This document shows, piece by piece, positions 1-64,000 of a DNA stretch of 64,000 nucleotides. Location of the stretch: NCBI RefSeq assembly GCF_004362895.1, contig NZ_SNXI01000012.1:1-64000 (forward strand), read 5' to 3'. This DNA comes from Idiomarina aquatica. GTDB taxonomy: Bacteria; Pseudomonadota; Gammaproteobacteria; Enterobacterales; Alteromonadaceae. Position numbers and translations under genes: made by a program. How positions within the stretch are numbered: the first letter of the stretch is position 1; each line of letters starts with the position of its first letter. Under the pieces are notes generated by a model. That model did not search any database. It was not told the origin of the DNA and saw only the letters and a list, made by a program, of their open reading frames with translations.

Positions 1-22
1 GGCATTATCCTCGTGCAATAAA

Positions 23-57
23 AAGGCGACCGCAACGTTATCCGATGCGGTCGCCTT
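23..57 (-). terminator. Rho-independent terminator downstream of rnt
   Basis: A perfect 12-bp stem (23-34 with 46-57) encloses an 11-nt loop. Read on the minus strand it is followed by a run of T residues, as expected for an intrinsic terminator ending the leftward rnt transcript about 80 bp past its stop codon. On the plus strand the T-run is poor. Confidence 0.75.
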
Positions 58-61
58 ATAA

Positions 62-119
62 AGCCGCTAGCCATTAGCTTAACTGACAAGCATTACGCTG
101 TCACAGCGGCGTTTTTTTA
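62..119 (+). terminator. Possible rightward terminator
   Basis: A short hairpin (CGCTG/CAGCG, 96-100 with 104-108) sits just before a run of seven T residues. An outer pairing of 63-68 with 105-110 would bring the stem up to the T-run. It would serve a plus-strand gene lying left of the window. The stem is weak, so the call is tentative. Confidence 0.4.
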
Positions 120-136
120 TTGCTCGTTAGGGGCAG

Positions 137-772
137 CTATTCTTTATTTCGCGGCCAACCGCCCAAAACCTGCCACTCGTTAACCATCCAGCAAAACAGC
201 TCCGCGGTTCGCTCCGTATCGTATATAGCCGAGTGCGCCTGTTGTTGATCAAACGCGATACCAGCGGCCTGACAGGCTTTAATCAGTACCGTTTGACCCA
301 GGGTCAGGGCAGCCAGAGAAGTCGTATCAAAGCTCACAAATGGATGAAATGGATTGCGCTTGAGCTGTGCACGCCCGGCTGCGGCCATCATAAAGCTATG
401 GTCGAAGTTGGCATTGTGACCAACCAATACACTGCGCTGACAACCGGCAGCTTTTTGCGCTTTACGGATGGGTTTAAACATTTCTTTCAGCGCAACATCT
501 TCACTTACGGCGCCGCGCAACGGTGAACTGGGATCAATACCATTAAAGTCAATCGCCGCCTGTTCTATATTGGCACCCTCGAAAGGTTCAACATGGTAAT
601 GCAGGGTTTCGGTGGGCTTGAGCAAGCCGTCGTCATCAAAATCCACCAGCACAGCTGCAATTTCTAACAGGGCATCGCGGTTAGCATCAAAACCACCGGT
701 TTCAACGTCTATGACAACGGGCAAATAGCCACGAAAACGCTGTTTCATTAAAGACTCGCTCGAGTCAGCCAT
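137..772 (-). CDS. rnt: Ribonuclease T
   Basis: A DEDDh-family 3'-5' exoribonuclease that trims tRNA 3' ends (CCA turnover) and matures 5S and 23S rRNA in the cytoplasm. At 211 aa it is close to the 215 aa of the E. coli enzyme and aligns along its whole length. Visible motifs are Exo [10 protein letters not shown] near residue 21, Exo [13 protein letters not shown] near 118, and Exo [17 protein letters not shown] near 180, giving the D, E, D, H, D catalytic set. The start ATG has GGAG about five bases upstream. It is divergent from motY, an arrangement shared with Vibrio species. Confidence 0.95.
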
Positions 773-845
773 GGGTACTCCATAACGTTTTCCTGAATTA
801 AGCTACAGTATGCCAAAAATCACTGCCGGTTGTCGCCTTAAGCGC

Positions 846-872
846 TAAAGGATTCAATAAAAATGCCGATAG
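846..872 (+). promoter_or_regulatory. Sigma-28 (FliA) promoter of motY
   Basis: TAAA at 846-849, then exactly 15 bases, then GCCGATAG at 865-872. This matches the flagellar sigma-28 consensus TAAA-N15-GCCGATAA with one mismatch at the last base. It lies 44 bp before the motY start codon. Known biology of Vibrio-type flagella puts motor genes such as motY in the late, FliA-dependent class. Confidence 0.8.
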
Positions 873-916
873 ATTAAGCGTACAACGTTGTTCTTAGCAG
901 CCACTTAGGGGAAGTT

Positions 917-1852
917 ATGCCTATCGATACACACCAACAGGTGAGTCAGCGATTCAAGCTGACCTTAATTACCAGCGCGTTGTTGGGTATTGCTGTTAGT
1001 GCACTTAGCCCGGCAGTTGAGGCTAACTCAGTGCGTCATTACAGTGCCAATCTAGACAATTCAATGTGGCACCTGGCAGAAAATTCGCGGCTGGAATGTG
1101 GTCTTGAACATACCATTCCGCGCTACGGCAAGGTCGAGTTCCATAGCGAGGCGAGTAAAGAGCTCAACCTCCGCATGCAATTAGACATGCACCAATTACC
1201 CGACGGCTACGGCGTGGCCAAAATTGAATCGGTAGCGCCCCGCTGGCAACCAGGCCAGGCTACATACGCACTGGGCGATATGCAATTTTATAAGCAATTC
1301 GACGGCGAGCTGCAAAAACAGATGGCGTGGCGGTTGTTAGGCGAACTTGAAAAAGGCCGTTACCCTACCTTTTATTATCAAGACTGGTATAACGCAACGG
1401 ACACGGTAGCGGTGGCGCTATCATCGGTTAACTTTCGCTCCGCTTACGATGCCTTCCGTGGTTGTGTGAATGCGTTGCTGCCGTTTAGTTTTGACGACAT
1501 TGCCTATACGGTCATTAATCACCAGGCAGACAGCGAAAAGCTAACCACTGCGTCGCAGCGTAAACTGGAACAAATTAGCCAGTATCTGGCAGTAGACAGC
1601 GATCTCGAATTGGTGTTGGTTAACGCCTATACCGATGCGTTGGGTGCCCGCGAACCCAACCAGCAATTATCGGAACAACGCGCTGACGAGATTAAAAACT
1701 TTTTTGTCGAACGCGGTATTACCGAAGATCGTATCGAAACCGTGGGTCATGGCGAAGATCGCCCGATTGCCGGCAACGCTAACGAACTTGATCGTGCTAA
1801 AAACCGCCGCGTCGTGGTGCGTTTATCCAAGCCGTCGGGTATTCAGCTCTAG
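917..1852 (+). CDS. motY: Sodium-type flagellar T-ring protein MotY
   Basis: Periplasmic protein that with MotX forms the T ring around the basal body and anchors PomA/PomB stators of sodium-driven polar flagella. The 311-aa product has an N-terminal export signal (hydrophobic segment around residues 15-33). A MotY-type N-domain follows, with the conserved stretches YKQFDGELQ and LLGELEKGRYPTFYYQDW. A C-terminal OmpA-like peptidoglycan-binding domain (about 195-305) has AYTDALG and AKNRRVVVRLS. It aligns over its full length with Vibrio MotY. A sigma-28 promoter precedes it. Its stop codon overlaps that of nth in a shared CTAG, so the two genes converge with no spacer. Confidence 0.9.
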   Translation: MPIDTHQQVSQRFKLTLITSALLGIAVSALSPAVEANSVRHYSANLDNSMWHLAENSRLECGLEHTIPRYGKVEFHSEASKELNLRMQLDMHQLPDGYGVAKIESVAPRWQPGQATYALGDMQFYKQFDGELQKQMAWRLLGELEKGRYPTFYYQDWYNATDTVAVALSSVNFRSAYDAFRGCVNALLPFSFDDIAYTVINHQADSEKLTTASQRKLEQISQYLAVDSDLELVLVNAYTDALGAREPNQQLSEQRADEIKNFFVERGITEDRIETVGHGEDRPIAGNANELDRAKNRRVVVRLSKPSGIQL

Positions 1853-2484
1853 TCGCTGGTTTTGTCTTTAAACTCACACAAGTCTTCGATAACACAAGAG
1901 CCGCAACGCGGCTTTCGTGCGACACAGGTATAACGTCCATGTAGGATAAGCCAGTGGTGTACATCGACTTTAAATTCTTTTGGCACCACCTTAATGAGCT
2001 TTTCCTCGACTTCTTTAACGTTCTTTCCCGGTGCCAGCTTTGTTCGGTTCGAAACCCGGAATATATGCGTGTCGACGGCAATAGTCGGCCAGCCAAAAGC
2101 GGTATTTAATACCACGTTGGCGGTTTTGCGGCCGACCCCGGGCAGCGCTTCTAATGCAGCGCGATCTTGCGGTACTTCGCCGGCATAGTTCTCTACCAGA
2201 ATTTTGCAGGTTTTATAGGCGTTTTCTGCTTTGGAGTTAAATAGCCCGATGGTTTTAATGTAGTCCTTGATACCATCAACGCCCAATGCCAGCATTTTTT
2301 CGGCTGTTGGTGCTGCCGGGAATAACTTACGCGTGGCTTTGTTTACGCCGACGTCGGTCGCTTGTGCCGACAGCAGTACCGCGATCAATAACTGAAACGG
2401 ACTGCCGTACTCCAACTCGGTGGTGGGATTTGGATTGTGTTGGCGTAATCGGCTGAGTATTTGGTAACGTTTTTCTTTATTCAT
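1849..2484 (-). CDS. nth: Endonuclease III
   Basis: Bifunctional DNA glycosylase/AP lyase that removes oxidised pyrimidines in base excision repair. Its length of 211 aa equals the E. coli enzyme. The helix-hairpin-helix is LPGVGRKTANVVLN with the catalytic lysine. VDTHIFRVSNR supplies the catalytic aspartate. The C-terminal [4Fe-4S] cluster cysteines follow the C-x6-C-x2-C-x5-C spacing in CVARKPRCGSCVIEDLCEF. It is the last gene of the leftward rsx operon, 19 bp beyond rsxE, as in E. coli. Confidence 0.96.
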   Translation of the reverse strand: MNKEKRYQILSRLRQHNPNPTTELEYGSPFQLLIAVLLSAQATDVGVNKATRKLFPAAPTAEKMLALGVDGIKDYIKTIGLFNSKAENAYKTCKILVENYAGEVPQDRAALEALPGVGRKTANVVLNTAFGWPTIAVDTHIFRVSNRTKLAPGKNVKEVEEKLIKVVPKEFKVDVHHWLILHGRYTCVARKPRCGSCVIEDLCEFKDKTSD

Positions 2485-2503
2485 CGTTAACTATGCTAAT
2501 TGG

Positions 2504-3196
2504 TTAGGATTCGGCAGTGACGCGTGCGCGCGTTACTGTTTTTTCGACTTTTTCTGCCTTGGCTGCGCGTTTAGCATCAATCCAGTTTTTGCCGGCGATA
2601 ATAAAACCTAAGCCAATAAAGGCACCGGGAGGCAAAATGGCAAGTAACAACGGGTAATTGACCTCGAATAACTCAATCCGTAACTGTGCGGCCCAGTCAC
2701 CCAATAGTAACTCGGCGCCGTCGAACAGTGTGCCGTTACCGATAACCTCGCGCATACCGCCCAGCAGTACTAACACCAAGGCAAAGCCTAAGCCCATCAT
2801 AAAGCCATCAAAGGCGGCCTTCTGCCAGGGGTTTTTAGAGGCGTACGCCTCGGCGCGGCCAATGATGGCGCAGTTAGTTACAATTAACGGAATAAAAATG
2901 CCGAGTGATTGGTATAGCTCATAGACGTAGGCGTTCATGAGTAATTGAATAATGGTTACAAAGGTCGCTATTACCATGACAAACACGGGAATACGTATTT
3001 CTGACGGCACCCATTGTCTGACCAGTGACACGGTAATGTTAGAGCCCATCAGCACAAATAATGTAGCCAGACCCAGGCCCAGCGCATTGGTAACTGAGGC
3101 AGTTACCGCCAATAGCGGACAGAGTCCCAACAGTTGTACTAATGCCGGGTTATTTTCCCATAGTCCCTGGCGCGTGAGTTCTTTAAATTCACTCAT
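2504..3196 (-). CDS. rsxE: Electron transport complex subunit RsxE/RnfE
   Basis: Integral membrane subunit of the Rsx/Rnf ion-translocating oxidoreductase, which in E. coli keeps the redox sensor SoxR reduced. The product is a 230-aa hydrophobic protein with about six membrane segments. An in-frame start exists at 3214, but the ATG at 3196 ([13 protein letters not shown]) has GGAGG six bases upstream and matches the family N-terminus. Its start overlaps the rsxG stop, indicating translational coupling. A charged tail (about 205-230) is rich in K and A. Confidence 0.93.
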
Positions 3197-3857
3197 AATT
3201 AGCCTCCGTCGCATTATTTTCGGCAGTGGCCTGGCACTGCGGCAACGCTTGGGTAAACAGACGTTCGCTGTGCTCGTTTAAATACAGCGTGGCGCGTTTT
3301 ACTGCCTGCACCACTGCCCGGGGAGTGATGGTAGCGCCGGTAAATTGATCAAACATACCGCCGTCGCGTTGCACCGCCCAGCGGTCATCTTCTTCGGAGC
3401 GGACTACTTTGCCGGCAAAAGAATATATCCAGTCGCTTTTGTTGGTTTCTATTTTGTCACCTAAGCCCGGTGTTTCTTTGTGCTCGAGTGTCCGCACACC
3501 GAGCACTTCGCCGTCAGGCTTAATCGCAACTAACAGTCGGATCGCACCCGAATAACCATTGGGAGCTACGATTTCTGCGGCAAGCGCACTGGGCTGTTGA
3601 TTAACAAAAGCGCGATACAGTGGCTGCGGCTGGCTACTGCCCAAAGCGTCGGCCTGTAGCAAACGACAAGACTGATACAGGTCGTTGTCATGCAATTCCG
3701 GCGCTACGATTTCGTTAAGGCTACGCAGCGTCTGTTCACGCAACTGTTGTTTAATACGGTCGGCGGTTAGCGCTTCTACCGCTAACACCAAAAAGGTTGC
3801 GATAATCGCGAATAATGCCAGTAACAGGCCGTTTTTCTGCATACTTTTATTGGCCAT
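3189..3857 (-). CDS. rsxG: Electron transport complex subunit RsxG/RnfG (FMN-binding)
   Basis: Periplasm-facing subunit carrying FMN covalently attached to threonine. It has one N-terminal membrane anchor (about residues 8-28). The flavinylation motif [14 protein letters not shown] lies near residue 180, and [12 protein letters not shown] is the conserved FMN_bind segment. The longer reading from 3887 is less likely: the ATG at 3857 has GGAGGTG just upstream and gives 222 aa, near the 206 aa of E. coli RsxG. It overlaps the end of rsxD by 11 bp. Confidence 0.92.
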
Positions 3858-4923
3858 CACCACCTCCGTGACTGCGCGAATGGCCATAAACGCTAGGGCG
3901 TGTATAGCGATCGATTAATGGTACGCTCAAGTTAGCCAGTAGCACCGCGAAGGCGACGGCATCGGGATAGCCGCCCCAGCTACGAATCACCCATACCAGA
4001 AAACCAATAAGCAAACCGAATATCAACCGGCCTCGGGGCGATGTTGCAGCAGAGACCGGATCGGTGGCAATAAAGAAAGCCCCGAGCATGGTGGCGCCGC
4101 TGAGTGCGTGAAATACCGGTCCCGGCATAACTGACGGAGCAAACAGATTGGCGACTAACGCTGGAATTAATAGACCAGCTAACAAGCCAACCGGGATATG
4201 CCAGCTAATGATGCGGCGCTGCAATAAAATAAAACCACCTAACAAGAACGCCAGGTTAACCCATTGCCAGCCGACACCGGCAATGGCTGACAATACCGGT
4301 TGCTGGTAGGCCTCGGCCACAGTATAACCTTGCGACAACGCGGTTTTAATGGTGTCTAACGGCGTCGCCATGGTAACCCCGTCAACGGTTGTACGCAGTT
4401 GTTCGACGCTGTAACCGGCAGGAGTATATTCGAATAATATGGTATGCAGGGTTTGCCACAGGCTTAATTCATAGTTGGCCAACGTTGATGGAGGCAGCCA
4501 GTTGGTCATTTGTACCGGGAACGAAACCAACAGCAAAACATAACCAGCCATTGCCGGATTAAACAGGTTTTGCCCCATACCGCCATAGATTTGTTTAACC
4601 ACGACAATAGAAAATGCCGTGCCGATCACTATGATCCACCAGGGTGCCAACGACGGAATAGAAATTGCCAACAACACCGCAGTAACTAAGGCAGTATTAT
4701 CACGTAACGCTGATCTCGCATTGCGATTGCGGGCCAGCATACATAAACTCTCAGCCGCGTAAGCGGTAACAATGGCTAAAAACAGCTGAAAGTAGACACC
4801 GGCGCCGAAAAAATAACTTTGCACCAACACGCCCGGTATCAACGCATAGCAAACCCAGCGCATCATATCCGCGGTATTTTGCTGACTATGCCCGTGCGGG
4901 GCTGCTGCAACGCGAAAAGTCAT
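3847..4923 (-). CDS. rsxD: Electron transport complex subunit RsxD/RnfD
   Basis: Membrane subunit with a second covalently bound FMN, related to NqrB. It has 358 aa and about ten hydrophobic segments. The flavin-attachment threonine sits in FHALSGATMLGAFFIATDP (near residue 265 in this protein). The N-terminus FRVAAAPHGHSQQNTADMM is typical of the family. It shares one base with rsxC and overlaps rsxG, so the six rsx genes are tightly coupled. Confidence 0.94.
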   Translation of the reverse strand: MTFRVAAAPHGHSQQNTADMMRWVCYALIPGVLVQSYFFGAGVYFQLFLAIVTAYAAESLCMLARNRNARSALRDNTALVTAVLLAISIPSLAPWWIIVIGTAFSIVVVKQIYGGMGQNLFNPAMAGYVLLLVSFPVQMTNWLPPSTLANYELSLWQTLHTILFEYTPAGYSVEQLRTTVDGVTMATPLDTIKTALSQGYTVAEAYQQPVLSAIAGVGWQWVNLAFLLGGFILLQRRIISWHIPVGLLAGLLIPALVANLFAPSVMPGPVFHALSGATMLGAFFIATDPVSAATSPRGRLIFGLLIGFLVWVIRSWGGYPDAVAFAVLLANLSVPLIDRYTRPSVYGHSRSHGGGDGQ

Positions 4924-6548
4924 TAGCTGTTTTCCTCATCACTGGTGTTATTGGCCGCTTGCTGTGCCGCTTTTTTAGCCTTAGCTCTGGCAATAGCTGC
5001 TGCTACAGCACTGGACTTGTCCTGTGCCGGCTTGTTGGCAGCGGAAGCTGCGTCTGAGGTTTCCGTCGCGGCTTTTTCCTGCTGCATTTTTTTGCGCGCC
5101 TCGGCGGCCTTGCGGTGACGTTCTAAGCGCTCTTGTTTTTCGCGTTCCAGACGTTCCTGACGGCGTTCAAAACGTTGCCGTGCCAATTCGGCTTTAGCTT
5201 TTTCGCGAGCGATATTGCGGATCTCTGCTTTGGCCTTGCGATAGTAATGCACTAACGGAATTTCACTAGGGCAAACGTAAGCGCAGGCACCGCACTCGAT
5301 ACAATCAAATAAATCGTTGCTCTCAAGTGCGTCGTAATCTTTAGCTTTAGCCAACCATTGCAACTGTTGTGGCTGTAATGTCGCCGGGCAGACATCAGCG
5401 CATGCACCGCAGCGAATACAGGCCATTTCGTCGGCAGCCGGCGGTAGCTCTTGCAAACTCGGCGTTAAAATACAATTAGTGGTCTTGATAACCGGAACGT
5501 CGGTTAACGGCAAGGTAAAGCCCATCATCGGGCCACCCATGATAACGCGCGCGTCACCATCTGCGTTAAAGCCGCCTTCAGCTAACAGGTGAGCGATGGG
5601 GGTACCTAATAAAGCCCAGACATTGCCGGGCTGTGACATGAGGTCTCCGGTTAGCGTCACCACGCGCTCTAATAACGGCTCGCCATCAATTACCGCGCGT
5701 TTAACGGCATACGCGGTGCCGGTATTTTGCATTAATAAGCCGATATCCAGCGGTAGTTGCCCTTGTGGCACCTGTTGCCCGGTTAGCAATTCAATCAGTT
5801 GTTTTTCGCCGCCGGATGGATATTTAGTGGGTATGACCCGCAGTTTAATGCTGTCTGAGCCGTCAATGGCTTCCCGCATCGCAGCTATCGCTTCCGGCTT
5901 GTTATCTTCAATCGCTAATAATACCTGCCCGGCATTACTAATAAACTGCAGGATTTCAATACCGGCTACAATGTCGATGGCATGTTCACGCATTAAACGG
6001 TCGTCTGCACAAATATAGGGTTCGCATTCTACGCCGTTAATGATCAGGTATTGTATCGGTTTTTGTGAAGCAAGCTTTTGTGCTGTAGGGAAGCCTGCGC
6101 CGCCGAGCCCGGCAATACCTGCTTTTTGAATCGTTTCTATCAGCGTTGCACGGTCACAGTCGCGATAGTTAGGCAAGGGCTGACGTGTTATCCAGCGATC
6201 CTCGCCATCGGGCTGGATGACAATGGCTAACTCAGGCAAGCCTGATGCATGTGCCATCGGTCGTTCTTCTATGGCACTGACGGTGCCGGACGTTGGGGCA
6301 TGCAAAGGCAGACCCTGGCTTAGTTGAGCTTCGGTAAGTTGTTGCCCTTTTAAGACTTTATCGCCAACTTCGACCGTACATTGTCCGGACGGTCCTATGT
6401 GCTGTCGTAATGGCAGAATCAGTTCCGACGGCAGTGGAGGGCGGCGCAGCGCCACCGTGTTTGCCGGCGACTTACGTTCCGGCGGATGAATTCCGCCGGG
6501 GAAGTGGCCGATGACGCCTGCGTCGACAAATGACTTAATATCCCGCAT
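4923..6548 (-). CDS. rsxC: Electron transport complex subunit RsxC/RnfC
   Basis: Peripheral subunit binding NADH, FMN and two [4Fe-4S] clusters, and the electron entry point of the complex. It has the N-terminal FPGGIHPPERK signature, a glycine-rich AGLGGAGFPTAQKL region near 150, and cluster motifs CIRCGACADVCP (about 378) and CIECGACAYVCP (about 417). The C-terminal 100 residues are a highly charged E/R/K coiled coil followed by an A/K/S tail. That tail is much shorter than the repeat-bearing tail of E. coli RsxC (541 against about 740 aa). Translation starts one base after the rsxB stop. Confidence 0.94.
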   Translation of the reverse strand: MRDIKSFVDAGVIGHFPGGIHPPERKSPANTVALRRPPLPSELILPLRQHIGPSGQCTVEVGDKVLKGQQLTEAQLSQGLPLHAPTSGTVSAIEERPMAHASGLPELAIVIQPDGEDRWITRQPLPNYRDCDRATLIETIQKAGIAGLGGAGFPTAQKLASQKPIQYLIINGVECEPYICADDRLMREHAIDIVAGIEILQFISNAGQVLLAIEDNKPEAIAAMREAIDGSDSIKLRVIPTKYPSGGEKQLIELLTGQQVPQGQLPLDIGLLMQNTGTAYAVKRAVIDGEPLLERVVTLTGDLMSQPGNVWALLGTPIAHLLAEGGFNADGDARVIMGGPMMGFTLPLTDVPVIKTTNCILTPSLQELPPAADEMACIRCGACADVCPATLQPQQLQWLAKAKDYDALESNDLFDCIECGACAYVCPSEIPLVHYYRKAKAEIRNIAREKAKAELARQRFERRQERLEREKQERLERHRKAAEARKKMQQEKAATETSDAASAANKPAQDKSSAVAAAIARAKAKKAAQQAANNTSDEENS

Positions 6549-7151
6549 TTATTCCACCACCTTGATCGGAATAGTGTCAGCAGACGAAATATTTTTCGCC
6601 TGAGCGACATTTTGTTTGATACTGGTTAAATCCCATTGCCAGGTTTCTGGTTTGGCTTTAACCGGCACCATGTCAATGCAGTCGACGGGGCATGGCTCAA
6701 CGCATAGGTCACAGCCGGTGCATTCGTGCTCAATCACTGTGTGCATTTGTTTTGCCGCACCGAGTATCGCATCGACCGGACATGCCTGAATACACTTGGT
6801 ACAACCAATGCATTCGTCTTCGCGAATTATCGCGACTTTTTTAACGTCTTCTTCGCCATGAGCTGAGTCTAAAGGTTTTGCTTCAACCCCCATCAGATCA
6901 GCAAGCTGTTTAATGGTAGCTTCACCGCCCGGTGGGCATTTATTAATTTCATCACCATTAGCGATAGCTTCAGCATAAGGGCGGCAACCGGGGTAACCAC
7001 ATTGACCGCATTGTGTTTGCGGTAAAATTTCATCGATTTGCTCGACAATGGGATCACTTTCGACCTTAAACTTGACCGCTGCAAAGCCGAGAATAACGCC
7101 AAAAATCAGCGCTAAAACCCCAATGGCAATAAGTCCAACAACAATACTCAT
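6549..7151 (-). CDS. rsxB: Electron transport complex subunit RsxB/RnfB
   Basis: Iron-sulfur subunit passing electrons between RsxC and the membrane part. It has an N-terminal membrane anchor (about 5-25). An Fe-S domain with CGQCGYPGC and a later CPPGG comes next, then two ferredoxin motifs, [12 protein letters not shown] and [12 protein letters not shown]. Its 200 aa match the family. The start ATG overlaps the rsxA stop by one base (TAATG). Confidence 0.95.
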
Positions 7152-7732
7152 TAACTTGTCACCAAACCGCTAAAGCCCATAAACGCCAACGACATCAGTC
7201 CCGCGGTAACCATCGCAATGGCTGAGCCTTTAAACACCTGTGGTACGTCGGCTGCGGCAAGTCGTTCGCGCAGGGCAGAAAATAAAATTAATACCAATGA
7301 AAAACCGAGCGCGGCACCAAACCCATACACAATAGACTGAACAAAATTATGTTGCTCGTTGATGTTAAGCAACGCCACACCGAGTACTGCGCAGTTGGTG
7401 GTAATCAAGGGCAGAAAAATACCCAGCAGACGATAAAGCGTGGGGCTGGTTTTGTGCACCACCATCTCGGTAAATTGCACCACCACAGCAATGACTAAAA
7501 TAAAACTCAGGGTCTGCAATGCCATCAGTCCCAGCGGTTCCAGCAGATACTGGTTGACCAAATAACTACACACGGATGCCAGCGTCAGCACAAAAGTGGT
7601 TGCCGCAGACATGCCAATAGCGGTGTCTAGTTTGTTAGACACGCCCATAAACGGGCACAAGCCCAGAAACTTCACTAAGACGAAGTTATTGACAAGTACG
7701 GTACCGACCAACAGCAGTAAATAGTCCGTCAT
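7151..7732 (-). CDS. rsxA: Electron transport complex subunit RsxA/RnfA
   Basis: First gene of the rsxABCDGE-nth operon. It encodes a 193-aa integral membrane protein with six predicted helices, homologous to NqrE and inversely oriented relative to RsxE. Family-typical segments are [13 protein letters not shown] near residue 24 and [15 protein letters not shown] near 108. The operon promoter should lie in the 200 bp between this gene and the divergent phosphatase gene, but no clear -35/-10 pair was recognised. Confidence 0.95.
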
Positions 7733-7934
7733 GGCTCCTTCCGTGCGTTAAAAAAGCAGTGCGTATTATCGGTGTTTTAGCATCGATAAACAACAGACAG
7801 AGGGTAGGGGTTTGTAGATTTTTACGGCTAATTACGAGGATTTGTCACCATTTTGTCAATTAACTGTCGCGCGACTGCAATATCAGTTGGCCATAGTAGC
7901 TAAGCGGGCATGCAATCAGCGCAAGGATCAAGGG

Positions 7935-8462
7935 ATGCTTTTGGCCTTTCAGCAGCGGCTTACACAGTGGGATCGGCAACTCTATCGACGCTTGTCAAGA
8001 TGGCGAACCAGACCACTATTCGCACTGGCCATGCGGTTAGTGTCCGCATCCGGTGATGGCTACTGGTATGCATTAACCGCTCTGGTAGCGACCTTTAGCC
8101 TGGGGTTACCATGGAGTTACTTTTACACGCTGGCGCTGGCTTTTGCTATCGAACGGCCGGTATATTGGATTTTAAAAAATAGTTTTAGGCGTGACCGGCC
8201 CAGTGGCTCCTGGGTTACCATCGATGCGTTATTAAAAGCTCACGACAAGTTTAGCTTTCCTTCCGGCCATACCTGTGCCGCATATTTATTTGCCGCGATT
8301 TCAATTTTCTATTTTCCCTCGTTAAACATTGTGTTGTGGCTCTGGGCCTGTGGCGTTGGTATTTCTCGCGTGGCGATAGGTGTTCATTACCCTACTGATG
8401 TTATTGCCGGCGCATGCCTTGGCATGGCGCTAGCTGAATTAGTGCTGTTTATTGTTATTTAA
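7935..8462 (+). CDS. PAP2-family membrane phosphatase
   Basis: Lipid phosphatase of the PAP2 superfamily, likely acting on phosphatidate, phosphatidylglycerophosphate or undecaprenyl pyrophosphate. The substrate cannot be told from sequence. The three catalytic motifs are complete: K-x6-RP (KNSFRRDRP), PSGH (FPSGHTCAAY) and SR-x5-H-x3-D (SRVAIGVHYPTD). There are about five membrane segments. The frame is open from 7842, but the ATG at 7935 has AAGGA seven bases upstream and gives a normal 175-aa protein. The glycosyltransferase gene follows after 23 bp, probably in the same operon. Confidence 0.85.
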   Translation: MLLAFQQRLTQWDRQLYRRLSRWRTRPLFALAMRLVSASGDGYWYALTALVATFSLGLPWSYFYTLALAFAIERPVYWILKNSFRRDRPSGSWVTIDALLKAHDKFSFPSGHTCAAYLFAAISIFYFPSLNIVLWLWACGVGISRVAIGVHYPTDVIAGACLGMALAELVLFIVI

Positions 8463-8485
8463 TCTAACCGTACAGAGGATGGTGC

Positions 8486-9568
8486 ATGCGAATTCTTTTT
8501 GGCATTCAGGGCACCGGTAACGGGCATTTGAGTCGCTGTTACCGTATAGCCAGTGAACTGGCTAAGCTACCGGTACAGGTAGACTATGTTATTTCCGGGC
8601 GTCGCCCGAACCAACTTTTTGATACGGCTGTCTTTGGCAACTATCAAACCAAATCGGGGCTTACATTTATCACCGAAAACGGTCGCGTCCGGCCAATCAA
8701 AACATTAGCCAAAAACTCGTTGCCTGGCTTCGTGCGTGAAGTACGGGAGTTAGATGTGAGCGGTTATGACCTGGTGGTTTCCGATTTCGAGCCAGTAACT
8801 GCCTGGGCGGCTAAGCTTGCTGGTAAGCGCTGTATCGGCATTGGCCGACAATATGCGTTTAAAGATGCCGCGCTTTATTCCAGGCTATCACGTTGGCAGC
8901 GATTTATTATTGACCGTTTTGCCCCTGCCGACGAGTGGCTGGGTATGCATTGGCAACCCCTGTCGGGTTGCCTGCCGCCGGTTGTCAGAGAGCACCAGGT
9001 TGGCGCACTGTCGTCGAAACAGGTGTTGGTATACCTGCCATTTGAGAACCTATACAACATTGTTGATGCGTTATTACCCTTTAGCGGGTTCTCTTTCACC
9101 ATTTTCCATCCTGCTATTAATCGTGCTAAGTATTTTGCCAGCGATCATGTTTTGGGGTTACCACCGTCCCGTCATGCATTCGCTGAGCAGTTGGCGCTGG
9201 CGGACGGCGTTATCGCTAATGCCGGGTTCGAGACCACCTGCGAGGCATTGAATCAGGCCAAGCACCTGGCGGTAAAACCGTTAGCCGGACAGTTCGAACA
9301 ACACTGGAATGCAAAATTATTAGCTCAGGAACAGCGTGCAGCGGTATTACCATCGATAAATGAACACGACATTGGGTATTGGTTAGCTAATGGATTGAGT
9401 GGCGAACGGCCGGCGCCATTACGTTGGTCAAACGCGGCAGAGCCAATAGCACAATGGTTAGTGGACGGTTGCAGACAAACAAAAGATGAATTAAGGAACA
9501 GCCTTTGGAATGGCTCCCCAGGTTGGATTCGAACCAACGACACATGGATTAACAGTCCACCGCTCTAA
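8486..9568 (+). CDS. MJ1255/VC2487-family glycosyltransferase
   Basis: Resembles the MJ1255/VC2487-type glycosyltransferases (GT-B fold, UDP-sugar user). It has N-terminal RILFGIQGTGNGHLSRC and a C-terminal donor-site region (ADGVIANAGFETTCEALN, about 233-250, then KPLAGQFEQHWNA). The product and substrate are unknown. Pairing with a PAP2 phosphatase suggests a lipid or envelope role. The frame has no stop of its own before the tRNA gene. The last ~19 residues (from GSPGWIRTND) are antisense to tRNA-Asn, and the TAA at 9566-9568 lies inside that tRNA. Confidence 0.75.
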   Translation: MRILFGIQGTGNGHLSRCYRIASELAKLPVQVDYVISGRRPNQLFDTAVFGNYQTKSGLTFITENGRVRPIKTLAKNSLPGFVREVRELDVSGYDLVVSDFEPVTAWAAKLAGKRCIGIGRQYAFKDAALYSRLSRWQRFIIDRFAPADEWLGMHWQPLSGCLPPVVREHQVGALSSKQVLVYLPFENLYNIVDALLPFSGFSFTIFHPAINRAKYFASDHVLGLPPSRHAFAEQLALADGVIANAGFETTCEALNQAKHLAVKPLAGQFEQHWNAKLLAQEQRAAVLPSINEHDIGYWLANGLSGERPAPLRWSNAAEPIAQWLVDGCRQTKDELRNSLWNGSPGWIRTNDTWINSPPL

Positions 9569-9587
9569 CCAACTGAGCTACTGGGGA
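9511..9587 (-). tRNA. tRNA-Asn (GTT)
   Basis: Full cloverleaf on the minus strand with acceptor stem TCCCCAG/CTGGGGA, a T-loop GGTTCGAATCC and encoded CCA (9511-9513). The anticodon GTT lies at 9551-9553. It is the downstream of two nearly identical copies. The 3' part overlaps the end of the convergent glycosyltransferase frame. Confidence 0.97.
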
Positions 9588-9616
9588 ATTGAGGTTGTAT
9601 GCTGTTAAGCGTTAGT

Positions 9617-9693
9617 TGGCTCCCCAGGTTGGATTCGAACCAACGACACATGGATTAACAGTCCACCGCTCTAACCAACTGAGCTACTGGGGA
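9617..9693 (-). tRNA. tRNA-Asn (GTT)
   Basis: Second copy, identical over the tRNA body and also with encoded CCA. The anticodon GTT is at 9657-9659. It is separated from the other copy by 29 bp and is the promoter-proximal gene of the pair. Confidence 0.97.
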
Positions 9694-9713
9694 ACAGCGC
9701 TTAACGACCGCGA

Positions 9714-9742
9714 ATATTAAAGAGGTTGGGCGGGGGTGTCAA
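9714..9742 (-). promoter_or_regulatory. Sigma-70 promoter of the tRNA-Asn pair
   Basis: On the minus strand TTGACA (9737-9742) is followed by a 17-bp spacer and TAATAT (9714-9719), so the -35 is perfect and the -10 nearly so. The bases after the -10 are GC-rich (TCGCGGTCG), as in stringently controlled stable-RNA promoters. Confidence 0.88.
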
Positions 9743-9948
9743 CTGTTAGGCTCGGATTTTTTTAGCTTGCAGGTTTAATCGCTGATAATTTATCCATTTT
9801 GTCGAAACATCGGCCAGTGCGGTTGCTATCTACTTGTTTATTTTAGTGACTTGTCAGGCTAATAGGTCGCTACTCCGTATCACAGACAATGTCAATAACT
9901 TGTCATAATTGTATTTATATCAAATGATATACAAAAAGTTTTAGCTGA

Positions 9949-10018
9949 TTATCCACAGTCGGCTACATCCTTTGTCTGTTAAAGCCTACACGATCTTATC
10001 CACGGAATCTGTGGATAA
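9949..10018. promoter_or_regulatory. Cluster of DnaA boxes
   Basis: Two perfect 9-mers TTATCCACA occur at 9949-9957 (plus) and 10010-10018 (minus). A one-mismatch copy, TTATCCACG, lies at 9996-10004 (plus). The latter two face each other across five bases, giving an inverted repeat. A GATC site abuts the middle box. Arrangement and neighbours suggest DnaA binding, but a role in replication control is inference. Confidence 0.65.
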
Positions 10019-10081
10019 CCCTGTGTTTAAGTCTGTGCAATTGCCTTAATGGTGCGGTTTTGCGGGTTAATTTGCTATTGG

Positions 10082-10140
10082 TTATAATTTGGCTAATTTA
10101 AAAAATAATTAATAAAATCAATAATTTATAAAATAAATGA
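10082..10140. other. AT-rich block with an IHF-type site
   Basis: About 59 bp made almost entirely of A and T. The sequence at 10116-10128 fits the IHF consensus WATCAANNNNTTR exactly. It lies 65 bp from the DnaA boxes. The rest of the 9743-10390 gap shows no gene, and no further clear signal was recognised. Confidence 0.5.
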
Positions 10141-10393
10141 CTTTGCCGGGGTTGACAGTAGAGCAATTCAGCCAAGTTTGCATGAAGTTTCAGCAACTTG
10201 TGTATTTCTTAGCAGAATTGGTGGGTTTATAGGCGCGTTTTTTGCACTCATGTTATCTGTCGATAAAGTATTGCGTAGCCAAGGGATCGGTGTTAGGAGC
10301 AGTTGATCTGTTTCGATTTGTAATAAAAATGTCGCGAACAAAAAGTGGGTAAAAGCATTGGATTTGAGCTTTAATGATCAATCAACAATAAAA

Positions 10394-10425
10394 AAGCGGG
10401 CTGTTGATGACAAAACAAGCCCGCT
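10394..10425 (-). terminator. Rho-independent terminator of the aminotransferase gene
   Basis: Stem AGCGGGCT(GTT) pairs with (AAC)AAGCCCGCT across a short loop. On the minus strand it is followed by TTTTTTATTG, about 30 bp past the aminotransferase stop codon. Confidence 0.8.
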
Positions 10426-10456
10426 ATCGTTATTTTCTCAACTTTTCTACCGTTTG

Positions 10457-11647
10457 CTAGTGCTGTGATGCAGCGAATTCGCTGATGCGTTTTATCGCTT
10501 GTTGTAATACATCCATGCTAGTTGCAAATGATAAACGGCAGTAGCCGTCTGCGCCAAAGGCTGATCCAGGTACTAACGCCACCTTCGCTTCTGTTAATAA
10601 TTTCTCGCACAACTCAACATCAGTGCTAACGCCGGCTTTTTGCATTAAAACATCAATATGTGCGAATGCATAAAATGTCCCGTCACCAGCGACACACTCA
10701 ATACCGTCAATGGCATTCAGCGCATCAACAAGATAGTCATGGCGCTTTTTGAACTCAGTAATCATGGTATCAATGCAGGACTGATCACCATCGAGAGCTG
10801 CGGCGGCAGCATACTGACTAATACTGGCCGGATTGGAGGTACTTTGTGACTGAATTTTTTTCATTGCTGCAATAATTGTTTTAGGTCCTGCAGCGTAACC
10901 AATACGCCAGCCTGTCATGGCGTATGCTTTAGAGACACCGGATAGGATAACAATACGATCTTTAAGATCAGGCGCTACCATGGCCAGGTTAGCAAATGCT
11001 TTACCCGGCCAAAGAATATGCTCATACATGTCATCGGTCGCGATCAATACATTCGGGTAGTCACGTAGCACCTCGGCCAGCGCGCTTAACTCTTCAGCGG
11101 TATATGCGGTGCCGCTGGGGTTGGACGGGCTGTTAATAAACATCAATCGGGTTTTTGGTGTTATCGCCTTACGCAATTGCTCTGCAGTAATTTTAAAACG
11201 CTGATCGATGCCTGCACTGACAATAATGGGATTGGCGCCGACTAACTTGGTCATATCCGGGTAGGATACCCAATAAGGTGCCGGAATGATGACATCGTCG
11301 CCCGGGTTAAGCCAAGCACTTAGCAAGTTAAAGATACTGTGTTTGCCACCTGCCGAAACAATAATTTCATCGGCTTGATAGTCGAGTTGGTTATCGCGCT
11401 TGAATTTAGCAATAACTGCTTGTTTAAGTTCAGCGATGCCATCGACAGCGGTATATTTGGTATGCCCCTCATTAATCGCTTTAATCGCAGCATCTTTGAT
11501 AAATTGCGGCGTATCAAAGTCAGGCTCACCAACACCCAAACCAATGACGTCATGGCCTTGCTGTTTCAGTTCATTGGCCTTTTGCGTTACCGCCAGCGTA
11601 GGCGAGGGTTGGATCGAATTGACGCGATCCGACAGTTGATAGTCCAC
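10457..11647 (-). CDS. Class I PLP aminotransferase (aspartate aminotransferase-like)
   Basis: Fold-type I aminotransferase of the bacterial/Thermus-type aspartate aminotransferase subgroup, moving the amino group from aspartate or a similar donor to 2-oxoglutarate. It has 396 aa. PLP contacts are visible: NSPSNPSGTAY, ATDDMYEHI and the Schiff-base lysine in LSGVSKAYAMTGWRIGY (about residue 238). The N-terminus carries the substrate-binding GLGVGEPDFDTP. Substrate choice (aspartate, prephenate or other) cannot be fixed by reading. The gene stands alone with its own terminator. Confidence 0.9.
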   Translation of the reverse strand: MDYQLSDRVNSIQPSPTLAVTQKANELKQQGHDVIGLGVGEPDFDTPQFIKDAAIKAINEGHTKYTAVDGIAELKQAVIAKFKRDNQLDYQADEIIVSAGGKHSIFNLLSAWLNPGDDVIIPAPYWVSYPDMTKLVGANPIIVSAGIDQRFKITAEQLRKAITPKTRLMFINSPSNPSGTAYTAEELSALAEVLRDYPNVLIATDDMYEHILWPGKAFANLAMVAPDLKDRIVILSGVSKAYAMTGWRIGYAAGPKTIIAAMKKIQSQSTSNPASISQYAAAAALDGDQSCIDTMITEFKKRHDYLVDALNAIDGIECVAGDGTFYAFAHIDVLMQKAGVSTDVELCEKLLTEAKVALVPGSAFGADGYCRLSFATSMDVLQQAIKRISEFAASQH

Positions 11648-11792
11648 GGCAAATCCCTTATTTAGTGTCGGTTTATAATAGCTGTTTATGATACGGATGC
11701 AGCGCCGGAAAGTCTATTTGAGTTAACGCCTCAATAGCCAAGCCAGGGGCTAATGCGGTACACTAACCCTCTTTATTTAAGAGGAGGTATCC

Positions 11793-13160
11793 ATGTCATC
11801 AGCCGACGCTTCACGCAGTTTGATTCATGCGCCGGTTGGTAAAACCCTGTGGGAAATGACATGGCCTGTTATCTTCGGCGTTGCCACGCTGATTAGCTTT
11901 AACGTGGTCGATACCTTCTTTATCAGTCTGCTGGGCACCGATCCACTGGCGGCGGTAAGCTTCACGTTTCCTGTAACCTTTACGGTAGTCTCGCTAACCA
12001 TTGGCCTGGGCATAGGAACATCCGCTGTGATTGCCCGAAAGTACGGCAGCGACAGGCCGGAAGAAGCGCATTTTGATGCCTTTGGGGCATTATCCGTGTC
12101 GGCTTTGCTGGTGTTAGTGTTGGCATTGATCGGCTACTTGTTGATGGACCCTATTTTCCTGCTGTTGCAGGCACACGACCGATTACTGCCGTTAATCCGC
12201 GAGTACATGACATTGTGGTTCGCCGGTTGTGTGATGCTGGTTACACCCATGGTCGGCAATGCCGTTCTGCGAGCTTCAGGCGATACCCGTACGCCCTCCA
12301 TTATTATGGCGTCCGGGGGCTTGGCTAACGCGATTTTTGATCCCATTTTAATTTTTGGCTGGGGCCCGATTCCTGCGATGGGGGTCGAGGGCGCGGCATT
12401 GGCCAGCGTTATTTCGTGGGCGAGTGGCCTGATCCTGATTTTCTGGTTATTAAAGCGTAAACAACTGGTGTCGTTCAGGCCCGCCAATGGACTCGGCTTC
12501 GCAAAAGCCTGGGTAAAGTCGTCCCGTGAAGTATTAAAAATAGGCACGCCGGCGGCAGGCGCCAACATGTTAACGCCACTAGCCATGTCGGTGATGACAG
12601 CGATTATCGCCGCTTACGGTGCGCCCGCAGTCGCCGCCTTCGGGGTCGGCACGCGGCTGGAATCGTTGGCGAGTATTATTATTCTGGCGTTATCGATGTC
12701 GCTACCGCCGTTGATTAGCCAGAATTTTGGTGCCGACAAAATCCAGCGCGTGCGTTATGCCTACAATACCGCGTTAAAGGCGGTATTAATTATTCAGGCG
12801 GGCATCTACCTATTGATGGTATTAACTGCTCCGTGGATAGCTTCTGCATTTGCTGAAGAGGAAAAGGTTGCAGAAATTGTTGAGCTGTTTATCTACATTA
12901 TGCCGCTGGGTTATGGGCTACAGGGGTGGATTATTTTGAGTAACTCCAGCTTTAACGCTATCCATCAGCCGATGCATGCGTTATGGCTCAGCATCATCCG
13001 CTTGTTTGTATTTTTCGTACCCTTGTCTTACTTAGGCAGTTTGATGGCGGATTTAACCGGGCTGTTTATTGGCGGCGTGGTTGCCAATTTTATTACCGCG
13101 GCAATTGCCTATTTTTGGTTCTCGCGTGAGTTAAGGAGGTTCGATGAGCAAGGCGTTTGA
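11793..13160 (+). CDS. MATE-family efflux transporter
   Basis: Twelve-segment cation/drug antiporter of the MATE (NorM/DinF) family, 455 aa, in the inner membrane. It carries two homologous six-helix halves, with the typical segment [15 protein letters not shown] in the first and [18 protein letters not shown] in the second. The start has a strong GAGGAGGT Shine-Dalgarno. Its last 17 bases overlap the start of uvrB, and the uvrB ribosome site AAGGAGG lies inside its 3' end, so the two are likely co-transcribed. The substrate is unknown. Confidence 0.88.
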
Positions 13161-15171
13161 ACTTGTTTCGAAGTATCAGCCGGCCGGTGATCAGCCAGCG
13201 GCGATCGAAAAAATATTAGATAACCTGGATGCCGGCTTAGCTCATCAAACGTTGTTGGGTGTTACGGGGTCAGGTAAAACGTTTACCATGGCTAACGTGA
13301 TTGCGAAATCACAGCGACCGACCTTAATTCTGGCGCACAACAAAACGCTGGCAGCGCAGCTCTATGGCGAAATGAAAGAGTATTTTCCGAATAACTCGGT
13401 GGAATACTTCGTCTCGTACTACGACTATTACCAGCCCGAAGCCTACGTACCGACCACCGATACATTTATCGAAAAAGATGCTTCCATCAACGATCATATC
13501 GAACAAATGCGGTTATCAGCGACTAAAGCACTGATGGAACGTCGTGACGTGGTATTGGTGGCGTCAGTATCAGCAATTTACGGTCTTGGTGATCCTGAAT
13601 CCTATATGAAAATGATGTTGCACCTGCGTCGGGGCGATATTATCGACCAGCGCGACATCTTACGGCGTCTTGCGCAGTTACAATATAAACGTAATGATGC
13701 GGCGTTTGAACGGGCGACTTACCGCGTGCGCGGCGAAGTTATCGATATTTTCCCGGCTGAATCTGAAGCCATGGCGGTGCGGGTTGAGTTATTTGATAAC
13801 GAAATCGATCGTATCAGTTATTTTGAGCCGTTAACCGGCAAGGTAACGGATGCCGACGTGGCTCGTACGACGATTTACCCAAAAACACACTATGTTACGC
13901 CGCGGGAAGTGTTGCTGGACGCGATTGAACACATCAAGGAAGAATTAAAAGACCGCCGCGATATTCTGCTTAAGCAAAACAAGCTGATCGAAGAACAACG
14001 TATTGCCCAGCGTACTCAGTTTGATATCGAAATGATGCTGGAATTAGGTTACTGCTCGGGCATTGAAAACTACTCGCGCTATCTGTCACGGCGCGCACCG
14101 GGCGAGCCACCACCAACGTTGATGGATTATTTACCGGACGATGCGTTACTGGTTATTGATGAGTCGCACGTGACGGTATCGCAGGTTGGTGCCATGTATA
14201 AAGGCGACCGTTCGCGTAAAGAGAATTTGGTCGAGTATGGTTTTCGACTGCCTTCGGCGTTAGATAACCGACCGTTAAAGTTCGATGAGTTTGAGGCGAT
14301 TGCACCACAAACGTTGTACGTGTCGGCAACTCCCGGCAAGTATGAGCTCGAACGCAGCAGCGGTGAGGTTATCGAGCAAGTGGTCAGGCCCACAGGTTTG
14401 GTTGACCCAACCATTGAGGTTAGGCCGGTGGCAACACAGGTTGATGACCTGATGTCAGAAGTGCGCATTCGTGTTGAAAAGGGTGAGCGGGTACTGGCCA
14501 CCACACTGACTAAGAAAATGGCGGAAGACTTAAGTGACTACCTGGACGAACATGGCCTAAAAGTCCGCTATTTACACTCGGATATTGATACCGTTGAGCG
14601 AATGGAGATTATTCGTGATTTGCGCTTAGGTAAGTTTGACGTGCTGGTTGGCATCAACTTACTGCGTGAGGGCCTGGATATGCCGGAGGTGTCTCTGGTG
14701 GCGATACTGGACGCGGACAAAGAAGGCTTCTTGCGCTCTGACCGCTCGTTGATACAGACTATTGGCCGCGCCGCGCGTAACGTTAACGGACAAGCTATTT
14801 TATATGCTGACCGTATTACTGGCTCGATGCAACGGGCGATTGACGAAACCGATCGGCGCCGCGAAAAGCAAATTGCCTTTAACAAAGAGCATGGCATTAC
14901 GCCGAAAGGGCTGAATAAATCGATTACCGATGTGATGGATTTAGGCCAGGGGCCTGCGCGTAAATCTAAATCAGCGGATGCAATTGCCGAGGTCGCAGCG
15001 GGTTATGATCCGCGGGTTACTGTAGTTAAAGACGTGAAAGCCCTGACCAAAGAGCTGGAAAGCAAAGAAAAAGCCATGTACGAGGCCGCACAGAATTTAG
15101 AATTCGAAAAAGCCGCACAGCTGCGTGACGATGTCGCTAAACTGCGTGAGCAGTTAAAGCGCGCCGTTTAG
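13144..15171 (+). CDS. uvrB: Excinuclease ABC subunit B
   Basis: DNA-damage verification helicase of nucleotide excision repair. It is loaded by UvrA and then directs UvrC. It has 675 aa (E. coli 673). Walker A is [14 protein letters not shown] near residue 38, and the damage-clamping beta-hairpin is [15 protein letters not shown] near 95. Helicase motifs include [10 protein letters not shown] and [12 protein letters not shown]. The C-terminal UVR motif (about 630-670) contacts UvrC. No LexA box (CTGT-N8-ACAG) was found ahead of the MATE-uvrB unit. Confidence 0.97.
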
Positions 15172-15230
15172 CGTATCGAATAGGTTAATCTAAAATACTA
15201 ATTAGATAAGCAAATATTAATCGTTAATAC

Positions 15231-15262
15231 TGTTCCCTAGACAGGTATCTGAAGAGGGAACA
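15231..15262 (+). promoter_or_regulatory. Hairpin covering the DUF2061 ribosome-binding site
   Basis: A perfect 8-bp inverted repeat TGTTCCCT (15231-15238) and AGGGAACA (15255-15262) ends five bases before the ATG at 15268. The right arm includes the purine-rich Shine-Dalgarno GAGGG, so folding in the mRNA would hide it. There is no T-run, so it is not a terminator. Confidence 0.55.
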
Positions 15263-15267
15263 GAACC

Positions 15268-15462
15268 ATGAAAAAAACATTTTCTTTTGCGCTTATGCAC
15301 TTTACCATCGCGTTCGGCGTTGTCTGGTTGATGACGGGAGACATGGTTTTAGGTGGCGCAATTGCTTTAATTGAACCGTTAGCAAATACAGTAGGTTATT
15401 ATTTCCATGAAAAAATCTGGCAGCGCAACAGCGTTCGTGGAGAAAGTGCGTTATCTGGATAA
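15268..15462 (+). CDS. DUF2061 small membrane protein
   Basis: A 64-aa protein of the DUF2061 family with two hydrophobic stretches (about 5-23 and 27-46) and the family-typical EPLANTVGYYFHEKIW. Function is unknown. Members are short inner-membrane proteins. An inverted repeat overlaps its ribosome site. The next frame begins 56 bp before its stop. Confidence 0.75.
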   Translation: MKKTFSFALMHFTIAFGVVWLMTGDMVLGGAIALIEPLANTVGYYFHEKIWQRNSVRGESALSG

Positions 15463-15925
15463 AGAGGGGCGGGCAAGTGTCCCGCTCGCTTTAATGCTGG
15501 TTATCTTCTTTCAGATGCGCGGTTACCTTGCCGGCATTGTGTCGCTGACATTCTCGGAAGATCGCACCCGCCTGCTTAACCTTTTTTACAGTAATACCGA
15601 GCAGTTTGGTTTGATGTTGCTGGTCGGTTTACCCTCGTTAATTGTCTTATTGAGCTCGACCTTCGCAGCAGAAGATGATCGTAACCTGGGCAATCGGATG
15701 ATGGTGATTGCGCAGCCGTTGCTGTTATTCTCGCTGTTTCTCGATGCATTCCTGATCTTCTGGCTGTTTATTGAACATCAGGGGCACTTTTCGTTTGGCC
15801 GCGCTGCCATTGTTATGGGCTGGTTTATTACCTTATGGTATTTGGTTAAGTCGCGTCACTGGCGCTTCTACCGTAACCACCTGGCTACTCGTGAAGCGCC
15901 TGAAAAAGACGCCAAAAGTTACTGA
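15407..15925 (+). CDS. DUF2919 (YfeZ-like) membrane protein
   Basis: A 172-aa protein with four hydrophobic segments and the family N-terminus YLDKEGRASVPLALML. It resembles E. coli YfeZ, of unknown function. The ATG at 15407 makes a 56-bp overlap with the DUF2061 gene in another frame and has no clear ribosome site. A GTG near 15437 would shorten it by ten residues and may be the true start. The gene ends 19 bp before the convergent fghA stop. Confidence 0.65.
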   Translation: MKKSGSATAFVEKVRYLDKEGRASVPLALMLVIFFQMRGYLAGIVSLTFSEDRTRLLNLFYSNTEQFGLMLLVGLPSLIVLLSSTFAAEDDRNLGNRMMVIAQPLLLFSLFLDAFLIFWLFIEHQGHFSFGRAAIVMGWFITLWYLVKSRHWRFYRNHLATREAPEKDAKSY

Positions 15926-15944
15926 CAAAAGTAACGACAGTTGG

Positions 15945-16778
15945 CTAGTTAAGGTGCTTGGCGTGAAAACGCAGCTGCGCTTCGATAAAACTAGCGATAA
16001 AGTAGTAGCTATGATCATAGCCTTCATGCAAATGCACTTCGCCATCACCGTTAGCCGCAGTAATTGCCGATTTTAAAGCCTCGGGTTTTAACTGCTCTTC
16101 TAAGAAGCCATCAGCTAAGCCCTGATCAACGCGAATCGGTAATGACTGACCATTAGCGTTGATAATTTCTACCGCATCGTACTGTTTCCAGCTGTCTTTA
16201 TCATCACCCAAATAGTTAGAAAAGGCTTTGTGCCCCCACGGACAATCGGTCGGGTTTGTGATCGGTGAAAACGCCGAAATACTGGTGTAACGTTCAGGGT
16301 TGCGGAGGCCAATGACCAACGCACCATGGCCGCCCATCGAGTGACCGGCAATAGCGCGTTGCGCGGTTAGCGGTAATTCCTGCTCGACCAGAGCGGGTAA
16401 CTCGTCAACGATGTAATCATACATGTGATAGTGAGTTGACCAGGGGCTTTGCGTTGCATTCAGGTAAAAGCCGGCGCCTTTACCAAAATCGTAGGCACCT
16501 TCGGGATCATCGGGAACATCGTCACCGCGCGGGCTGGTATCGGGTATTACTAGTGCCAGACCTAATTCATTTGCTACGCGCTGTGCGCCTGCTTTAGTAG
16601 AAAAGTTTTCATCGGTGCAAGTTAGCCCGGACAAAAAATAGACCGCAGGTACTGATTGCTTTGCTGCCGCCTGGGGTAGAAAAACACTGAACTGCATAAC
16701 GCAGTTCAGTACTTTTGAGTCGTGTTCGTAACGCAGTTGGCGACCGCCAAAACTGCGAACTTCACTTATCTTTTTCAT
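15945..16778 (-). CDS. fghA: S-formylglutathione hydrolase
   Basis: Esterase that splits S-formylglutathione to formate and glutathione, the second step of formaldehyde detoxification. It has 277 aa with an alpha/beta-hydrolase fold. The nucleophile is in AGHSMGGHGALV near residue 147, the acid in DQGLADGFL and the histidine in EGYDHSYYFI. It lies 22 bp downstream of adhC in the same operon, matching the E. coli frmA-frmB pairing. Confidence 0.95.
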   Translation of the reverse strand: MKKISEVRSFGGRQLRYEHDSKVLNCVMQFSVFLPQAAAKQSVPAVYFLSGLTCTDENFSTKAGAQRVANELGLALVIPDTSPRGDDVPDDPEGAYDFGKGAGFYLNATQSPWSTHYHMYDYIVDELPALVEQELPLTAQRAIAGHSMGGHGALVIGLRNPERYTSISAFSPITNPTDCPWGHKAFSNYLGDDKDSWKQYDAVEIINANGQSLPIRVDQGLADGFLEEQLKPEALKSAITAANGDGEVHLHEGYDHSYYFIASFIEAQLRFHAKHLN

Positions 16779-16800
16779 GTTCGGCTCCGTTGTTAGCGGA

Positions 16801-17934
<1,134 letters not shown>

Positions 17935-18050
17935 TTAATCAATAATGTCTAATACGTGTAATGATAGCGAAAGTTTAACTTTTTCTCATTTAAAGGTAAT
18001 CTGGGTTTATACAAATTACTTTTGCATTAATGAAATAATCAAGAGGGATA

Positions 18051-18920
18051 ATGAAAGAGTGGCAGGGGATCAGTGAATTTGTCGCGACGGCAGAAACTAA
18101 TAGCTTTTCTGCCGCAGCTGAGCGGCTGGATATGTCGGTGGCACAAGTCAGTCGTAATGTCGCAGCATTAGAGAGCCGATTAAAAATGCAGCTGCTGTAC
18201 CGTTCAACCCGCAGTGTCAGTTTAACCGGAGAGGGAAAGTTGTATTTACCCCATTGCCAGCATCTGGTTGCGTCACTGCGCGAAGCTAATCAGCTCATTC
18301 AGCAACGTAATGAACAACCACAGGGTCTGATTCGGGTAACCGCACCGGTGTACTATGGCGAGCAAATTATCGCGCCGTTACTTAATCAATTTTTACAACG
18401 CTACGATGACCTGCGCCTGGATCTTAATTTAACTAACGACACCTTAGATTTGATCGAGGGCAGTTATGATTTAGCAATACGACTGGGGCATTTGGGTAAC
18501 CCACGTTTGCGTGCGCGTAGACTGGGCAGCCGGCGCCATTATATCGTTGGTTCGCCACACTATTTTAGACGCTATGGCCAGCCGCAAACTATCGACGATT
18601 TAGCACAACACCGCTGCTTTACCGGAACTGTGCGGCAGTGGCGCTTTCAACAACAGGGCAAAACTCAGTCGCTGGTACCGGAAAGTTTTATTCATTGTAA
18701 TAATGGCCTGGCATTACGAGATGCCGCAATCAGAGGCCTGGGGCTGGCGATGTTACCGGATTACTATGTTAGCGAAGCGCTTGCCAAGGGCGAGCTTGAA
18801 GAAGTGCTGGCAGCTTATCGACAGGACGATGACGGAATTTGGGCGCTATATCCGGAAAGCCGGCAGCAAATACCAAAGGTCAGGGTATTGTTAGATTTTT
18901 TAATTGAAAAACTGGGATAA
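18051..18920 (+). CDS. LysR-family transcriptional regulator
   Basis: A 289-aa regulator with an N-terminal winged helix (about 1-60, including FSAAAERLDMSVAQVSRNVAALESRL) and a LysR substrate-binding domain from about 90. Its divergent position against adhC-fghA suggests that it controls them, perhaps in response to an aldehyde or its glutathione adduct. That is inference. No operator was assigned. It ends 9 bp before the first convergent tRNA-Val. Confidence 0.88.
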   Translation: MKEWQGISEFVATAETNSFSAAAERLDMSVAQVSRNVAALESRLKMQLLYRSTRSVSLTGEGKLYLPHCQHLVASLREANQLIQQRNEQPQGLIRVTAPVYYGEQIIAPLLNQFLQRYDDLRLDLNLTNDTLDLIEGSYDLAIRLGHLGNPRLRARRLGSRRHYIVGSPHYFRRYGQPQTIDDLAQHRCFTGTVRQWRFQQQGKTQSLVPESFIHCNNGLALRDAAIRGLGLAMLPDYYVSEALAKGELEEVLAAYRQDDDGIWALYPESRQQIPKVRVLLDFLIEKLG

Positions 18921-18929
18921 AAAAAGAAA

Positions 18930-19005
18930 TGGTGGTTGCTACTGGGCTCGAACCAGTGACCCTCGCCTTGTAAGGGCGATGCTCTCCCAACTGAGCTAAG
19001 CAACC
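18930..19005 (-). tRNA. tRNA-Val (TAC)
   Basis: 76-nt cloverleaf on the minus strand beginning GGTTGCTTAGCTCAG, with encoded CCA at 18930-18932. The anticodon TAC is at 18970-18972. It is the distal copy of a tandem pair. Confidence 0.97.
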
Positions 19006-19039
19006 ACTCAAAGGTTACAACGAAGGGGATAGAAGAGAG

Positions 19040-19115
19040 TGGTGGTTGCTACTGGGCTCGAACCAGTGACCCTCGCCTTGTAAGGGCGATGCTCTCCCAA
19101 CTGAGCTAAGCAACC
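19040..19115 (-). tRNA. tRNA-Val (TAC)
   Basis: Identical to the other tRNA-Val over all 76 nt, with encoded CCA and anticodon at 19080-19082. It is the proximal gene of the pair, 34 bp from the other. Confidence 0.97.
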
Positions 19116-19153
19116 ATTCTCACTGTGACACTTCTGCGTCGTTGCGAGGTGGC

Positions 19154-19181
19154 ATTATAGGGCGATGAATCAAACTGTCAA
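19154..19181 (-). promoter_or_regulatory. Sigma-70 promoter of the tRNA-Val pair
   Basis: Minus-strand TTGACA (19176-19181), a 16-bp spacer and TATAAT (19154-19159). Both hexamers are perfect. It lies about 38 bp before the first tRNA-Val. Confidence 0.88.
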
Positions 19182-19354
19182 ACAAAAAATTGAAAGTTTT
19201 GTTTAACTGCTGAGAAAATAACCGCTTTTGCTAATTTCTGTACGTTGTTGCGGTTGTAGCAGATGCGAAAAGGCGGAGTTCTTGCTACACTTCGCGCCAA
19301 TAACGGACATCGCGTCCGGCCTATCTGAATGAATTCATTGTAAAGGAACAAAGC

Positions 19355-20764
19355 ATGAGTGTGGTAACGCGTTTCGCACCCAGTCCTACTGGGTATTTGC
19401 ATGTTGGTGGTGCTCGGACTGCCCTGTATTCGTGGTTAGTGGCTAAAGCGCAGGGCGGCGAATTTGTGCTGCGTATTGAAGACACCGACCGTGAACGCTC
19501 AACCCAGCCTGCAATCGACGCCATCTTAGAAGGCATGCAGTGGTTAGGTTTAAACTGGGATAAAGGACCGTTTTACCAAACCCAGCGCTTTGACCGCTAC
19601 CAACAGCTTATCGACAAATTGCTGGACGAAGACAAAGCGTATAAATGCTATTGCTCTGCTGAGCGCTTAGAAAAAATGCGTGAAGAGCAAATGGCAGCCG
19701 GGCAAAAGCCGCGCTACGACGGCCATTGCCGCGACAATCCCAATGTGGGCGGCGACAAATACGTGATTCGTTTCCGTAATCCACAAGAGGGTAGTGTGGT
19801 ATTTGATGATCACATCCGCGGGCGTATCGAATTTTCTAACCAGGAATTGGATGATTTGATTATTGCCCGGACTGACGGCACGCCGACCTACAACTTCTGC
19901 GTGGTTGTTGATGACTGGGATATGGAAATCACCCACGTTGTGCGCGGTGAAGACCATATCAATAATACCCCGCGTCAAATCAATATATTAAAAGCGTTGG
20001 GTGCCCCGGTACCGCAATATGCACACGTGTCGATGATTCTGGGGGACGACGGCAAGAAATTGTCAAAACGTCATGGTGCTGTCAGTGTCATGCAATATCG
20101 CGATGATGGCTATGTGCCGGAAGCGGTTATTAACTACTTAGCCCGTCTGGGTTGGTCGCACGGTGATCAGGAAATCTTTAGTGTTGATGAACTGGTTAAG
20201 TACTTTAAGCTGGATGACGTTAACAAAGCGGCATCAGCATTTAATACCGAAAAGTTAAACTGGCTGAACCAGCACTACATGAAAACACTGCCTGCAGCGC
20301 AGGTAGCACCGCAATTGCAATGGCAGTTTGATCAGCTGGATGTGGATACCAGCACGGGACCGGCGTTAGAAAAAATCGTTGAGTTACAGGCAGACCGCGT
20401 AAAAACTCTGAAAGAAATGGCAGATATCAGCCGTTATTTCTTTGCACCAGTGACTGAATTTGAAGAAAAAGCCGCGAAAAAACATTTACGCCCGGTAGCT
20501 AAAGAGCCACTGCAGAAGGCTAAAGAGTTGTTGAGTGCAGTCACTGACTGGAACGCCGAGAATATTCAGGCAGCGATTAATCAAACAGCTGACGTGCTGG
20601 AAGTAGGAATGGGCAAAGTAGGTATGCCATTGCGAGTAGCTGCAACCGGCGGAGGTAACTCTCCTTCGTTAGACGTGACACTGGAATTAATACCCCAACA
20701 GAGTGTCTTGCAGCGTATCGACCTTGCTTTAGAATTTATCGCTGAACGAGAAGCGAATAGCTAG
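19355..20764 (+). CDS. gltX: Glutamyl-tRNA synthetase
   Basis: Class I aminoacyl-tRNA synthetase charging tRNA-Glu, 469 aa (E. coli 471). The HIGH-type motif is [12 protein letters not shown] at residues 8-19 and the KMSKS-type loop is KKLSKRHG near 237. A zinc-binding CYCSAERL segment with a downstream HCRD sits in the acceptor-binding insertion. The C-terminal anticodon-binding domain is complete. Three tRNA-Glu genes lie 1 kb downstream. The start has AAAGGA about nine bases upstream. Confidence 0.97.
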
Positions 20765-20787
20765 GTCACTGGCTTAACCGAGGTCTT

Positions 20788-21441
20788 ATGCCAACAATTA
20801 AACATTTGATCGACAATAACCGGGAATGGGCGCGCCAGCAAACTGAGCGCGACCCGGAGTTTTTTCATCGGTTGGTGGGTCAACAGTCGCCGGAATATTT
20901 ATGGATTGGTTGTTCTGACAGCCGCGTGCCGGCAAATCAGATTGTCGGGATGGACCCCGGTGAATTGTTTGTACACCGTAATGTCGCAAACCAGGTTATT
21001 CAAACTGACTTTAATTGTTTATCGGTTATCCAATACGCCATTGAAGCACTAAAGGTTAAACACGTACTGGTGGTCGGGCATTATGGTTGCGGAGGTGTAA
21101 AAGCAGCGGTTGAATCGCAGCCCCACGGTTTGGTCGACCATTGGTTGTATCCAATCCGTGACGTTTACCGTGAACACGCGACAGAGCTGGAGCAGCTCGA
21201 CGAGCCTACACGTATCGACCGCTTGTGCGAATTAAATGTTATCGAGCAGGTCAAAAATCTGGCAAAGACTAATGTGGTCCAGGAAGCCTGGGACCGCGGC
21301 GAAGAGTTGCATATTCATGGTTGGGTCTATCGGCTGGACAATGGTCTGGTTAACGATATGAACGTGTCGGTTTCCAGCCGGGAAGGACTGGAGCAGGTCT
21401 ATCATGTGTATCACCAGAATCTGCCGAAACGCGCCCGCTGA
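20788..21441 (+). CDS. can: Beta-class carbonic anhydrase
   Basis: Zinc enzyme interconverting CO2 and bicarbonate in the cytoplasm. It has 217 aa, as in E. coli Can (220). The ligands C and D are in GCSDSRVPANQ (Cys near 42) and H and C in GHYGCGGVKAA (about 98 and 101). The salt-bridge Asp/Arg pair is within SDSR. It lies 23 bp after gltX and is probably read from the same message. Confidence 0.94.
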   Translation: MPTIKHLIDNNREWARQQTERDPEFFHRLVGQQSPEYLWIGCSDSRVPANQIVGMDPGELFVHRNVANQVIQTDFNCLSVIQYAIEALKVKHVLVVGHYGCGGVKAAVESQPHGLVDHWLYPIRDVYREHATELEQLDEPTRIDRLCELNVIEQVKNLAKTNVVQEAWDRGEELHIHGWVYRLDNGLVNDMNVSVSSREGLEQVYHVYHQNLPKRAR

Positions 21442-21510
21442 GTCAGTTGAACGTTAATTGTGCAGATTGCGATAAAATTCACCAAACGGATGAAATTTTT
21501 CAAAAAACAG

Positions 21511-21540
21511 TTGACACATTAACGCTGCTCGCAATAGAAT
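21511..21540 (+). promoter_or_regulatory. Promoter of the tRNA-Ala/Glu cluster
   Basis: TTGACA at 21511-21516, an 18-bp spacer and TAGAAT at 21535-21540, about 39 bp before tRNA-Ala. A GC-rich stretch (GCGCCCCGC) follows the -10, typical of stable-RNA promoters. Confidence 0.8.
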
Positions 21541-21578
21541 GCGCCCCGCTGTCAGGGCAGTTTTACTGCTTCGGTAGA

Positions 21579-21654
<76 letters not shown>

Positions 21655-21685
21655 AAACGTCCAACAGCAATTGTGAATGAACTGC

Positions 21686-21761
21686 GTCCCCTTCGTCTAG
21701 AGGCCTAGGACACCGCCCTTTCACGGCGGTAACAGGGGTTCGAATCCCCTAGGGGACGCCA
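21686..21761 (+). tRNA. tRNA-Glu (TTC)
   Basis: 76 nt, starting GTCCCCTTCGTCTAG with encoded CCA. The anticodon TTC is at 21720-21722. It is the first of three tandem copies. Confidence 0.98.
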
Positions 21762-21792
21762 CTTCAATCACAGCGATGCAACACGATATTGC

Positions 21793-21868
21793 GTCCCCTT
21801 CGTCTAGAGGCCTAGGACACTGCCCTTTCACGGCAGTAACAGGGGTTCGAATCCCCTAGGGGACGCCA
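21793..21868 (+). tRNA. tRNA-Glu (TTC)
   Basis: Second copy. It differs from its neighbours by a compensatory pair in the anticodon stem (CTGCC/GGCAG instead of CCGCC/GGCGG), so the fold is kept. Anticodon at 21827-21829. Confidence 0.98.
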
Positions 21869-21896
21869 AATCGTAACGCATCAAACCACAGTCCGG

Positions 21897-21972
21897 GTCC
21901 CCTTCGTCTAGAGGCCTAGGACACCGCCCTTTCACGGCGGTAACAGGGGTTCGAATCCCCTAGGGGACGCCA
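21897..21972 (+). tRNA. tRNA-Glu (TTC)
   Basis: Third copy, identical to the first over the tRNA body. Anticodon at 21931-21933. It is followed within ten bases by the cluster terminator. Confidence 0.98.
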
Positions 21973-21980
21973 TACTGCAC

Positions 21981-22006
21981 AAACCGCCACCAAGGCGGTT
22001 TTTTTG
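21981..22006 (+). terminator. Rho-independent terminator of the tRNA-Ala/Glu cluster
   Basis: Stem AAACCGCC (21981-21988) with GGCGGTTT (21994-22001), a 5-nt loop and a continuing T-run. Confidence 0.9.
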
Positions 22007-22018
22007 TACCCAAAATCC

Positions 22019-22041
22019 GTAGCTCGCGCCTTTGGCGCGAG
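22019..22041 (+). repeat. REP-like hairpin, left boundary copy
   Basis: The tetranucleotide GTAG (22019-22022) is followed by a perfect 8-bp stem CTCGCGCC/GGCGCGAG with a TTT loop. A GTAG foot before a GC-rich hairpin is the known signature of REP elements mobilised by RAYT (TnpA-REP) enzymes. It faces an inverted copy at 22537-22559. Confidence 0.7.
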
Positions 22042-22044
22042 GGT

Positions 22045-22266
22045 GGGGATAGCTTAACCAACAAGACGGTATAGCTGCACTTTGGAACGGACGAGCTTTA
22101 TCAGGCTTTACGTCCTCGTTTTCAAAGGGACGCTGCAAGTACATCCCTGTACGCTTGTTTCCGGCCATCCATGGCCTCCAACACCCTTTGAAAACGAGGA
22201 CGCAAATCCTGACGCTCGCCCATCCCAAAGGGCCGCTATTCTGTGTCTTGTTGGTTAAGCTACCCC
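22045..22266. repeat. Long imperfect inverted repeat, element A
   Basis: Arms at 22045-22129 and 22184-22266 are reverse complements over about 85 bp with a few mismatches and small gaps. The best blocks are TAGCTTAACCAACAAGAC (outer) and CGTCCTCGTTTTCAAAGGG (inner, perfect 19 bp). The 54-nt centre holds its own small palindromes, GGCCATCCATGGCC and GTACAGGGATGTAC. No credible protein is encoded. The six-frame openings here are by-products of the symmetry. Confidence 0.85.
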
Positions 22267-22290
22267 AAAAAGTTATCGTATTACGGATTT

Positions 22291-22532
22291 GTGGTAGCGG
22301 ATTAAATGGCGTTATTAACAGAAATAGCAAAGCAATGGGATGGTTAATTGCGTGGTAGGTACCGAGGGGCTGTAGCCAGAAATGTTGGAGGCCATGGATG
22401 GCCGGAAACAAGCCACACGGACGTGCTTGGAGCGGTTTCTGGCTACAGCCCCTCGGTTGCCTGCCAAAAGCAATTAGCCATTCCATTGCTTTCTCTGAGT
22501 TTGCAACACAACGTCATTTAATTCACTGCCAC
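22291..22532. repeat. Long imperfect inverted repeat, element B
   Basis: Arms at 22291-22382 and 22436-22532 pair with mismatches. The inner 22 bp (22361-22382 with 22436-22457) are perfect. The arm sequences differ from element A, yet the 53-nt centre (22383-22435) repeats the centre of A in reverse orientation, with 31 identical bases at one end. No protein was recognised. Confidence 0.85.
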
Positions 22533-22536
22533 CCCC

Positions 22537-22559
22537 CTCGCGCCGGAGGCGCGAGCTAC
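22537..22559 (-). repeat. REP-like hairpin, right boundary copy
   Basis: Inverted counterpart of the left boundary: read on the minus strand, GTAG then CTCGCGCC/GGCGCGAG with a TCC loop. The TAG of the GTAG foot (22556-22558) is also the stop codon of tesA. Confidence 0.7.
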
Positions 22560-23188
22560 TGTGCGCGTTGCAGTAGGTCGACTAGGTGCGGTTCGAGGAA
22601 GTCGGCGATTTTGGGTTGTGCTTCGGCGGTGGGGTGGATGCCGTCATTCTGCACGTAGTCTGTGCTTTCTTCGATTAGGGGTTCCATGAAAAACGGGATC
22701 AGTGGAACGTTCTTCTGTTCAGCGACTTCTTTATACAGGCTGGTGAACTGTTCGGCAAAACGTTGGCCATAGTTGGGTGGTACCATGACTTGGCTTAATG
22801 CCACTTTAACGCCCTCAGCCTGGGCTTTATCGATCATTTGTTCCAAATTGCTGCGTACTGTGCTGAGGTTAAAACCGCGCAGGCCGTCGTTGCCGCCGAG
22901 TTCAATGAATAATGCATCAGGGTTATGGCGTTCGAGAACGCCTTCGAGGCGACGCAAACCGCCGGTGGTGGTTTCACCGCTGATACTGGCGTTGATAATG
23001 GCATATTGCGGGTGCGTTTGCTGCCAGCGGCGGTCGAGTTCGGCTACCCAGGTTTGTTGGCTGGACAGGCCGTAGCCGGCACTTAAGCTATCGCCTAAAA
23101 CAACAAGTGAAACATTTGCTGAAACCGTACGTATAGACAGTAACAGAACGACTACAAGACTTAATTTCAAAAGGAAGTTTTTCATCAT
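22556..23188 (-). CDS. tesA: Arylesterase / lysophospholipase L1-type thioesterase
   Basis: Periplasmic SGNH-hydrolase acting on acyl-CoA, lysophospholipids and aryl esters in the E. coli counterpart. It has an N-terminal signal peptide ending near ANVSL. Block I is VLGDSLSAGYG with the nucleophile Ser, block III GGNDGLRG, and block V DGIHPTAEAQ with the Asp/His pair. The frame opens at 23209, but the paired ATGs at 23188 and 23185 match the family N-terminus (MMKNFLL). The gene is back-to-back with ybbA, as in E. coli, and the start codons are adjacent. Its stop codon is part of a REP-like hairpin. Confidence 0.9.
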   Translation of the reverse strand: MMKNFLLKLSLVVVLLLSIRTVSANVSLVVLGDSLSAGYGLSSQQTWVAELDRRWQQTHPQYAIINASISGETTTGGLRRLEGVLERHNPDALFIELGGNDGLRGFNLSTVRSNLEQMIDKAQAEGVKVALSQVMVPPNYGQRFAEQFTSLYKEVAEQKNVPLIPFFMEPLIEESTDYVQNDGIHPTAEAQPKIADFLEPHLVDLLQRAQ

Positions 23189-23869
23189 ATGCTCATTCAA
23201 GCCCAACAACTGGAAAAAATCGTCGAGACCTCAGAAGGTCCATTGCAAATTCTGCAACCTATTAACGTAGCAATCAATGCGGGTGAGACCGTCGCCATCG
23301 TTGGCGCGTCAGGCTCGGGTAAATCCACATTATTGTCGTTACTTGCCGGATTGGACCTTGCGACGTCTGGTGAAGTTCTTATAGATAACGAAAAACTTAG
23401 CGAATTGGATGAGGAGCAGCGGGCAAAAGTCCGTGCCGATAAGGTTGGCTTTATCTTTCAACAGTTTTTATTGGTACCCAGTTTAAGCGCCCTGGAGAAC
23501 GTTATGTTGCCGGCGGAGCTTGCCGGACATAAAGGCGCCGAAAAGGAAGCGCGTGAACTACTAGCCAAAGTGGGTCTGGAAGATCGCTGGCATCACTATC
23601 CCAATCAATTATCCGGCGGTGAACAACAGCGTGTGGCGATTGCCCGTGCCTTTGTTGGCCAGCCAAAGATTTTATTTGCTGATGAACCGACCGGTAATCT
23701 GGACACCCATACCGGTGATAAGGTTGAGCAGTTGTTGTTTGACCTGAATAAGGACTACGGCACTACCTTGATCATGGTCACGCACGATAATCAGTTGGCA
23801 GAGAAGTGCCAGCGTGTGCTGCGGATGGAAGCTGGTGAGCTGGCGGAGGCAACGCGCGATGTGGCATAA
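23189..23869 (+). CDS. ybbA: ABC transporter ATP-binding protein YbbA
   Basis: ATPase of a MacB/LolD-type ABC system, 226 aa. Walker A is [14 protein letters not shown], the signature [15 protein letters not shown], Walker [13 protein letters not shown], and the H-loop [10 protein letters not shown]. It works with the permease YbbP encoded by the next gene, with which it overlaps by 11 bp. The pair may serve envelope lipid or protein export, but no substrate is established. The ribosome site AAGGAAG lies unusually far (about 11 bases) from the ATG. Confidence 0.92.
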
Positions 23870-26366
23870 AATTTCGTTTCGGTTATTAAAGCAGGAGCTG
23901 AAACGGGGTGAACTGACCATCATGGCGCTGGCCATCATCCTATCGGTAACAGCGGTTTTGTCATTGTCGTTATTCAGCGAACGTCTGCAGTCGGGATTGC
24001 TGGAACGCAGTAGTGAGTTCTTAGCGGCCGATCGGGTCTTGAGTTCACGTCGGGATATTAATCAGGACTGGCTTGAAGAGGCTCAGTCGCGCGATATAAA
24101 AACGGCCTGGCGGGTGGTTTTTAACTCCATGGCATTTGCTAACGATAAGTTGCAGTTAATTGACGTAAAAGCGGTATCCGATGGCTATCCGTTGCGCGGT
24201 GAATTGCGTATTGCTGATACGCCGTTTGTCGAAGGTGAGGTCGCCAAGGGGTTGCCTGCCGCAGGGGAGGCGTGGGTTGCATCTTCATTATTTCAGGCAT
24301 TACAAATCGATTTGGGCGACTCGATTGAGGTCGGTAACAGTGCCTTTAAGGTGACTAAGGTTGTTACTTATGAGCCCGATGTCGGCTTTTCGGTGTTTAC
24401 TGACAGCCCTAATGTCATTATTCCGTATTCTCAATTAGAGCAGACGGGGCTAATCCAGCCCGGCAGTCGTGTGCGCTACAACGTTCTCATGGCAGGCTCG
24501 CAAGATGCGCTGGCGGACTACGAGCAATGGTTACTGCCGCAGTTGAATGATGATACACACAGCTGGCGCAGTATCGAGGACGGTGATAGTCCGTTAGCGC
24601 GTTCGTTAAACCGTGCCGAGCGCTTTATGATGCTGGCCAGTCTGTTAGGTGTGGTGCTGGCTGCGACGGCTGTTGCGGTTGCTGCGCAGCGTTATTGTCA
24701 GCGTAACTACGACGTCGTGGCTATTTTCAAAACCTTAGGTGCGAGTCGCCAGCAGATCCGCCGTATTTTTATCCTGCACTTGTTGCTGTTAACGGCATTG
24801 AGCGTTGGTATCGGTATGATCCTGGGCTGGTTGATCCAGTCATTTGTAATCGACTGGGTAGCGCAACAACTGGATGCGGAGTTACCGGCGGCGACAGTTA
24901 AACCGTATTTACTGGCTGCGGCAACGGGGATTATTAGTGCGGTGATGTTCACTCTTTATCCATTGTTCCGTTTGGTTGCGATCCCGCCGCTGCGGGTACT
25001 CCACCGCCAGTTGGTAGGGGCGCAAGCAGTACGTTGGCTGCAATGGATATTAAGTGGCGGTACCATTTACGGCTTACTGGTGCTTTATTCTCAGCAATGG
25101 TGGCTATCGACGGCGTTGTTTGCCGGGGGCGCATTTGCGGCAGTGTTACTACTTGGTATCGGGCGCTTATTGATCAATGCCAGTCGCAAAGCGGGTATGC
25201 AGGCAGGTAGCGCCTGGCGTTTGGCAATGGCAGGATTACAACGCCGTGCAGCGGCCAATAGTGTGCAAATGTTGGCATTCTCCACTGCTATTATGTTGTT
25301 GCTATTGGTTATCGTACTACGCAACGATTTGCTTGCCGACTGGCAACGGCAGCTGCCGGACGATGCGCCGAATTATTTTGCGCTCAATATTGCGGAGGAA
25401 AAAGTGCCTGACTTACAGGCAATGTTTGAGCGCGAGAATATCGAAGCGACAGACCAGTACCCGATTGTGCCGGGGCGTGTAACCTATCACAACGGTGAAC
25501 GTTTGTTAGCCGAAGTCACCAAAGAAGATCGTGATGACGAAGAGCGCGAAGAGGGGCGTGAAGGCTTCGGCCGTGAACTCTCGATGACCTGGCGCGATAC
25601 CGTGCCACCAAACAATGAGATTGTTGAGGGCAGCTGGTGGGGTGATAACGCAGAACCGCAAGTATCTGTCGAGTTGAATGCGGCGGAGCGATTAGATATT
25701 CAGGTTGGCGATGAACTGACTTTTAATATCGGTGGTGAAGAGTTTACGGTGCCGGTCACCAGTTTGCGTGAGGCCGACTGGAGCACCTTGCAACCGAACT
25801 TTTATATGGTGTTTAACACCAATACATTGCAGGACTTTCCGGCAACATATATCACTAGCTTCCATCTGGACGAAGATCGCAAAGACGAACTTTATGAGCT
25901 TTTCCGGCCCTTCCCGGAGGCGTCTTTAATCGATCTCGATGCCATTATTGATCAAATTCGTGAGGTTATTTCTCAGGTCAGCCTGGCTATCCTATTTGTC
26001 CTGGTGTTAGTGATTGTCGCCGGTGCGCTGGTGTTAATTGCCCAAGTACAGGCCAGCATGGAAGAACGTCAGAAAGAGCTTGTGATTCTGCGTACACTCG
26101 GTGCACCGGGTAAGCTTTTAAGTCGCAGTATTACCTATGAGTTCCTGGTACTTGGGGGAATTAGCGGTTTGATTGCGACCATCGCAATGGATATTTCGTT
26201 GCTAATATTGCAGACCCAGGCTTTCAATATGGATGCCACCTGGCATTGGCGGTTATGGCTTGTCGGGCCGTTAACCGGCGCTATTGTCGTGGGTGTACTG
26301 GGTCGTCTGTCGTGCTCGCGGTTAATCCGTCGAAACACCGCACAATTAATTCGTAAACTGGCGTAG
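23859..26366 (+). CDS. ybbP: ABC transporter permease YbbP (FtsX family)
   Basis: An 835-aa inner-membrane permease with two FtsX-type domains (C-terminal one about 695-830), ten or so membrane helices and a large extracytoplasmic region (about 495-690). It contains an unusually acidic/arginine-rich stretch near residue 555 (EDRDDEEREEGREGF). The frame is open from 23814, but the ATG at 23859 ([14 protein letters not shown]) has GGAGG upstream and fits the family. The stop TAG at 26364-26366 is the start of a third REP-like hairpin. Confidence 0.9.
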   Translation: MWHKISFRLLKQELKRGELTIMALAIILSVTAVLSLSLFSERLQSGLLERSSEFLAADRVLSSRRDINQDWLEEAQSRDIKTAWRVVFNSMAFANDKLQLIDVKAVSDGYPLRGELRIADTPFVEGEVAKGLPAAGEAWVASSLFQALQIDLGDSIEVGNSAFKVTKVVTYEPDVGFSVFTDSPNVIIPYSQLEQTGLIQPGSRVRYNVLMAGSQDALADYEQWLLPQLNDDTHSWRSIEDGDSPLARSLNRAERFMMLASLLGVVLAATAVAVAAQRYCQRNYDVVAIFKTLGASRQQIRRIFILHLLLLTALSVGIGMILGWLIQSFVIDWVAQQLDAELPAATVKPYLLAAATGIISAVMFTLYPLFRLVAIPPLRVLHRQLVGAQAVRWLQWILSGGTIYGLLVLYSQQWWLSTALFAGGAFAAVLLLGIGRLLINASRKAGMQAGSAWRLAMAGLQRRAAANSVQMLAFSTAIMLLLLVIVLRNDLLADWQRQLPDDAPNYFALNIAEEKVPDLQAMFERENIEATDQYPIVPGRVTYHNGERLLAEVTKEDRDDEEREEGREGFGRELSMTWRDTVPPNNEIVEGSWWGDNAEPQVSVELNAAERLDIQVGDELTFNIGGEEFTVPVTSLREADWSTLQPNFYMVFNTNTLQDFPATYITSFHLDEDRKDELYELFRPFPEASLIDLDAIIDQIREVISQVSLAILFVLVLVIVAGALVLIAQVQASMEERQKELVILRTLGAPGKLLSRSITYEFLVLGGISGLIATIAMDISLLILQTQAFNMDATWHWRLWLVGPLTGAIVVGVLGRLSCSRLIRRNTAQLIRKLA

Positions 26367-26385
26367 CTCGCGTATTTTGCGCGAG
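26363..26385 (+). repeat. REP-like hairpin, third copy
   Basis: GTAG then CTCGCG and CGCGAG separated by seven bases, a shorter-stem relative of the copies at 22019 and 22537. Its TAG is the ybbP stop codon, as with tesA at the other copy. Confidence 0.6.
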
Positions 26386-26413
26386 TCCGTTTGTCGTTAA
26401 TGAGGAGGTCTCC

Positions 26414-27301
26414 ATGAACATATTGTTAACCGGTGGAACTGGTTTAATCGGCTCGTATTTTATAAAAAAATACAGCAGCCAGCACACGTTCACGGTGACT
26501 TCGCGTGCACCGGACAAAGCGCGTCGTCAGTTAGGCGGCGCGGTTACTGTGGTCAAATCGGTGGATGAGATTAATAATATCAGCGCCTTTGACGCTGTGA
26601 TTAATTTGCAGGGTGCGGGTATTGCCGATAAACGCTGGAGTGCCCAGCGAAAACAAAGGTTGCAGAACAGTCGTTGGCAGGTTACTGAGAAACTCGCAGA
26701 GATGATCACGGCCGCTGACAAAAAGCCGCTTTTTGTCAGTGGCTCTGCCATTGGTTATTACGGGCCGCGCGATGCCGAACCGGTAAACGAAGAGGGGACA
26801 CCTAAGCAGCGTGATTTTGCGGTTGAACTTTGCCAACAATGGGAGCAAAAAGCACTGGCGGCGAGCGAACAGACTCGAGTCGTGCTGTTGCGTACAGGCG
26901 TAGTTTTGTCAGCCGAAGGTGGTGCGTTGGCTAAAATGATATTGCCCTACAAAATGGGCTTAGGCGGGCCGTTGGGTAACGGCACACAAATGATGTCGTG
27001 GATTCATATCGACGATATGGTTCGTGCCATAGAGTACATCCTGCAGCACGATACCATTCAGGGACCGGTTAATATGACGGCACCCGGGCCGGTGACGAAT
27101 AAAGCATTTAGTCGCACATTAACGTCGGTGCTTAAGCGGCCGCATATTTTTAAGGTACCAGCAGTGGTATTGAAAACGGCGATGGGGGAAATGTCGTCTA
27201 TGTTACTGGAGGGCCAGGCTGTGGTGCCGGATAAACTCCGCGACCACGGATTTGAATTTAACTACCCGACTATCAGAGCTGCGTTAAAAGACGTTACCTA
27301 G
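26414..27301 (+). CDS. yfcH: TIGR01777-family epimerase YfcH
   Basis: Extended short-chain dehydrogenase/reductase of 295 aa (E. coli YfcH 297). It has the N-terminal Rossmann motif TGGTGLIGSYF and the YfcH-type segments GAGIADKRW, SGSAIGYYGPR and MSWIHIDDMVRAIEYIL. The C-terminal DUF1731 region begins near 245. The biochemical role is unproven. It starts with a strong GAGGAGG site and ends 5 bp from a convergent gene. Confidence 0.9.
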   Translation: MNILLTGGTGLIGSYFIKKYSSQHTFTVTSRAPDKARRQLGGAVTVVKSVDEINNISAFDAVINLQGAGIADKRWSAQRKQRLQNSRWQVTEKLAEMITAADKKPLFVSGSAIGYYGPRDAEPVNEEGTPKQRDFAVELCQQWEQKALAASEQTRVVLLRTGVVLSAEGGALAKMILPYKMGLGGPLGNGTQMMSWIHIDDMVRAIEYILQHDTIQGPVNMTAPGPVTNKAFSRTLTSVLKRPHIFKVPAVVLKTAMGEMSSMLLEGQAVVPDKLRDHGFEFNYPTIRAALKDVT

Positions 27302-27306
27302 TCCGC

Positions 27307-28449
27307 TTACCAGCCAATTATACGTTGCCATTGCTCATGGCTGTTGTCGCTTTTAAGTATGTGGTAAACGGGGTGCATGGCGGCCGTGGCACAGGCATGG
27401 TTAGGCAAAATGCGTAGCTGTGTACCTATGGCAAAATCATCGACGGCAAAGTCACCGGCGGCATAGTCTTGTGGCAGTTCAATAACGCCGTGTTCCTGTG
27501 AAGTACCGGTCAGCGTTAAACCGTTAATAACAGTCCCGTCCAGCCGACAGACTTGTCCGTAGTTGTAGTCGACAGCTTGATTTGCTGTGCCGCGGTCACG
27601 GGACACAGCCATCCAGCCGCTGTCGGTAAGCAACCAGTGTTTTTCTTTATTGTACCCAATAACGGTGGTCACCACCGACATCGCAATATCATCCATTGTG
27701 CATACGCCGATATTTTTCATCACCAGGTCGAAGGTGGTGAAAACACCTGCCCGCACTTCACTGATGTCATTAAAGTCGGTACCGAAATGCGCAGTAGGTG
27801 TGGAGCCGACACTGGTGATAGGGCAATCTATGCCGGCTTCTGCCAAACGCTGTCTGGCTTGTCGGATGGCGTCGCACTCTTGTTGTGCAAACGTCTGCAA
27901 AGCAGCAGGCGTGCTACAACCATAAGACCCGCCTGCATGGGTCATTAAACCGCTAAAATGGCTGCCTAGTTGTGCAGCAATAGTTACAAGCTGTGATGCA
28001 TCAGGCTTTATGCCGCCACGATGATCGTCGCTGTCGATTTCGATTAGCACAGAAAAGTCCTGCTGATGTAGCTCGGCGAAATTCACCACTGCGGTAGCCT
28101 GTTCGGGGGTATCTAACAGAATATGTAAACTGATGCCCTGCTGGCGTAATTGAGCTACCCGGGCAAGCTTTGCAGGAGCGATACCCACGGCGTAAAGTAA
28201 GTCGGTATAACCGGCGTTAGCATAGGCTTCTGCCTCGGCTAATGTGGAAACGGTTGCCGGCGCATTTTTTCCGGGCAACAGGTAATCCGCTGCTTCGAGC
28301 GTACGCAAAGTTTTTAAATGCGGCCGCAACTGACTTCCTTGTGCTTTTATGTGAGATTGTAGCCGGTCGATATTGCGTTTTAGTTTTGCCTCGTCAATTA
28401 ACAAATAGGGGGTATCGAGTTGGGCCGGCCAGGCGGGTATCTGCGTCAT
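27307..28449 (-). CDS. D-threonine aldolase / D-hydroxyaspartate dehydratase-like PLP enzyme
   Basis: Fold-type III (alanine racemase-like) PLP enzyme of the low-specificity D-threonine aldolase / D-serine dehydratase group, 380 aa. The PLP lysine is in RPHLKTLRTLEAA (about residue 45). The C-terminal D-ser-dehydrat domain ends with the metal-binding His/Cys in PNHACATAAMHPVY. Possible reactions are D-threonine cleavage, D-serine dehydration, or D-threo-3-hydroxyaspartate dehydration. Sequence reading alone does not choose between them. It follows the L-dehydratase gene by 10 bp, which favours a hydroxy-amino-acid route. Confidence 0.82.
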   Translation of the reverse strand: MTQIPAWPAQLDTPYLLIDEAKLKRNIDRLQSHIKAQGSQLRPHLKTLRTLEAADYLLPGKNAPATVSTLAEAEAYANAGYTDLLYAVGIAPAKLARVAQLRQQGISLHILLDTPEQATAVVNFAELHQQDFSVLIEIDSDDHRGGIKPDASQLVTIAAQLGSHFSGLMTHAGGSYGCSTPAALQTFAQQECDAIRQARQRLAEAGIDCPITSVGSTPTAHFGTDFNDISEVRAGVFTTFDLVMKNIGVCTMDDIAMSVVTTVIGYNKEKHWLLTDSGWMAVSRDRGTANQAVDYNYGQVCRLDGTVINGLTLTGTSQEHGVIELPQDYAAGDFAVDDFAIGTQLRILPNHACATAAMHPVYHILKSDNSHEQWQRIIGW

Positions 28450-28459
28450 TGAGGTTCCT

Positions 28460-29425
28460 TCAGGATTGGAGTAGTTCTGCGTAGCGCGTTAGATCGACAT
28501 TACCACCACTGATAATGATGCCGACGCGCTTGCCCGCCAATTCAGGTTTTATTTTTTCGGCAGCAGCCAGGCTTAAACAGCCGGTTGGTTCAACCACCAG
28601 TTTCATCCGTTCGGCATAAAAGCGCATCGCGTCAACCAACTCGTTATCCGTTGCCGTTAAAATATCGTCGACATTGTCACGGATAATGGGGAAGGTATAT
28701 TGCCCTAAATATTGAGTCTGAGCGCCATCAGCGATAGTTTTTGGCGTATCGATACGAACAATTTCGCCGCGTCGGAACGATTGTTGTCCGTCATTACCGG
28801 CTTCGGGTTCGACGCCGTATACCTTGCAAGCCGCGTTATGGTGGCGAGCGGCCAGCGCACAGCCTGACAGCAAACCGCCACCGCCGAGACAAACAAACAA
28901 GGCATCAAGTTGACCTGCCTGCTCAAATAACTCATCGGCCGCGGTGCCCTGACCGGCTAACACATGGGGGTGGTCGTATGGCGGAATGAGTGTATAACCT
29001 TCCTTTTCCGCCAATTGGCGACCAATTTGTTCACGGTCCTCGGTATAGCGATCATAACGGATAACATCCGCGCCATAGCCTTGTGTGGCCTCTACTTTGG
29101 CCTGAGGAGCGTCTTCCGGCATGATGATGGTAGCTTTAATACCTAACTGCTTTGCTGCCAGAGCAATGGCCTGGGCATGGTTACCCGACGAGAAAGCCAG
29201 TACCCCTGCTGCTTTTTGCGCGTCAGAAAATTGCAACAGCGCGTTCATGGCACCGCGAAATTTAAATGCTCCCATGCGCTGGAAGTTTTCGCACTTAAAA
29301 AATAGTTCAGCACCTAAGCTCTCATTGGCGGTTCGCGAGGTCATTACGGGCGTGCGTCGAATATAAGGTTCGATACGCGCTGCAGCAGCTTGAACGTCCT
29401 TATAGGTGGGTAAAGTCAGGCTCAT
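28460..29425 (-). CDS. Threonine/serine dehydratase-like PLP enzyme (possibly L-threo-3-hydroxyaspartate ammonia-lyase)
   Basis: Fold-type II PLP enzyme of 321 aa with no regulatory ACT domain. The PLP lysine is in MGAFKFRGAMNAL (about residue 54) and the phosphate loop is GGGGLLSG (near 178). The C-terminus IISGGNVDLTRY is typical of the serine racemase / threo-3-hydroxyaspartate dehydratase branch, not of biosynthetic IlvA. It is the first gene of a two-gene unit with the D-specific enzyme. Confidence 0.85.
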   Translation of the reverse strand: MSLTLPTYKDVQAAAARIEPYIRRTPVMTSRTANESLGAELFFKCENFQRMGAFKFRGAMNALLQFSDAQKAAGVLAFSSGNHAQAIALAAKQLGIKATIIMPEDAPQAKVEATQGYGADVIRYDRYTEDREQIGRQLAEKEGYTLIPPYDHPHVLAGQGTAADELFEQAGQLDALFVCLGGGGLLSGCALAARHHNAACKVYGVEPEAGNDGQQSFRRGEIVRIDTPKTIADGAQTQYLGQYTFPIIRDNVDDILTATDNELVDAMRFYAERMKLVVEPTGCLSLAAAEKIKPELAGKRVGIIISGGNVDLTRYAELLQS

Positions 29426-29484
29426 TGAAATCTCTGATAAGGTTTTACTAACAATGTGCCCATACTAACAGCTGAACCTTGGTT

Positions 29485-29718
29485 TTAGCCACAATCAGCA
29501 AGGCCAAACCAACACCAGAGGAAAGCAATGCCGCCATTGCGGGCTGCTTCCTTGTCGATGTCAGAGCTCCGCTGATGATCTCTCTGATCATTCTGCTGCT
29601 GATTCTCAAGCGTTCGTTTGCCAGCTGTGGTGGCACTGTCACCAAAGGAGTTAGACGAGCAGGCGGTTAAGGTTATGGCGAAAAATACAGCGCTGGTTAA
29701 TTTAATACAGTTGCGCAT
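29485..29718 (-). CDS. Small lipoprotein of unknown function
   Basis: A 77-aa product with a signal peptide and lipobox (FAITLTAC followed by SSN), so Cys20 would be lipidated. The mature part is short, rich in Q, N, D and R, and ends with a W/C-containing tail. No family was recognised. AAGGAAG lies about seven bases before the ATG. It stands alone between the PLP pair and a degraded gene. Confidence 0.6.
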   Translation of the reverse strand: MRNCIKLTSAVFFAITLTACSSNSFGDSATTAGKRTLENQQQNDQRDHQRSSDIDKEAARNGGIAFLWCWFGLADCG

Positions 29719-29798
29719 ACAAAGACTTCCTTGTTGTTAAGTTATTGCAGAGTAATAAACTGTAGAGAGACATAAAAGATAAAGGTTCAATTCATCAC

Positions 29799-29915
29799 AT
29801 GAATAATTGGTTATTGCCTATTATCGGACCACTGCTGTTATATCAGGGGCGCCGCGTGCGCAGCCAAACGCTGCGGCTACCTGCACCTTTGGGCGCGCGT
29901 AGCAGGGATAGGTGA
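29799..29915 (+). pseudogene. Remnant of a GDSL/SGNH hydrolase gene
   Basis: A 38-codon frame from the ATG at 29799 reads as the N-terminus typical of GDSL-type esterases: a hydrophobic LLPIIGPLLLYQGRRVR followed by QTLRLPAP. It stops at a TGA where the catalytic GDS block would be expected soon after. The rest of the gene is absent, since dsbA begins about 75 bp on. The GC-rich sequence at 29848-29880 also has some palindromic character, so an alternative repeat origin is possible. Confidence 0.45.
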
Positions 29916-29991
29916 AATAGTGCTAATCCGGCGCACCGTAGCGTTTATTTTGTAGAAAAAATAGCAGTGAACAAGCGCTAAAACCGCGGTT

Positions 29992-30612
29992 TTATTTTTT
30001 GAGTAGCATGTTGATCGCCGCAACGAGATCGTCGGATAGATTATTACTGTTTCTGAATCCATTAATATTGATTTTGTATTTGCCGTTGACGATCAATGTG
30101 GGAGTACCACGCACGTTGCGGTCGCGCGCTTCTTTATCCATTTGACGTGCGCGAGCTTTAATACTGAAACTGTTCAAACCAGTTTCCGCATCTTCCGCGT
30201 TAATACCTGCTTTTTCCAGCGCAGTGATAAGATGCTCTGTTGTTTCAATCGTGTTGCGATCTGAAAAGTTGGTTTTGAAGACAATGTTATTGAATTGCTT
30301 AGCCAGGTTTTTAAAGCGCGCCAACGCGTAAGCTTGAGTCATTTTCTCGCCCATGTTGGCTTGTGGACTCAACCCCGACATATGTGATTTACGGAAACTT
30401 TTTGGGAACGCTGATTTTAAATCGTTAGCGATGGGCTCAAAACGAAAGCAGGCCATGCAATACAGAGAGAAGTACTCGACGATTTCGGGTTGTGTCGTTT
30501 TGGGGGTATCGAGTACCTCATAATGTGTCCCTTCGACAAATTCTTGTGGATTGGCAAATGCGTTGATACTTACTAAACACAGCAACGAAACAAACAAGGT
30601 TAAAGCTCTCAT
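29992..30612 (-). CDS. DsbA-family thiol:disulfide interchange protein
   Basis: Periplasmic oxidoreductase-like protein of 206 aa with signal peptide (cleavage about after NAFA) and DsbA fold. The active-site tetrapeptide is CMAC (in LYCMACFRFEP, about residue 52) instead of the CPHC of E. coli DsbA. The cis-proline loop RGTPTLIVNGKYKIN near 162 is intact. The changed dipeptide would alter redox potential, so it may be a specialised or second DsbA. Confidence 0.85.
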   Translation of the reverse strand: MRALTLFVSLLCLVSINAFANPQEFVEGTHYEVLDTPKTTQPEIVEYFSLYCMACFRFEPIANDLKSAFPKSFRKSHMSGLSPQANMGEKMTQAYALARFKNLAKQFNNIVFKTNFSDRNTIETTEHLITALEKAGINAEDAETGLNSFSIKARARQMDKEARDRNVRGTPTLIVNGKYKININGFRNSNNLSDDLVAAINMLLKK

Positions 30613-30766
30613 AAAAATCCTTTTCGAGAAATTGTTGGTGTTTCATATCATGCCTGTTGGCGCACTATTGTCTAGTCAAAGTCACAAATGTTTACAATTG
30701 TCGGCAGTAATTTTTTTGCAGTTGTACTAGCCTGAAAGATGGATTTTACTGACAGGGAAAATCAGT

Positions 30767-31243
30767 ATGTATGTTTTCAACATCGACGCGCTAAAACAGC
30801 AATTGCGCGAACAGCAGTTTAATCAGGCCCATGCGCTCTTTTATTTATTGGGTTTGACGCTATTGTGGTACTTACCCATCGGTTGGATCGGCAATGGCGA
30901 TAACGGTTGGGATTACGCTTCGTTTTGGGCGTCGTTGGCCATTATTATTGGCGGTACCGTTATAGCGTATCGGGCTAACGGCGGGGCGCAGGGCACGCAG
31001 TTTCTGGAACGTTTTTTAGCACTGTCGTGGGTCGTTTTTTGGCGGGTGATACCGGTGTTTTTTATCCTGGGGTTGGTCGTTGTTATTTTGCGAACCATTG
31101 CTTACGGTGAGGGTCATTACCAGTTAACCGTATTTGGTTTTGTATTCTCAGTGGTTGCTGAAGTGTTTTATTACCAGCGAATTTATTCACATATGAAGCA
31201 CCTTAATTCGCAACAATCGCACGGGTATTACGCTCATGCTTAA
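30767..31243 (+). CDS. Hypothetical four-helix membrane protein
   Basis: A 158-aa protein not recognised as a named family. It has four hydrophobic segments (about 23-43, 53-68, 83-108, 120-135), a charged N-terminus (NIDALKQQLREQQ) and a His-rich C-terminus ending GYYAHA. Its stop overlaps the start of the next small membrane protein, so the two are probably translationally coupled. Confidence 0.7.
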   Translation: MYVFNIDALKQQLREQQFNQAHALFYLLGLTLLWYLPIGWIGNGDNGWDYASFWASLAIIIGGTVIAYRANGGAQGTQFLERFLALSWVVFWRVIPVFFILGLVVVILRTIAYGEGHYQLTVFGFVFSVVAEVFYYQRIYSHMKHLNSQQSHGYYAHA

Positions 31244-31394
31244 ACGTTGGCTGCCCCTGGCATTGTGTCTACTCGCTGCTGGCGGTTTTTATTTTGCAGG
31301 CATGGCGAGTGGCGCGCTCGGGTTTGTAATTACCGGGGCTGTGTTTGAACTCGCTTTCTGGTTTGGTTTGTTCAAAAAATCTCGGCAAACCTAA
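31236..31394 (+). CDS. Small membrane protein of unknown function
   Basis: A 52-aa frame starting at an ATG inside the end of the preceding gene (ATGCTTAA overlap). It encodes two hydrophobic helices (about 5-23 and 26-45) joined by a glycine-containing turn and flanked by positive residues (MLKRW at the start, KKSRQT at the end). The length, topology and coupling support a real gene, but no homologue is known to me. Confidence 0.55.
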   Translation: MLKRWLPLALCLLAAGGFYFAGMASGALGFVITGAVFELAFWFGLFKKSRQT

Positions 31395-31473
31395 AGCGTC
31401 GACGCCTCGTTTGTTGCTTAAATGTTGATTTTGCCTTAACATTCATTCAAGCGACAATGAGGTGACTGACGCC

Positions 31474-32820
31474 ATGACTAAACGCACGAAATTACTGATT
31501 ATCATAGCATCGTGCGCTTATGCTATTGCCTGGTATCTGGTCACGCAATACGCTGCCCAGGCATATGTTAATTCGCGTTTTGATGCCCAAAAGGAACAAG
31601 CCCGCCAACAGGTGTCACTGGCCAAATCAACTTTCGAAGCGATCATATTTAAAGATATTTATCTGGCTGACAGTCTCGCTACCGTGGTTAATATCGAACC
31701 ACAGTTCGCCATTGATAACTGGGAGTCGAGCTCGGCTAAACTCATGGCGCAGTCTACACACGTTCGCAATGTAGCCATGGCGCCTGACGATACGATTCAA
31801 TTTATCTACCCGTTAGCGGGTAATGAGAGGGCCATGGGCTTCGAGTATCAAAGTCGGCCGGAACAATTTGCCTCGGTAATGACCGCTAAACGTACCGGTA
31901 ATCTGGTGATTGACGGGCCACGCCAACTCGTTCAGGGTGGCGTCGGTCTTATCGCACGTTTCCCTATATTTAGTGATTATCCGATATCCATGGATTACTG
32001 GGGCATCGTAAGTGTGGTCATCGATTACGATAAAGTCATGGCGGAGGCGGGGTTTAATTCGCTACAGCGAGTTGATGTGGCGATTCAGAACGACAATGCC
32101 ACCGATAATACCCAGGGCGTATTTTTTGGCAGTGCGGCTATTTTTGAACAGCCTGACTTTAGCTTACCCATTACCCTGCCTACCGGACACTGGCAACTAG
32201 CAGCCCAGTATCGAATATCACTGGACGCTGCAGAACAGCAAGTGCTTGCGGTGCTATGGTTAGCCAGTTTAATTGTGGCATCACTGGCGTACCTGGCGGT
32301 ATTTATGCTGATTCGTTCTTTTCGTATTGCGCACCAAAATGCGTTACATGATGAATTGACGCACCTGCCTAACCGACGGTTTTTAATCAATTATATTGAC
32401 GGCTTGCTCACTCGTTGGGGGCAACCACCACGTTTTGCCGTGGTTAACGTGGATTTAAACCGCTTTAAAAAAGTTAATGACGACTTAGGTCATGACGCCG
32501 GTGACGAACTGCTGAAACATATTGCCAACCATATGTTGTCGCGTGTTCGCGCAACTGATTTTGTAGCTCGCATTGGCGGTGATGAATTCATTATTGTGCT
32601 GGGTCGTGTTCGCGACGAAGCGGCAATTAAACGTTTTGTCGAAAAGCTCAAAATTGATATCGAACGGACACCCCTTGAATACCAGGGCGAGTTAATTTAT
32701 CCGTCGTTGAGCATTGGCTACTCGATCGCCGATGGTGATAAGACGCGGGAGACGCTGCTATCCGAAGCAGACCGTGATATGTATGCAATGAAATTAGCGC
32801 AACGAACGGAATTATCATAG
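31474..32820 (+). CDS. Diguanylate cyclase with CHASE sensor domain
   Basis: Membrane-bound cyclic-di-GMP synthase, 448 aa. The N-terminal helix is at about 6-25 and a periplasmic CHASE-type domain at about 55-190 contains RNVAMAPD, YPLAGNERAMGF and LVQGGVGLIARFP. A second helix lies near 255-280, followed by a GGDEF domain. The active site ARIGGDEF (near 370) is intact, and RATD five residues before it fits the inhibitory I-site RxxD. An upstream GTG at 31462 overlaps the ribosome site, so the ATG at 31474 is preferred. Confidence 0.87.
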   Translation: MTKRTKLLIIIASCAYAIAWYLVTQYAAQAYVNSRFDAQKEQARQQVSLAKSTFEAIIFKDIYLADSLATVVNIEPQFAIDNWESSSAKLMAQSTHVRNVAMAPDDTIQFIYPLAGNERAMGFEYQSRPEQFASVMTAKRTGNLVIDGPRQLVQGGVGLIARFPIFSDYPISMDYWGIVSVVIDYDKVMAEAGFNSLQRVDVAIQNDNATDNTQGVFFGSAAIFEQPDFSLPITLPTGHWQLAAQYRISLDAAEQQVLAVLWLASLIVASLAYLAVFMLIRSFRIAHQNALHDELTHLPNRRFLINYIDGLLTRWGQPPRFAVVNVDLNRFKKVNDDLGHDAGDELLKHIANHMLSRVRATDFVARIGGDEFIIVLGRVRDEAAIKRFVEKLKIDIERTPLEYQGELIYPSLSIGYSIADGDKTRETLLSEADRDMYAMKLAQRTELS

Positions 32821-32829
32821 TATTGCGCC

Positions 32830-33462
32830 ATGCAGTGTACCCTTTGTTCCGAGCATTCCGAGCTTTATTGCGCAGATCGCAAACGCAGCTATTATCGCTG
32901 TCTGACTTGCGATTTGGTGTTTGCTGATCCTGATTCGCTAATTGCCGAAGCGGACGAAAAAGCCATTTACGATTTTCACGAAAATGACCCGTATGATGAG
33001 CGTTATCGTCAATTTTTATCGCAACTTTCTGAACCCTTGTTAACAAAGCTTAAAAAAGGCATGCGCGGCTTAGACTTTGGCTGTGGTCCCGGGCCAACAT
33101 TAAATCTGATGCTGGAGGAGCAGGGCATGCAGGTGGAGCTGTATGACTTGTATTATTATCCCGATAAGGCAAAACTACAGCAGCGTTACGACTTTGTTAC
33201 CGCGAGCGAAGTCGTCGAGCACTTTGCTCACCCTGCGCGCAGTTGGCAACAGCTATTTAGCCTGATAAAGCCAGCGAGCTGGTTAGCTGTAATGACATCC
33301 CTTAACGAGCTTAAAACGACGGCCTCGTTTAAAAACTGGAATTATAAAAACGATCCAACTCATGTCAGTTTTTATTCCCGGCAAACAATAAATTGGCTGG
33401 CGGAACGCTATCAAGCCGATTACGAAATCGTTAATGGAAGAGTGATACTATTTCGTTGTTAG
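32830..33462 (+). CDS. Class I SAM-dependent methyltransferase with zinc-ribbon N-terminus
   Basis: A 210-aa protein with an N-terminal pair of CxxC motifs (CTLCSEHSELYC, then YRCLTCDLVFADP) that look like a zinc ribbon. A Methyltransf_23-type domain follows, with the SAM motif LDFGCGPGPTLNLMLEE (about 75) and TASEVVEHFAHP (about 125). The substrate is unknown. It starts 9 bp after the diguanylate cyclase gene and its end overlaps the convergent patatin gene by 15 bp. Confidence 0.82.
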   Translation: MQCTLCSEHSELYCADRKRSYYRCLTCDLVFADPDSLIAEADEKAIYDFHENDPYDERYRQFLSQLSEPLLTKLKKGMRGLDFGCGPGPTLNLMLEEQGMQVELYDLYYYPDKAKLQQRYDFVTASEVVEHFAHPARSWQQLFSLIKPASWLAVMTSLNELKTTASFKNWNYKNDPTHVSFYSRQTINWLAERYQADYEIVNGRVILFRC

Positions 33463-34302
33463 GGTTTGAGCTCCTGCATCGGCAGCAGTGCGGCGTCCGA
33501 TAGTTAAACCCTGCTGATAGCCTGCCTCTAGCCGTTCCAGATCACGAGTAAAACGACCCACGTTAAAATCTTCAGGAGGTGCGATGACACGCAACTGACA
33601 GTCCTCGGGCGGGTTGCGAATAAACTCAAGGGCATCGTTATAGGCCTGATTGCGTTTAATAATCGCTTCTTGTAACTGTGGATAGTCTTTAAATAATGTG
33701 CGCACAAGAACGCTATTGTTGCTTACCTTTTTCTTGTATCCCAACGGGCGCGATAACACCACAGTAATATGTCGCGCACCCATTTGGTAGGCCTTAATAA
33801 CCGGAATGGAATCACCAATGCCGCCATCCGCCATCGGTTCGTCGCCAACCAGCGGAAAGTCCCGGTACGCCAGCGGAATGGCACAAGATGCCGGAAACAC
33901 TTCATGCATGTTATCGCGGGTCATGCGGATGTAGTGAGGCTTACCGGTTAAAATACTGGTGGTGACAACGTAAAAAGGCACCTGATGGTGTTCGTAGTAA
34001 TCGAGATCCAGCCAGACGTCATCAAACGATTGCCGCCATAACCAGTCTACGTCACAAAAATGGCCGCCCCGCAGCCAACGCACCATATCGATAAAACGAT
34101 CGCTGGTGGCAAATTCAGTAATGATTTTATGGCTACGACCACTTTGCCCACACAGGTAGCCAATGCCATTGGTTGATCCCGCAGATACGCCAATGACGAA
34201 ATCAAACGGGTTATAATGCTGCTCGATAAAGCCGTCGAGCACACCCGCGGTAAAAATACCGCGCATGGCGCCGCCTTCTAAAATCAGTGCTGTTTGCGCC
34301 AT
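33448..34302 (-). CDS. Patatin-like phospholipase
   Basis: A 284-aa Ser/Asp-dyad lipid acyl hydrolase resembling E. coli YjjU. It has the oxyanion loop GGAMRGIFTAGVLDG at residues 10-24, the nucleophile motif GVSAGSTNG near 39-47 and the catalytic DGGIGDSIPV near 157. It is the last gene of a leftward unit after sulP and usp. Its role there is not evident from sequence. Confidence 0.87.
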   Translation of the reverse strand: MAQTALILEGGAMRGIFTAGVLDGFIEQHYNPFDFVIGVSAGSTNGIGYLCGQSGRSHKIITEFATSDRFIDMVRWLRGGHFCDVDWLWRQSFDDVWLDLDYYEHHQVPFYVVTTSILTGKPHYIRMTRDNMHEVFPASCAIPLAYRDFPLVGDEPMADGGIGDSIPVIKAYQMGARHITVVLSRPLGYKKKVSNNSVLVRTLFKDYPQLQEAIIKRNQAYNDALEFIRNPPEDCQLRVIAPPEDFNVGRFTRDLERLEAGYQQGLTIGRRTAADAGAQTLTTK

Positions 34303-34312
34303 GCGTTACTCC

Positions 34313-35164
34313 TTACCGTAAGATGAGTAGCGGGGTTTTGCTTGCTTCGATCATAGCGGTTGTGGTGCTACCCACTAAAAACTGACGAATTTTTGAATGG
34401 CCGTAAGCACCCATCACCATCATGCCAATATCGTTGTTATCCTGATACTGATGCAAAGCCGGTTCGACGTCGCCTGCTACAATGGCGGTTTCAACTTGAT
34501 GACCCCCTTGTTGTAGCGCATCGCGTGCCCACTCTAACGTCGCTTTATTGGTGTCCGACTCAGCTCCCACCATCACCACGTGTACCGGTAACCCGCTGAA
34601 TAAAGGACTTTTTGCCAGCAGTTCGATGCCTTTTTTAGTGGACGCGCTGCCGTCATAGGCCAACATGACAGACTGGGGCTCAGCAAAAGTATCAGGTGTC
34701 AGCAGAATGGGTTTGTGCACACGGCGCAATACGGTTTCAAGCTGACTACCGATATGCGAACCATCGCCATGATCCTCACCGTGAGTGCCCATTACCAGTA
34801 AGCGTGTTTCGTGCTCTAACGCCAACAGCGACTCAACTAATTCGCCATGGCGCTGGCGCATCGCAACGTCAGTCACCTGGCTTTTTTCCAGTACTTGACG
34901 CTTGGCCTCGTCAAGTAACTGATGGCCGTGCTCTAACAATAGTTTGCCTTTTTTAGCATCCAGTTCTGCTAGCTCCTCCAGCAATTTTTCCCGGCTGCCA
35001 AGACCAATATTACCGGTCATGTCTTGCCGGGCACTGGCGTGCCCTTCTTCGATAACGTGTAATAACGTCAGCGGCGCGGTTAAGCGTGACGAAGCCCAGG
35101 CTGCCGACTCAACGACCGCTGCCATGGCACTCGAACCATCGATACATGCAATTACGTTACTCAT
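34313..35164 (-). CDS. Tandem-domain universal stress protein
   Basis: A 283-aa protein made of two Usp domains (about 1-140 and 146-283), like E. coli UspE. The second domain keeps the ATP-binding pattern G-x2-G-x9-G-S (GAYGHSKIRQFLVGST), while the first lacks a clean copy. The start has AAGGAG. It is placed between a SulP transporter and a patatin gene with gaps of 24 and 10 bp, which suggests one operon and perhaps regulation of the transporter. Confidence 0.88.
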   Translation of the reverse strand: MSNVIACIDGSSAMAAVVESAAWASSRLTAPLTLLHVIEEGHASARQDMTGNIGLGSREKLLEELAELDAKKGKLLLEHGHQLLDEAKRQVLEKSQVTDVAMRQRHGELVESLLALEHETRLLVMGTHGEDHGDGSHIGSQLETVLRRVHKPILLTPDTFAEPQSVMLAYDGSASTKKGIELLAKSPLFSGLPVHVVMVGAESDTNKATLEWARDALQQGGHQVETAIVAGDVEPALHQYQDNNDIGMMVMGAYGHSKIRQFLVGSTTTAMIEASKTPLLILR

Positions 35165-35188
35165 AGTGTTCTCCTTGTTTCGAGTGCT

Positions 35189-36679
35189 TTAATGACCGCC
35201 GCCAAGAATATCTTCGGCGTTGGCTTTATTATGTACACCAAAGCGATCGACAATGGTGGCACTGGCTTCATTCAAACCAATAACTTCGACTTCTGCACCT
35301 TCGCGGCGGAATTTAACCACCACCCGATCCAGCGCATCAACGGCAGTAATATCCCAGAAGTGTGCATGGGTTAAATCAATCACTACGTTATCAACGGCTT
35401 CCTTTAAGTCAAATGAAGCGATGAATTTTTCTGAAGAGCTAAAGAACACTTGCCCGATAACGTCGTAACGGCGCGTGGTGCCATCGTTATCAATGGTTGA
35501 GCGGACGTGCATGTAATGACCGACTTTGTTGGCAAAAAACAGCGCAGCCAGCAATACTCCTACAGCAACGCCAATAGCCAGATTATGGGTGGCGACCACC
35601 ACAACCACCGTGGTGACCATAACGATGTTGGTAGAGAGCGGATGCTTTTTCAGATCGCGAATCGATCCCCAGCTGAAGGTACCAATGGATACCATAATCA
35701 TCACCGCAACCAGCGCCGCCATCGGAATGATCTTAAGCCATTGGTCCAGCACTAAAATCATAATGAGCAAGAACACGCCGGCGGTCAGCGTTGACAGGCG
35801 ACCACGGCCACCGGATTTAACGTTAATAATGGATTGACCAATCATTGCACAACCGGCCATTCCGCCGAATAATCCTGCGCCAATGTTGGCAATTCCCTGA
35901 CCACGACATTCTTTGTTGCGGTCACTGCTGGTATCAGTCAGGTCGTCAACGATGGTTGCGGTCATCATTGATTCAAGCAAACCAACTACGGTTAAACCAA
36001 TTGAGTAGGGCAAAATAATCCACAGTGTTTCTAAGTTGAGCGGAACATCCGGCCACAAGAATACCGGTAATGTATCCGGCAATTGACCCATATCACCAAC
36101 GGTGCGGATGTCCAGACCCAGTGCAACGGCAACAATGGTTAAGGTAACGATACACACCAGCGGTGAAGGTACGGCTTTGCCGATCACCGGTAGGTATGGG
36201 AAGCCATAAATAATGCCGAGCCCTGCCGCAGTCATGGCATACACATGCCAGGTTACGTTAGTCAGCTCGGGTAGCTGTGCCATAAAAATCAGAATCGCCA
36301 GCGCATTAACAAAGCCGGTAACAACCGAGCGCGAGACAAAACGCATGAGCTCACCCAGCTTAAGGTAGCCGGCGACGATTTGCAGCACACCGGTTAACAA
36401 GGTGGCCGCCAGCAGATACTCCAGCCCGTGTTCCCGGACCAGGGTAACCATTAACAACGCCATGGCGCCTGTTGCAGCGCTAATCATGCCCGGGCGACCA
36501 CCCACAATAGCGATAATTACGGCAATACAAAACGAGGCATACAGACCAACTTTAGGGTCAACGCCGGCGATAATAGAAAACGCGATAGCTTCCGGGATCA
36601 GGGCCAGTGCAACCACAATCCCTGATAGGAGGTCATTTTTGGTGTTAAAGAACCAATGCTCTTTTAAATACTTAAACAT
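35189..36679 (-). CDS. SulP-family anion transporter with STAS domain
   Basis: A 496-aa inner-membrane transporter with ten or more helices followed by a C-terminal STAS domain (about 395-490, including [18 protein letters not shown]). Family members carry sulfate, bicarbonate or other anions. Marine relatives are often bicarbonate or sulfate transporters, but the substrate cannot be read off here. The signature [20 protein letters not shown] is present. It is the first gene of the sulP-usp-patatin unit. Confidence 0.88.
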
Positions 36680-36967
36680 AGATAGACGGATTCCAGCTCG
36701 ATTAAAAATCAGAAAGTAAACTAGTCAGGTTTTTGCGCGTAGCATTGAGCCACGCAATCAAATGCATGAGACAATTTCGCGAGGCGAAAAGGAGAGGGCG
36801 CCTAGGGTGGCGTAATCAAATTGTTATTAGCAATTTGCTGGCTCATGATTGATGCGTCTTTAGTTGGTAAACCTTTGCTGGCTAAAAGAAAACAGAAAAG
36901 GTGTTAAAATCGAAATTCGCGCGGATAATACAGCGATACGGCTCAAAAGTAAAACTTTGGCTGTTTT

Positions 36968-38536
36968 TTAAGCGCTGCTAAAACGTTGAATGAGTTTATA
37001 GAGTTCATCCGTTGTTGACTGCAACCGTTCGCTGGAAATCGACGTTTCGTTAGCGTTCTCGCTTGCGGTGCGGGAGCTATCGGCAATATCAGTCACCTGC
37101 TGATTAATATGCTCAGCGACATTGCTTTGCTCCTCAACCGCCGATGACATTTGAATCGTCATGTCGTTGATAGAACCAACCGCCTGGCGAATTTCTTCCA
37201 ACGCGCTCTCGGTTTTGCCAACCATTTGCACGCCTTGTTGCGCTGCTTGTTCGCCCTGTTGCGAAACTTGCACGGCATTTTGGGCTTTTTGCATCAAGTT
37301 TGCGATGATTTTATGAATACTATCTGTTGAGTCGCGAGTGCGCGTTGCCAGTGTCCGAACCTCGTCGGCAACCACGCTAAAGCCGCGGCCATGTTCGCCT
37401 GCACGGGCGGCCTCGATGGCAGCATTAAGGGCCAACAAATTCGTCTGTTCAGCAATTGCGGTAATCAGGTCAGCCGCCTTGCCAATCTCATCGGTCGACG
37501 CGGACAGTTCTTCGACCGTTTCGGCAATGGTAGCCACCGACTCGTTGAGTTGGTTGATGGCTTGTAAGGCTTGCGCAGCGACTTCCACGCCGGTGTCGAC
37601 ATTGCGCGCCGCAGTTTCCGATTTTTCGGCATTGTTTTCAACGCTATCGGCGACTTCCTGAATAGAAGTGGACATTTCGTTGATCGCAGAAGCCACGTCC
37701 TGTGTCTTGCTGTTCTGCTCTTCTATCAAGGCGTTACTGGAGTTTGCCTGCTCGCGCGTGGCTCGAACGATAGAGTCGAGGGTTGCGACGGAGTCTTCTA
37801 CCCGGGTAATCGCGGTACGGGAACGGGCCGCTTCACTCAGAATCATCATTTCGAGCTGCGCCTTAGCACCGCCATCTTTGGAATAAGTGTAGGCAACAAC
37901 TTTGTTCGTAAACGCATCAGGACGCAGTTCAATGAGTTCTTTAAACGATGCTTCATGATGCCAGCAGGCACTGACGCAAATAACCAAAGCGGTAATAAGT
38001 AGGGTTAACGCGGCCGGCCAGCCGGCGATAAAAAATGCCGCCAGCATGCCAAGCAGCGCAGGCAGCCAGACCGGCATTAGCTGTTTAGCGTAGTACTGTG
38101 CGAACTGCAGTGCAGAAAACGGCGCATGGCCGTTGCGCAAACGCTGATAGACGCGATCGGCGCGTTGCTTTTGAGCTTCGGTCGGCAACACACGAACAGA
38201 CTCATAACCACAGATGGCATTGCCTTCAAAAATAGGCGTGACATAGGCACTGACCCAATAAAAATCACCATTTTTGCGACGATTTTTAACCAGCCCCATC
38301 CAGGGTTTGCCTTTACTAATGGTCTGCCACATATTTTCATAAACAGCGGGTGGCATGTCGGGGTGACGAACAATATTGTGTGGCTGGCCAATGAGTTCTT
38401 CGCGAGTAAAGCCACTGACTTTTGCAAAGGCCTCGTTAACGTACTGAATATGGCCGCGTTTATCGGTGGATGAAATAAGACGCTGATGATCGGGAAATCG
38501 ATATTCGTTCTGTGTTACCGGTTGATTGTTGCGCAC
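36968..38536 (-). CDS. PAS-domain methyl-accepting chemotaxis protein (Aer-like)
   Basis: A 522-aa energy or redox taxis receptor. The N-terminal PAS domain (about 15-120) has the Aer-type segment [21 protein letters not shown] and a [13 protein letters not shown] strand, probably binding FAD. Two close hydrophobic helices (about 153-190) form a membrane hairpin without a periplasmic domain. The signalling domain carries [16 protein letters not shown] and the hairpin tip [19 protein letters not shown]. It signals to CheA/CheW, which are not in the window. A sigma-28 promoter precedes it. Confidence 0.9.
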
Positions 38537-38583
38537 CTAACGGTTCCTTTAACGTTGATCTATATCATATAACTATAGTGGGG

Positions 38584-38610
38584 TAATCGGCAGTCGAACA
38601 GAATATTTTA
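38584..38610 (-). promoter_or_regulatory. Sigma-28 promoter of the PAS chemoreceptor gene
   Basis: On the minus strand TAAA (38607-38610) is followed by exactly 15 bases and GCCGATTA (38584-38591), one mismatch from the consensus. It is 48 bp before the start codon. The rest of the 38537-38849 gap is AT-rich and must also hold the katG promoter, which I could not place. Confidence 0.78.
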
Positions 38611-38819
38611 GATTTATTTATACTATATTATCTTCTAACTTACTGTTTGGTTGGAAGTAATTGATACGGTGCAATCCAAAATGGTGACTAACCCTGCTAA
38701 TACTTTGATTAACCTCACCAGAGCTTTCGATTAAGACAATCTGTTTTTCCAATGAATTCCAATGTCTCATATTTTTGTAGGTCGTCTATAGTATATCGGC
38801 TGCTGTAACGTTGTTGTAA

Positions 38820-41114
<2,295 letters not shown>

Positions 41115-41136
41115 CAGCTAACGACACCAGACCATT

Positions 41137-41165
41137 AAAAAAGCCCCTCACAAAAGGTGAGGGGC
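41137..41165 (-). terminator. Rho-independent terminator between katG and the MgtC-type gene
   Basis: A 9-bp stem GCCCCTCAC/GTGAGGGGC with a 5-nt loop. The T-run is on the minus-strand side (GGGGCTTTTTT), so it best serves the leftward MgtC/DUF4010 gene, about 125 bp past its stop. It also lies just past katG. Confidence 0.78.
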
Positions 41166-41289
41166 GAATAGGTCTAATCCAGGGAGTGGATTGCTTTGAC
41201 GAGGTAAAGAGTACCTCAGCAATGTGACAAAATTACTACGCCACATGTAGTCAGAGAGAAAAACAATCCATTCACTTATTGATTACTTT

Positions 41290-42558
41290 TTAAACCGCTA
41301 ATTGGATCAGTGCAGTTACAATCCCCGGCGATACGCCCAGCGCCATTAACACCGCAATACGGGCATTATTTTTAAAGCCTGCAATACTCGCAAATAACAC
41401 TCCCTTTAGTACCGTGTTACTGGCACAGGCAAGCACGATAGCCAAGGCAGCGACGTTGTGCGATAAATCGGTTTGTGCGGACTTAGCTAACGACAGCGTT
41501 ATGGCATCGACGTCCATCAAGCCGGATACTAGTGCCAAACTGTAAACCCCCGCATCACCAAACCAATCTTTCATGGCTTCAGCCAGCAGCAATATCAGTG
41601 CTAAAAACAGGCCGAATTTTAACGCCGTTGATAACTGTAGCGGGTTGTTAAGTTCTAGCTCTGGTGCGTCGTGATGGCCATTTTTTTGCTGTTCGCGCTT
41701 TAGCCATAGCAACACGAGCAATAGGCCGGTGAGCATAACTACCACCGGTAGCCAAACACTTGCCAGCAAAGCGCGATTGACTACAAACACTTCGATCAAT
41801 ACCCGCGGGAACATGATGGCAGAAGCCAACAGCATAGCGACGGCGTAGAGGGTATTGCCTTGTTGCTTTTGCGCAAAACGCGCCATGGTAACGGTTACCG
41901 CGGTCGATGACGCCAGGCCACCGGCAATGGCAGTGATGAGAGTGCCGCGGTTTTGCCCCAACAGCTGGGTAAACAAATAACCGACAAAGGATAGCCCCGA
42001 AATAAGAACCACCATCCACCATGTCCAGTGAGGGTTTAACGCCTGCCATGGGCCGTATCCCTGATTGGGTAGCAGCGGAAGTATAACGATGGATATTAAT
42101 AGCAAGGTAATGCCGGAGTAAAAGGCCTGTGGTGAAATTTTGCGCAATAGCGCGTGTAAACGTTGTTTATGGCCGAGTAAAGCGACCACCACGGCGGCGA
42201 CACTAAGCGCAGGTAATGGATTGTCAGAGGCTGCCCACACCGCCAGCGCAAAGGTTATCAGCATCGAAAACTCAGTGGTAATGCCGGAGTCATCTGACAT
42301 TCGGGTGTGGCCCAGATAGGATGCCGCGATTAACAAGGTAGTGACGACAAAGCCGGTGATGATCAGTGCATTACCAAACTCTTGCCCCAACACCGCAAAG
42401 ACGCCGCCAACCAGGCCTATAAGGCTAAAGGTGCGTACACCGGCAACGCGGTCACCGTCGTTACTATCGCGGCCGCTCCAGCCGCGCTCAATACCAATCA
42501 TCAGGCCAATAGCCAAAGCAGCGAGCAACGATAATGCCAGCTCCAACTGATAGTGCAT
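41290..42558 (-). CDS. MgtC/SapB and DUF4010 domain membrane protein
   Basis: A 422-aa inner-membrane protein with about twelve helices. The N-terminal MgtC-like half has the ALAIGLMIGIERGW segment, and the C-terminal half resembles DUF4010, with GLASSTAVTVTMARFA near 215. Function is not established for this type, and magnesium or acid-stress roles known for MgtC should not be assumed. It reads towards katG. Confidence 0.82.
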   Translation of the reverse strand: MHYQLELALSLLAALAIGLMIGIERGWSGRDSNDGDRVAGVRTFSLIGLVGGVFAVLGQEFGNALIITGFVVTTLLIAASYLGHTRMSDDSGITTEFSMLITFALAVWAASDNPLPALSVAAVVVALLGHKQRLHALLRKISPQAFYSGITLLLISIVILPLLPNQGYGPWQALNPHWTWWMVVLISGLSFVGYLFTQLLGQNRGTLITAIAGGLASSTAVTVTMARFAQKQQGNTLYAVAMLLASAIMFPRVLIEVFVVNRALLASVWLPVVVMLTGLLLVLLWLKREQQKNGHHDAPELELNNPLQLSTALKFGLFLALILLLAEAMKDWFGDAGVYSLALVSGLMDVDAITLSLAKSAQTDLSHNVAALAIVLACASNTVLKGVLFASIAGFKNNARIAVLMALGVSPGIVTALIQLAV

Positions 42559-42601
42559 GGTTTGTCCTTAACCGCGGTTCGAGTCTATGTATTAGTCGAC
42601 T

Positions 42602-43450
42602 TTAATCGAGGTGCAGTGCGGGAAGCAAATAGTTTTGCCAAAGACTGGATTGGAATTCACGCCGAAATGCATTGAAGTGGCCAATACCTTTTAACGGTGT
42701 CATTGACGGGGTGAGGTCAGTCAATGTCGAAGGGGCATTGGGGTAGTGAGCCAGCAGGTTTTCGATGTTTTCGCGCTTTAAAAGCTCGTCATCGCTTATG
42801 TGAAAAGCCTGAATAGGAGCGGTGAAGTTTCGGTAGCGCTTGGCTTGCTCCGTGGTGAGGTGGTCGAATAAATAATCTTTACTGCGACACCAGCGGCTCC
42901 ATTGGCGCATCGCGTTAGCGGGCATGTCGCCAACCATTCTGAGTTTTTTACCCGGAAAGTAACCCGCAATAGGCGTTGAAATGGGGACGGCAAAGTACCA
43001 CAGCAACCAGGACGTGCGGCGCACCTGTTTGCTGGCATTACGCCAATAGCCGGTGCCACTGGCTACCGTGACGACTTTGTCGATGTGTGCTGCGTTGTCT
43101 GCCAGTGCCAGCAGTTGCCCACCTAAACTGTGTGCCAGATAAAACAAGGGTTGTTCACCCTTGCACTCGGCAGCATAGGCTAACACCGCATCAATATCCT
43201 GTTCTGCCCAGGCAAAGATATCGGTATCAATTTGCTGTATCGGTTTATCCAGTGACTGGCCAATGCCGTAATAATCAAAGGTAATAACGCGATAGCCCTG
43301 TTCGCTCAGCCACTTGGCTAATGGCTGATAAAACCGTTGCTTAACACCCAATGCCGCGGCAATAACCACGGTTGCTATGGGGGTTGACTGGGGCTCAAAG
43401 CGAACACAATGCACATAACGGTCGTTGGCCGTCAATTCAATACTTTGCAT
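42602..43450 (-). CDS. Alpha/beta hydrolase
   Basis: A 282-aa alpha/beta-hydrolase (serine aminopeptidase/lysophospholipase-like). The nucleophile elbow is AHSLGGQLLAL near residue 107. The conserved YYGIGQS strand is near 61, and a late GIGHFNAFRR supplies the likely catalytic His. The substrate is unknown. It follows yciI by 8 bp and so may be read with the genes behind the trp operon. Confidence 0.8.
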   Translation of the reverse strand: MQSIELTANDRYVHCVRFEPQSTPIATVVIAAALGVKQRFYQPLAKWLSEQGYRVITFDYYGIGQSLDKPIQQIDTDIFAWAEQDIDAVLAYAAECKGEQPLFYLAHSLGGQLLALADNAAHIDKVVTVASGTGYWRNASKQVRRTSWLLWYFAVPISTPIAGYFPGKKLRMVGDMPANAMRQWSRWCRSKDYLFDHLTTEQAKRYRNFTAPIQAFHISDDELLKRENIENLLAHYPNAPSTLTDLTPSMTPLKGIGHFNAFRREFQSSLWQNYLLPALHLD

Positions 43451-43458
43451 GGAAGGTG

Positions 43459-43764
43459 TTAGTTCGGTAGAACAGCATTAAATGGCTTAACGGTGGCTTT
43501 TTTATAAACTCCGGCTGCCCAGTAAGGATCCTCGTCAGCCCATTGCTGCGCCTGTTGCAACGATTCAAATTCAGCAATCACGACTGAGCCGGTAAAACCC
43601 AGTAAGCCGGGATCTTTCTCGGCAATGGCAGGGCAGGGGCCGGCCACTAACAAGCGCCCGTCCTGCTGCAACGCATTAAGCCGGGCCAGGTGATCAGGTC
43701 GCGCTTGTTTACGGGCGTCCAGTGAGTTTTCATGATCTTCGGCAAAAATAACGAACCACATCAT
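43459..43764 (-). CDS. yciI: YciI family protein
   Basis: A 101-aa ferredoxin-like alpha-beta barrel protein of the YciI family (E. coli 98 aa). It has the family-typical [10 protein letters not shown] start, a His in [11 protein letters not shown], and [21 protein letters not shown] at the end. A role as a small enzyme is suspected for the family. It overlaps yciB by 4 bp. Confidence 0.92.
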
Positions 43765-44306
43765 GATTGGTCATCCTGCTCTGCATTAATAAACCTGTGC
43801 AAATAAAGCTCGGTACACAAAATAAATAAGAAAGTTGCTATTAAAATACCAAAAACTTTGAAATTAACCCAGGCTTCTTGGCTCCAATAATGAGCGATAT
43901 ATAGGTTTATACAAGCAAGAGTTACACAATATGCAATCCAAGCTAGAGTCAATCGCGCCCAAACAAAGTCCGGTAAGTTCAAGTCTTTGCCGCGAAGCGA
44001 ACGAATTGGGTTGTTCCTTTTAAATAGGAGGCTTCCGAGTAAAAATAGTGCAATAGCACCATAAATAACCGAGACCTTTAATTTAATAAACCAGTCATCG
44101 TGCAAAACAAGCGTTAGGGTACCAAAACCAAGGACGACTAACGGAGCTACCCAATGTCGTGTAGTCATCGGGTGTTTCAGTAGTTTCAGCCCCAGTATTT
44201 GTAGCACCGTACCGGCCATCAAAACGCCGGTGGCGACATAAATATCCGCCAATTTATAGAACACAAAAAATGCAATGATTGGCAAATACTCTAATACCAG
44301 GGCCAT
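43761..44306 (-). CDS. yciB: Inner membrane septation protein YciB (IspZ)
   Basis: A 181-aa membrane protein with five helices, of the intracellular septation protein A family. In E. coli it interacts with cell-elongation and division proteins. It begins with the conserved [19 protein letters not shown]. It starts 19 bp after trpA with a good AGGAG site, so trp read-through may feed it. The DNA here is visibly more AT-rich than the trp genes. Confidence 0.92.
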
Positions 44307-44325
44307 CTAATTCTCCTACGACTAC

Positions 44326-45126
44326 TTAGGTGGCAGACTTCATCTGCGCGACAAATTGCTTAAGTTGTTCGGTTTGTTGCGCTTCATTGTCGAGGTTTTT
44401 CTCGATAATGGCAACCACTGCCGAGCCACTGATAGCACCATGGGCACCTGCGCCCAGCGCCTTTTGCACATGCTCCGGTTGTGAAATACCAAAGCCCAGT
44501 AACACCGGCGGTGCGCCATGTTCTGCAAGTTTATCGATTAGCTCAGAAGCAGGTGCCTGCATTTGCGTTTCGGCACCGGTTACCCCTGCACGACTTAATA
44601 AGTACACATAGCCCGAACAATTCTCGGCAACTTGTTGCAGCAATCGGTCGCTGGCATCGGGCGGGCAGATAAACACCGCATCAATCTGGTGCTGTTTGGC
44701 AATATCGGCAAAACGAGCGGCTTCTTTGGTGGGAACGTCGGCGATCAGTACCGAATCGACGCCAACATCCTGCATTTTGGTATAAAAATTTTCAGCGCCT
44801 TTGGCATAAATTAAGTTGGCATAAACCAACAAACCAATTGGGATATCCGGTGCGTAGGCGCGAACTTCGCGTAAAATCGTTAATATGTCGTCAAATCGGG
44901 TGCCGGCATCTAACGCGCGCAGGTTGGCGCGCTGGATTACCGGCCCGTCGGCGACGGGATCAGAAAACGGCAGTCCCAGCTCCAGCGCATCAGCGCCACC
45001 ATCGATTAACGCTTTAATGATCGCCAAACTTTGTTGCGGATTGGGATCGCCAATGGTGACAAAAGGGACGAATGCGCCTTTGCCGTTTTGTTTAAGTTGG
45101 GCAAACATCGATTCATATCGACTCAT
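44326..45126 (-). CDS. trpA: Tryptophan synthase alpha chain
   Basis: Cleaves indole-3-glycerol phosphate to indole, which is channelled to TrpB. It has 266 aa and a TIM barrel. The catalytic Glu is in [16 protein letters not shown] (about 49) and the Asp in that same loop (about 60). The phosphate-binding segment is [10 protein letters not shown] near 212. It overlaps trpB by 4 bp. Confidence 0.96.
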
Positions 45127-46322
45127 GACTGCGCCTCCTGTTGCGCAAAAATTTTACGGACATGGTCGATGTCTTTATCACCACGGCCGGATAAATTAAG
45201 TAACAGAATTTCGGGTGCATCTGGCTCAGCCGCACGTTTTAGTGCGTAGGCCAGAGCATGAGCTGACTCCAGTGCCGGGATGATACCCTCATGGCGAGAC
45301 AATAACTGGAATGCCTCCAGCGCTTCGTCATCAGTGACGGATTCATAGCGCGCGCGTCCGATAGCCTTTAAATGCGCATGCTGTGGGCCGACGCCGGGGT
45401 AATCCAGCCCGGCGGAAACGGAGTAAGACTCCTCGATCTGACCCTCGTCAGTCTGCATCAAAAACGAAATGCAGCCATGTAATATACCTGGTTTGCCGGC
45501 GGTCAGGGTAGCGCCGTGGTGAGCAGTTTCTACGCCTTTACCGGCAGGCTCGACGCCAACCAGGGCGACGTCTTCTTCGTCGATAAAGTCGGCAAACATG
45601 CCAATGGCATTTGAGCCACCGCCGACACAGGCGATCACTTCGTCCGGCAAACGTCCGGCTTGCTCAATGATTTGTGCTTTAGCTTCTTCGCCAATCATAC
45701 GGTGAAACTCGCGTACGATAGTCGGAAACGGGTGTGCGCCGGCAGCGGTGCCGAGTAAATAATGGGTATTTGGGTAGCTGGCAGTCCAGTCACGCAATGC
45801 TTCGTTAACGGCATCTTTGAGGGTGCCACTACCGGTATCAACGGGCACCACTTTAGCGCCCATTAATTCCATTCTGAAAACGTTAGGCTGCTGCCGTTCC
45901 GCGTCTTTTTTGCCCATATAAATAATACATTCGAGATCAAGCAACGCACAGGCAAGTGCGGTGGCAGTACCATGTTGACCGGCACCGGTTTCGGCGATAA
46001 TACGGGTTTTACCCATGCGCTTGGCCAACAGTGCCTGACCCAGAACCTGGTTAGTTTTATGGGCACCACCGTGTAGTAAATCTTCGCGTTTCAGATAAAT
46101 TTTTGTGTTGTTTGGCGACGTTAGCGGCAGATTGCGGCATAAGCTCAGTGGTGTCGGCCGGCCGAGGTAATTCTTCAGCAGACCACGAAATTCAGCCTGA
46201 AACTCTTCGTCATCTAACGCATCCACAAAGGCCTGTTCGAGCTGATCTAATGCAGGCAACAGAATTTCGGGTACAAACTGGCCACCGAAATCGCCAAAAT
46301 AGGCGGGAAATGTGCGACTCAT
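45123..46322 (-). CDS. trpB: Tryptophan synthase beta chain
   Basis: PLP enzyme joining indole and serine to tryptophan, 399 aa. The PLP lysine is in [18 protein letters not shown] near residue 90 and the glutamate in AETGAGQHG. The glycine-rich phosphate loop is [12 protein letters not shown] near 235. It overlaps both neighbours by 4 bp. Confidence 0.97.
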
Positions 46323-47776
46323 ACAGCCTCCTGAGTACGGGTAAAAAGGGTGTCGTTGTGGTGTTCTGAACTAGCAAAACGACCGTAGCGACGAATTTCG
46401 GAAAATAATTGGTGAATCCTGGCGGCGTCTTTTACGCCTGCCTGAACTTCTAATTTTGAACTACTGTCTACCCCGGCTACACCGCAGACGAGGGCGCCGG
46501 CCACATTGTCCGGACTGATGCCGCCGGCCAGTAAGCAGCGCTGGCGCTGGCCCGGGCCGAGTTGTTCAAGTGCCGACCAGTCAAAGGTTTTGCCGGTGCC
46601 GCCGTTGCCGTTATCCAGCACTAACCTGTCAATACGGTCAGCATGAGGTAAATGATTCAAATCCGCGGCGCTGTCGACTCGGATGGCCTGCCATAATTGA
46701 ATGTGCTCTGCACCGGCAAGCTTTAGCTTTTGGCGCAGCTGGCTAATGTAGTCGATGTCTTCGTGGCCATGTAGTTGCACCGCATACAGCTGCAAGTCCA
46801 GCGCTGTTTGCGCCACTTCATTTAAAGGTTGATCTGAGAATACGCCGACATACCGCAAGTCTTGCGTAGCAGCCATCACCTGCCGCGCCTGCGCCGTATC
46901 AACACAGCGTGGCGAGCGTTCAGCGAATATCAGGCCACCATAACGGGCGCCTGCCGCTGCTGCATTTAAGGCATCTTCGGCACGGGTTAGGCCACAGACT
47001 TTGTTGTCGCCAAAAATTAATGAACGGCAGGCGGCGTCAACGTCATTTTGCGCGCTCAGCGCGCTGCCGACCAAAAAGCCATTCACGTGTGGTGCAACGT
47101 GACGAATGTCCTGATGCGACGAAAAGCCGGATTCTGCAATTAACAGTGCATTTGCCGGTGCCAATGGCGCCAGTTCTGCACTGCGTTCCGGATTAATCGT
47201 CAGGTTAGTCAGGTCGCGGTGGTTAATACCGATGATACTGGCTCCCAAACTAGCCGCACGTTGCATTTCCTGTTCGCTGGCAACTTCCGTCAAAATGTCC
47301 ATGTTAAGCGCGTCGGCTATCTTTGCCAGGCGCTGATACCGGGCATCGTCGAGTACCGACAACATCAATAATACGGCATCGGCACCAAAATAACGGGCCC
47401 GATAAACCTGTTCTTCGTCAACGAAAAAGTCTTTACATAACACCGGTTGATGTACCGAAGCGCGCACCGCTGTCAGATAGTCCAGGCTGCCCTGAAAATA
47501 GTCGGGCTCGGTTAACACCGAAATAGCAGCGGCATAGGGCTGGTAGGCACGCGCCAGAGTGACCGGGTTAAAATCGGGCCGAATCAGTCCTTTCGACGGT
47601 GACGCTTTTTTACATTCCAGAATAAAGCCCGCCTCGGGTCGCGACAGCGCGTCATAAAGACTACGGTCGCTCGGCTGCAATTGGTCTTTGTAGCTGGCTA
47701 TCGGATAGCGGGCGGCGAGTTCGGCATTTTGCTGTGCCTTATCAGCCACAATACGCTGTAATACATTCTCAGACAT
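46319..47776 (-). CDS. trpCF: Bifunctional indole-3-glycerol phosphate synthase / phosphoribosylanthranilate isomerase
   Basis: Fused two-barrel enzyme catalysing the isomerase and cyclisation steps of tryptophan synthesis, 485 aa. The N-terminal IGPS (about 1-255) has [12 protein letters not shown] and [14 protein letters not shown]. The C-terminal PRAI (about 258-485) has [24 protein letters not shown] and [12 protein letters not shown] longer reading from 47911 would overrun trpD. The ATG at 47776 matches the family ([13 protein letters not shown]) and overlaps the trpD stop by 8 bp. Confidence 0.95.
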
Positions 47777-48782
47777 GATACGTCTCCTGTGCCTGTTGTA
47801 CCCGCTCAAGGTGTTCGCTTGCCACACCGCTGTGGATGTGCGCCAGGGCCGCTTCGGTGGCAGACTTGAGGCCGCTGTGCTGGCCGGCCAGGTAAAGAAT
47901 GGCGGCAACATTCATGGCAACCGCCTGCGTTTGCGCAGGACTTGCTTTACCCCGCAAAACCTGTTGCAACGCGCGCGCATTACAGTCGGCGTCACCGCCT
48001 TTAAGTTCGCTTAACGGCGCTTCGTTTAAGCCAAAGTCGGCCGGCGTTAGCCTGTACTCAGTTAACTCACCGTTGTCGAGTTCGGCAACCTGGCTGGGGC
48101 CATGCAATGCTAATTCGTCAAGGCCACTGCCGTGCACAACCATGGCGCGTTTAACCCCCAGCCGCTGCAGCGTTTCTGCCATCGGTCTTACCCATTCCGG
48201 ACTGTAAACACCCAGCAACTGTGCATCGGGTCGAGCCGGGTTGACCAATGGTCCTATCAAGTTAAACAGTGTACGTGTTTTCAGCGTCTGACGCACCGGC
48301 ATGGCGTATTTTATACCGGGGTGATAATGCGGTGCGAACAAAAAGCAAAAATGGTTCTCCGCAAGTTGAGTTGCGGCATCACGCGGATCCAAATTGGTGC
48401 GTAGCTTCAGGCTTTCCAGTACATCGGCAGAGCCCGACCGCGATGACACGCTGCGGTTGCCGTGTTTAGCGACACACAGGCCCATGGAGGCAGAAACCAG
48501 TGCAGCGGTGGTGGAAATATTGATGGTATTACTACCGTCGCCGCCGGTACCACAACTATCAACAACGACCTGGTCGGGACGATTAAAGGGCTTACAGACA
48601 TCCAACACAGCTTCGGCGGCGCCTGCCAACTCTGCCGGCGTCTCGCCGCGCATTTTCATCGCTACCAGCGCAGCACTGATTTGGGTATCGTTAAGTTCGC
48701 CCTTAACCAGACGTTGAAAGAAACCTTTGCTGTCTTGCTGCGACAGCGTTTTACCTTCTAAAAGTTGATTTAAACTGTTCAT
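47769..48782 (-). CDS. trpD: Anthranilate phosphoribosyltransferase
   Basis: Transfers phosphoribose from PRPP to anthranilate, 337 aa. The PRPP/anthranilate motif DSCGTGGDGSNTINIST is near residue 80, KHGNRSVSSRSGSADVLE near 107 and MVVHGSGLDELALHGPS near 215. It is separate from trpG, unlike the TrpGD fusion of E. coli. It overlaps trpG by 4 bp. Confidence 0.96.
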   Translation of the reverse strand: MNSLNQLLEGKTLSQQDSKGFFQRLVKGELNDTQISAALVAMKMRGETPAELAGAAEAVLDVCKPFNRPDQVVVDSCGTGGDGSNTINISTTAALVSASMGLCVAKHGNRSVSSRSGSADVLESLKLRTNLDPRDAATQLAENHFCFLFAPHYHPGIKYAMPVRQTLKTRTLFNLIGPLVNPARPDAQLLGVYSPEWVRPMAETLQRLGVKRAMVVHGSGLDELALHGPSQVAELDNGELTEYRLTPADFGLNEAPLSELKGGDADCNARALQQVLRGKASPAQTQAVAMNVAAILYLAGQHSGLKSATEAALAHIHSGVASEHLERVQQAQETYHV

Positions 48783-49408
48783 ACGGCTTGATCCTGTAAC
48801 TGCTGCGCCAGCAAAAATTGCATACTATTGGCCAAAAGCTGTTTGCCCTTGGGTGTTAACAGTGATTCGGGGTGAAATTGAAAACCCAGCGACTGGCCCT
48901 GGTTAAATTCGGCTGCCATGGGAATTTGGTTGACCTGTCCAATAACCGCTATGGTGTCGGGTAAGTCATAACCGCTGAGCGAGTGATAACGTGCAATAAC
49001 ACAACGGTGATTGTCGCTGACGGCATCAAAAATAGGGTGCTCAACGGTGGTCATTTGTGCCGTTTTGCCGTGCACGACTTCGCCACAACGCGCCACTCGT
49101 CCGCCATTAAATTCAATCAACGCCTGAAAACCAAGACAAATACCGAGCATTGGGTAGCGACCGTGACAATGGCTAATAACCTGCATTAGGTTACCGGCCT
49201 TACTCGGGTGACCCGGACCCGGTGACAGGCAAACCACCTGTTTGCCCGGGTAAGCGCTGAGATCATCAATAATGGTTTGTGCAGCAACGGTGTTGCGATA
49301 AACCACTAATTCATAGCCAAGCTGTGCCAGTTCATCGACCAGGTTGTAGGAAAACGAGTCAATGTTGTCGATTAACACAATCCGGGGAGCATAAGTGAGT
49401 TCAGTCAT
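48779..49408 (-). CDS. trpG: Anthranilate synthase glutamine amidotransferase subunit
   Basis: Class I amidotransferase supplying ammonia to TrpE, 209 aa. The oxyanion loop is SPGPGHPSKAGN, the nucleophile Cys is in GICLGFQALIEF (about 93) and the His/Glu pair in FQFHPESLLTPKG near 184. Stand-alone gene. Its start touches the trpE stop. Confidence 0.95.
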   Translation of the reverse strand: MTELTYAPRIVLIDNIDSFSYNLVDELAQLGYELVVYRNTVAAQTIIDDLSAYPGKQVVCLSPGPGHPSKAGNLMQVISHCHGRYPMLGICLGFQALIEFNGGRVARCGEVVHGKTAQMTTVEHPIFDAVSDNHRCVIARYHSLSGYDLPDTIAVIGQVNQIPMAAEFNQGQSLGFQFHPESLLTPKGKQLLANSMQFLLAQQLQDQAV

Positions 49409-51018
49409 TACGCAACCTCCGCTGTTTGTGTCTGTTGAATAGCCAGAATCACTGCTTTGGCTTTATTCTCGGTCTCGGCGACCTCGGCATCGGGGTCGGA
49501 GTCATACACAACACCGGCACCCGCCTGCACGATGGCCTGATTGTTTTTAACAAAGGCAGAACGAATCACAATGCAGGTATCCATATCGCCATTGCCGGCT
49601 AAGTATCCTACCGCGCCGCCGTAACTGCCGCGACCTTGTTGCTCGACCTGTCGAATCAAGCTGGCTGCACTGACTTTTGGGGCGCCGGTTAGGGTGCCCA
49701 TATTCATGCAAGCGCGGTAAGCATGCAGCGCATCGCAATCTTTGCGTAATTGACCGACCACACGCGAAACTAAATGCATAACCTGCGAGTAACGGTCGAC
49801 TTTTAATAAGTCCGCAACATAGCGGCTGCCGGGCTGACAAATGCGGGCAAGGTCATTACGGGCTAAATCGACCAGCATTAAGTGTTCAGATAGCTCTTTT
49901 TGATCCAGCCGCAACTCCAGTTCGAGTCGTCCGTCGATATCCAGGTTAATCGACCCGTCGGGGTTACGACCGCGAGGGCGCGTACCGGCTATCGGATAGA
50001 GCTCGACCTGATTGGTTTGCTGTTCATATTTAAGCGCTGACTCGGGTGACGCGCCAAACAGGCAAAAATCCGGGTGACTCATAAAAAACATGTAGGGGGA
50101 CGGGTTATTGACTTTCAGTTGTTGATAGGCTGCCACAGCATTCTGGCACGGTAATTTGAATTGTCGTGACGGTACCACCTGAAAAATATCACCATCCAGA
50201 ATGTGCTCTTTAAGCTGAGCGACCTGTTGTTTAAATTGCTGTGCCGACGGCGTTGCATCGACCGACTCGGTGGTTTGGCTTGCCGGGCGCTCGCTGGCGT
50301 CCGTTCTGACCGGCATCTGGCACTGCGCGGCAATGGCGCCAATACGTTGCGTTAACTGCTGGTAGCGGGATTGTTCGTCGGCGCCACGAAAAAAGCTGCC
50401 GAGTAACTCGCTGCGATGCTGTTCGTGATCAATAACCAGTAGCGTTTCAGCCAGGTAAAAAACGTAATCCGGGCAATCGTTATCGCCTGCGGGTACCTCA
50501 GGTAAGGATTCGTAAGTAGCAACATAGTCGTAACCAAAAACACCCCCCAGAAATACCGCAAAGGGGTGCTGGCGTGCTTCGTCATTATCCTTGCCAAGCC
50601 GTTGCTGCAAAATGCGCAGTGGCTCGACGTTCGATACGGCTTTAAGGCGCTGATCTTCGGTTAAGTTGTTAGCCGGCGCGGTGAAGGTCAAGTTTAACGA
50701 CTGGGTGTCAGCGACCACGTTAACGCTGTCGGGCAGGTTAGCCGCTAAAAAATCGAGTAACTGGCGGCCATTATCGCTGTCGGCCTGCACCGTCACCTGT
50801 TGCCCGCGGCAAGTAATGGTTAGTGCAGAATCAATCAGCAGCAAACTTTTTACCGCGCGTTTGGTGCCGATATCCGCTGAGTCGAGTAACAAGTGGCGCC
50901 CATCGACCCTGCACAGCGAGCGAAACACGCTGTCGGTGTCGGCTTGATAGGGAATTTGAACCCGAATACTTTCGACTTTGCCTTGGTTACTTAGTTTTGA
51001 ATTATCAATCGTCTTCAC
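49408..51018 (-). CDS. trpE: Anthranilate synthase component I
   Basis: Converts chorismate to anthranilate, 536 aa. The N-terminal tryptophan feedback site LLLDSADIGTKRAVKSLL is near residue 45. The chorismate-binding domain (about 260-525) includes PIAGTRPRGRN and GAPKVSAASLIRQ. First structural gene of trpEGDCFBA. The leader peptide gene and attenuator lie 60-190 bp upstream. Confidence 0.96.
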   Translation of the reverse strand: MKTIDNSKLSNQGKVESIRVQIPYQADTDSVFRSLCRVDGRHLLLDSADIGTKRAVKSLLLIDSALTITCRGQQVTVQADSDNGRQLLDFLAANLPDSVNVVADTQSLNLTFTAPANNLTEDQRLKAVSNVEPLRILQQRLGKDNDEARQHPFAVFLGGVFGYDYVATYESLPEVPAGDNDCPDYVFYLAETLLVIDHEQHRSELLGSFFRGADEQSRYQQLTQRIGAIAAQCQMPVRTDASERPASQTTESVDATPSAQQFKQQVAQLKEHILDGDIFQVVPSRQFKLPCQNAVAAYQQLKVNNPSPYMFFMSHPDFCLFGASPESALKYEQQTNQVELYPIAGTRPRGRNPDGSINLDIDGRLELELRLDQKELSEHLMLVDLARNDLARICQPGSRYVADLLKVDRYSQVMHLVSRVVGQLRKDCDALHAYRACMNMGTLTGAPKVSAASLIRQVEQQGRGSYGGAVGYLAGNGDMDTCIVIRSAFVKNNQAIVQAGAGVVYDSDPDAEVAETENKAKAVILAIQQTQTAEVA

Positions 51019-51078
51019 AACTTGCTTCCACCCGAAAAATTATATCTTTTAATTAATTCCGCACCATCGAGAAGACAT

Positions 51079-51106
51079 AAAAAAACCCGCTCGATGGAGC
51101 GGGTTT
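51079..51106 (-). terminator. trp attenuator (3:4 hairpin)
   Basis: A 10-bp stem (83-92 with 97-106 of 51.0 kb) with a 4-nt loop and a T-run on the minus strand, between trpL and trpE. The segment GAGCGGG inside the trpL coding region can pair with its CCCGCTC arm, giving the alternative 2:3 antiterminator. This is the classic tryptophan attenuation layout. Confidence 0.9.
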
Positions 51107-51128
51107 CTGAACGATTACGATGAGTGTT

Positions 51129-51203
51129 TTACACGCACGACGTCACAGCCCGCTCTTGCGAGATGTGCCACCACCAATGTTGTACGTTAGTTTTAGTAAA
51201 CAT
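51129..51203 (-). CDS. trpL: trp operon leader peptide
   Basis: A 24-codon frame with three consecutive tryptophan codons (QHWWWHI). Stalling at these when charged tRNA-Trp is scarce would favour the antiterminator. It ends 23 bp before the attenuator stem. The ribosome site is weak (GATGAG about six bases upstream). Confidence 0.9.
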   Translation of the reverse strand: MFTKTNVQHWWWHISQERAVTSCV

Positions 51204-51249
51204 GTTGTTCTCATCGTTTTGCAATAAATTCAACGCTTGTCTATAAACT

Positions 51250-51277
51250 TGTATAGCTCTTTAAGCGCCTTTGATAA
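51250..51277 (-). promoter_or_regulatory. Probable trp operon promoter
   Basis: On the minus strand TTATCA (51272-51277), a 16-bp spacer and TATACA (51250-51255), about 47 bp before trpL. The -35 is a poor match. No TrpR operator palindrome was recognised, so the regulator is left open. Confidence 0.45.
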
Positions 51278-51338
51278 AAGACAAACTAACCAGAACTGGC
51301 TGGCTTGTCAAGTCGGTGTTGCCGATTATTTGTCTCAC

Positions 51339-52877
51339 TTACTTATATTCTGCTGGTACGCCTTTACCCGGCAGTGAATTGCCAATGAACTCACGCAAGT
51401 CGTCATTGGATTTTTCTAAGTCGGCGCGGCGCAGGTACATCATATGGCCACTAAAATAGCCTTTGAACGAGATACGATCTTTCATCAGGCCACTGCGGTC
51501 TAACTGCCACATATTGTATTTGGCATCAAAGTAATTGGTTGCGCCGTCAAAATAGCCCGACTGAATCAATACATTCATGTATGGGTTAGCTGCCATCGCT
51601 TCACGTAGCTGTTCACCGGTATTGTTATTTGAACGATCCCAGGGATGTACCGGACCAAACATGTTGTATTTAACGTCGGTAATAAAGTTAAGCTCTTCAC
51701 GCAAATAATAATTAATGGCCGGTGTAAATGAGTGTAACCATGAGGTTAGCTCTGCATTATAATCTGGGCGGTCGCCGGCGCGGCGGGCGTCAATACCGAG
51801 GTAACGTGAGTCCAGGCGACCAATGGTGCGGTCACGGTCGCGCAGTAGCTCCTTCCAGAAATACCAGGTGCTTGGCGCTAAGTTATTGGATAATACCGCC
51901 TCTTCGGACAAACCAGAATAGCGGGCAACCGTTGCCGCTACCTGCTGACGTTCCGCATCCGGTAAACGCGTACCCTGAGCTAGTGCCGGTAAGTAGGTGT
52001 CAAAGGTGTAGTCCTCAACTTCAGCCAATACGTCTAATAGCTCGCGTTCCTGCAAGTCGCTCGGCAGCGCCTCGTGATACCACGCAGCAGCAGTAAAATA
52101 AGGTAATTGATTGGCTTCTTTCACCGGACCATCACGGTCAATTCCGATATCTGTCGGTGATACCAGAATCACACCATTGATATACATCCACTGGCGGTTT
52201 TGCAAAGCACCGGCCAGCCCCGAAACACGGGTCGTACCATAACTTTCGCCAATTAAGAATTTAGGCGACTGCCAGCGGTTGTAACGGCTGGTAAAGGTCG
52301 TCATCCATTCTGCCAGGTACTCGACATCGGCATTAACGCCAAAAAACATCTCTTGCTGTTGTTTTTTAGAGGGCATCTCGCCATCTTCGTTAGGTAATAC
52401 CCGTGAGTAGCCGGTATTGACCGGGTTAATAAAGACAATGTCGGCAACATCCAGAATAGAGTGCGGGTTGTCCTGCACGCCGTAAGGCTGAACCGGGTAA
52501 CCTTCGTCGCTAAGGTTAAGAACTTTGGGGCCGGTGTAGGCCAGGTGCATCCAGACAGAGGCTGAGCCCGGGCCGCCATTAAATGAATAGACGATTGGAC
52601 GTTCTTCGCGGTTATCAACATCATCGCGTTGATAGTAGGTATAAAATAGGGTCGCGGTTGGGTGACCTTCGTCATTCCAAACCGGCAATGTTCCGGCCGT
52701 TGCTGTGTAATCGACCGTTTCACCGTTAATTTCGACACTATGTTCGGTAACAGAGGTCGTTTCAATGGGAATCTGACGCATGTGTTCGCTGATATTCTGC
52801 TGTGCGTCAACGCTGGGCGTCGTCAACATGGCACCGGCCAGAGACAACCCGGCAATAAGGGCAAACGAGGTCTTCAT
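51339..52877 (-). CDS. Secreted S10-family serine carboxypeptidase-like protein
   Basis: A 512-aa protein with a signal peptide (cleavage about after SVDA) and the peptidase S10 fold. The catalytic Ser is in LIGESYGTTRVSG (about 198), the Asp in QSGYFDGATNYFD (about 447) and the His in SGHMMYLRR (about 487). The oxyanion region NGGPGSASVWMH is near 99. It probably releases C-terminal residues from peptides outside the cytoplasm. It is monocistronic and divergent from the next gene. Confidence 0.9.
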   Translation of the reverse strand: MKTSFALIAGLSLAGAMLTTPSVDAQQNISEHMRQIPIETTSVTEHSVEINGETVDYTATAGTLPVWNDEGHPTATLFYTYYQRDDVDNREERPIVYSFNGGPGSASVWMHLAYTGPKVLNLSDEGYPVQPYGVQDNPHSILDVADIVFINPVNTGYSRVLPNEDGEMPSKKQQQEMFFGVNADVEYLAEWMTTFTSRYNRWQSPKFLIGESYGTTRVSGLAGALQNRQWMYINGVILVSPTDIGIDRDGPVKEANQLPYFTAAAWYHEALPSDLQERELLDVLAEVEDYTFDTYLPALAQGTRLPDAERQQVAATVARYSGLSEEAVLSNNLAPSTWYFWKELLRDRDRTIGRLDSRYLGIDARRAGDRPDYNAELTSWLHSFTPAINYYLREELNFITDVKYNMFGPVHPWDRSNNNTGEQLREAMAANPYMNVLIQSGYFDGATNYFDAKYNMWQLDRSGLMKDRISFKGYFSGHMMYLRRADLEKSNDDLREFIGNSLPGKGVPAEYK

Positions 52878-53003
52878 GGTGTTTCTCCTGTGTTTTTGTT
52901 GTCTAACATTAACAAAGTTTTACAGGTGGGCGTCAAAGATTATGCGATTATTGTCGGATGATTTACGATATGTGGAATAAACACAGCTGGAAATGAGTGT
53001 GCA

Positions 53004-53747
53004 ATGCGGTTAATTAACTTGAATTTATTGGGCATGGTCTACCTATTGCTGGCCCTGACTTTGGTATGGGCGTTGCCGGTGTCGGCGCAACAAAGCATAT
53101 CGCAACGTTTGGCAGAGCAGCTTCAAAGCTCGGCATCAGAGCAGTTAAATGCCGATTTATGGTTAGGGCAGCTGCAGGTAAACGCATTGACTGACGAGCT
53201 CAGTGCTGATGACGTAAGGTTAGCGACGCGGGTGGAGGCTCTGTCAGAGCCGTTAAATCAGCTGATCATTGCAGATACCATTCGTATGTCGGGCAATTGG
53301 CAGGTGTTAGGTCAGCGGCAAGTCAGCATTAATGAAGTCAGCCTGAGTGGCGCGCAATTAACGGTGGCTTATTATGCTACCGGGCAATCAAACCTGCATA
53401 CGCTGATTGAGCAAATACAAGAGCAGGCGGTGCGTTTTCAGCCGGCATCACTGGCATCACTGGGTAATGCAATCGATTGGCAATTACAGACGCTACGTTT
53501 TACCGATGTCACCATAAACTTATTCGACCGCGGCGAACCCATTGCCAGCGTCCACCTGCCCAGCCTGGAGCTCAACGAATTAAATCAGGGACATAGCACG
53601 GAGGGCCAGGTCGATGGGCTCATTTTCCCGATTATCGAACAGCTGTTACGACAATGGCGACAAGGGCAGTCATCGGGTGCCGACAACATTCAGATTGACG
53701 GACCCGCGTTGACGCGTTTTTTGATGCGCGAGGCATTGGCGTTTTAA
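53004..53747 (+). CDS. AsmA-like exported protein of unknown function
   Basis: A 247-aa protein with an N-terminal signal or anchor (hydrophobic 8-25, ending VSAQ). The rest resembles the beta-strand repeats of AsmA/DUF748-type envelope proteins (for example SGNWQVLGQRQVSINEVSLSG). No catalytic motif is seen. A role in the outer envelope is only suggested by this likeness. Confidence 0.6.
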   Translation: MRLINLNLLGMVYLLLALTLVWALPVSAQQSISQRLAEQLQSSASEQLNADLWLGQLQVNALTDELSADDVRLATRVEALSEPLNQLIIADTIRMSGNWQVLGQRQVSINEVSLSGAQLTVAYYATGQSNLHTLIEQIQEQAVRFQPASLASLGNAIDWQLQTLRFTDVTINLFDRGEPIASVHLPSLELNELNQGHSTEGQVDGLIFPIIEQLLRQWRQGQSSGADNIQIDGPALTRFLMREALAF

Positions 53748-53804
53748 ACTTGAGCGAGCCCGCCTTTCGGCGTAAAGTGTAGATAAAATCAAACACCCGT
53801 TTAA

Positions 53805-55840
<2,036 letters not shown>

Positions 55841-55841
<1 letters not shown>

Positions 55842-56671
55842 TGCCACACTACGATTTGCACTGCCACACTAATCACTCTGATGGCCAGTTAAGTGTTGAG
55901 CAACTGCTGTTGCGTGCGGTTGAGAGGGGGGTGGATGTGCTCGCTATTACCGATCACGACACCCTCAGTGGTAGTCGCGTTGCGACTGAATATCTGCAGC
56001 AACATGCGCTGCCTCTGCAACTGGTCACGGGTGTCGAAATTAGTTGCAGTTGGCATGCGTTCGAGATTCACGTGGTGGCGTTAAACGTCGATTTAGACAA
56101 CGCAAGCTTGAATAACTTGCTGCAACAGCAACAGCAGGCGCGCGAACAGCGCTTTGCACAAATGCTGGATAAGCTGACCAAGCGTGCAGTGATGTTAAGC
56201 CGAGAAGAATGCCGCATAACAGGTATGCCAACGCGCAAACACCTGGCCGATGCGATGGTCGAAAAAGGCATTGTCGAGCATCCGCAGCAAGCCTTTGATC
56301 GGTATATCGGCAAAGGCAATAGTGCTTACGTTAAGGCGCAGTGGTGTGATATCGAAACGGCGATAGCGGCGATCCATGCCGCCGGTGGCAGTGCGGTACT
56401 GGCTCATCCGCATGCTTATAAACTATCAAATAAGTGGTTACGCAAGCTCTGTCAGGAAGCCAAAGCCTGGGGGCTGGATGGCATTGAAGTGAGTATTAGC
56501 CAGCAACCCGAGGGACATCGTAAAGCGTTAGCTGAGTTTGCCGCCGATTATGATTTAAAAGCATCACAAGGTTCAGATTTTCATCATCCCAATGGCTGGC
56601 GCGATTTAGGCAAAAACCTTTGTCTGCCCGAACACTGTGTGCCAATATGGAGTGCATGGTCGCCCACCTAA
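55841..56671 (+). CDS. rnm: PHP-domain 5'-3' exoribonuclease RNase AM
   Basis: PHP-family metal phosphoesterase orthologous to E. coli YciV/RNase AM, which matures rRNA 5' ends and degrades short RNAs. It has 276 aa (E. coli 293). Metal-binding motifs are DLHCHTNHSDGQLS at residues 4-17, AITDHDTLSG near 35, VLAHPHAY near 187 and GSDFHHPNGW near 245. It begins on the last base of fadH. Its family often sits next to yciO and the trp region, as here. Confidence 0.92.
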
Positions 56672-56685
56672 CTCAGGAGGCTTAC

Positions 56686-57309
56686 ATGAGCCAGTACTTT
56701 GACATTCATCCGGATAATCCGCAAAAGCGATTAGTGCAACAAGCCGTTGATATTATTCATCGCGGCGGCGTGGTTGTGTATCCAACCGATTCGGGTTACG
56801 CGATAGGTTGCCAGTTAGGCAACAAACAGGGCGTTGACAGGATTTGCCAAATCCGTGATATCGATAAAGAACATAACTTTACCCTGATGTGTCGTGATTT
56901 GTCGGAGTTATCCATTTATGCGCGAGTCGATAACGATGCTTTTCGACTGTTAAAAAATAATACGCCGGGGCCTTATACCTTTATCCTGAAAGGCACCAAG
57001 GAAGTACCTAAGCGATTATTGAACCCCAAGCGAAAAACTATCGGTATTCGTGTACCCACCAATAAAATTGCGTTGGCTTTGTTGGAAGAACTCGATGAGC
57101 CGCTGATGTCGACCAGTTTAATTCTTGGTGATAACGAGTTAGCTGAGGCCGACCCGCAACGCATTCGGGAACAATTAGAAAAATTGGTGGATTTGATTAT
57201 CGATGGCGGTAATAAAGCGGAACATCCGACTACCGTCGTGGATTTATCCGATGGTGCACCCACTATTCGACGCGAAGGTGCCGGTGACATTGAGCCCTTC
57301 AGCTTTTAA
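56686..57309 (+). CDS. yciO: YciO, Sua5/YrdC-like protein
   Basis: A 207-aa member of the Sua5/YciO/YrdC family (E. coli 206 aa). It is related to the threonylcarbamoyl-AMP synthases of tRNA t6A modification, though YciO's own role is unclear. The nucleotide-binding segment is GGVVVYPTDSGYAIGC near 28 and KRKTIGIRVPTNKIA near 115. A longer frame from 56620 overlaps rnm. The ATG at 56686 has AGGAGG and matches the family start MSQYFDIHPDNPQ. Confidence 0.93.
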   Translation: MSQYFDIHPDNPQKRLVQQAVDIIHRGGVVVYPTDSGYAIGCQLGNKQGVDRICQIRDIDKEHNFTLMCRDLSELSIYARVDNDAFRLLKNNTPGPYTFILKGTKEVPKRLLNPKRKTIGIRVPTNKIALALLEELDEPLMSTSLILGDNELAEADPQRIREQLEKLVDLIIDGGNKAEHPTTVVDLSDGAPTIRREGAGDIEPFSF

Positions 57310-57332
57310 CTTCCTGAGCGCTAAGCGTAGCC

Positions 57333-58145
57333 ATGGCTGAACAACAATCATTGCCGCTGGGTTTTGTTCGTGGTGAGCCGGTCGTTGAAAAACCGGAGGA
57401 TCTTTATATTCCACCGGATGCTCTGGAAGTTATCCTGGAAACCTTTTCCGGGCCCATGGATCTGTTGCTTTATTTAATTCGTCGGCAAAAACTGGATATT
57501 GTCGATATACCGGTACTGACTATTACGCGACAGTACGTCGAATACGTCGAAATGATGAAAGAGCTTAAGCTGGAGTTGGCTGCGGATTATTTGGTTATGG
57601 CGGCAATGCTGGCAGAAATTAAAAGTCGTTTGCTATTACCTAAAGCGCCTCAGGAGGATGACGAAGAAGCGGATCCCAGAGCTGAGCTGGTGCGCAGATT
57701 ACAGGAGTATGAAGCGATTCGCCGTGGCGCAGAATATATTGACGCGCAGCCGCAGACAGGTCGCGACAGCTGGCTGAGCGAAATTCACACCGATGCCCGC
57801 GAATATGTGACGACACCACCGCCGGAAGTCACGTTGGAAGACATCACCTTAGCGTTTAGCCGGGTGCTGCAAACAATAAAGTTACAGGCGCACCATCAAA
57901 TTAAACGTGAGCAGCTTTCTACCCGTGCACGAATGAGTCAAGTTATTGAATTGCTGCAAGAAAAATCATATATCAGCTTTAGCAAATTGTTTACTCGCAG
58001 CGAAGGGCGCGCGGGGGCAGTGGTTAGTTTTTTAGCAATTTTGGAACTTGTGAAGGAATCAATGATAGAATTGACGCAGATGGAGCCAATGAGCGACATT
58101 CATATTAGGTTAAAACGTCAACATGATGAATTCGACCCAGCTTAA
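57333..58145 (+). CDS. scpA: Segregation and condensation protein A
   Basis: Kleisin subunit of the SMC-ScpAB condensin-like complex, 270 aa. The N-terminal SMC-neck helix region has FSGPMDLLLYLIRRQKLDIV (about 45-65). The acidic linker QEDDEEADPR is near 105 and a C-terminal winged helix at about 200-262. It overlaps scpB by 23 bp. The SMC partner itself is outside the window. Confidence 0.94.
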   Translation: MAEQQSLPLGFVRGEPVVEKPEDLYIPPDALEVILETFSGPMDLLLYLIRRQKLDIVDIPVLTITRQYVEYVEMMKELKLELAADYLVMAAMLAEIKSRLLLPKAPQEDDEEADPRAELVRRLQEYEAIRRGAEYIDAQPQTGRDSWLSEIHTDAREYVTTPPPEVTLEDITLAFSRVLQTIKLQAHHQIKREQLSTRARMSQVIELLQEKSYISFSKLFTRSEGRAGAVVSFLAILELVKESMIELTQMEPMSDIHIRLKRQHDEFDPA

Positions 58146-58695
58146 ACAATTGCTAGAAGCCGCGTTATTCGCACATCCACAGCCGTTGACGGCTGAGCAG
58201 TTGCAGCAGCTGGTGCTCAATGCAGGAGAAACCTCGTTAGCAGCAGTAAAGGCGACCCTGCAGGAATTGCAGCACGATTATCAGGAACGCGGTATCGAGC
58301 TGGTGAAAGTTGCATCAGGATATCGTTTTCAAACACGTGCCGACTTAGGCCAGCGTTTAGCCGGACTGTGGCAGGAAAAGCCACCACGGTATTCGCAGGC
58401 ATTGTTGGAAACATTGGCGTTGATTGTTTACCGGCAGCCGATTACCCGCGGTGAGATTGAACAAATTCGTGGTGTTAGTGTAAGTAGTAGCATCATGAAA
58501 ACGTTGCAGGAACGTGGCTGGATAAAAGTGGTCGGCGTTAAAGAAGTACCGGGCAGACCGCAACTTTATGCAACCACGGCCGAGTTTTTAGACGATTTTA
58601 ACCTGCAAACATTAGATGAATTGCCGGCAATTGATGTGCCGGAAGATGAACGTACCGCTGAGACAGCGATTAACGAGAGAGACCTGAATGACTGA
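58123..58695 (+). CDS. scpB: Segregation and condensation protein B
   Basis: Winged-helix dimer that binds ScpA, 190 aa. The conserved [17 protein letters not shown] segment is near 64, and [20 protein letters not shown] is near 90, followed by [20 protein letters not shown]. The ATG could be the first or second of a tandem pair (58123 or 58126). It overlaps both scpA and rluB, so the three are translated together. Confidence 0.94.
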
Positions 58696-59560
58696 AAAGT
58701 TACAAAAAGTATTAGCACGCTCCGGCCATGGCTCACGTCGGGAGATTGAGGCCAAAATATCAGCCGGGCGCATACGTGTTAATGGCAAAGTGGCAAGACT
58801 TGGCGAGCGTATCGACGCTGATGCGCAGGTTCGTATTGATGGCCATGAAGCACAAATAAAGCCGGAAGAAGCGGTGATTTGCCGTGTACTCATGTATCAC
58901 AAGCCTGAGGGCGAACTGTGTACGCGTAAGGATCCCGAAGGGCGTCCAACGGTCTATGACCGGTTGCCGAAAATGTCCGGCGCGCGCTGGGTCGCCGTGG
59001 GACGCCTTGACGTTAATACCTCAGGTCTGTTGTTGTTTACTACCGACGGCGAACTCGCTAATCGCCTGATGCACCCAAGCCAGCAGGTAGAGCGGGAATA
59101 TGCCGTGCGCATTTTTGGTGAAGTTGACGAAGCGATGTTGCAACGCTTACTTAAAGGCGTGCAATTAGAAGATGGCCCGGCCAAATTTAATACCATCAAG
59201 CAAGCCGGTGGCGAAGGTATCAACCGCTGGTTTCATGTCACCCTGAGCGAAGGGCGTAACCGCGAGGTACGACGCTTATGGGAGTCGCAGGAAGTTCAGG
59301 TCAGCCGCTTGATTCGCGTTCGTTACGGCAACATTCCGCTTGAATCAGGCTTACCGCAGGGTGGTTGGGCAGAACTGTCGCTGGAAGATGTTAACTATTT
59401 ACGCAAGCAAGTGAAGTTGGCGCCTGAAACACGGTCGTTTATTGACCCGCGTAATCAGGAATCGAAGCAGCGTCGGTTTGGCAAAATCCGTAAAGTTACC
59501 GCTAAAAGAAAACAGCAGTTAAGACAACAAAAACCGCGCGCCAGTAAGCCTAAAAAGTAA
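58688..59560 (+). CDS. rluB: 23S rRNA pseudouridine(2605) synthase
   Basis: Modifies U2605 of 23S rRNA. It has 290 aa (E. coli RluB 291). The N-terminal S4 RNA-binding domain (about 1-60) is [20 protein letters not shown]. The catalytic Asp is in [15 protein letters not shown] near 108. The C-terminal 30 residues are a K/R/Q tail typical of RluB. It overlaps scpB by 8 bp and is followed after one base by the agmatine deiminase gene. Confidence 0.94.
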
Positions 59561-59561
59561 C

Positions 59562-60566
59562 ATGCGCTGGTGGTTTAAAGAGTATAGTAGCGAGCAACAC
59601 CTATTGCTCGCTCTACCTTATCTCAGCGATGTATGGCGCGCGTCCGGCGAGCCGGCGCAAAAAGCCATAAAACAGCTACAGCAACAACTTTCTTCCTCGG
59701 TTAATGTTCACTGTCTCGATTATCATAACATCGCCTATAACGATATTTGGCTTCGCGATACCTTACCGTTATGGTTTAAACAGGCCAGCAGTTCTGGCTG
59801 GCAGGGGATTTTACCTGCTTTTGATGGATGGGGCGGAATACAGCATCAGATAAAAGCCGATCAAACACTAGCACAGCGTTTATTCGACTATCCAATAAGT
59901 GCTGCGTGCTGGTGTGGTGAAGGCGGTATGTTCAGTCATAACGGCGAGTGGTTACTGGTGGGAATGGCGTGTTTAAAGCAACGCAATCCCGGCATGACCG
60001 AAGCGTACTTAAAGAACCTTATTAGCAATACTTTTAGCCCGTTAAAACCAATATTTGTTGATACCCGCTTGAGTGCTGACGAAACCGGCGGACATATTGA
60101 TAACATGGCGCTGTTTATTGATGATGACACGCTGCTTTTCTGTACTACCGATGATCCGAATCATCCTGACTATCAGGCGTGCCGGAAATTAGAGAAAGCA
60201 CTTGAGCAACTTCCGGATAGTATTAACAAAGTGGCTTTGCCGCTACCCTATCCGCAGTCAGCGACAGTCGCAGAACGTCGTGGTTTGGCTCGCATAACGG
60301 GTGCGTTGCAGCGCACCACCGCAGTTAAATTGTTGTGTAGCTACGTTAATGTTGTTGCCATAGGAAACATCATTGTGCTGCCGCACTATCAAATTGATTA
60401 CGATGCCGTTGCGTTACACTGTTTACAGCAGGCATTGCCGGGTAAAACGATAGTGTCGGCGGCCGCGCGCGAGTTTGTGCTCGGCGGCGGGGGACTGCAT
60501 TGTATTAGCCATTCTGTGCCGGCGGCAGTGGCGCAATCTGTAATCGCTGACGGCCACGTTCTTTAG
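59562..60566 (+). CDS. Agmatine deiminase-family protein (PAD_porph)
   Basis: Guanidino-group-modifying enzyme of 334 aa, probably turning agmatine to N-carbamoylputrescine. The conserved motifs are NDIWLRDTLPLWF (about 64), CGEGGMFSHNG (about 118), ETGGHIDNMALF (about 175) and the catalytic Cys in LGGGGLHCISHSVP near 315. No other polyamine gene is nearby, so the physiological substrate remains inferred. Its last 62 bp overlap the end of the convergent GGDEF gene. Confidence 0.87.
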   Translation: MRWWFKEYSSEQHLLLALPYLSDVWRASGEPAQKAIKQLQQQLSSSVNVHCLDYHNIAYNDIWLRDTLPLWFKQASSSGWQGILPAFDGWGGIQHQIKADQTLAQRLFDYPISAACWCGEGGMFSHNGEWLLVGMACLKQRNPGMTEAYLKNLISNTFSPLKPIFVDTRLSADETGGHIDNMALFIDDDTLLFCTTDDPNHPDYQACRKLEKALEQLPDSINKVALPLPYPQSATVAERRGLARITGALQRTTAVKLLCSYVNVVAIGNIIVLPHYQIDYDAVALHCLQQALPGKTIVSAAAREFVLGGGGLHCISHSVPAAVAQSVIADGHVL

Positions 60567-62373
60567 CAGCGTACAGCACGTCATCAGCACGCTTATAGAG
60601 TCGCTCGAAGGTATCATCGGCAGTCGCTTCGGCAAAGCCCATCGAAAAGGTTACCCGATAATCTCTGGGCAATCCTTTGATTTCAACCTCGTTCATACGA
60701 TTAAGAATGCGTGAAAAAATCAGTTCGGCATCATTTTCTGACGCATCGAATAACACTAATAACCACTCTTCTCCGCCCATGCGGCCGAAATGGTCCTGCC
60801 GTCGCAAACATTCCTGTGTAACATCCGCGAACCGCTTGAGTACGGCATCGCCTACGTCATGCCCAAAGGAATCATTGACCTGTTTAAAGTAATCAAAATC
60901 AATAATAGCCAATGCCAGTGCGGCCTTATTCTGACGAACTTGCTCAAGACCCAATTTACAATGGCGAACAACCGCGCGGCGATTCGGTGCTCCGGTTAAA
61001 TCGTCTTTAAGTGCTAACTCTGCATAGCGGCGTCTGGAGCGCATTTGTTGGTACAAAAAGTAACTGATCAATAGCACAATGGCAGCCCCTGAAAACAACA
61101 GCCACAGCATCAGGTAATTGGATGTCTGCTGTTCCTGTAATTGCAGTTGTTGTAGCTGGTTTTCCTTTTGCAGCAACTCATTGGTTGCCTCCTGCTCGCG
61201 GATTTCCAGGCGTACCATAATTTCCTGTATTTGCTTGTTTTGCACTTCAGCCTGACGCTCAAGCAAATAATCAACGGACGTCTTGTAGGCCTGCAATGCT
61301 AGCTCGGCGTTACCCTGTTGCTGATGATAGTCGGAAATAATTTCATATAGTCGTTGCTTCAGGGTTACGTCTTGCAGCGTGTTAATAAGCGACTGCGTGG
61401 TGTCAATAACACCTTTTGCCGATGCTAATCGTGCCTCGGCCAATAAAATCTCTGCTTTCAGTAGCAGCGACTGTGCTTCCATTGGATGAGCTGCGGCATC
61501 GCGAAAGTCGGGTAGGGTTTTATCCAGTAAGGTTAGAGCAATATCATTATTGCCTTGCTGATGTTCTATTTCTGCCAGTCGCATTTGGGCGTATGCGACA
61601 CCCAGGCCGTCATTGATACTGCGACTGGTTTGCAGTGCTTGCTCAAAAAATTCACGTGCTTGCGAAAGTTCTCCTGTCCGGGCATAGGCACGGGCCAGAT
61701 TGTATTCTGCCACCGAACGATCCCAGGCACCGAGTGAATCCCTTGCTATTTCGTAAGCATCCCGAATGTGTTCTAAGGCGATCCCCGTGGCTCCAACATC
61801 CAGATAAATGGCACCAATCAGACTATGAAACTCAAGTTGCAGGCGCGGCAAATCGGAACGCTGTTCGGCTTCTAGTGACTCCAGTATTTCCAGTGCGCGG
61901 GCAACGTCACCTGAATCGTGAAAGACCTGCGCCTCAAGTATCTCAGCCTCTATAAATAGGTTGTTATTGCCACTAGCTTTAGCTGCTTCTACGGCGTAGG
62001 CGGCACTTGCTGCAGCGCGGTTTAAAATGCTCCGTTGTAAAAAGTACCAGCCCTGGTTAATACGCAATAACGCGGTAGCTACGGGGTCATCAGCAATATT
62101 TGCAAAGCGAAGCCCTTCCTCGATAGTAGACTGAACTTGATCCTCATTACCGGAATAGCGCAGCGCTTCGGCGCGCAGGGCGTAGGCCATAGCTAATTTG
62201 GAAAAATCACGCTGACTGTCGTAGGTTTCTATCCACTGCTGGCTGGTTTCTAACCATTTGTCGGGGTCACTACTGGCATCAATCCGCCATTGCTGCCACG
62301 GCTCAGATGCCAGACCGGGTAGGCTGGAGAGCAAAAAACTTAAAATGATGAGAGCGCGAAATGTCAGCTTCAC
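60505..62373 (-). CDS. TPR-repeat membrane protein with GGDEF domain
   Basis: A 622-aa protein: signal peptide (about 1-22), then about 350 periplasmic residues of tetratricopeptide-like repeats, a coiled coil (about 365-410), one membrane helix (about 415-437) and a cytoplasmic GGDEF domain. The catalytic motif reads GGEEW (about 534), not GGDEF or GGEEF, so cyclase activity is likely but unproven. DYFKQVNDSFGHDVGDAVL is normal. It is convergent with and overlaps the agmatine deiminase gene. Confidence 0.87.
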   Translation of the reverse strand: MKLTFRALIILSFLLSSLPGLASEPWQQWRIDASSDPDKWLETSQQWIETYDSQRDFSKLAMAYALRAEALRYSGNEDQVQSTIEEGLRFANIADDPVATALLRINQGWYFLQRSILNRAAASAAYAVEAAKASGNNNLFIEAEILEAQVFHDSGDVARALEILESLEAEQRSDLPRLQLEFHSLIGAIYLDVGATGIALEHIRDAYEIARDSLGAWDRSVAEYNLARAYARTGELSQAREFFEQALQTSRSINDGLGVAYAQMRLAEIEHQQGNNDIALTLLDKTLPDFRDAAAHPMEAQSLLLKAEILLAEARLASAKGVIDTTQSLINTLQDVTLKQRLYEIISDYHQQQGNAELALQAYKTSVDYLLERQAEVQNKQIQEIMVRLEIREQEATNELLQKENQLQQLQLQEQQTSNYLMLWLLFSGAAIVLLISYFLYQQMRSRRRYAELALKDDLTGAPNRRAVVRHCKLGLEQVRQNKAALALAIIDFDYFKQVNDSFGHDVGDAVLKRFADVTQECLRRQDHFGRMGGEEWLLVLFDASENDAELIFSRILNRMNEVEIKGLPRDYRVTFSMGFAEATADDTFERLYKRADDVLYAAKERGRQRLQIAPLPPAQNG

Positions 62374-62433
62374 GATTTACTCATATAACAGGTTATAAAG
62401 TGAGTGTATTACAACGATCGCAGCTTGTCCCTA

Positions 62434-63159
62434 TCAGTTTTTACCAGCAACACTAAAAACCACGCTTAAACGCGCTTCGATCTCTTGCGCTCCAGGTAGT
62501 GACGGGGATTTAGAGCGACTATCCATAGCTGCCATTTCGAACATTACCGGACGCGCCATAGATTGCTCCTGGACGCTCATCACGGATACGATCTCGAGTC
62601 CTGCTGTAGTGGCGATAAACTCGGCCTTGCTACGGGCATTTTCGAAGGCCTTTTGTAATGCTTGTTGATACAGCTGTTGCTGGTCTGATACTTCAAAACG
62701 CACCTGGCCGACGCGGGTCACACCCTGTGCAATGGCTAAATCGATAATTTGATCGTATAGCGCTAAACTGGGCAGCGTAACATCGATATTTCGGCTTACT
62801 ATAAAGCCACTTTGTTCGCGCTTGCCATCGTTATCCGTCTCGTATTGGGGATAAATACTGAGCTGGAATGACTGAATATTATCGCGCGGAATATCGCGAT
62901 CGAGTAAATCATCGATTAAGCGCGTGGTATATTGGTCAACCTGGGTTTTTAATGCGCTAAGTTTGTTACCGCGCTGTTCGATAGCGAAGCTTATCGAGGC
63001 TTGGTCAGGTACCGCACTTACGCTGGCTGCCCCGGTAACGCTGATACCTGATTGCTGGCCACGATCAAAAGTTTGGCCGTACGCAGTAAACGACATAAGC
63101 AATGCTAAACCGACCGTTAGCAACAGGGTAGGTTTCCAAAATGGATCGGAGTGTTTCAT
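62434..63159 (-). CDS. SIMPL domain (DUF541) periplasmic protein
   Basis: A 241-aa exported protein (signal peptide ending about TAYG) with a SIMPL/DUF541 domain covering about 35-235. It has the family-typical ISVTGAASVSAVPDQASISF start of the mature part and KAFENARSKAEFIATTAGL near 170. E. coli relative YggE is linked to oxidative stress, but no enzyme activity is known. It is divergent from recX. Confidence 0.88.
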   Translation of the reverse strand: MKHSDPFWKPTLLLTVGLALLMSFTAYGQTFDRGQQSGISVTGAASVSAVPDQASISFAIEQRGNKLSALKTQVDQYTTRLIDDLLDRDIPRDNIQSFQLSIYPQYETDNDGKREQSGFIVSRNIDVTLPSLALYDQIIDLAIAQGVTRVGQVRFEVSDQQQLYQQALQKAFENARSKAEFIATTAGLEIVSVMSVQEQSMARPVMFEMAAMDSRSKSPSLPGAQEIEARLSVVFSVAGKN

Positions 63160-63209
63160 TATTATGCTTTACCTAAGGTCTGCCGAATTTGCCAAATTGG
63201 AGTCACTAC

Positions 63210-63698
63210 ATGGATAAAAGTTCCACAATGGGCGAAAAAAGCGAACAAGAACAACGACAAACACTAAAAGATAGTGCGTTTAGATTACTGGCTCGGCGCG
63301 AACACAGCCAATTTGAGTTGCGCCAAAAATTGGCGCAAAAAGGCTGGCCTAAAAGCTGGATTGTGGAACTGGTTAATTGGCTGGCCGAAGAGGGTTGGCA
63401 AAGCGATGAACGGTTTGCGCAAAGCTTTGTTCGAGACAAACTCATGCAGCGTCAGGGGCGCTTGAAAATTATTGCGCAGGCAACCCAACAACGCGGGCTT
63501 GATAGAGAATTGTTGGAGCAGGTACTGGCTCAACACGAAGTAGACTGGCGTTCGCAGTGTCGTGAGGTGCATGCCCGTAAATTCGGCGAACAACCGCCCG
63601 AAGATAAAAAACAATGGGCTAAACGGGTTCGCTATTTACAGCAACGGGGTTTTAACAGCGATGAAATTTTTGCCGTATTAGGCGAGCTCGAGCGCTAG
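63210..63698 (+). CDS. recX: Regulatory protein RecX
   Basis: Binds RecA filaments and limits their growth. The product is a 162-aa protein of three-helix repeats, with RREHSQFELRQKLAQKGW and WLAEEGWQSDERFAQSFV visible in the first half. The frame is open from 63189, but the ATG at 63210 has GGAG seven bases upstream. It is followed by alaS, the usual order, but recA is not upstream: a divergent SIMPL gene occupies that place. Confidence 0.92.
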   Translation: MDKSSTMGEKSEQEQRQTLKDSAFRLLARREHSQFELRQKLAQKGWPKSWIVELVNWLAEEGWQSDERFAQSFVRDKLMQRQGRLKIIAQATQQRGLDRELLEQVLAQHEVDWRSQCREVHARKFGEQPPEDKKQWAKRVRYLQQRGFNSDEIFAVLGELER

Positions 63699-63782
63699 GC
63701 GTAGGATTCTGTTCATGCTAATCTTACGCGTATATTTTGATTGAAATTCGCCCGTGGCGGCAAACGTTCTATAGGATCTTAA

Positions 63783-64000
<218 letters not shown>

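Follow-up and report, generated by a model that had tools for sequence, protein, structure and literature searches.

The closest described relative of the repeats reported here is YPAL (Yersinia palindromic sequence, also RU-2), a mobile element of about 168 bp in Yersinia whose sequence is available in PMC2759123 (Table 1b). PMC2229807 presents YPAL as a mobile element for which empty sites exist (De Gregorio 2006, cited therein), as targeting positions at or near dyad symmetry with duplications of 3-26 bp, and as being transcribed together with upstream genes, whose transcript stability it possibly affects. Two RNA families in Rfam bear on the same structure. TwoAYGGAY (RF01731, in clan CL00106 with rsmX) has the build of the elements described below, an outer stem of low conservation that bears a pair of hairpins with AYGGAY loops, and has been proposed as CsrA-binding from motif matches (PMC4333381). 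Ysr224 (RF02770) is catalogued as a Yersinia sRNA; transcripts from several Y. ruckeri copies are on record, with differing profiles (PMC12112432), and a survey lists the family among the 20 most prevalent bacterial sRNAs (PMC9029176). In the literature searched, no paper links TwoAYGGAY or Ysr224 with YPAL/RU-2, and mobility is absent from the descriptions of TwoAYGGAY.

The window analysed here is a stretch of 64,000 nucleotides from Idiomarina aquatica (contig NZ_SNXI01000012.1), in which the gap between a tRNA-Glu gene and tesA is read, with somewhat better than even confidence, as holding an outward-facing pair of small non-autonomous mobile elements that give a predicted CsrA-binding hairpin RNA. 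The preliminary description of this gap recognised no named family. Judged by sequence, the element instead belongs with YPAL/RU-2, to which it is homologous as a variant or homologue rather than as standard YPAL, and it is a relative only of TwoAYGGAY.

The tRNA-Glu/tesA gap and its copies in the host genome

The features of the gap are listed below in window coordinates.

21981..22001, plus strand: intrinsic terminator of the tRNA operon, kept in most relatives' empty sites
22019..22046, plus strand: left REP hairpin, GTAG foot at 22019-22022; a separate repeat family, outside the element
22046..22266, minus strand: element A, entire hairpin, 221 bp; the sense (GGA-loop) strand is the minus strand
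22110..22203, minus strand: element A as matched by covariance model R1, which covers the tip and 20 bp of stem P1; 103.2 bits, by construction, since elements A and B were both in the training set of R1
22167..22172, minus strand: element A, P2 loop AUGGAU on the sense strand (sequence and alignment)
22143..22148, minus strand: element A, P3 loop AGGGAU within GUACAGGGAUGUAC (sequence, alignment and motif count)
22267..22289, no strand: spacer separating the outward-facing elements A and B (sequence)
22290..22532, plus strand: element B, entire hairpin, 243 bp; the sense (GGA-loop) strand is the plus strand
22363..22455, plus strand: element B as matched by covariance model R1; 101.4 bits, likewise by construction
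22394..22399, plus strand: element B, P2 loop AUGGAU (sequence and alignment)
22417..22422, plus strand: element B, P3 loop ACGGAC (sequence and alignment)
22532..22559, minus strand: right REP hairpin, GTAG foot at 22556-22559 on the minus strand; overlaps the tesA stop codon

The preliminary description had read the gap as two imperfect inverted repeats with long arms, enclosed by inverted hairpins with GTAG feet, and an inverted-repeat search recovered every arm that it gave. The arms of element A lie at 22046-22067/22245-22266 and 22101-22129/22184-22212, those of element B at 22329-22351/22470-22492 and 22361-22382/22436-22457, and the two REPs (22019-22046/22532-22559) are 89% complementary, with real GTAG feet at 22019 and 22559. 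A perfect 31-nt inverted match (22153-22183/22383-22413) joins the tips of A and B, which are therefore two inverted copies of one element. The strand of 551 nt folds at -177 kcal/mol against -83 +/- 5 kcal/mol for shuffled sequences (z -17.9, DNA parameters). The window gap, spacer 22267-22289 included, yielded no sigma-70-like promoter, and an Rfam scan of the window at gathering cut-offs returned tRNAs only. Eukaryotic microRNA families gave generic hairpin matches that stayed far below cut-off, the highest at 61 bits, and were set aside; such matches of plant and animal microRNA families in Rfam to these bacterial hairpins are a source of false annotation. A 184-aa ORF (minus strand, 21932-22486) was also rejected as an element-encoded protein, since it crosses both hairpins and enters the tRNA gene.

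The side-by-side arrangement of paired hairpins at 22046-22266 and 22290-22532 was confirmed, but not as a one-off mosaic, since the region is multi-copy. Searched by BLAST against the 2.95-Mb genome it comes from (G000), the gap returned 53 pieces at some 20 sites, and covariance model R1, built from 23 copies with tip types A and B only, has 32 matches in this genome, located in gaps between genes. Each copy carries a conserved tip of about 54 nt on arms whose self-complementarity extends over about 20 to more than 100 bp. Pairs of copies are on average 0.89 identical in the tip, as against 0.36 and 0.35 in the outer 16 arm bases. Three tip types (A, B and C) differ in the stems of P2 and P3 and keep the fold, and in many copies an asymmetric internal loop, AAA(A)GC opposite GCG/AC, was seen by eye 25-30 bp down the arm. 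At one locus (L006, G000:C1:245,200-245,600) a C-type copy lacks the entire P2 hairpin and an adjoining A-type copy seemingly lies within a C-type arm fragment, as a nested or rearranged insertion. A plasmid search with the gap sequence returned no match, and there is therefore no sign of a plasmid-borne repeat.

By sequence the outer hairpins fit the REP/BIME type, a designation that would apply to these hairpins only and not to A or B. Like REP, BIME and REPIN units, the elements are inverted paired hairpins in intergenic gaps, with REPs at both ends in the window; however, REPs are 20-40 bp long with a GTAG foot, whereas the element has a three-way tip and no such foot, and is found mostly without REPs. 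The genome holds 10 exact copies of GTAGCTCGCGC-type REPs, four of which bound two element pairs (in the window and at C3:148450), and these are the only two own-genome sites with REPs of this type on both sides. A giant BIME or REPIN, in which two REPs and their cargo are moved by RAYT, was the frame offered by the preliminary description. It would account for these two sites and for the related genome G003, where the window unit lies inverted between its REPs, but we judge it very improbable: the majority of element copies lack REPs on both sides, the G003 inversion is explained by recombination between inverted REPs, and the REP-flanked Y1 transposase gene carries a different REP family. 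Two Y1 transposases are encoded in the host genome, and one of the genes (C2:103274) sits among REPs of another sequence. Its surroundings (L059, G000:C2:101774-105094) form a REPtron, with the Y1 transposase gene amid at least seven GTAG hairpins of the forms GTAGGTCGCGTCC... and GTAGCGTGCGTCC..., and single REPs of the L059 form also adjoin element pairs on C14. The REPs do not belong to the element and are most readily understood as another repeat family that collects in the gaps where it is found. At the right end of the window pair, the GTAG foot of the REP (22556-22559) coincides with the tesA stop codon, and the insertion boundary may be a pre-existing GTAG, because several empty relatives have CTAC there.

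Gain and loss of copies between relatives

The tesA gap is empty in 15 of the 18 same-genus genomes with a tesA match, where the tRNA gene and, in most, its terminator are followed by the tesA stop. It is filled in three: in G000, in G003, which has the pair of G000 inverted between the REPs, and in G011, whose pair differs from that of G000. Two further sites behave likewise. At C3:148.5k, one pair is present in G000 and another, different one in G003, with 13 genomes empty; at C9:41k the site is occupied in G000 and in the distant G016, by sequences that differ, and 17 genomes have no match, many of them with a bidirectional intrinsic terminator. At this last site (L256 compared with L257) the relatives' terminator is absent where the pair sits, so the pair may have replaced it. 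Copy number in the genus is 8-32 in 14 of 19 genomes and zero in the remaining five. The element moves, and copies are gained and lost between closely related species. The non-autonomous mobile element that had been suggested from the gap alone is thus borne out by about 32 copies and by the empty sites in 15 of 18 relatives; the region is neither single-copy, nor filled throughout, nor devoid of conserved pairing. Target-site duplications were not seen in the comparison of filled and empty sites, in which the flanks are too diverged and REPs intervene, and the same comparison gave no sign that the arms arose as inverted copies of the target.

Neighbouring copies within 600 bp are outward-facing ([-][+]) in 42 cases, inward-facing in 7 and in tandem in 8. 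By gene-setting counts that rest on crude ORF calls, 23 of 42 clusters lie between convergent genes, and the 103 single copies divide into 30 convergent, 40 co-directional antisense, 27 co-directional sense and 6 divergent. Copies avoid promoter gaps and lie mostly downstream of genes, without preference for being sense to the upstream gene. Because antisense single copies outnumber sense ones, simple read-through fails to explain the strand bias described below.

This setting is also what would be expected of 3'-end hairpins that separate or stabilise convergent transcripts, as terminators or mRNA-stability elements, with the GGA loops being incidental. The convergent clusters and single copies and the scarcity of divergent ones agree with such a role, as do the C9 site, where most relatives' bidirectional terminator is missing beside the pair, and the YPAL passages of PMC2229807, in which co-transcription with upstream genes and a possible effect on stability are reported. 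However, a terminator needs neither two GGA loops at fixed spacing nor G·U pairs on one strand, no T tract follows the hairpin arms in the window gap, and any tolerated insertion would also be expected to be enriched downstream of genes, which together make this explanation improbable.

Fold and strand-specific selection

The tip is a three-way junction of the long stem P1 with two short hairpins, P2 and P3, whose loops contain ANGGA. On the GGA strand, P2 comprises TGTN, a GGA/GGA internal loop (paired in type C), 4 bp and the loop ATGGAT, and P3 comprises GC, YAC, the loop ANGGAY, GTR, a CTTGN bulge and GC. In the own-genome copies 98.4% of cells are paired and all 20 P1 pairs are altered on both sides, with a covariation score of 0.76; shuffles score 0.19, and slid partners no higher than 0.17. 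Class-wide, in an alignment of 51 copies that was fitted to the model and includes related same-genus loci, 96.6% of cells are paired, 31 of 33 pairs are altered on both sides and the covariation score is 0.95 against 0.20; in slid controls for the two sets, pairing is 38-49%. When element B of G000 is set against its G003 orthologue, a G:C pair has become T:A by a compensated change, and single-base insertions in the two arms also compensate each other. The sequence of P1 is almost free to vary provided that pairing holds.

Mere symmetry of double-stranded DNA predicts equal numbers of G·U and A·C on a given strand. On the GGA strand of the own-genome copies there are 88 G·U against 21 A·C (52 against 7 where both neighbours are paired on each side), and on that of 215 distinct class-wide elements 328 against 65. 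When only clean pairs are counted in these elements the numbers are 208 and 32, with a binomial p of ~1e-32 that is optimistic because the copies are related; the direction is consistent, and more G·U is found in 136 elements and more A·C in 14. The excess of G·U on the GGA strand therefore indicates selection on the folding of that single strand. The folded GGA strand is under selection, either as RNA or as single-stranded DNA, in which G·T wobble gives an identical bias. Of the structured RNA put forward in the preliminary description, the structured nucleic acid stands, through class-wide covariation and strand-specific tolerance of G·U, and it is probably RNA.

Folded single-stranded DNA might instead be the substrate on which a recombinase that reads structure acts, of the Y1/HUH type or another (cf. 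REPs, attC), in which case CsrA would be irrelevant. This would explain the strand bias equally well, and it is compatible with the mobility of the element, with an orientation to genes that is not sense-biased and with the two Y1 transposases of the genome. Known Y1 substrates, however, are shorter and have a foot sequence at the base, whereas no conserved base sequence was seen in the element; the REP-flanked Y1 transposase gene has REPs of its own that differ; and the loops retain ANGGA, sometimes as the full CsrA SELEX motif. We regard a DNA substrate as rather unlikely.

Distribution, catalogued relatives and the CsrA link

R1 matches occur in 56 of 369 sampled genomes of the class and in 49 of 272 genera, in a survey that scored 11 candidates per genome, so that copy numbers are floors. 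In a phylum-wide sample all 27 positive genomes belong to the same class, Gammaproteobacteria. A degenerate P3 pattern is found in at least 120 stretches in named genomes, with carriers that include Xanthomonas, Stenotrophomonas, Marinobacter, Rheinheimera, Halopseudomonas, Methylomonas, Shewanella, Oceanisphaera, Cellvibrio, an Idiomarina MAG and Yersinia similis. Marinobacter mobilis has an outward-facing pair (L224:4150-4433) whose tips score 99 and 103 bits with R1, a model from a distant genus; horizontal transfer of this pair is possible, because the scores are far above those of other Marinobacter copies seen.

A profile of 50 class-wide tips matches the published RU-2 at E 1e-15 (the best of 2000 shuffles reaching 1.2), and R1 matches the Y. 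similis copy at 42 bits. The element shares with YPAL/RU-2 the tip with P2, P3 and GGA loops, the bulge, a GCGU foot and the three-way fold, as well as its form as a multi-copy, intergenic long hairpin with filled and empty sites and targets at or near dyad symmetry. In contrast to the single consensus of YPAL, the arms vary in sequence and length from copy to copy, A and B exceed its length of about 168 bp, the copies are often in outward-facing pairs, and no target duplications of the YPAL kind were seen. TwoAYGGAY matches both window copies end to end, at 29.0 and 25.7 bits and hence below its cut-off of 43, and has 12 matches in the genome at E <= 10, the majority of them at copies identified here; L113, a relative from the class that R1 had picked up, exceeds the cut-off with 45.2 bits. 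Both loops of element B (AUGGAU and ACGGAC) fit AYGGAY, whereas in element A AUGGAU fits and the second loop, AGGGAU, does not. Ysr224 is 98% identical over 107/107 positions to the reverse complement of RU-2 and is thus catalogued on the opposite strand; this sRNA family entry is a mobile-element copy.

The ANGGA of both tip loops is the CsrA/RsmA recognition motif. Both GGA loops are present in 217 of 225 elements and are 23-24 nt apart in 198, in a set of which part (120 loci) was fetched by the P3 pattern, which contains GGA, and not by P2, which is outside the pattern. The CsrA SELEX consensus, RUACARGGAUGU, is exact in 20 copies and in none of the antisense copies or 11,250 shuffles, and we take GUACAGGGAUGUAC around the AGGGAU loop of element A to fit it. 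Paired GGA in hairpin loops, a trait of CsrB/RsmZ-type RNAs that sequester CsrA, is found here, and the fixed spacing of the two loops fits one bridging CsrA dimer, because in RsmZ one dimer bridges two loops. The host genome has one csrA, at G000:C12:66506-66661, 2.5 kb past the right end of the window. The co-occurrence of csrA with the element (52 of 56 element-bearing genomes against 261 of 313 others) was discarded as support, csrA being too common to discriminate.

The loops and their spacing point, with a modest balance of confidence, to an RNA that binds CsrA; an effect through CsrA sequestration or 3'-end tagging is less certain. The GGA strand would be transcribed and its two loops would jointly bind one CsrA dimer, each copy acting as a stable CsrA-binding RNA or a 3'-end tag, and copies would then sequester CsrA or alter the stability of neighbouring transcripts, while movement would depend on a transposase in trans. 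Against this reading stand the window gap's lack of a sigma-70-like promoter and Ysr224, the catalogued RNA of Yersinia, which is on the strand opposite the GGA strand. It is a tentative proposal, held at less than even confidence, that the mobile element's own conserved product is a CsrA-binding RNA, with each insertion adding a decoy for a global regulator. Alternatively, CsrA may be a host factor used by the element.

On this comparison, what had been catalogued separately as a miniature transposon of Yersinia, an sRNA of the same genus and an RNA motif without known kin is one family spread across Gammaproteobacteria. The strand-specific G·U signal offers a cheap test for selection on RNA or on a single strand in other palindromic repeats. 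If the loops bind CsrA, a mobile element rewires post-transcriptional control and many 'sRNA' annotations would be transposon copies. Should the copies indeed act as decoys, the CsrA buffering capacity of a genome would shift as the element spreads or is lost.
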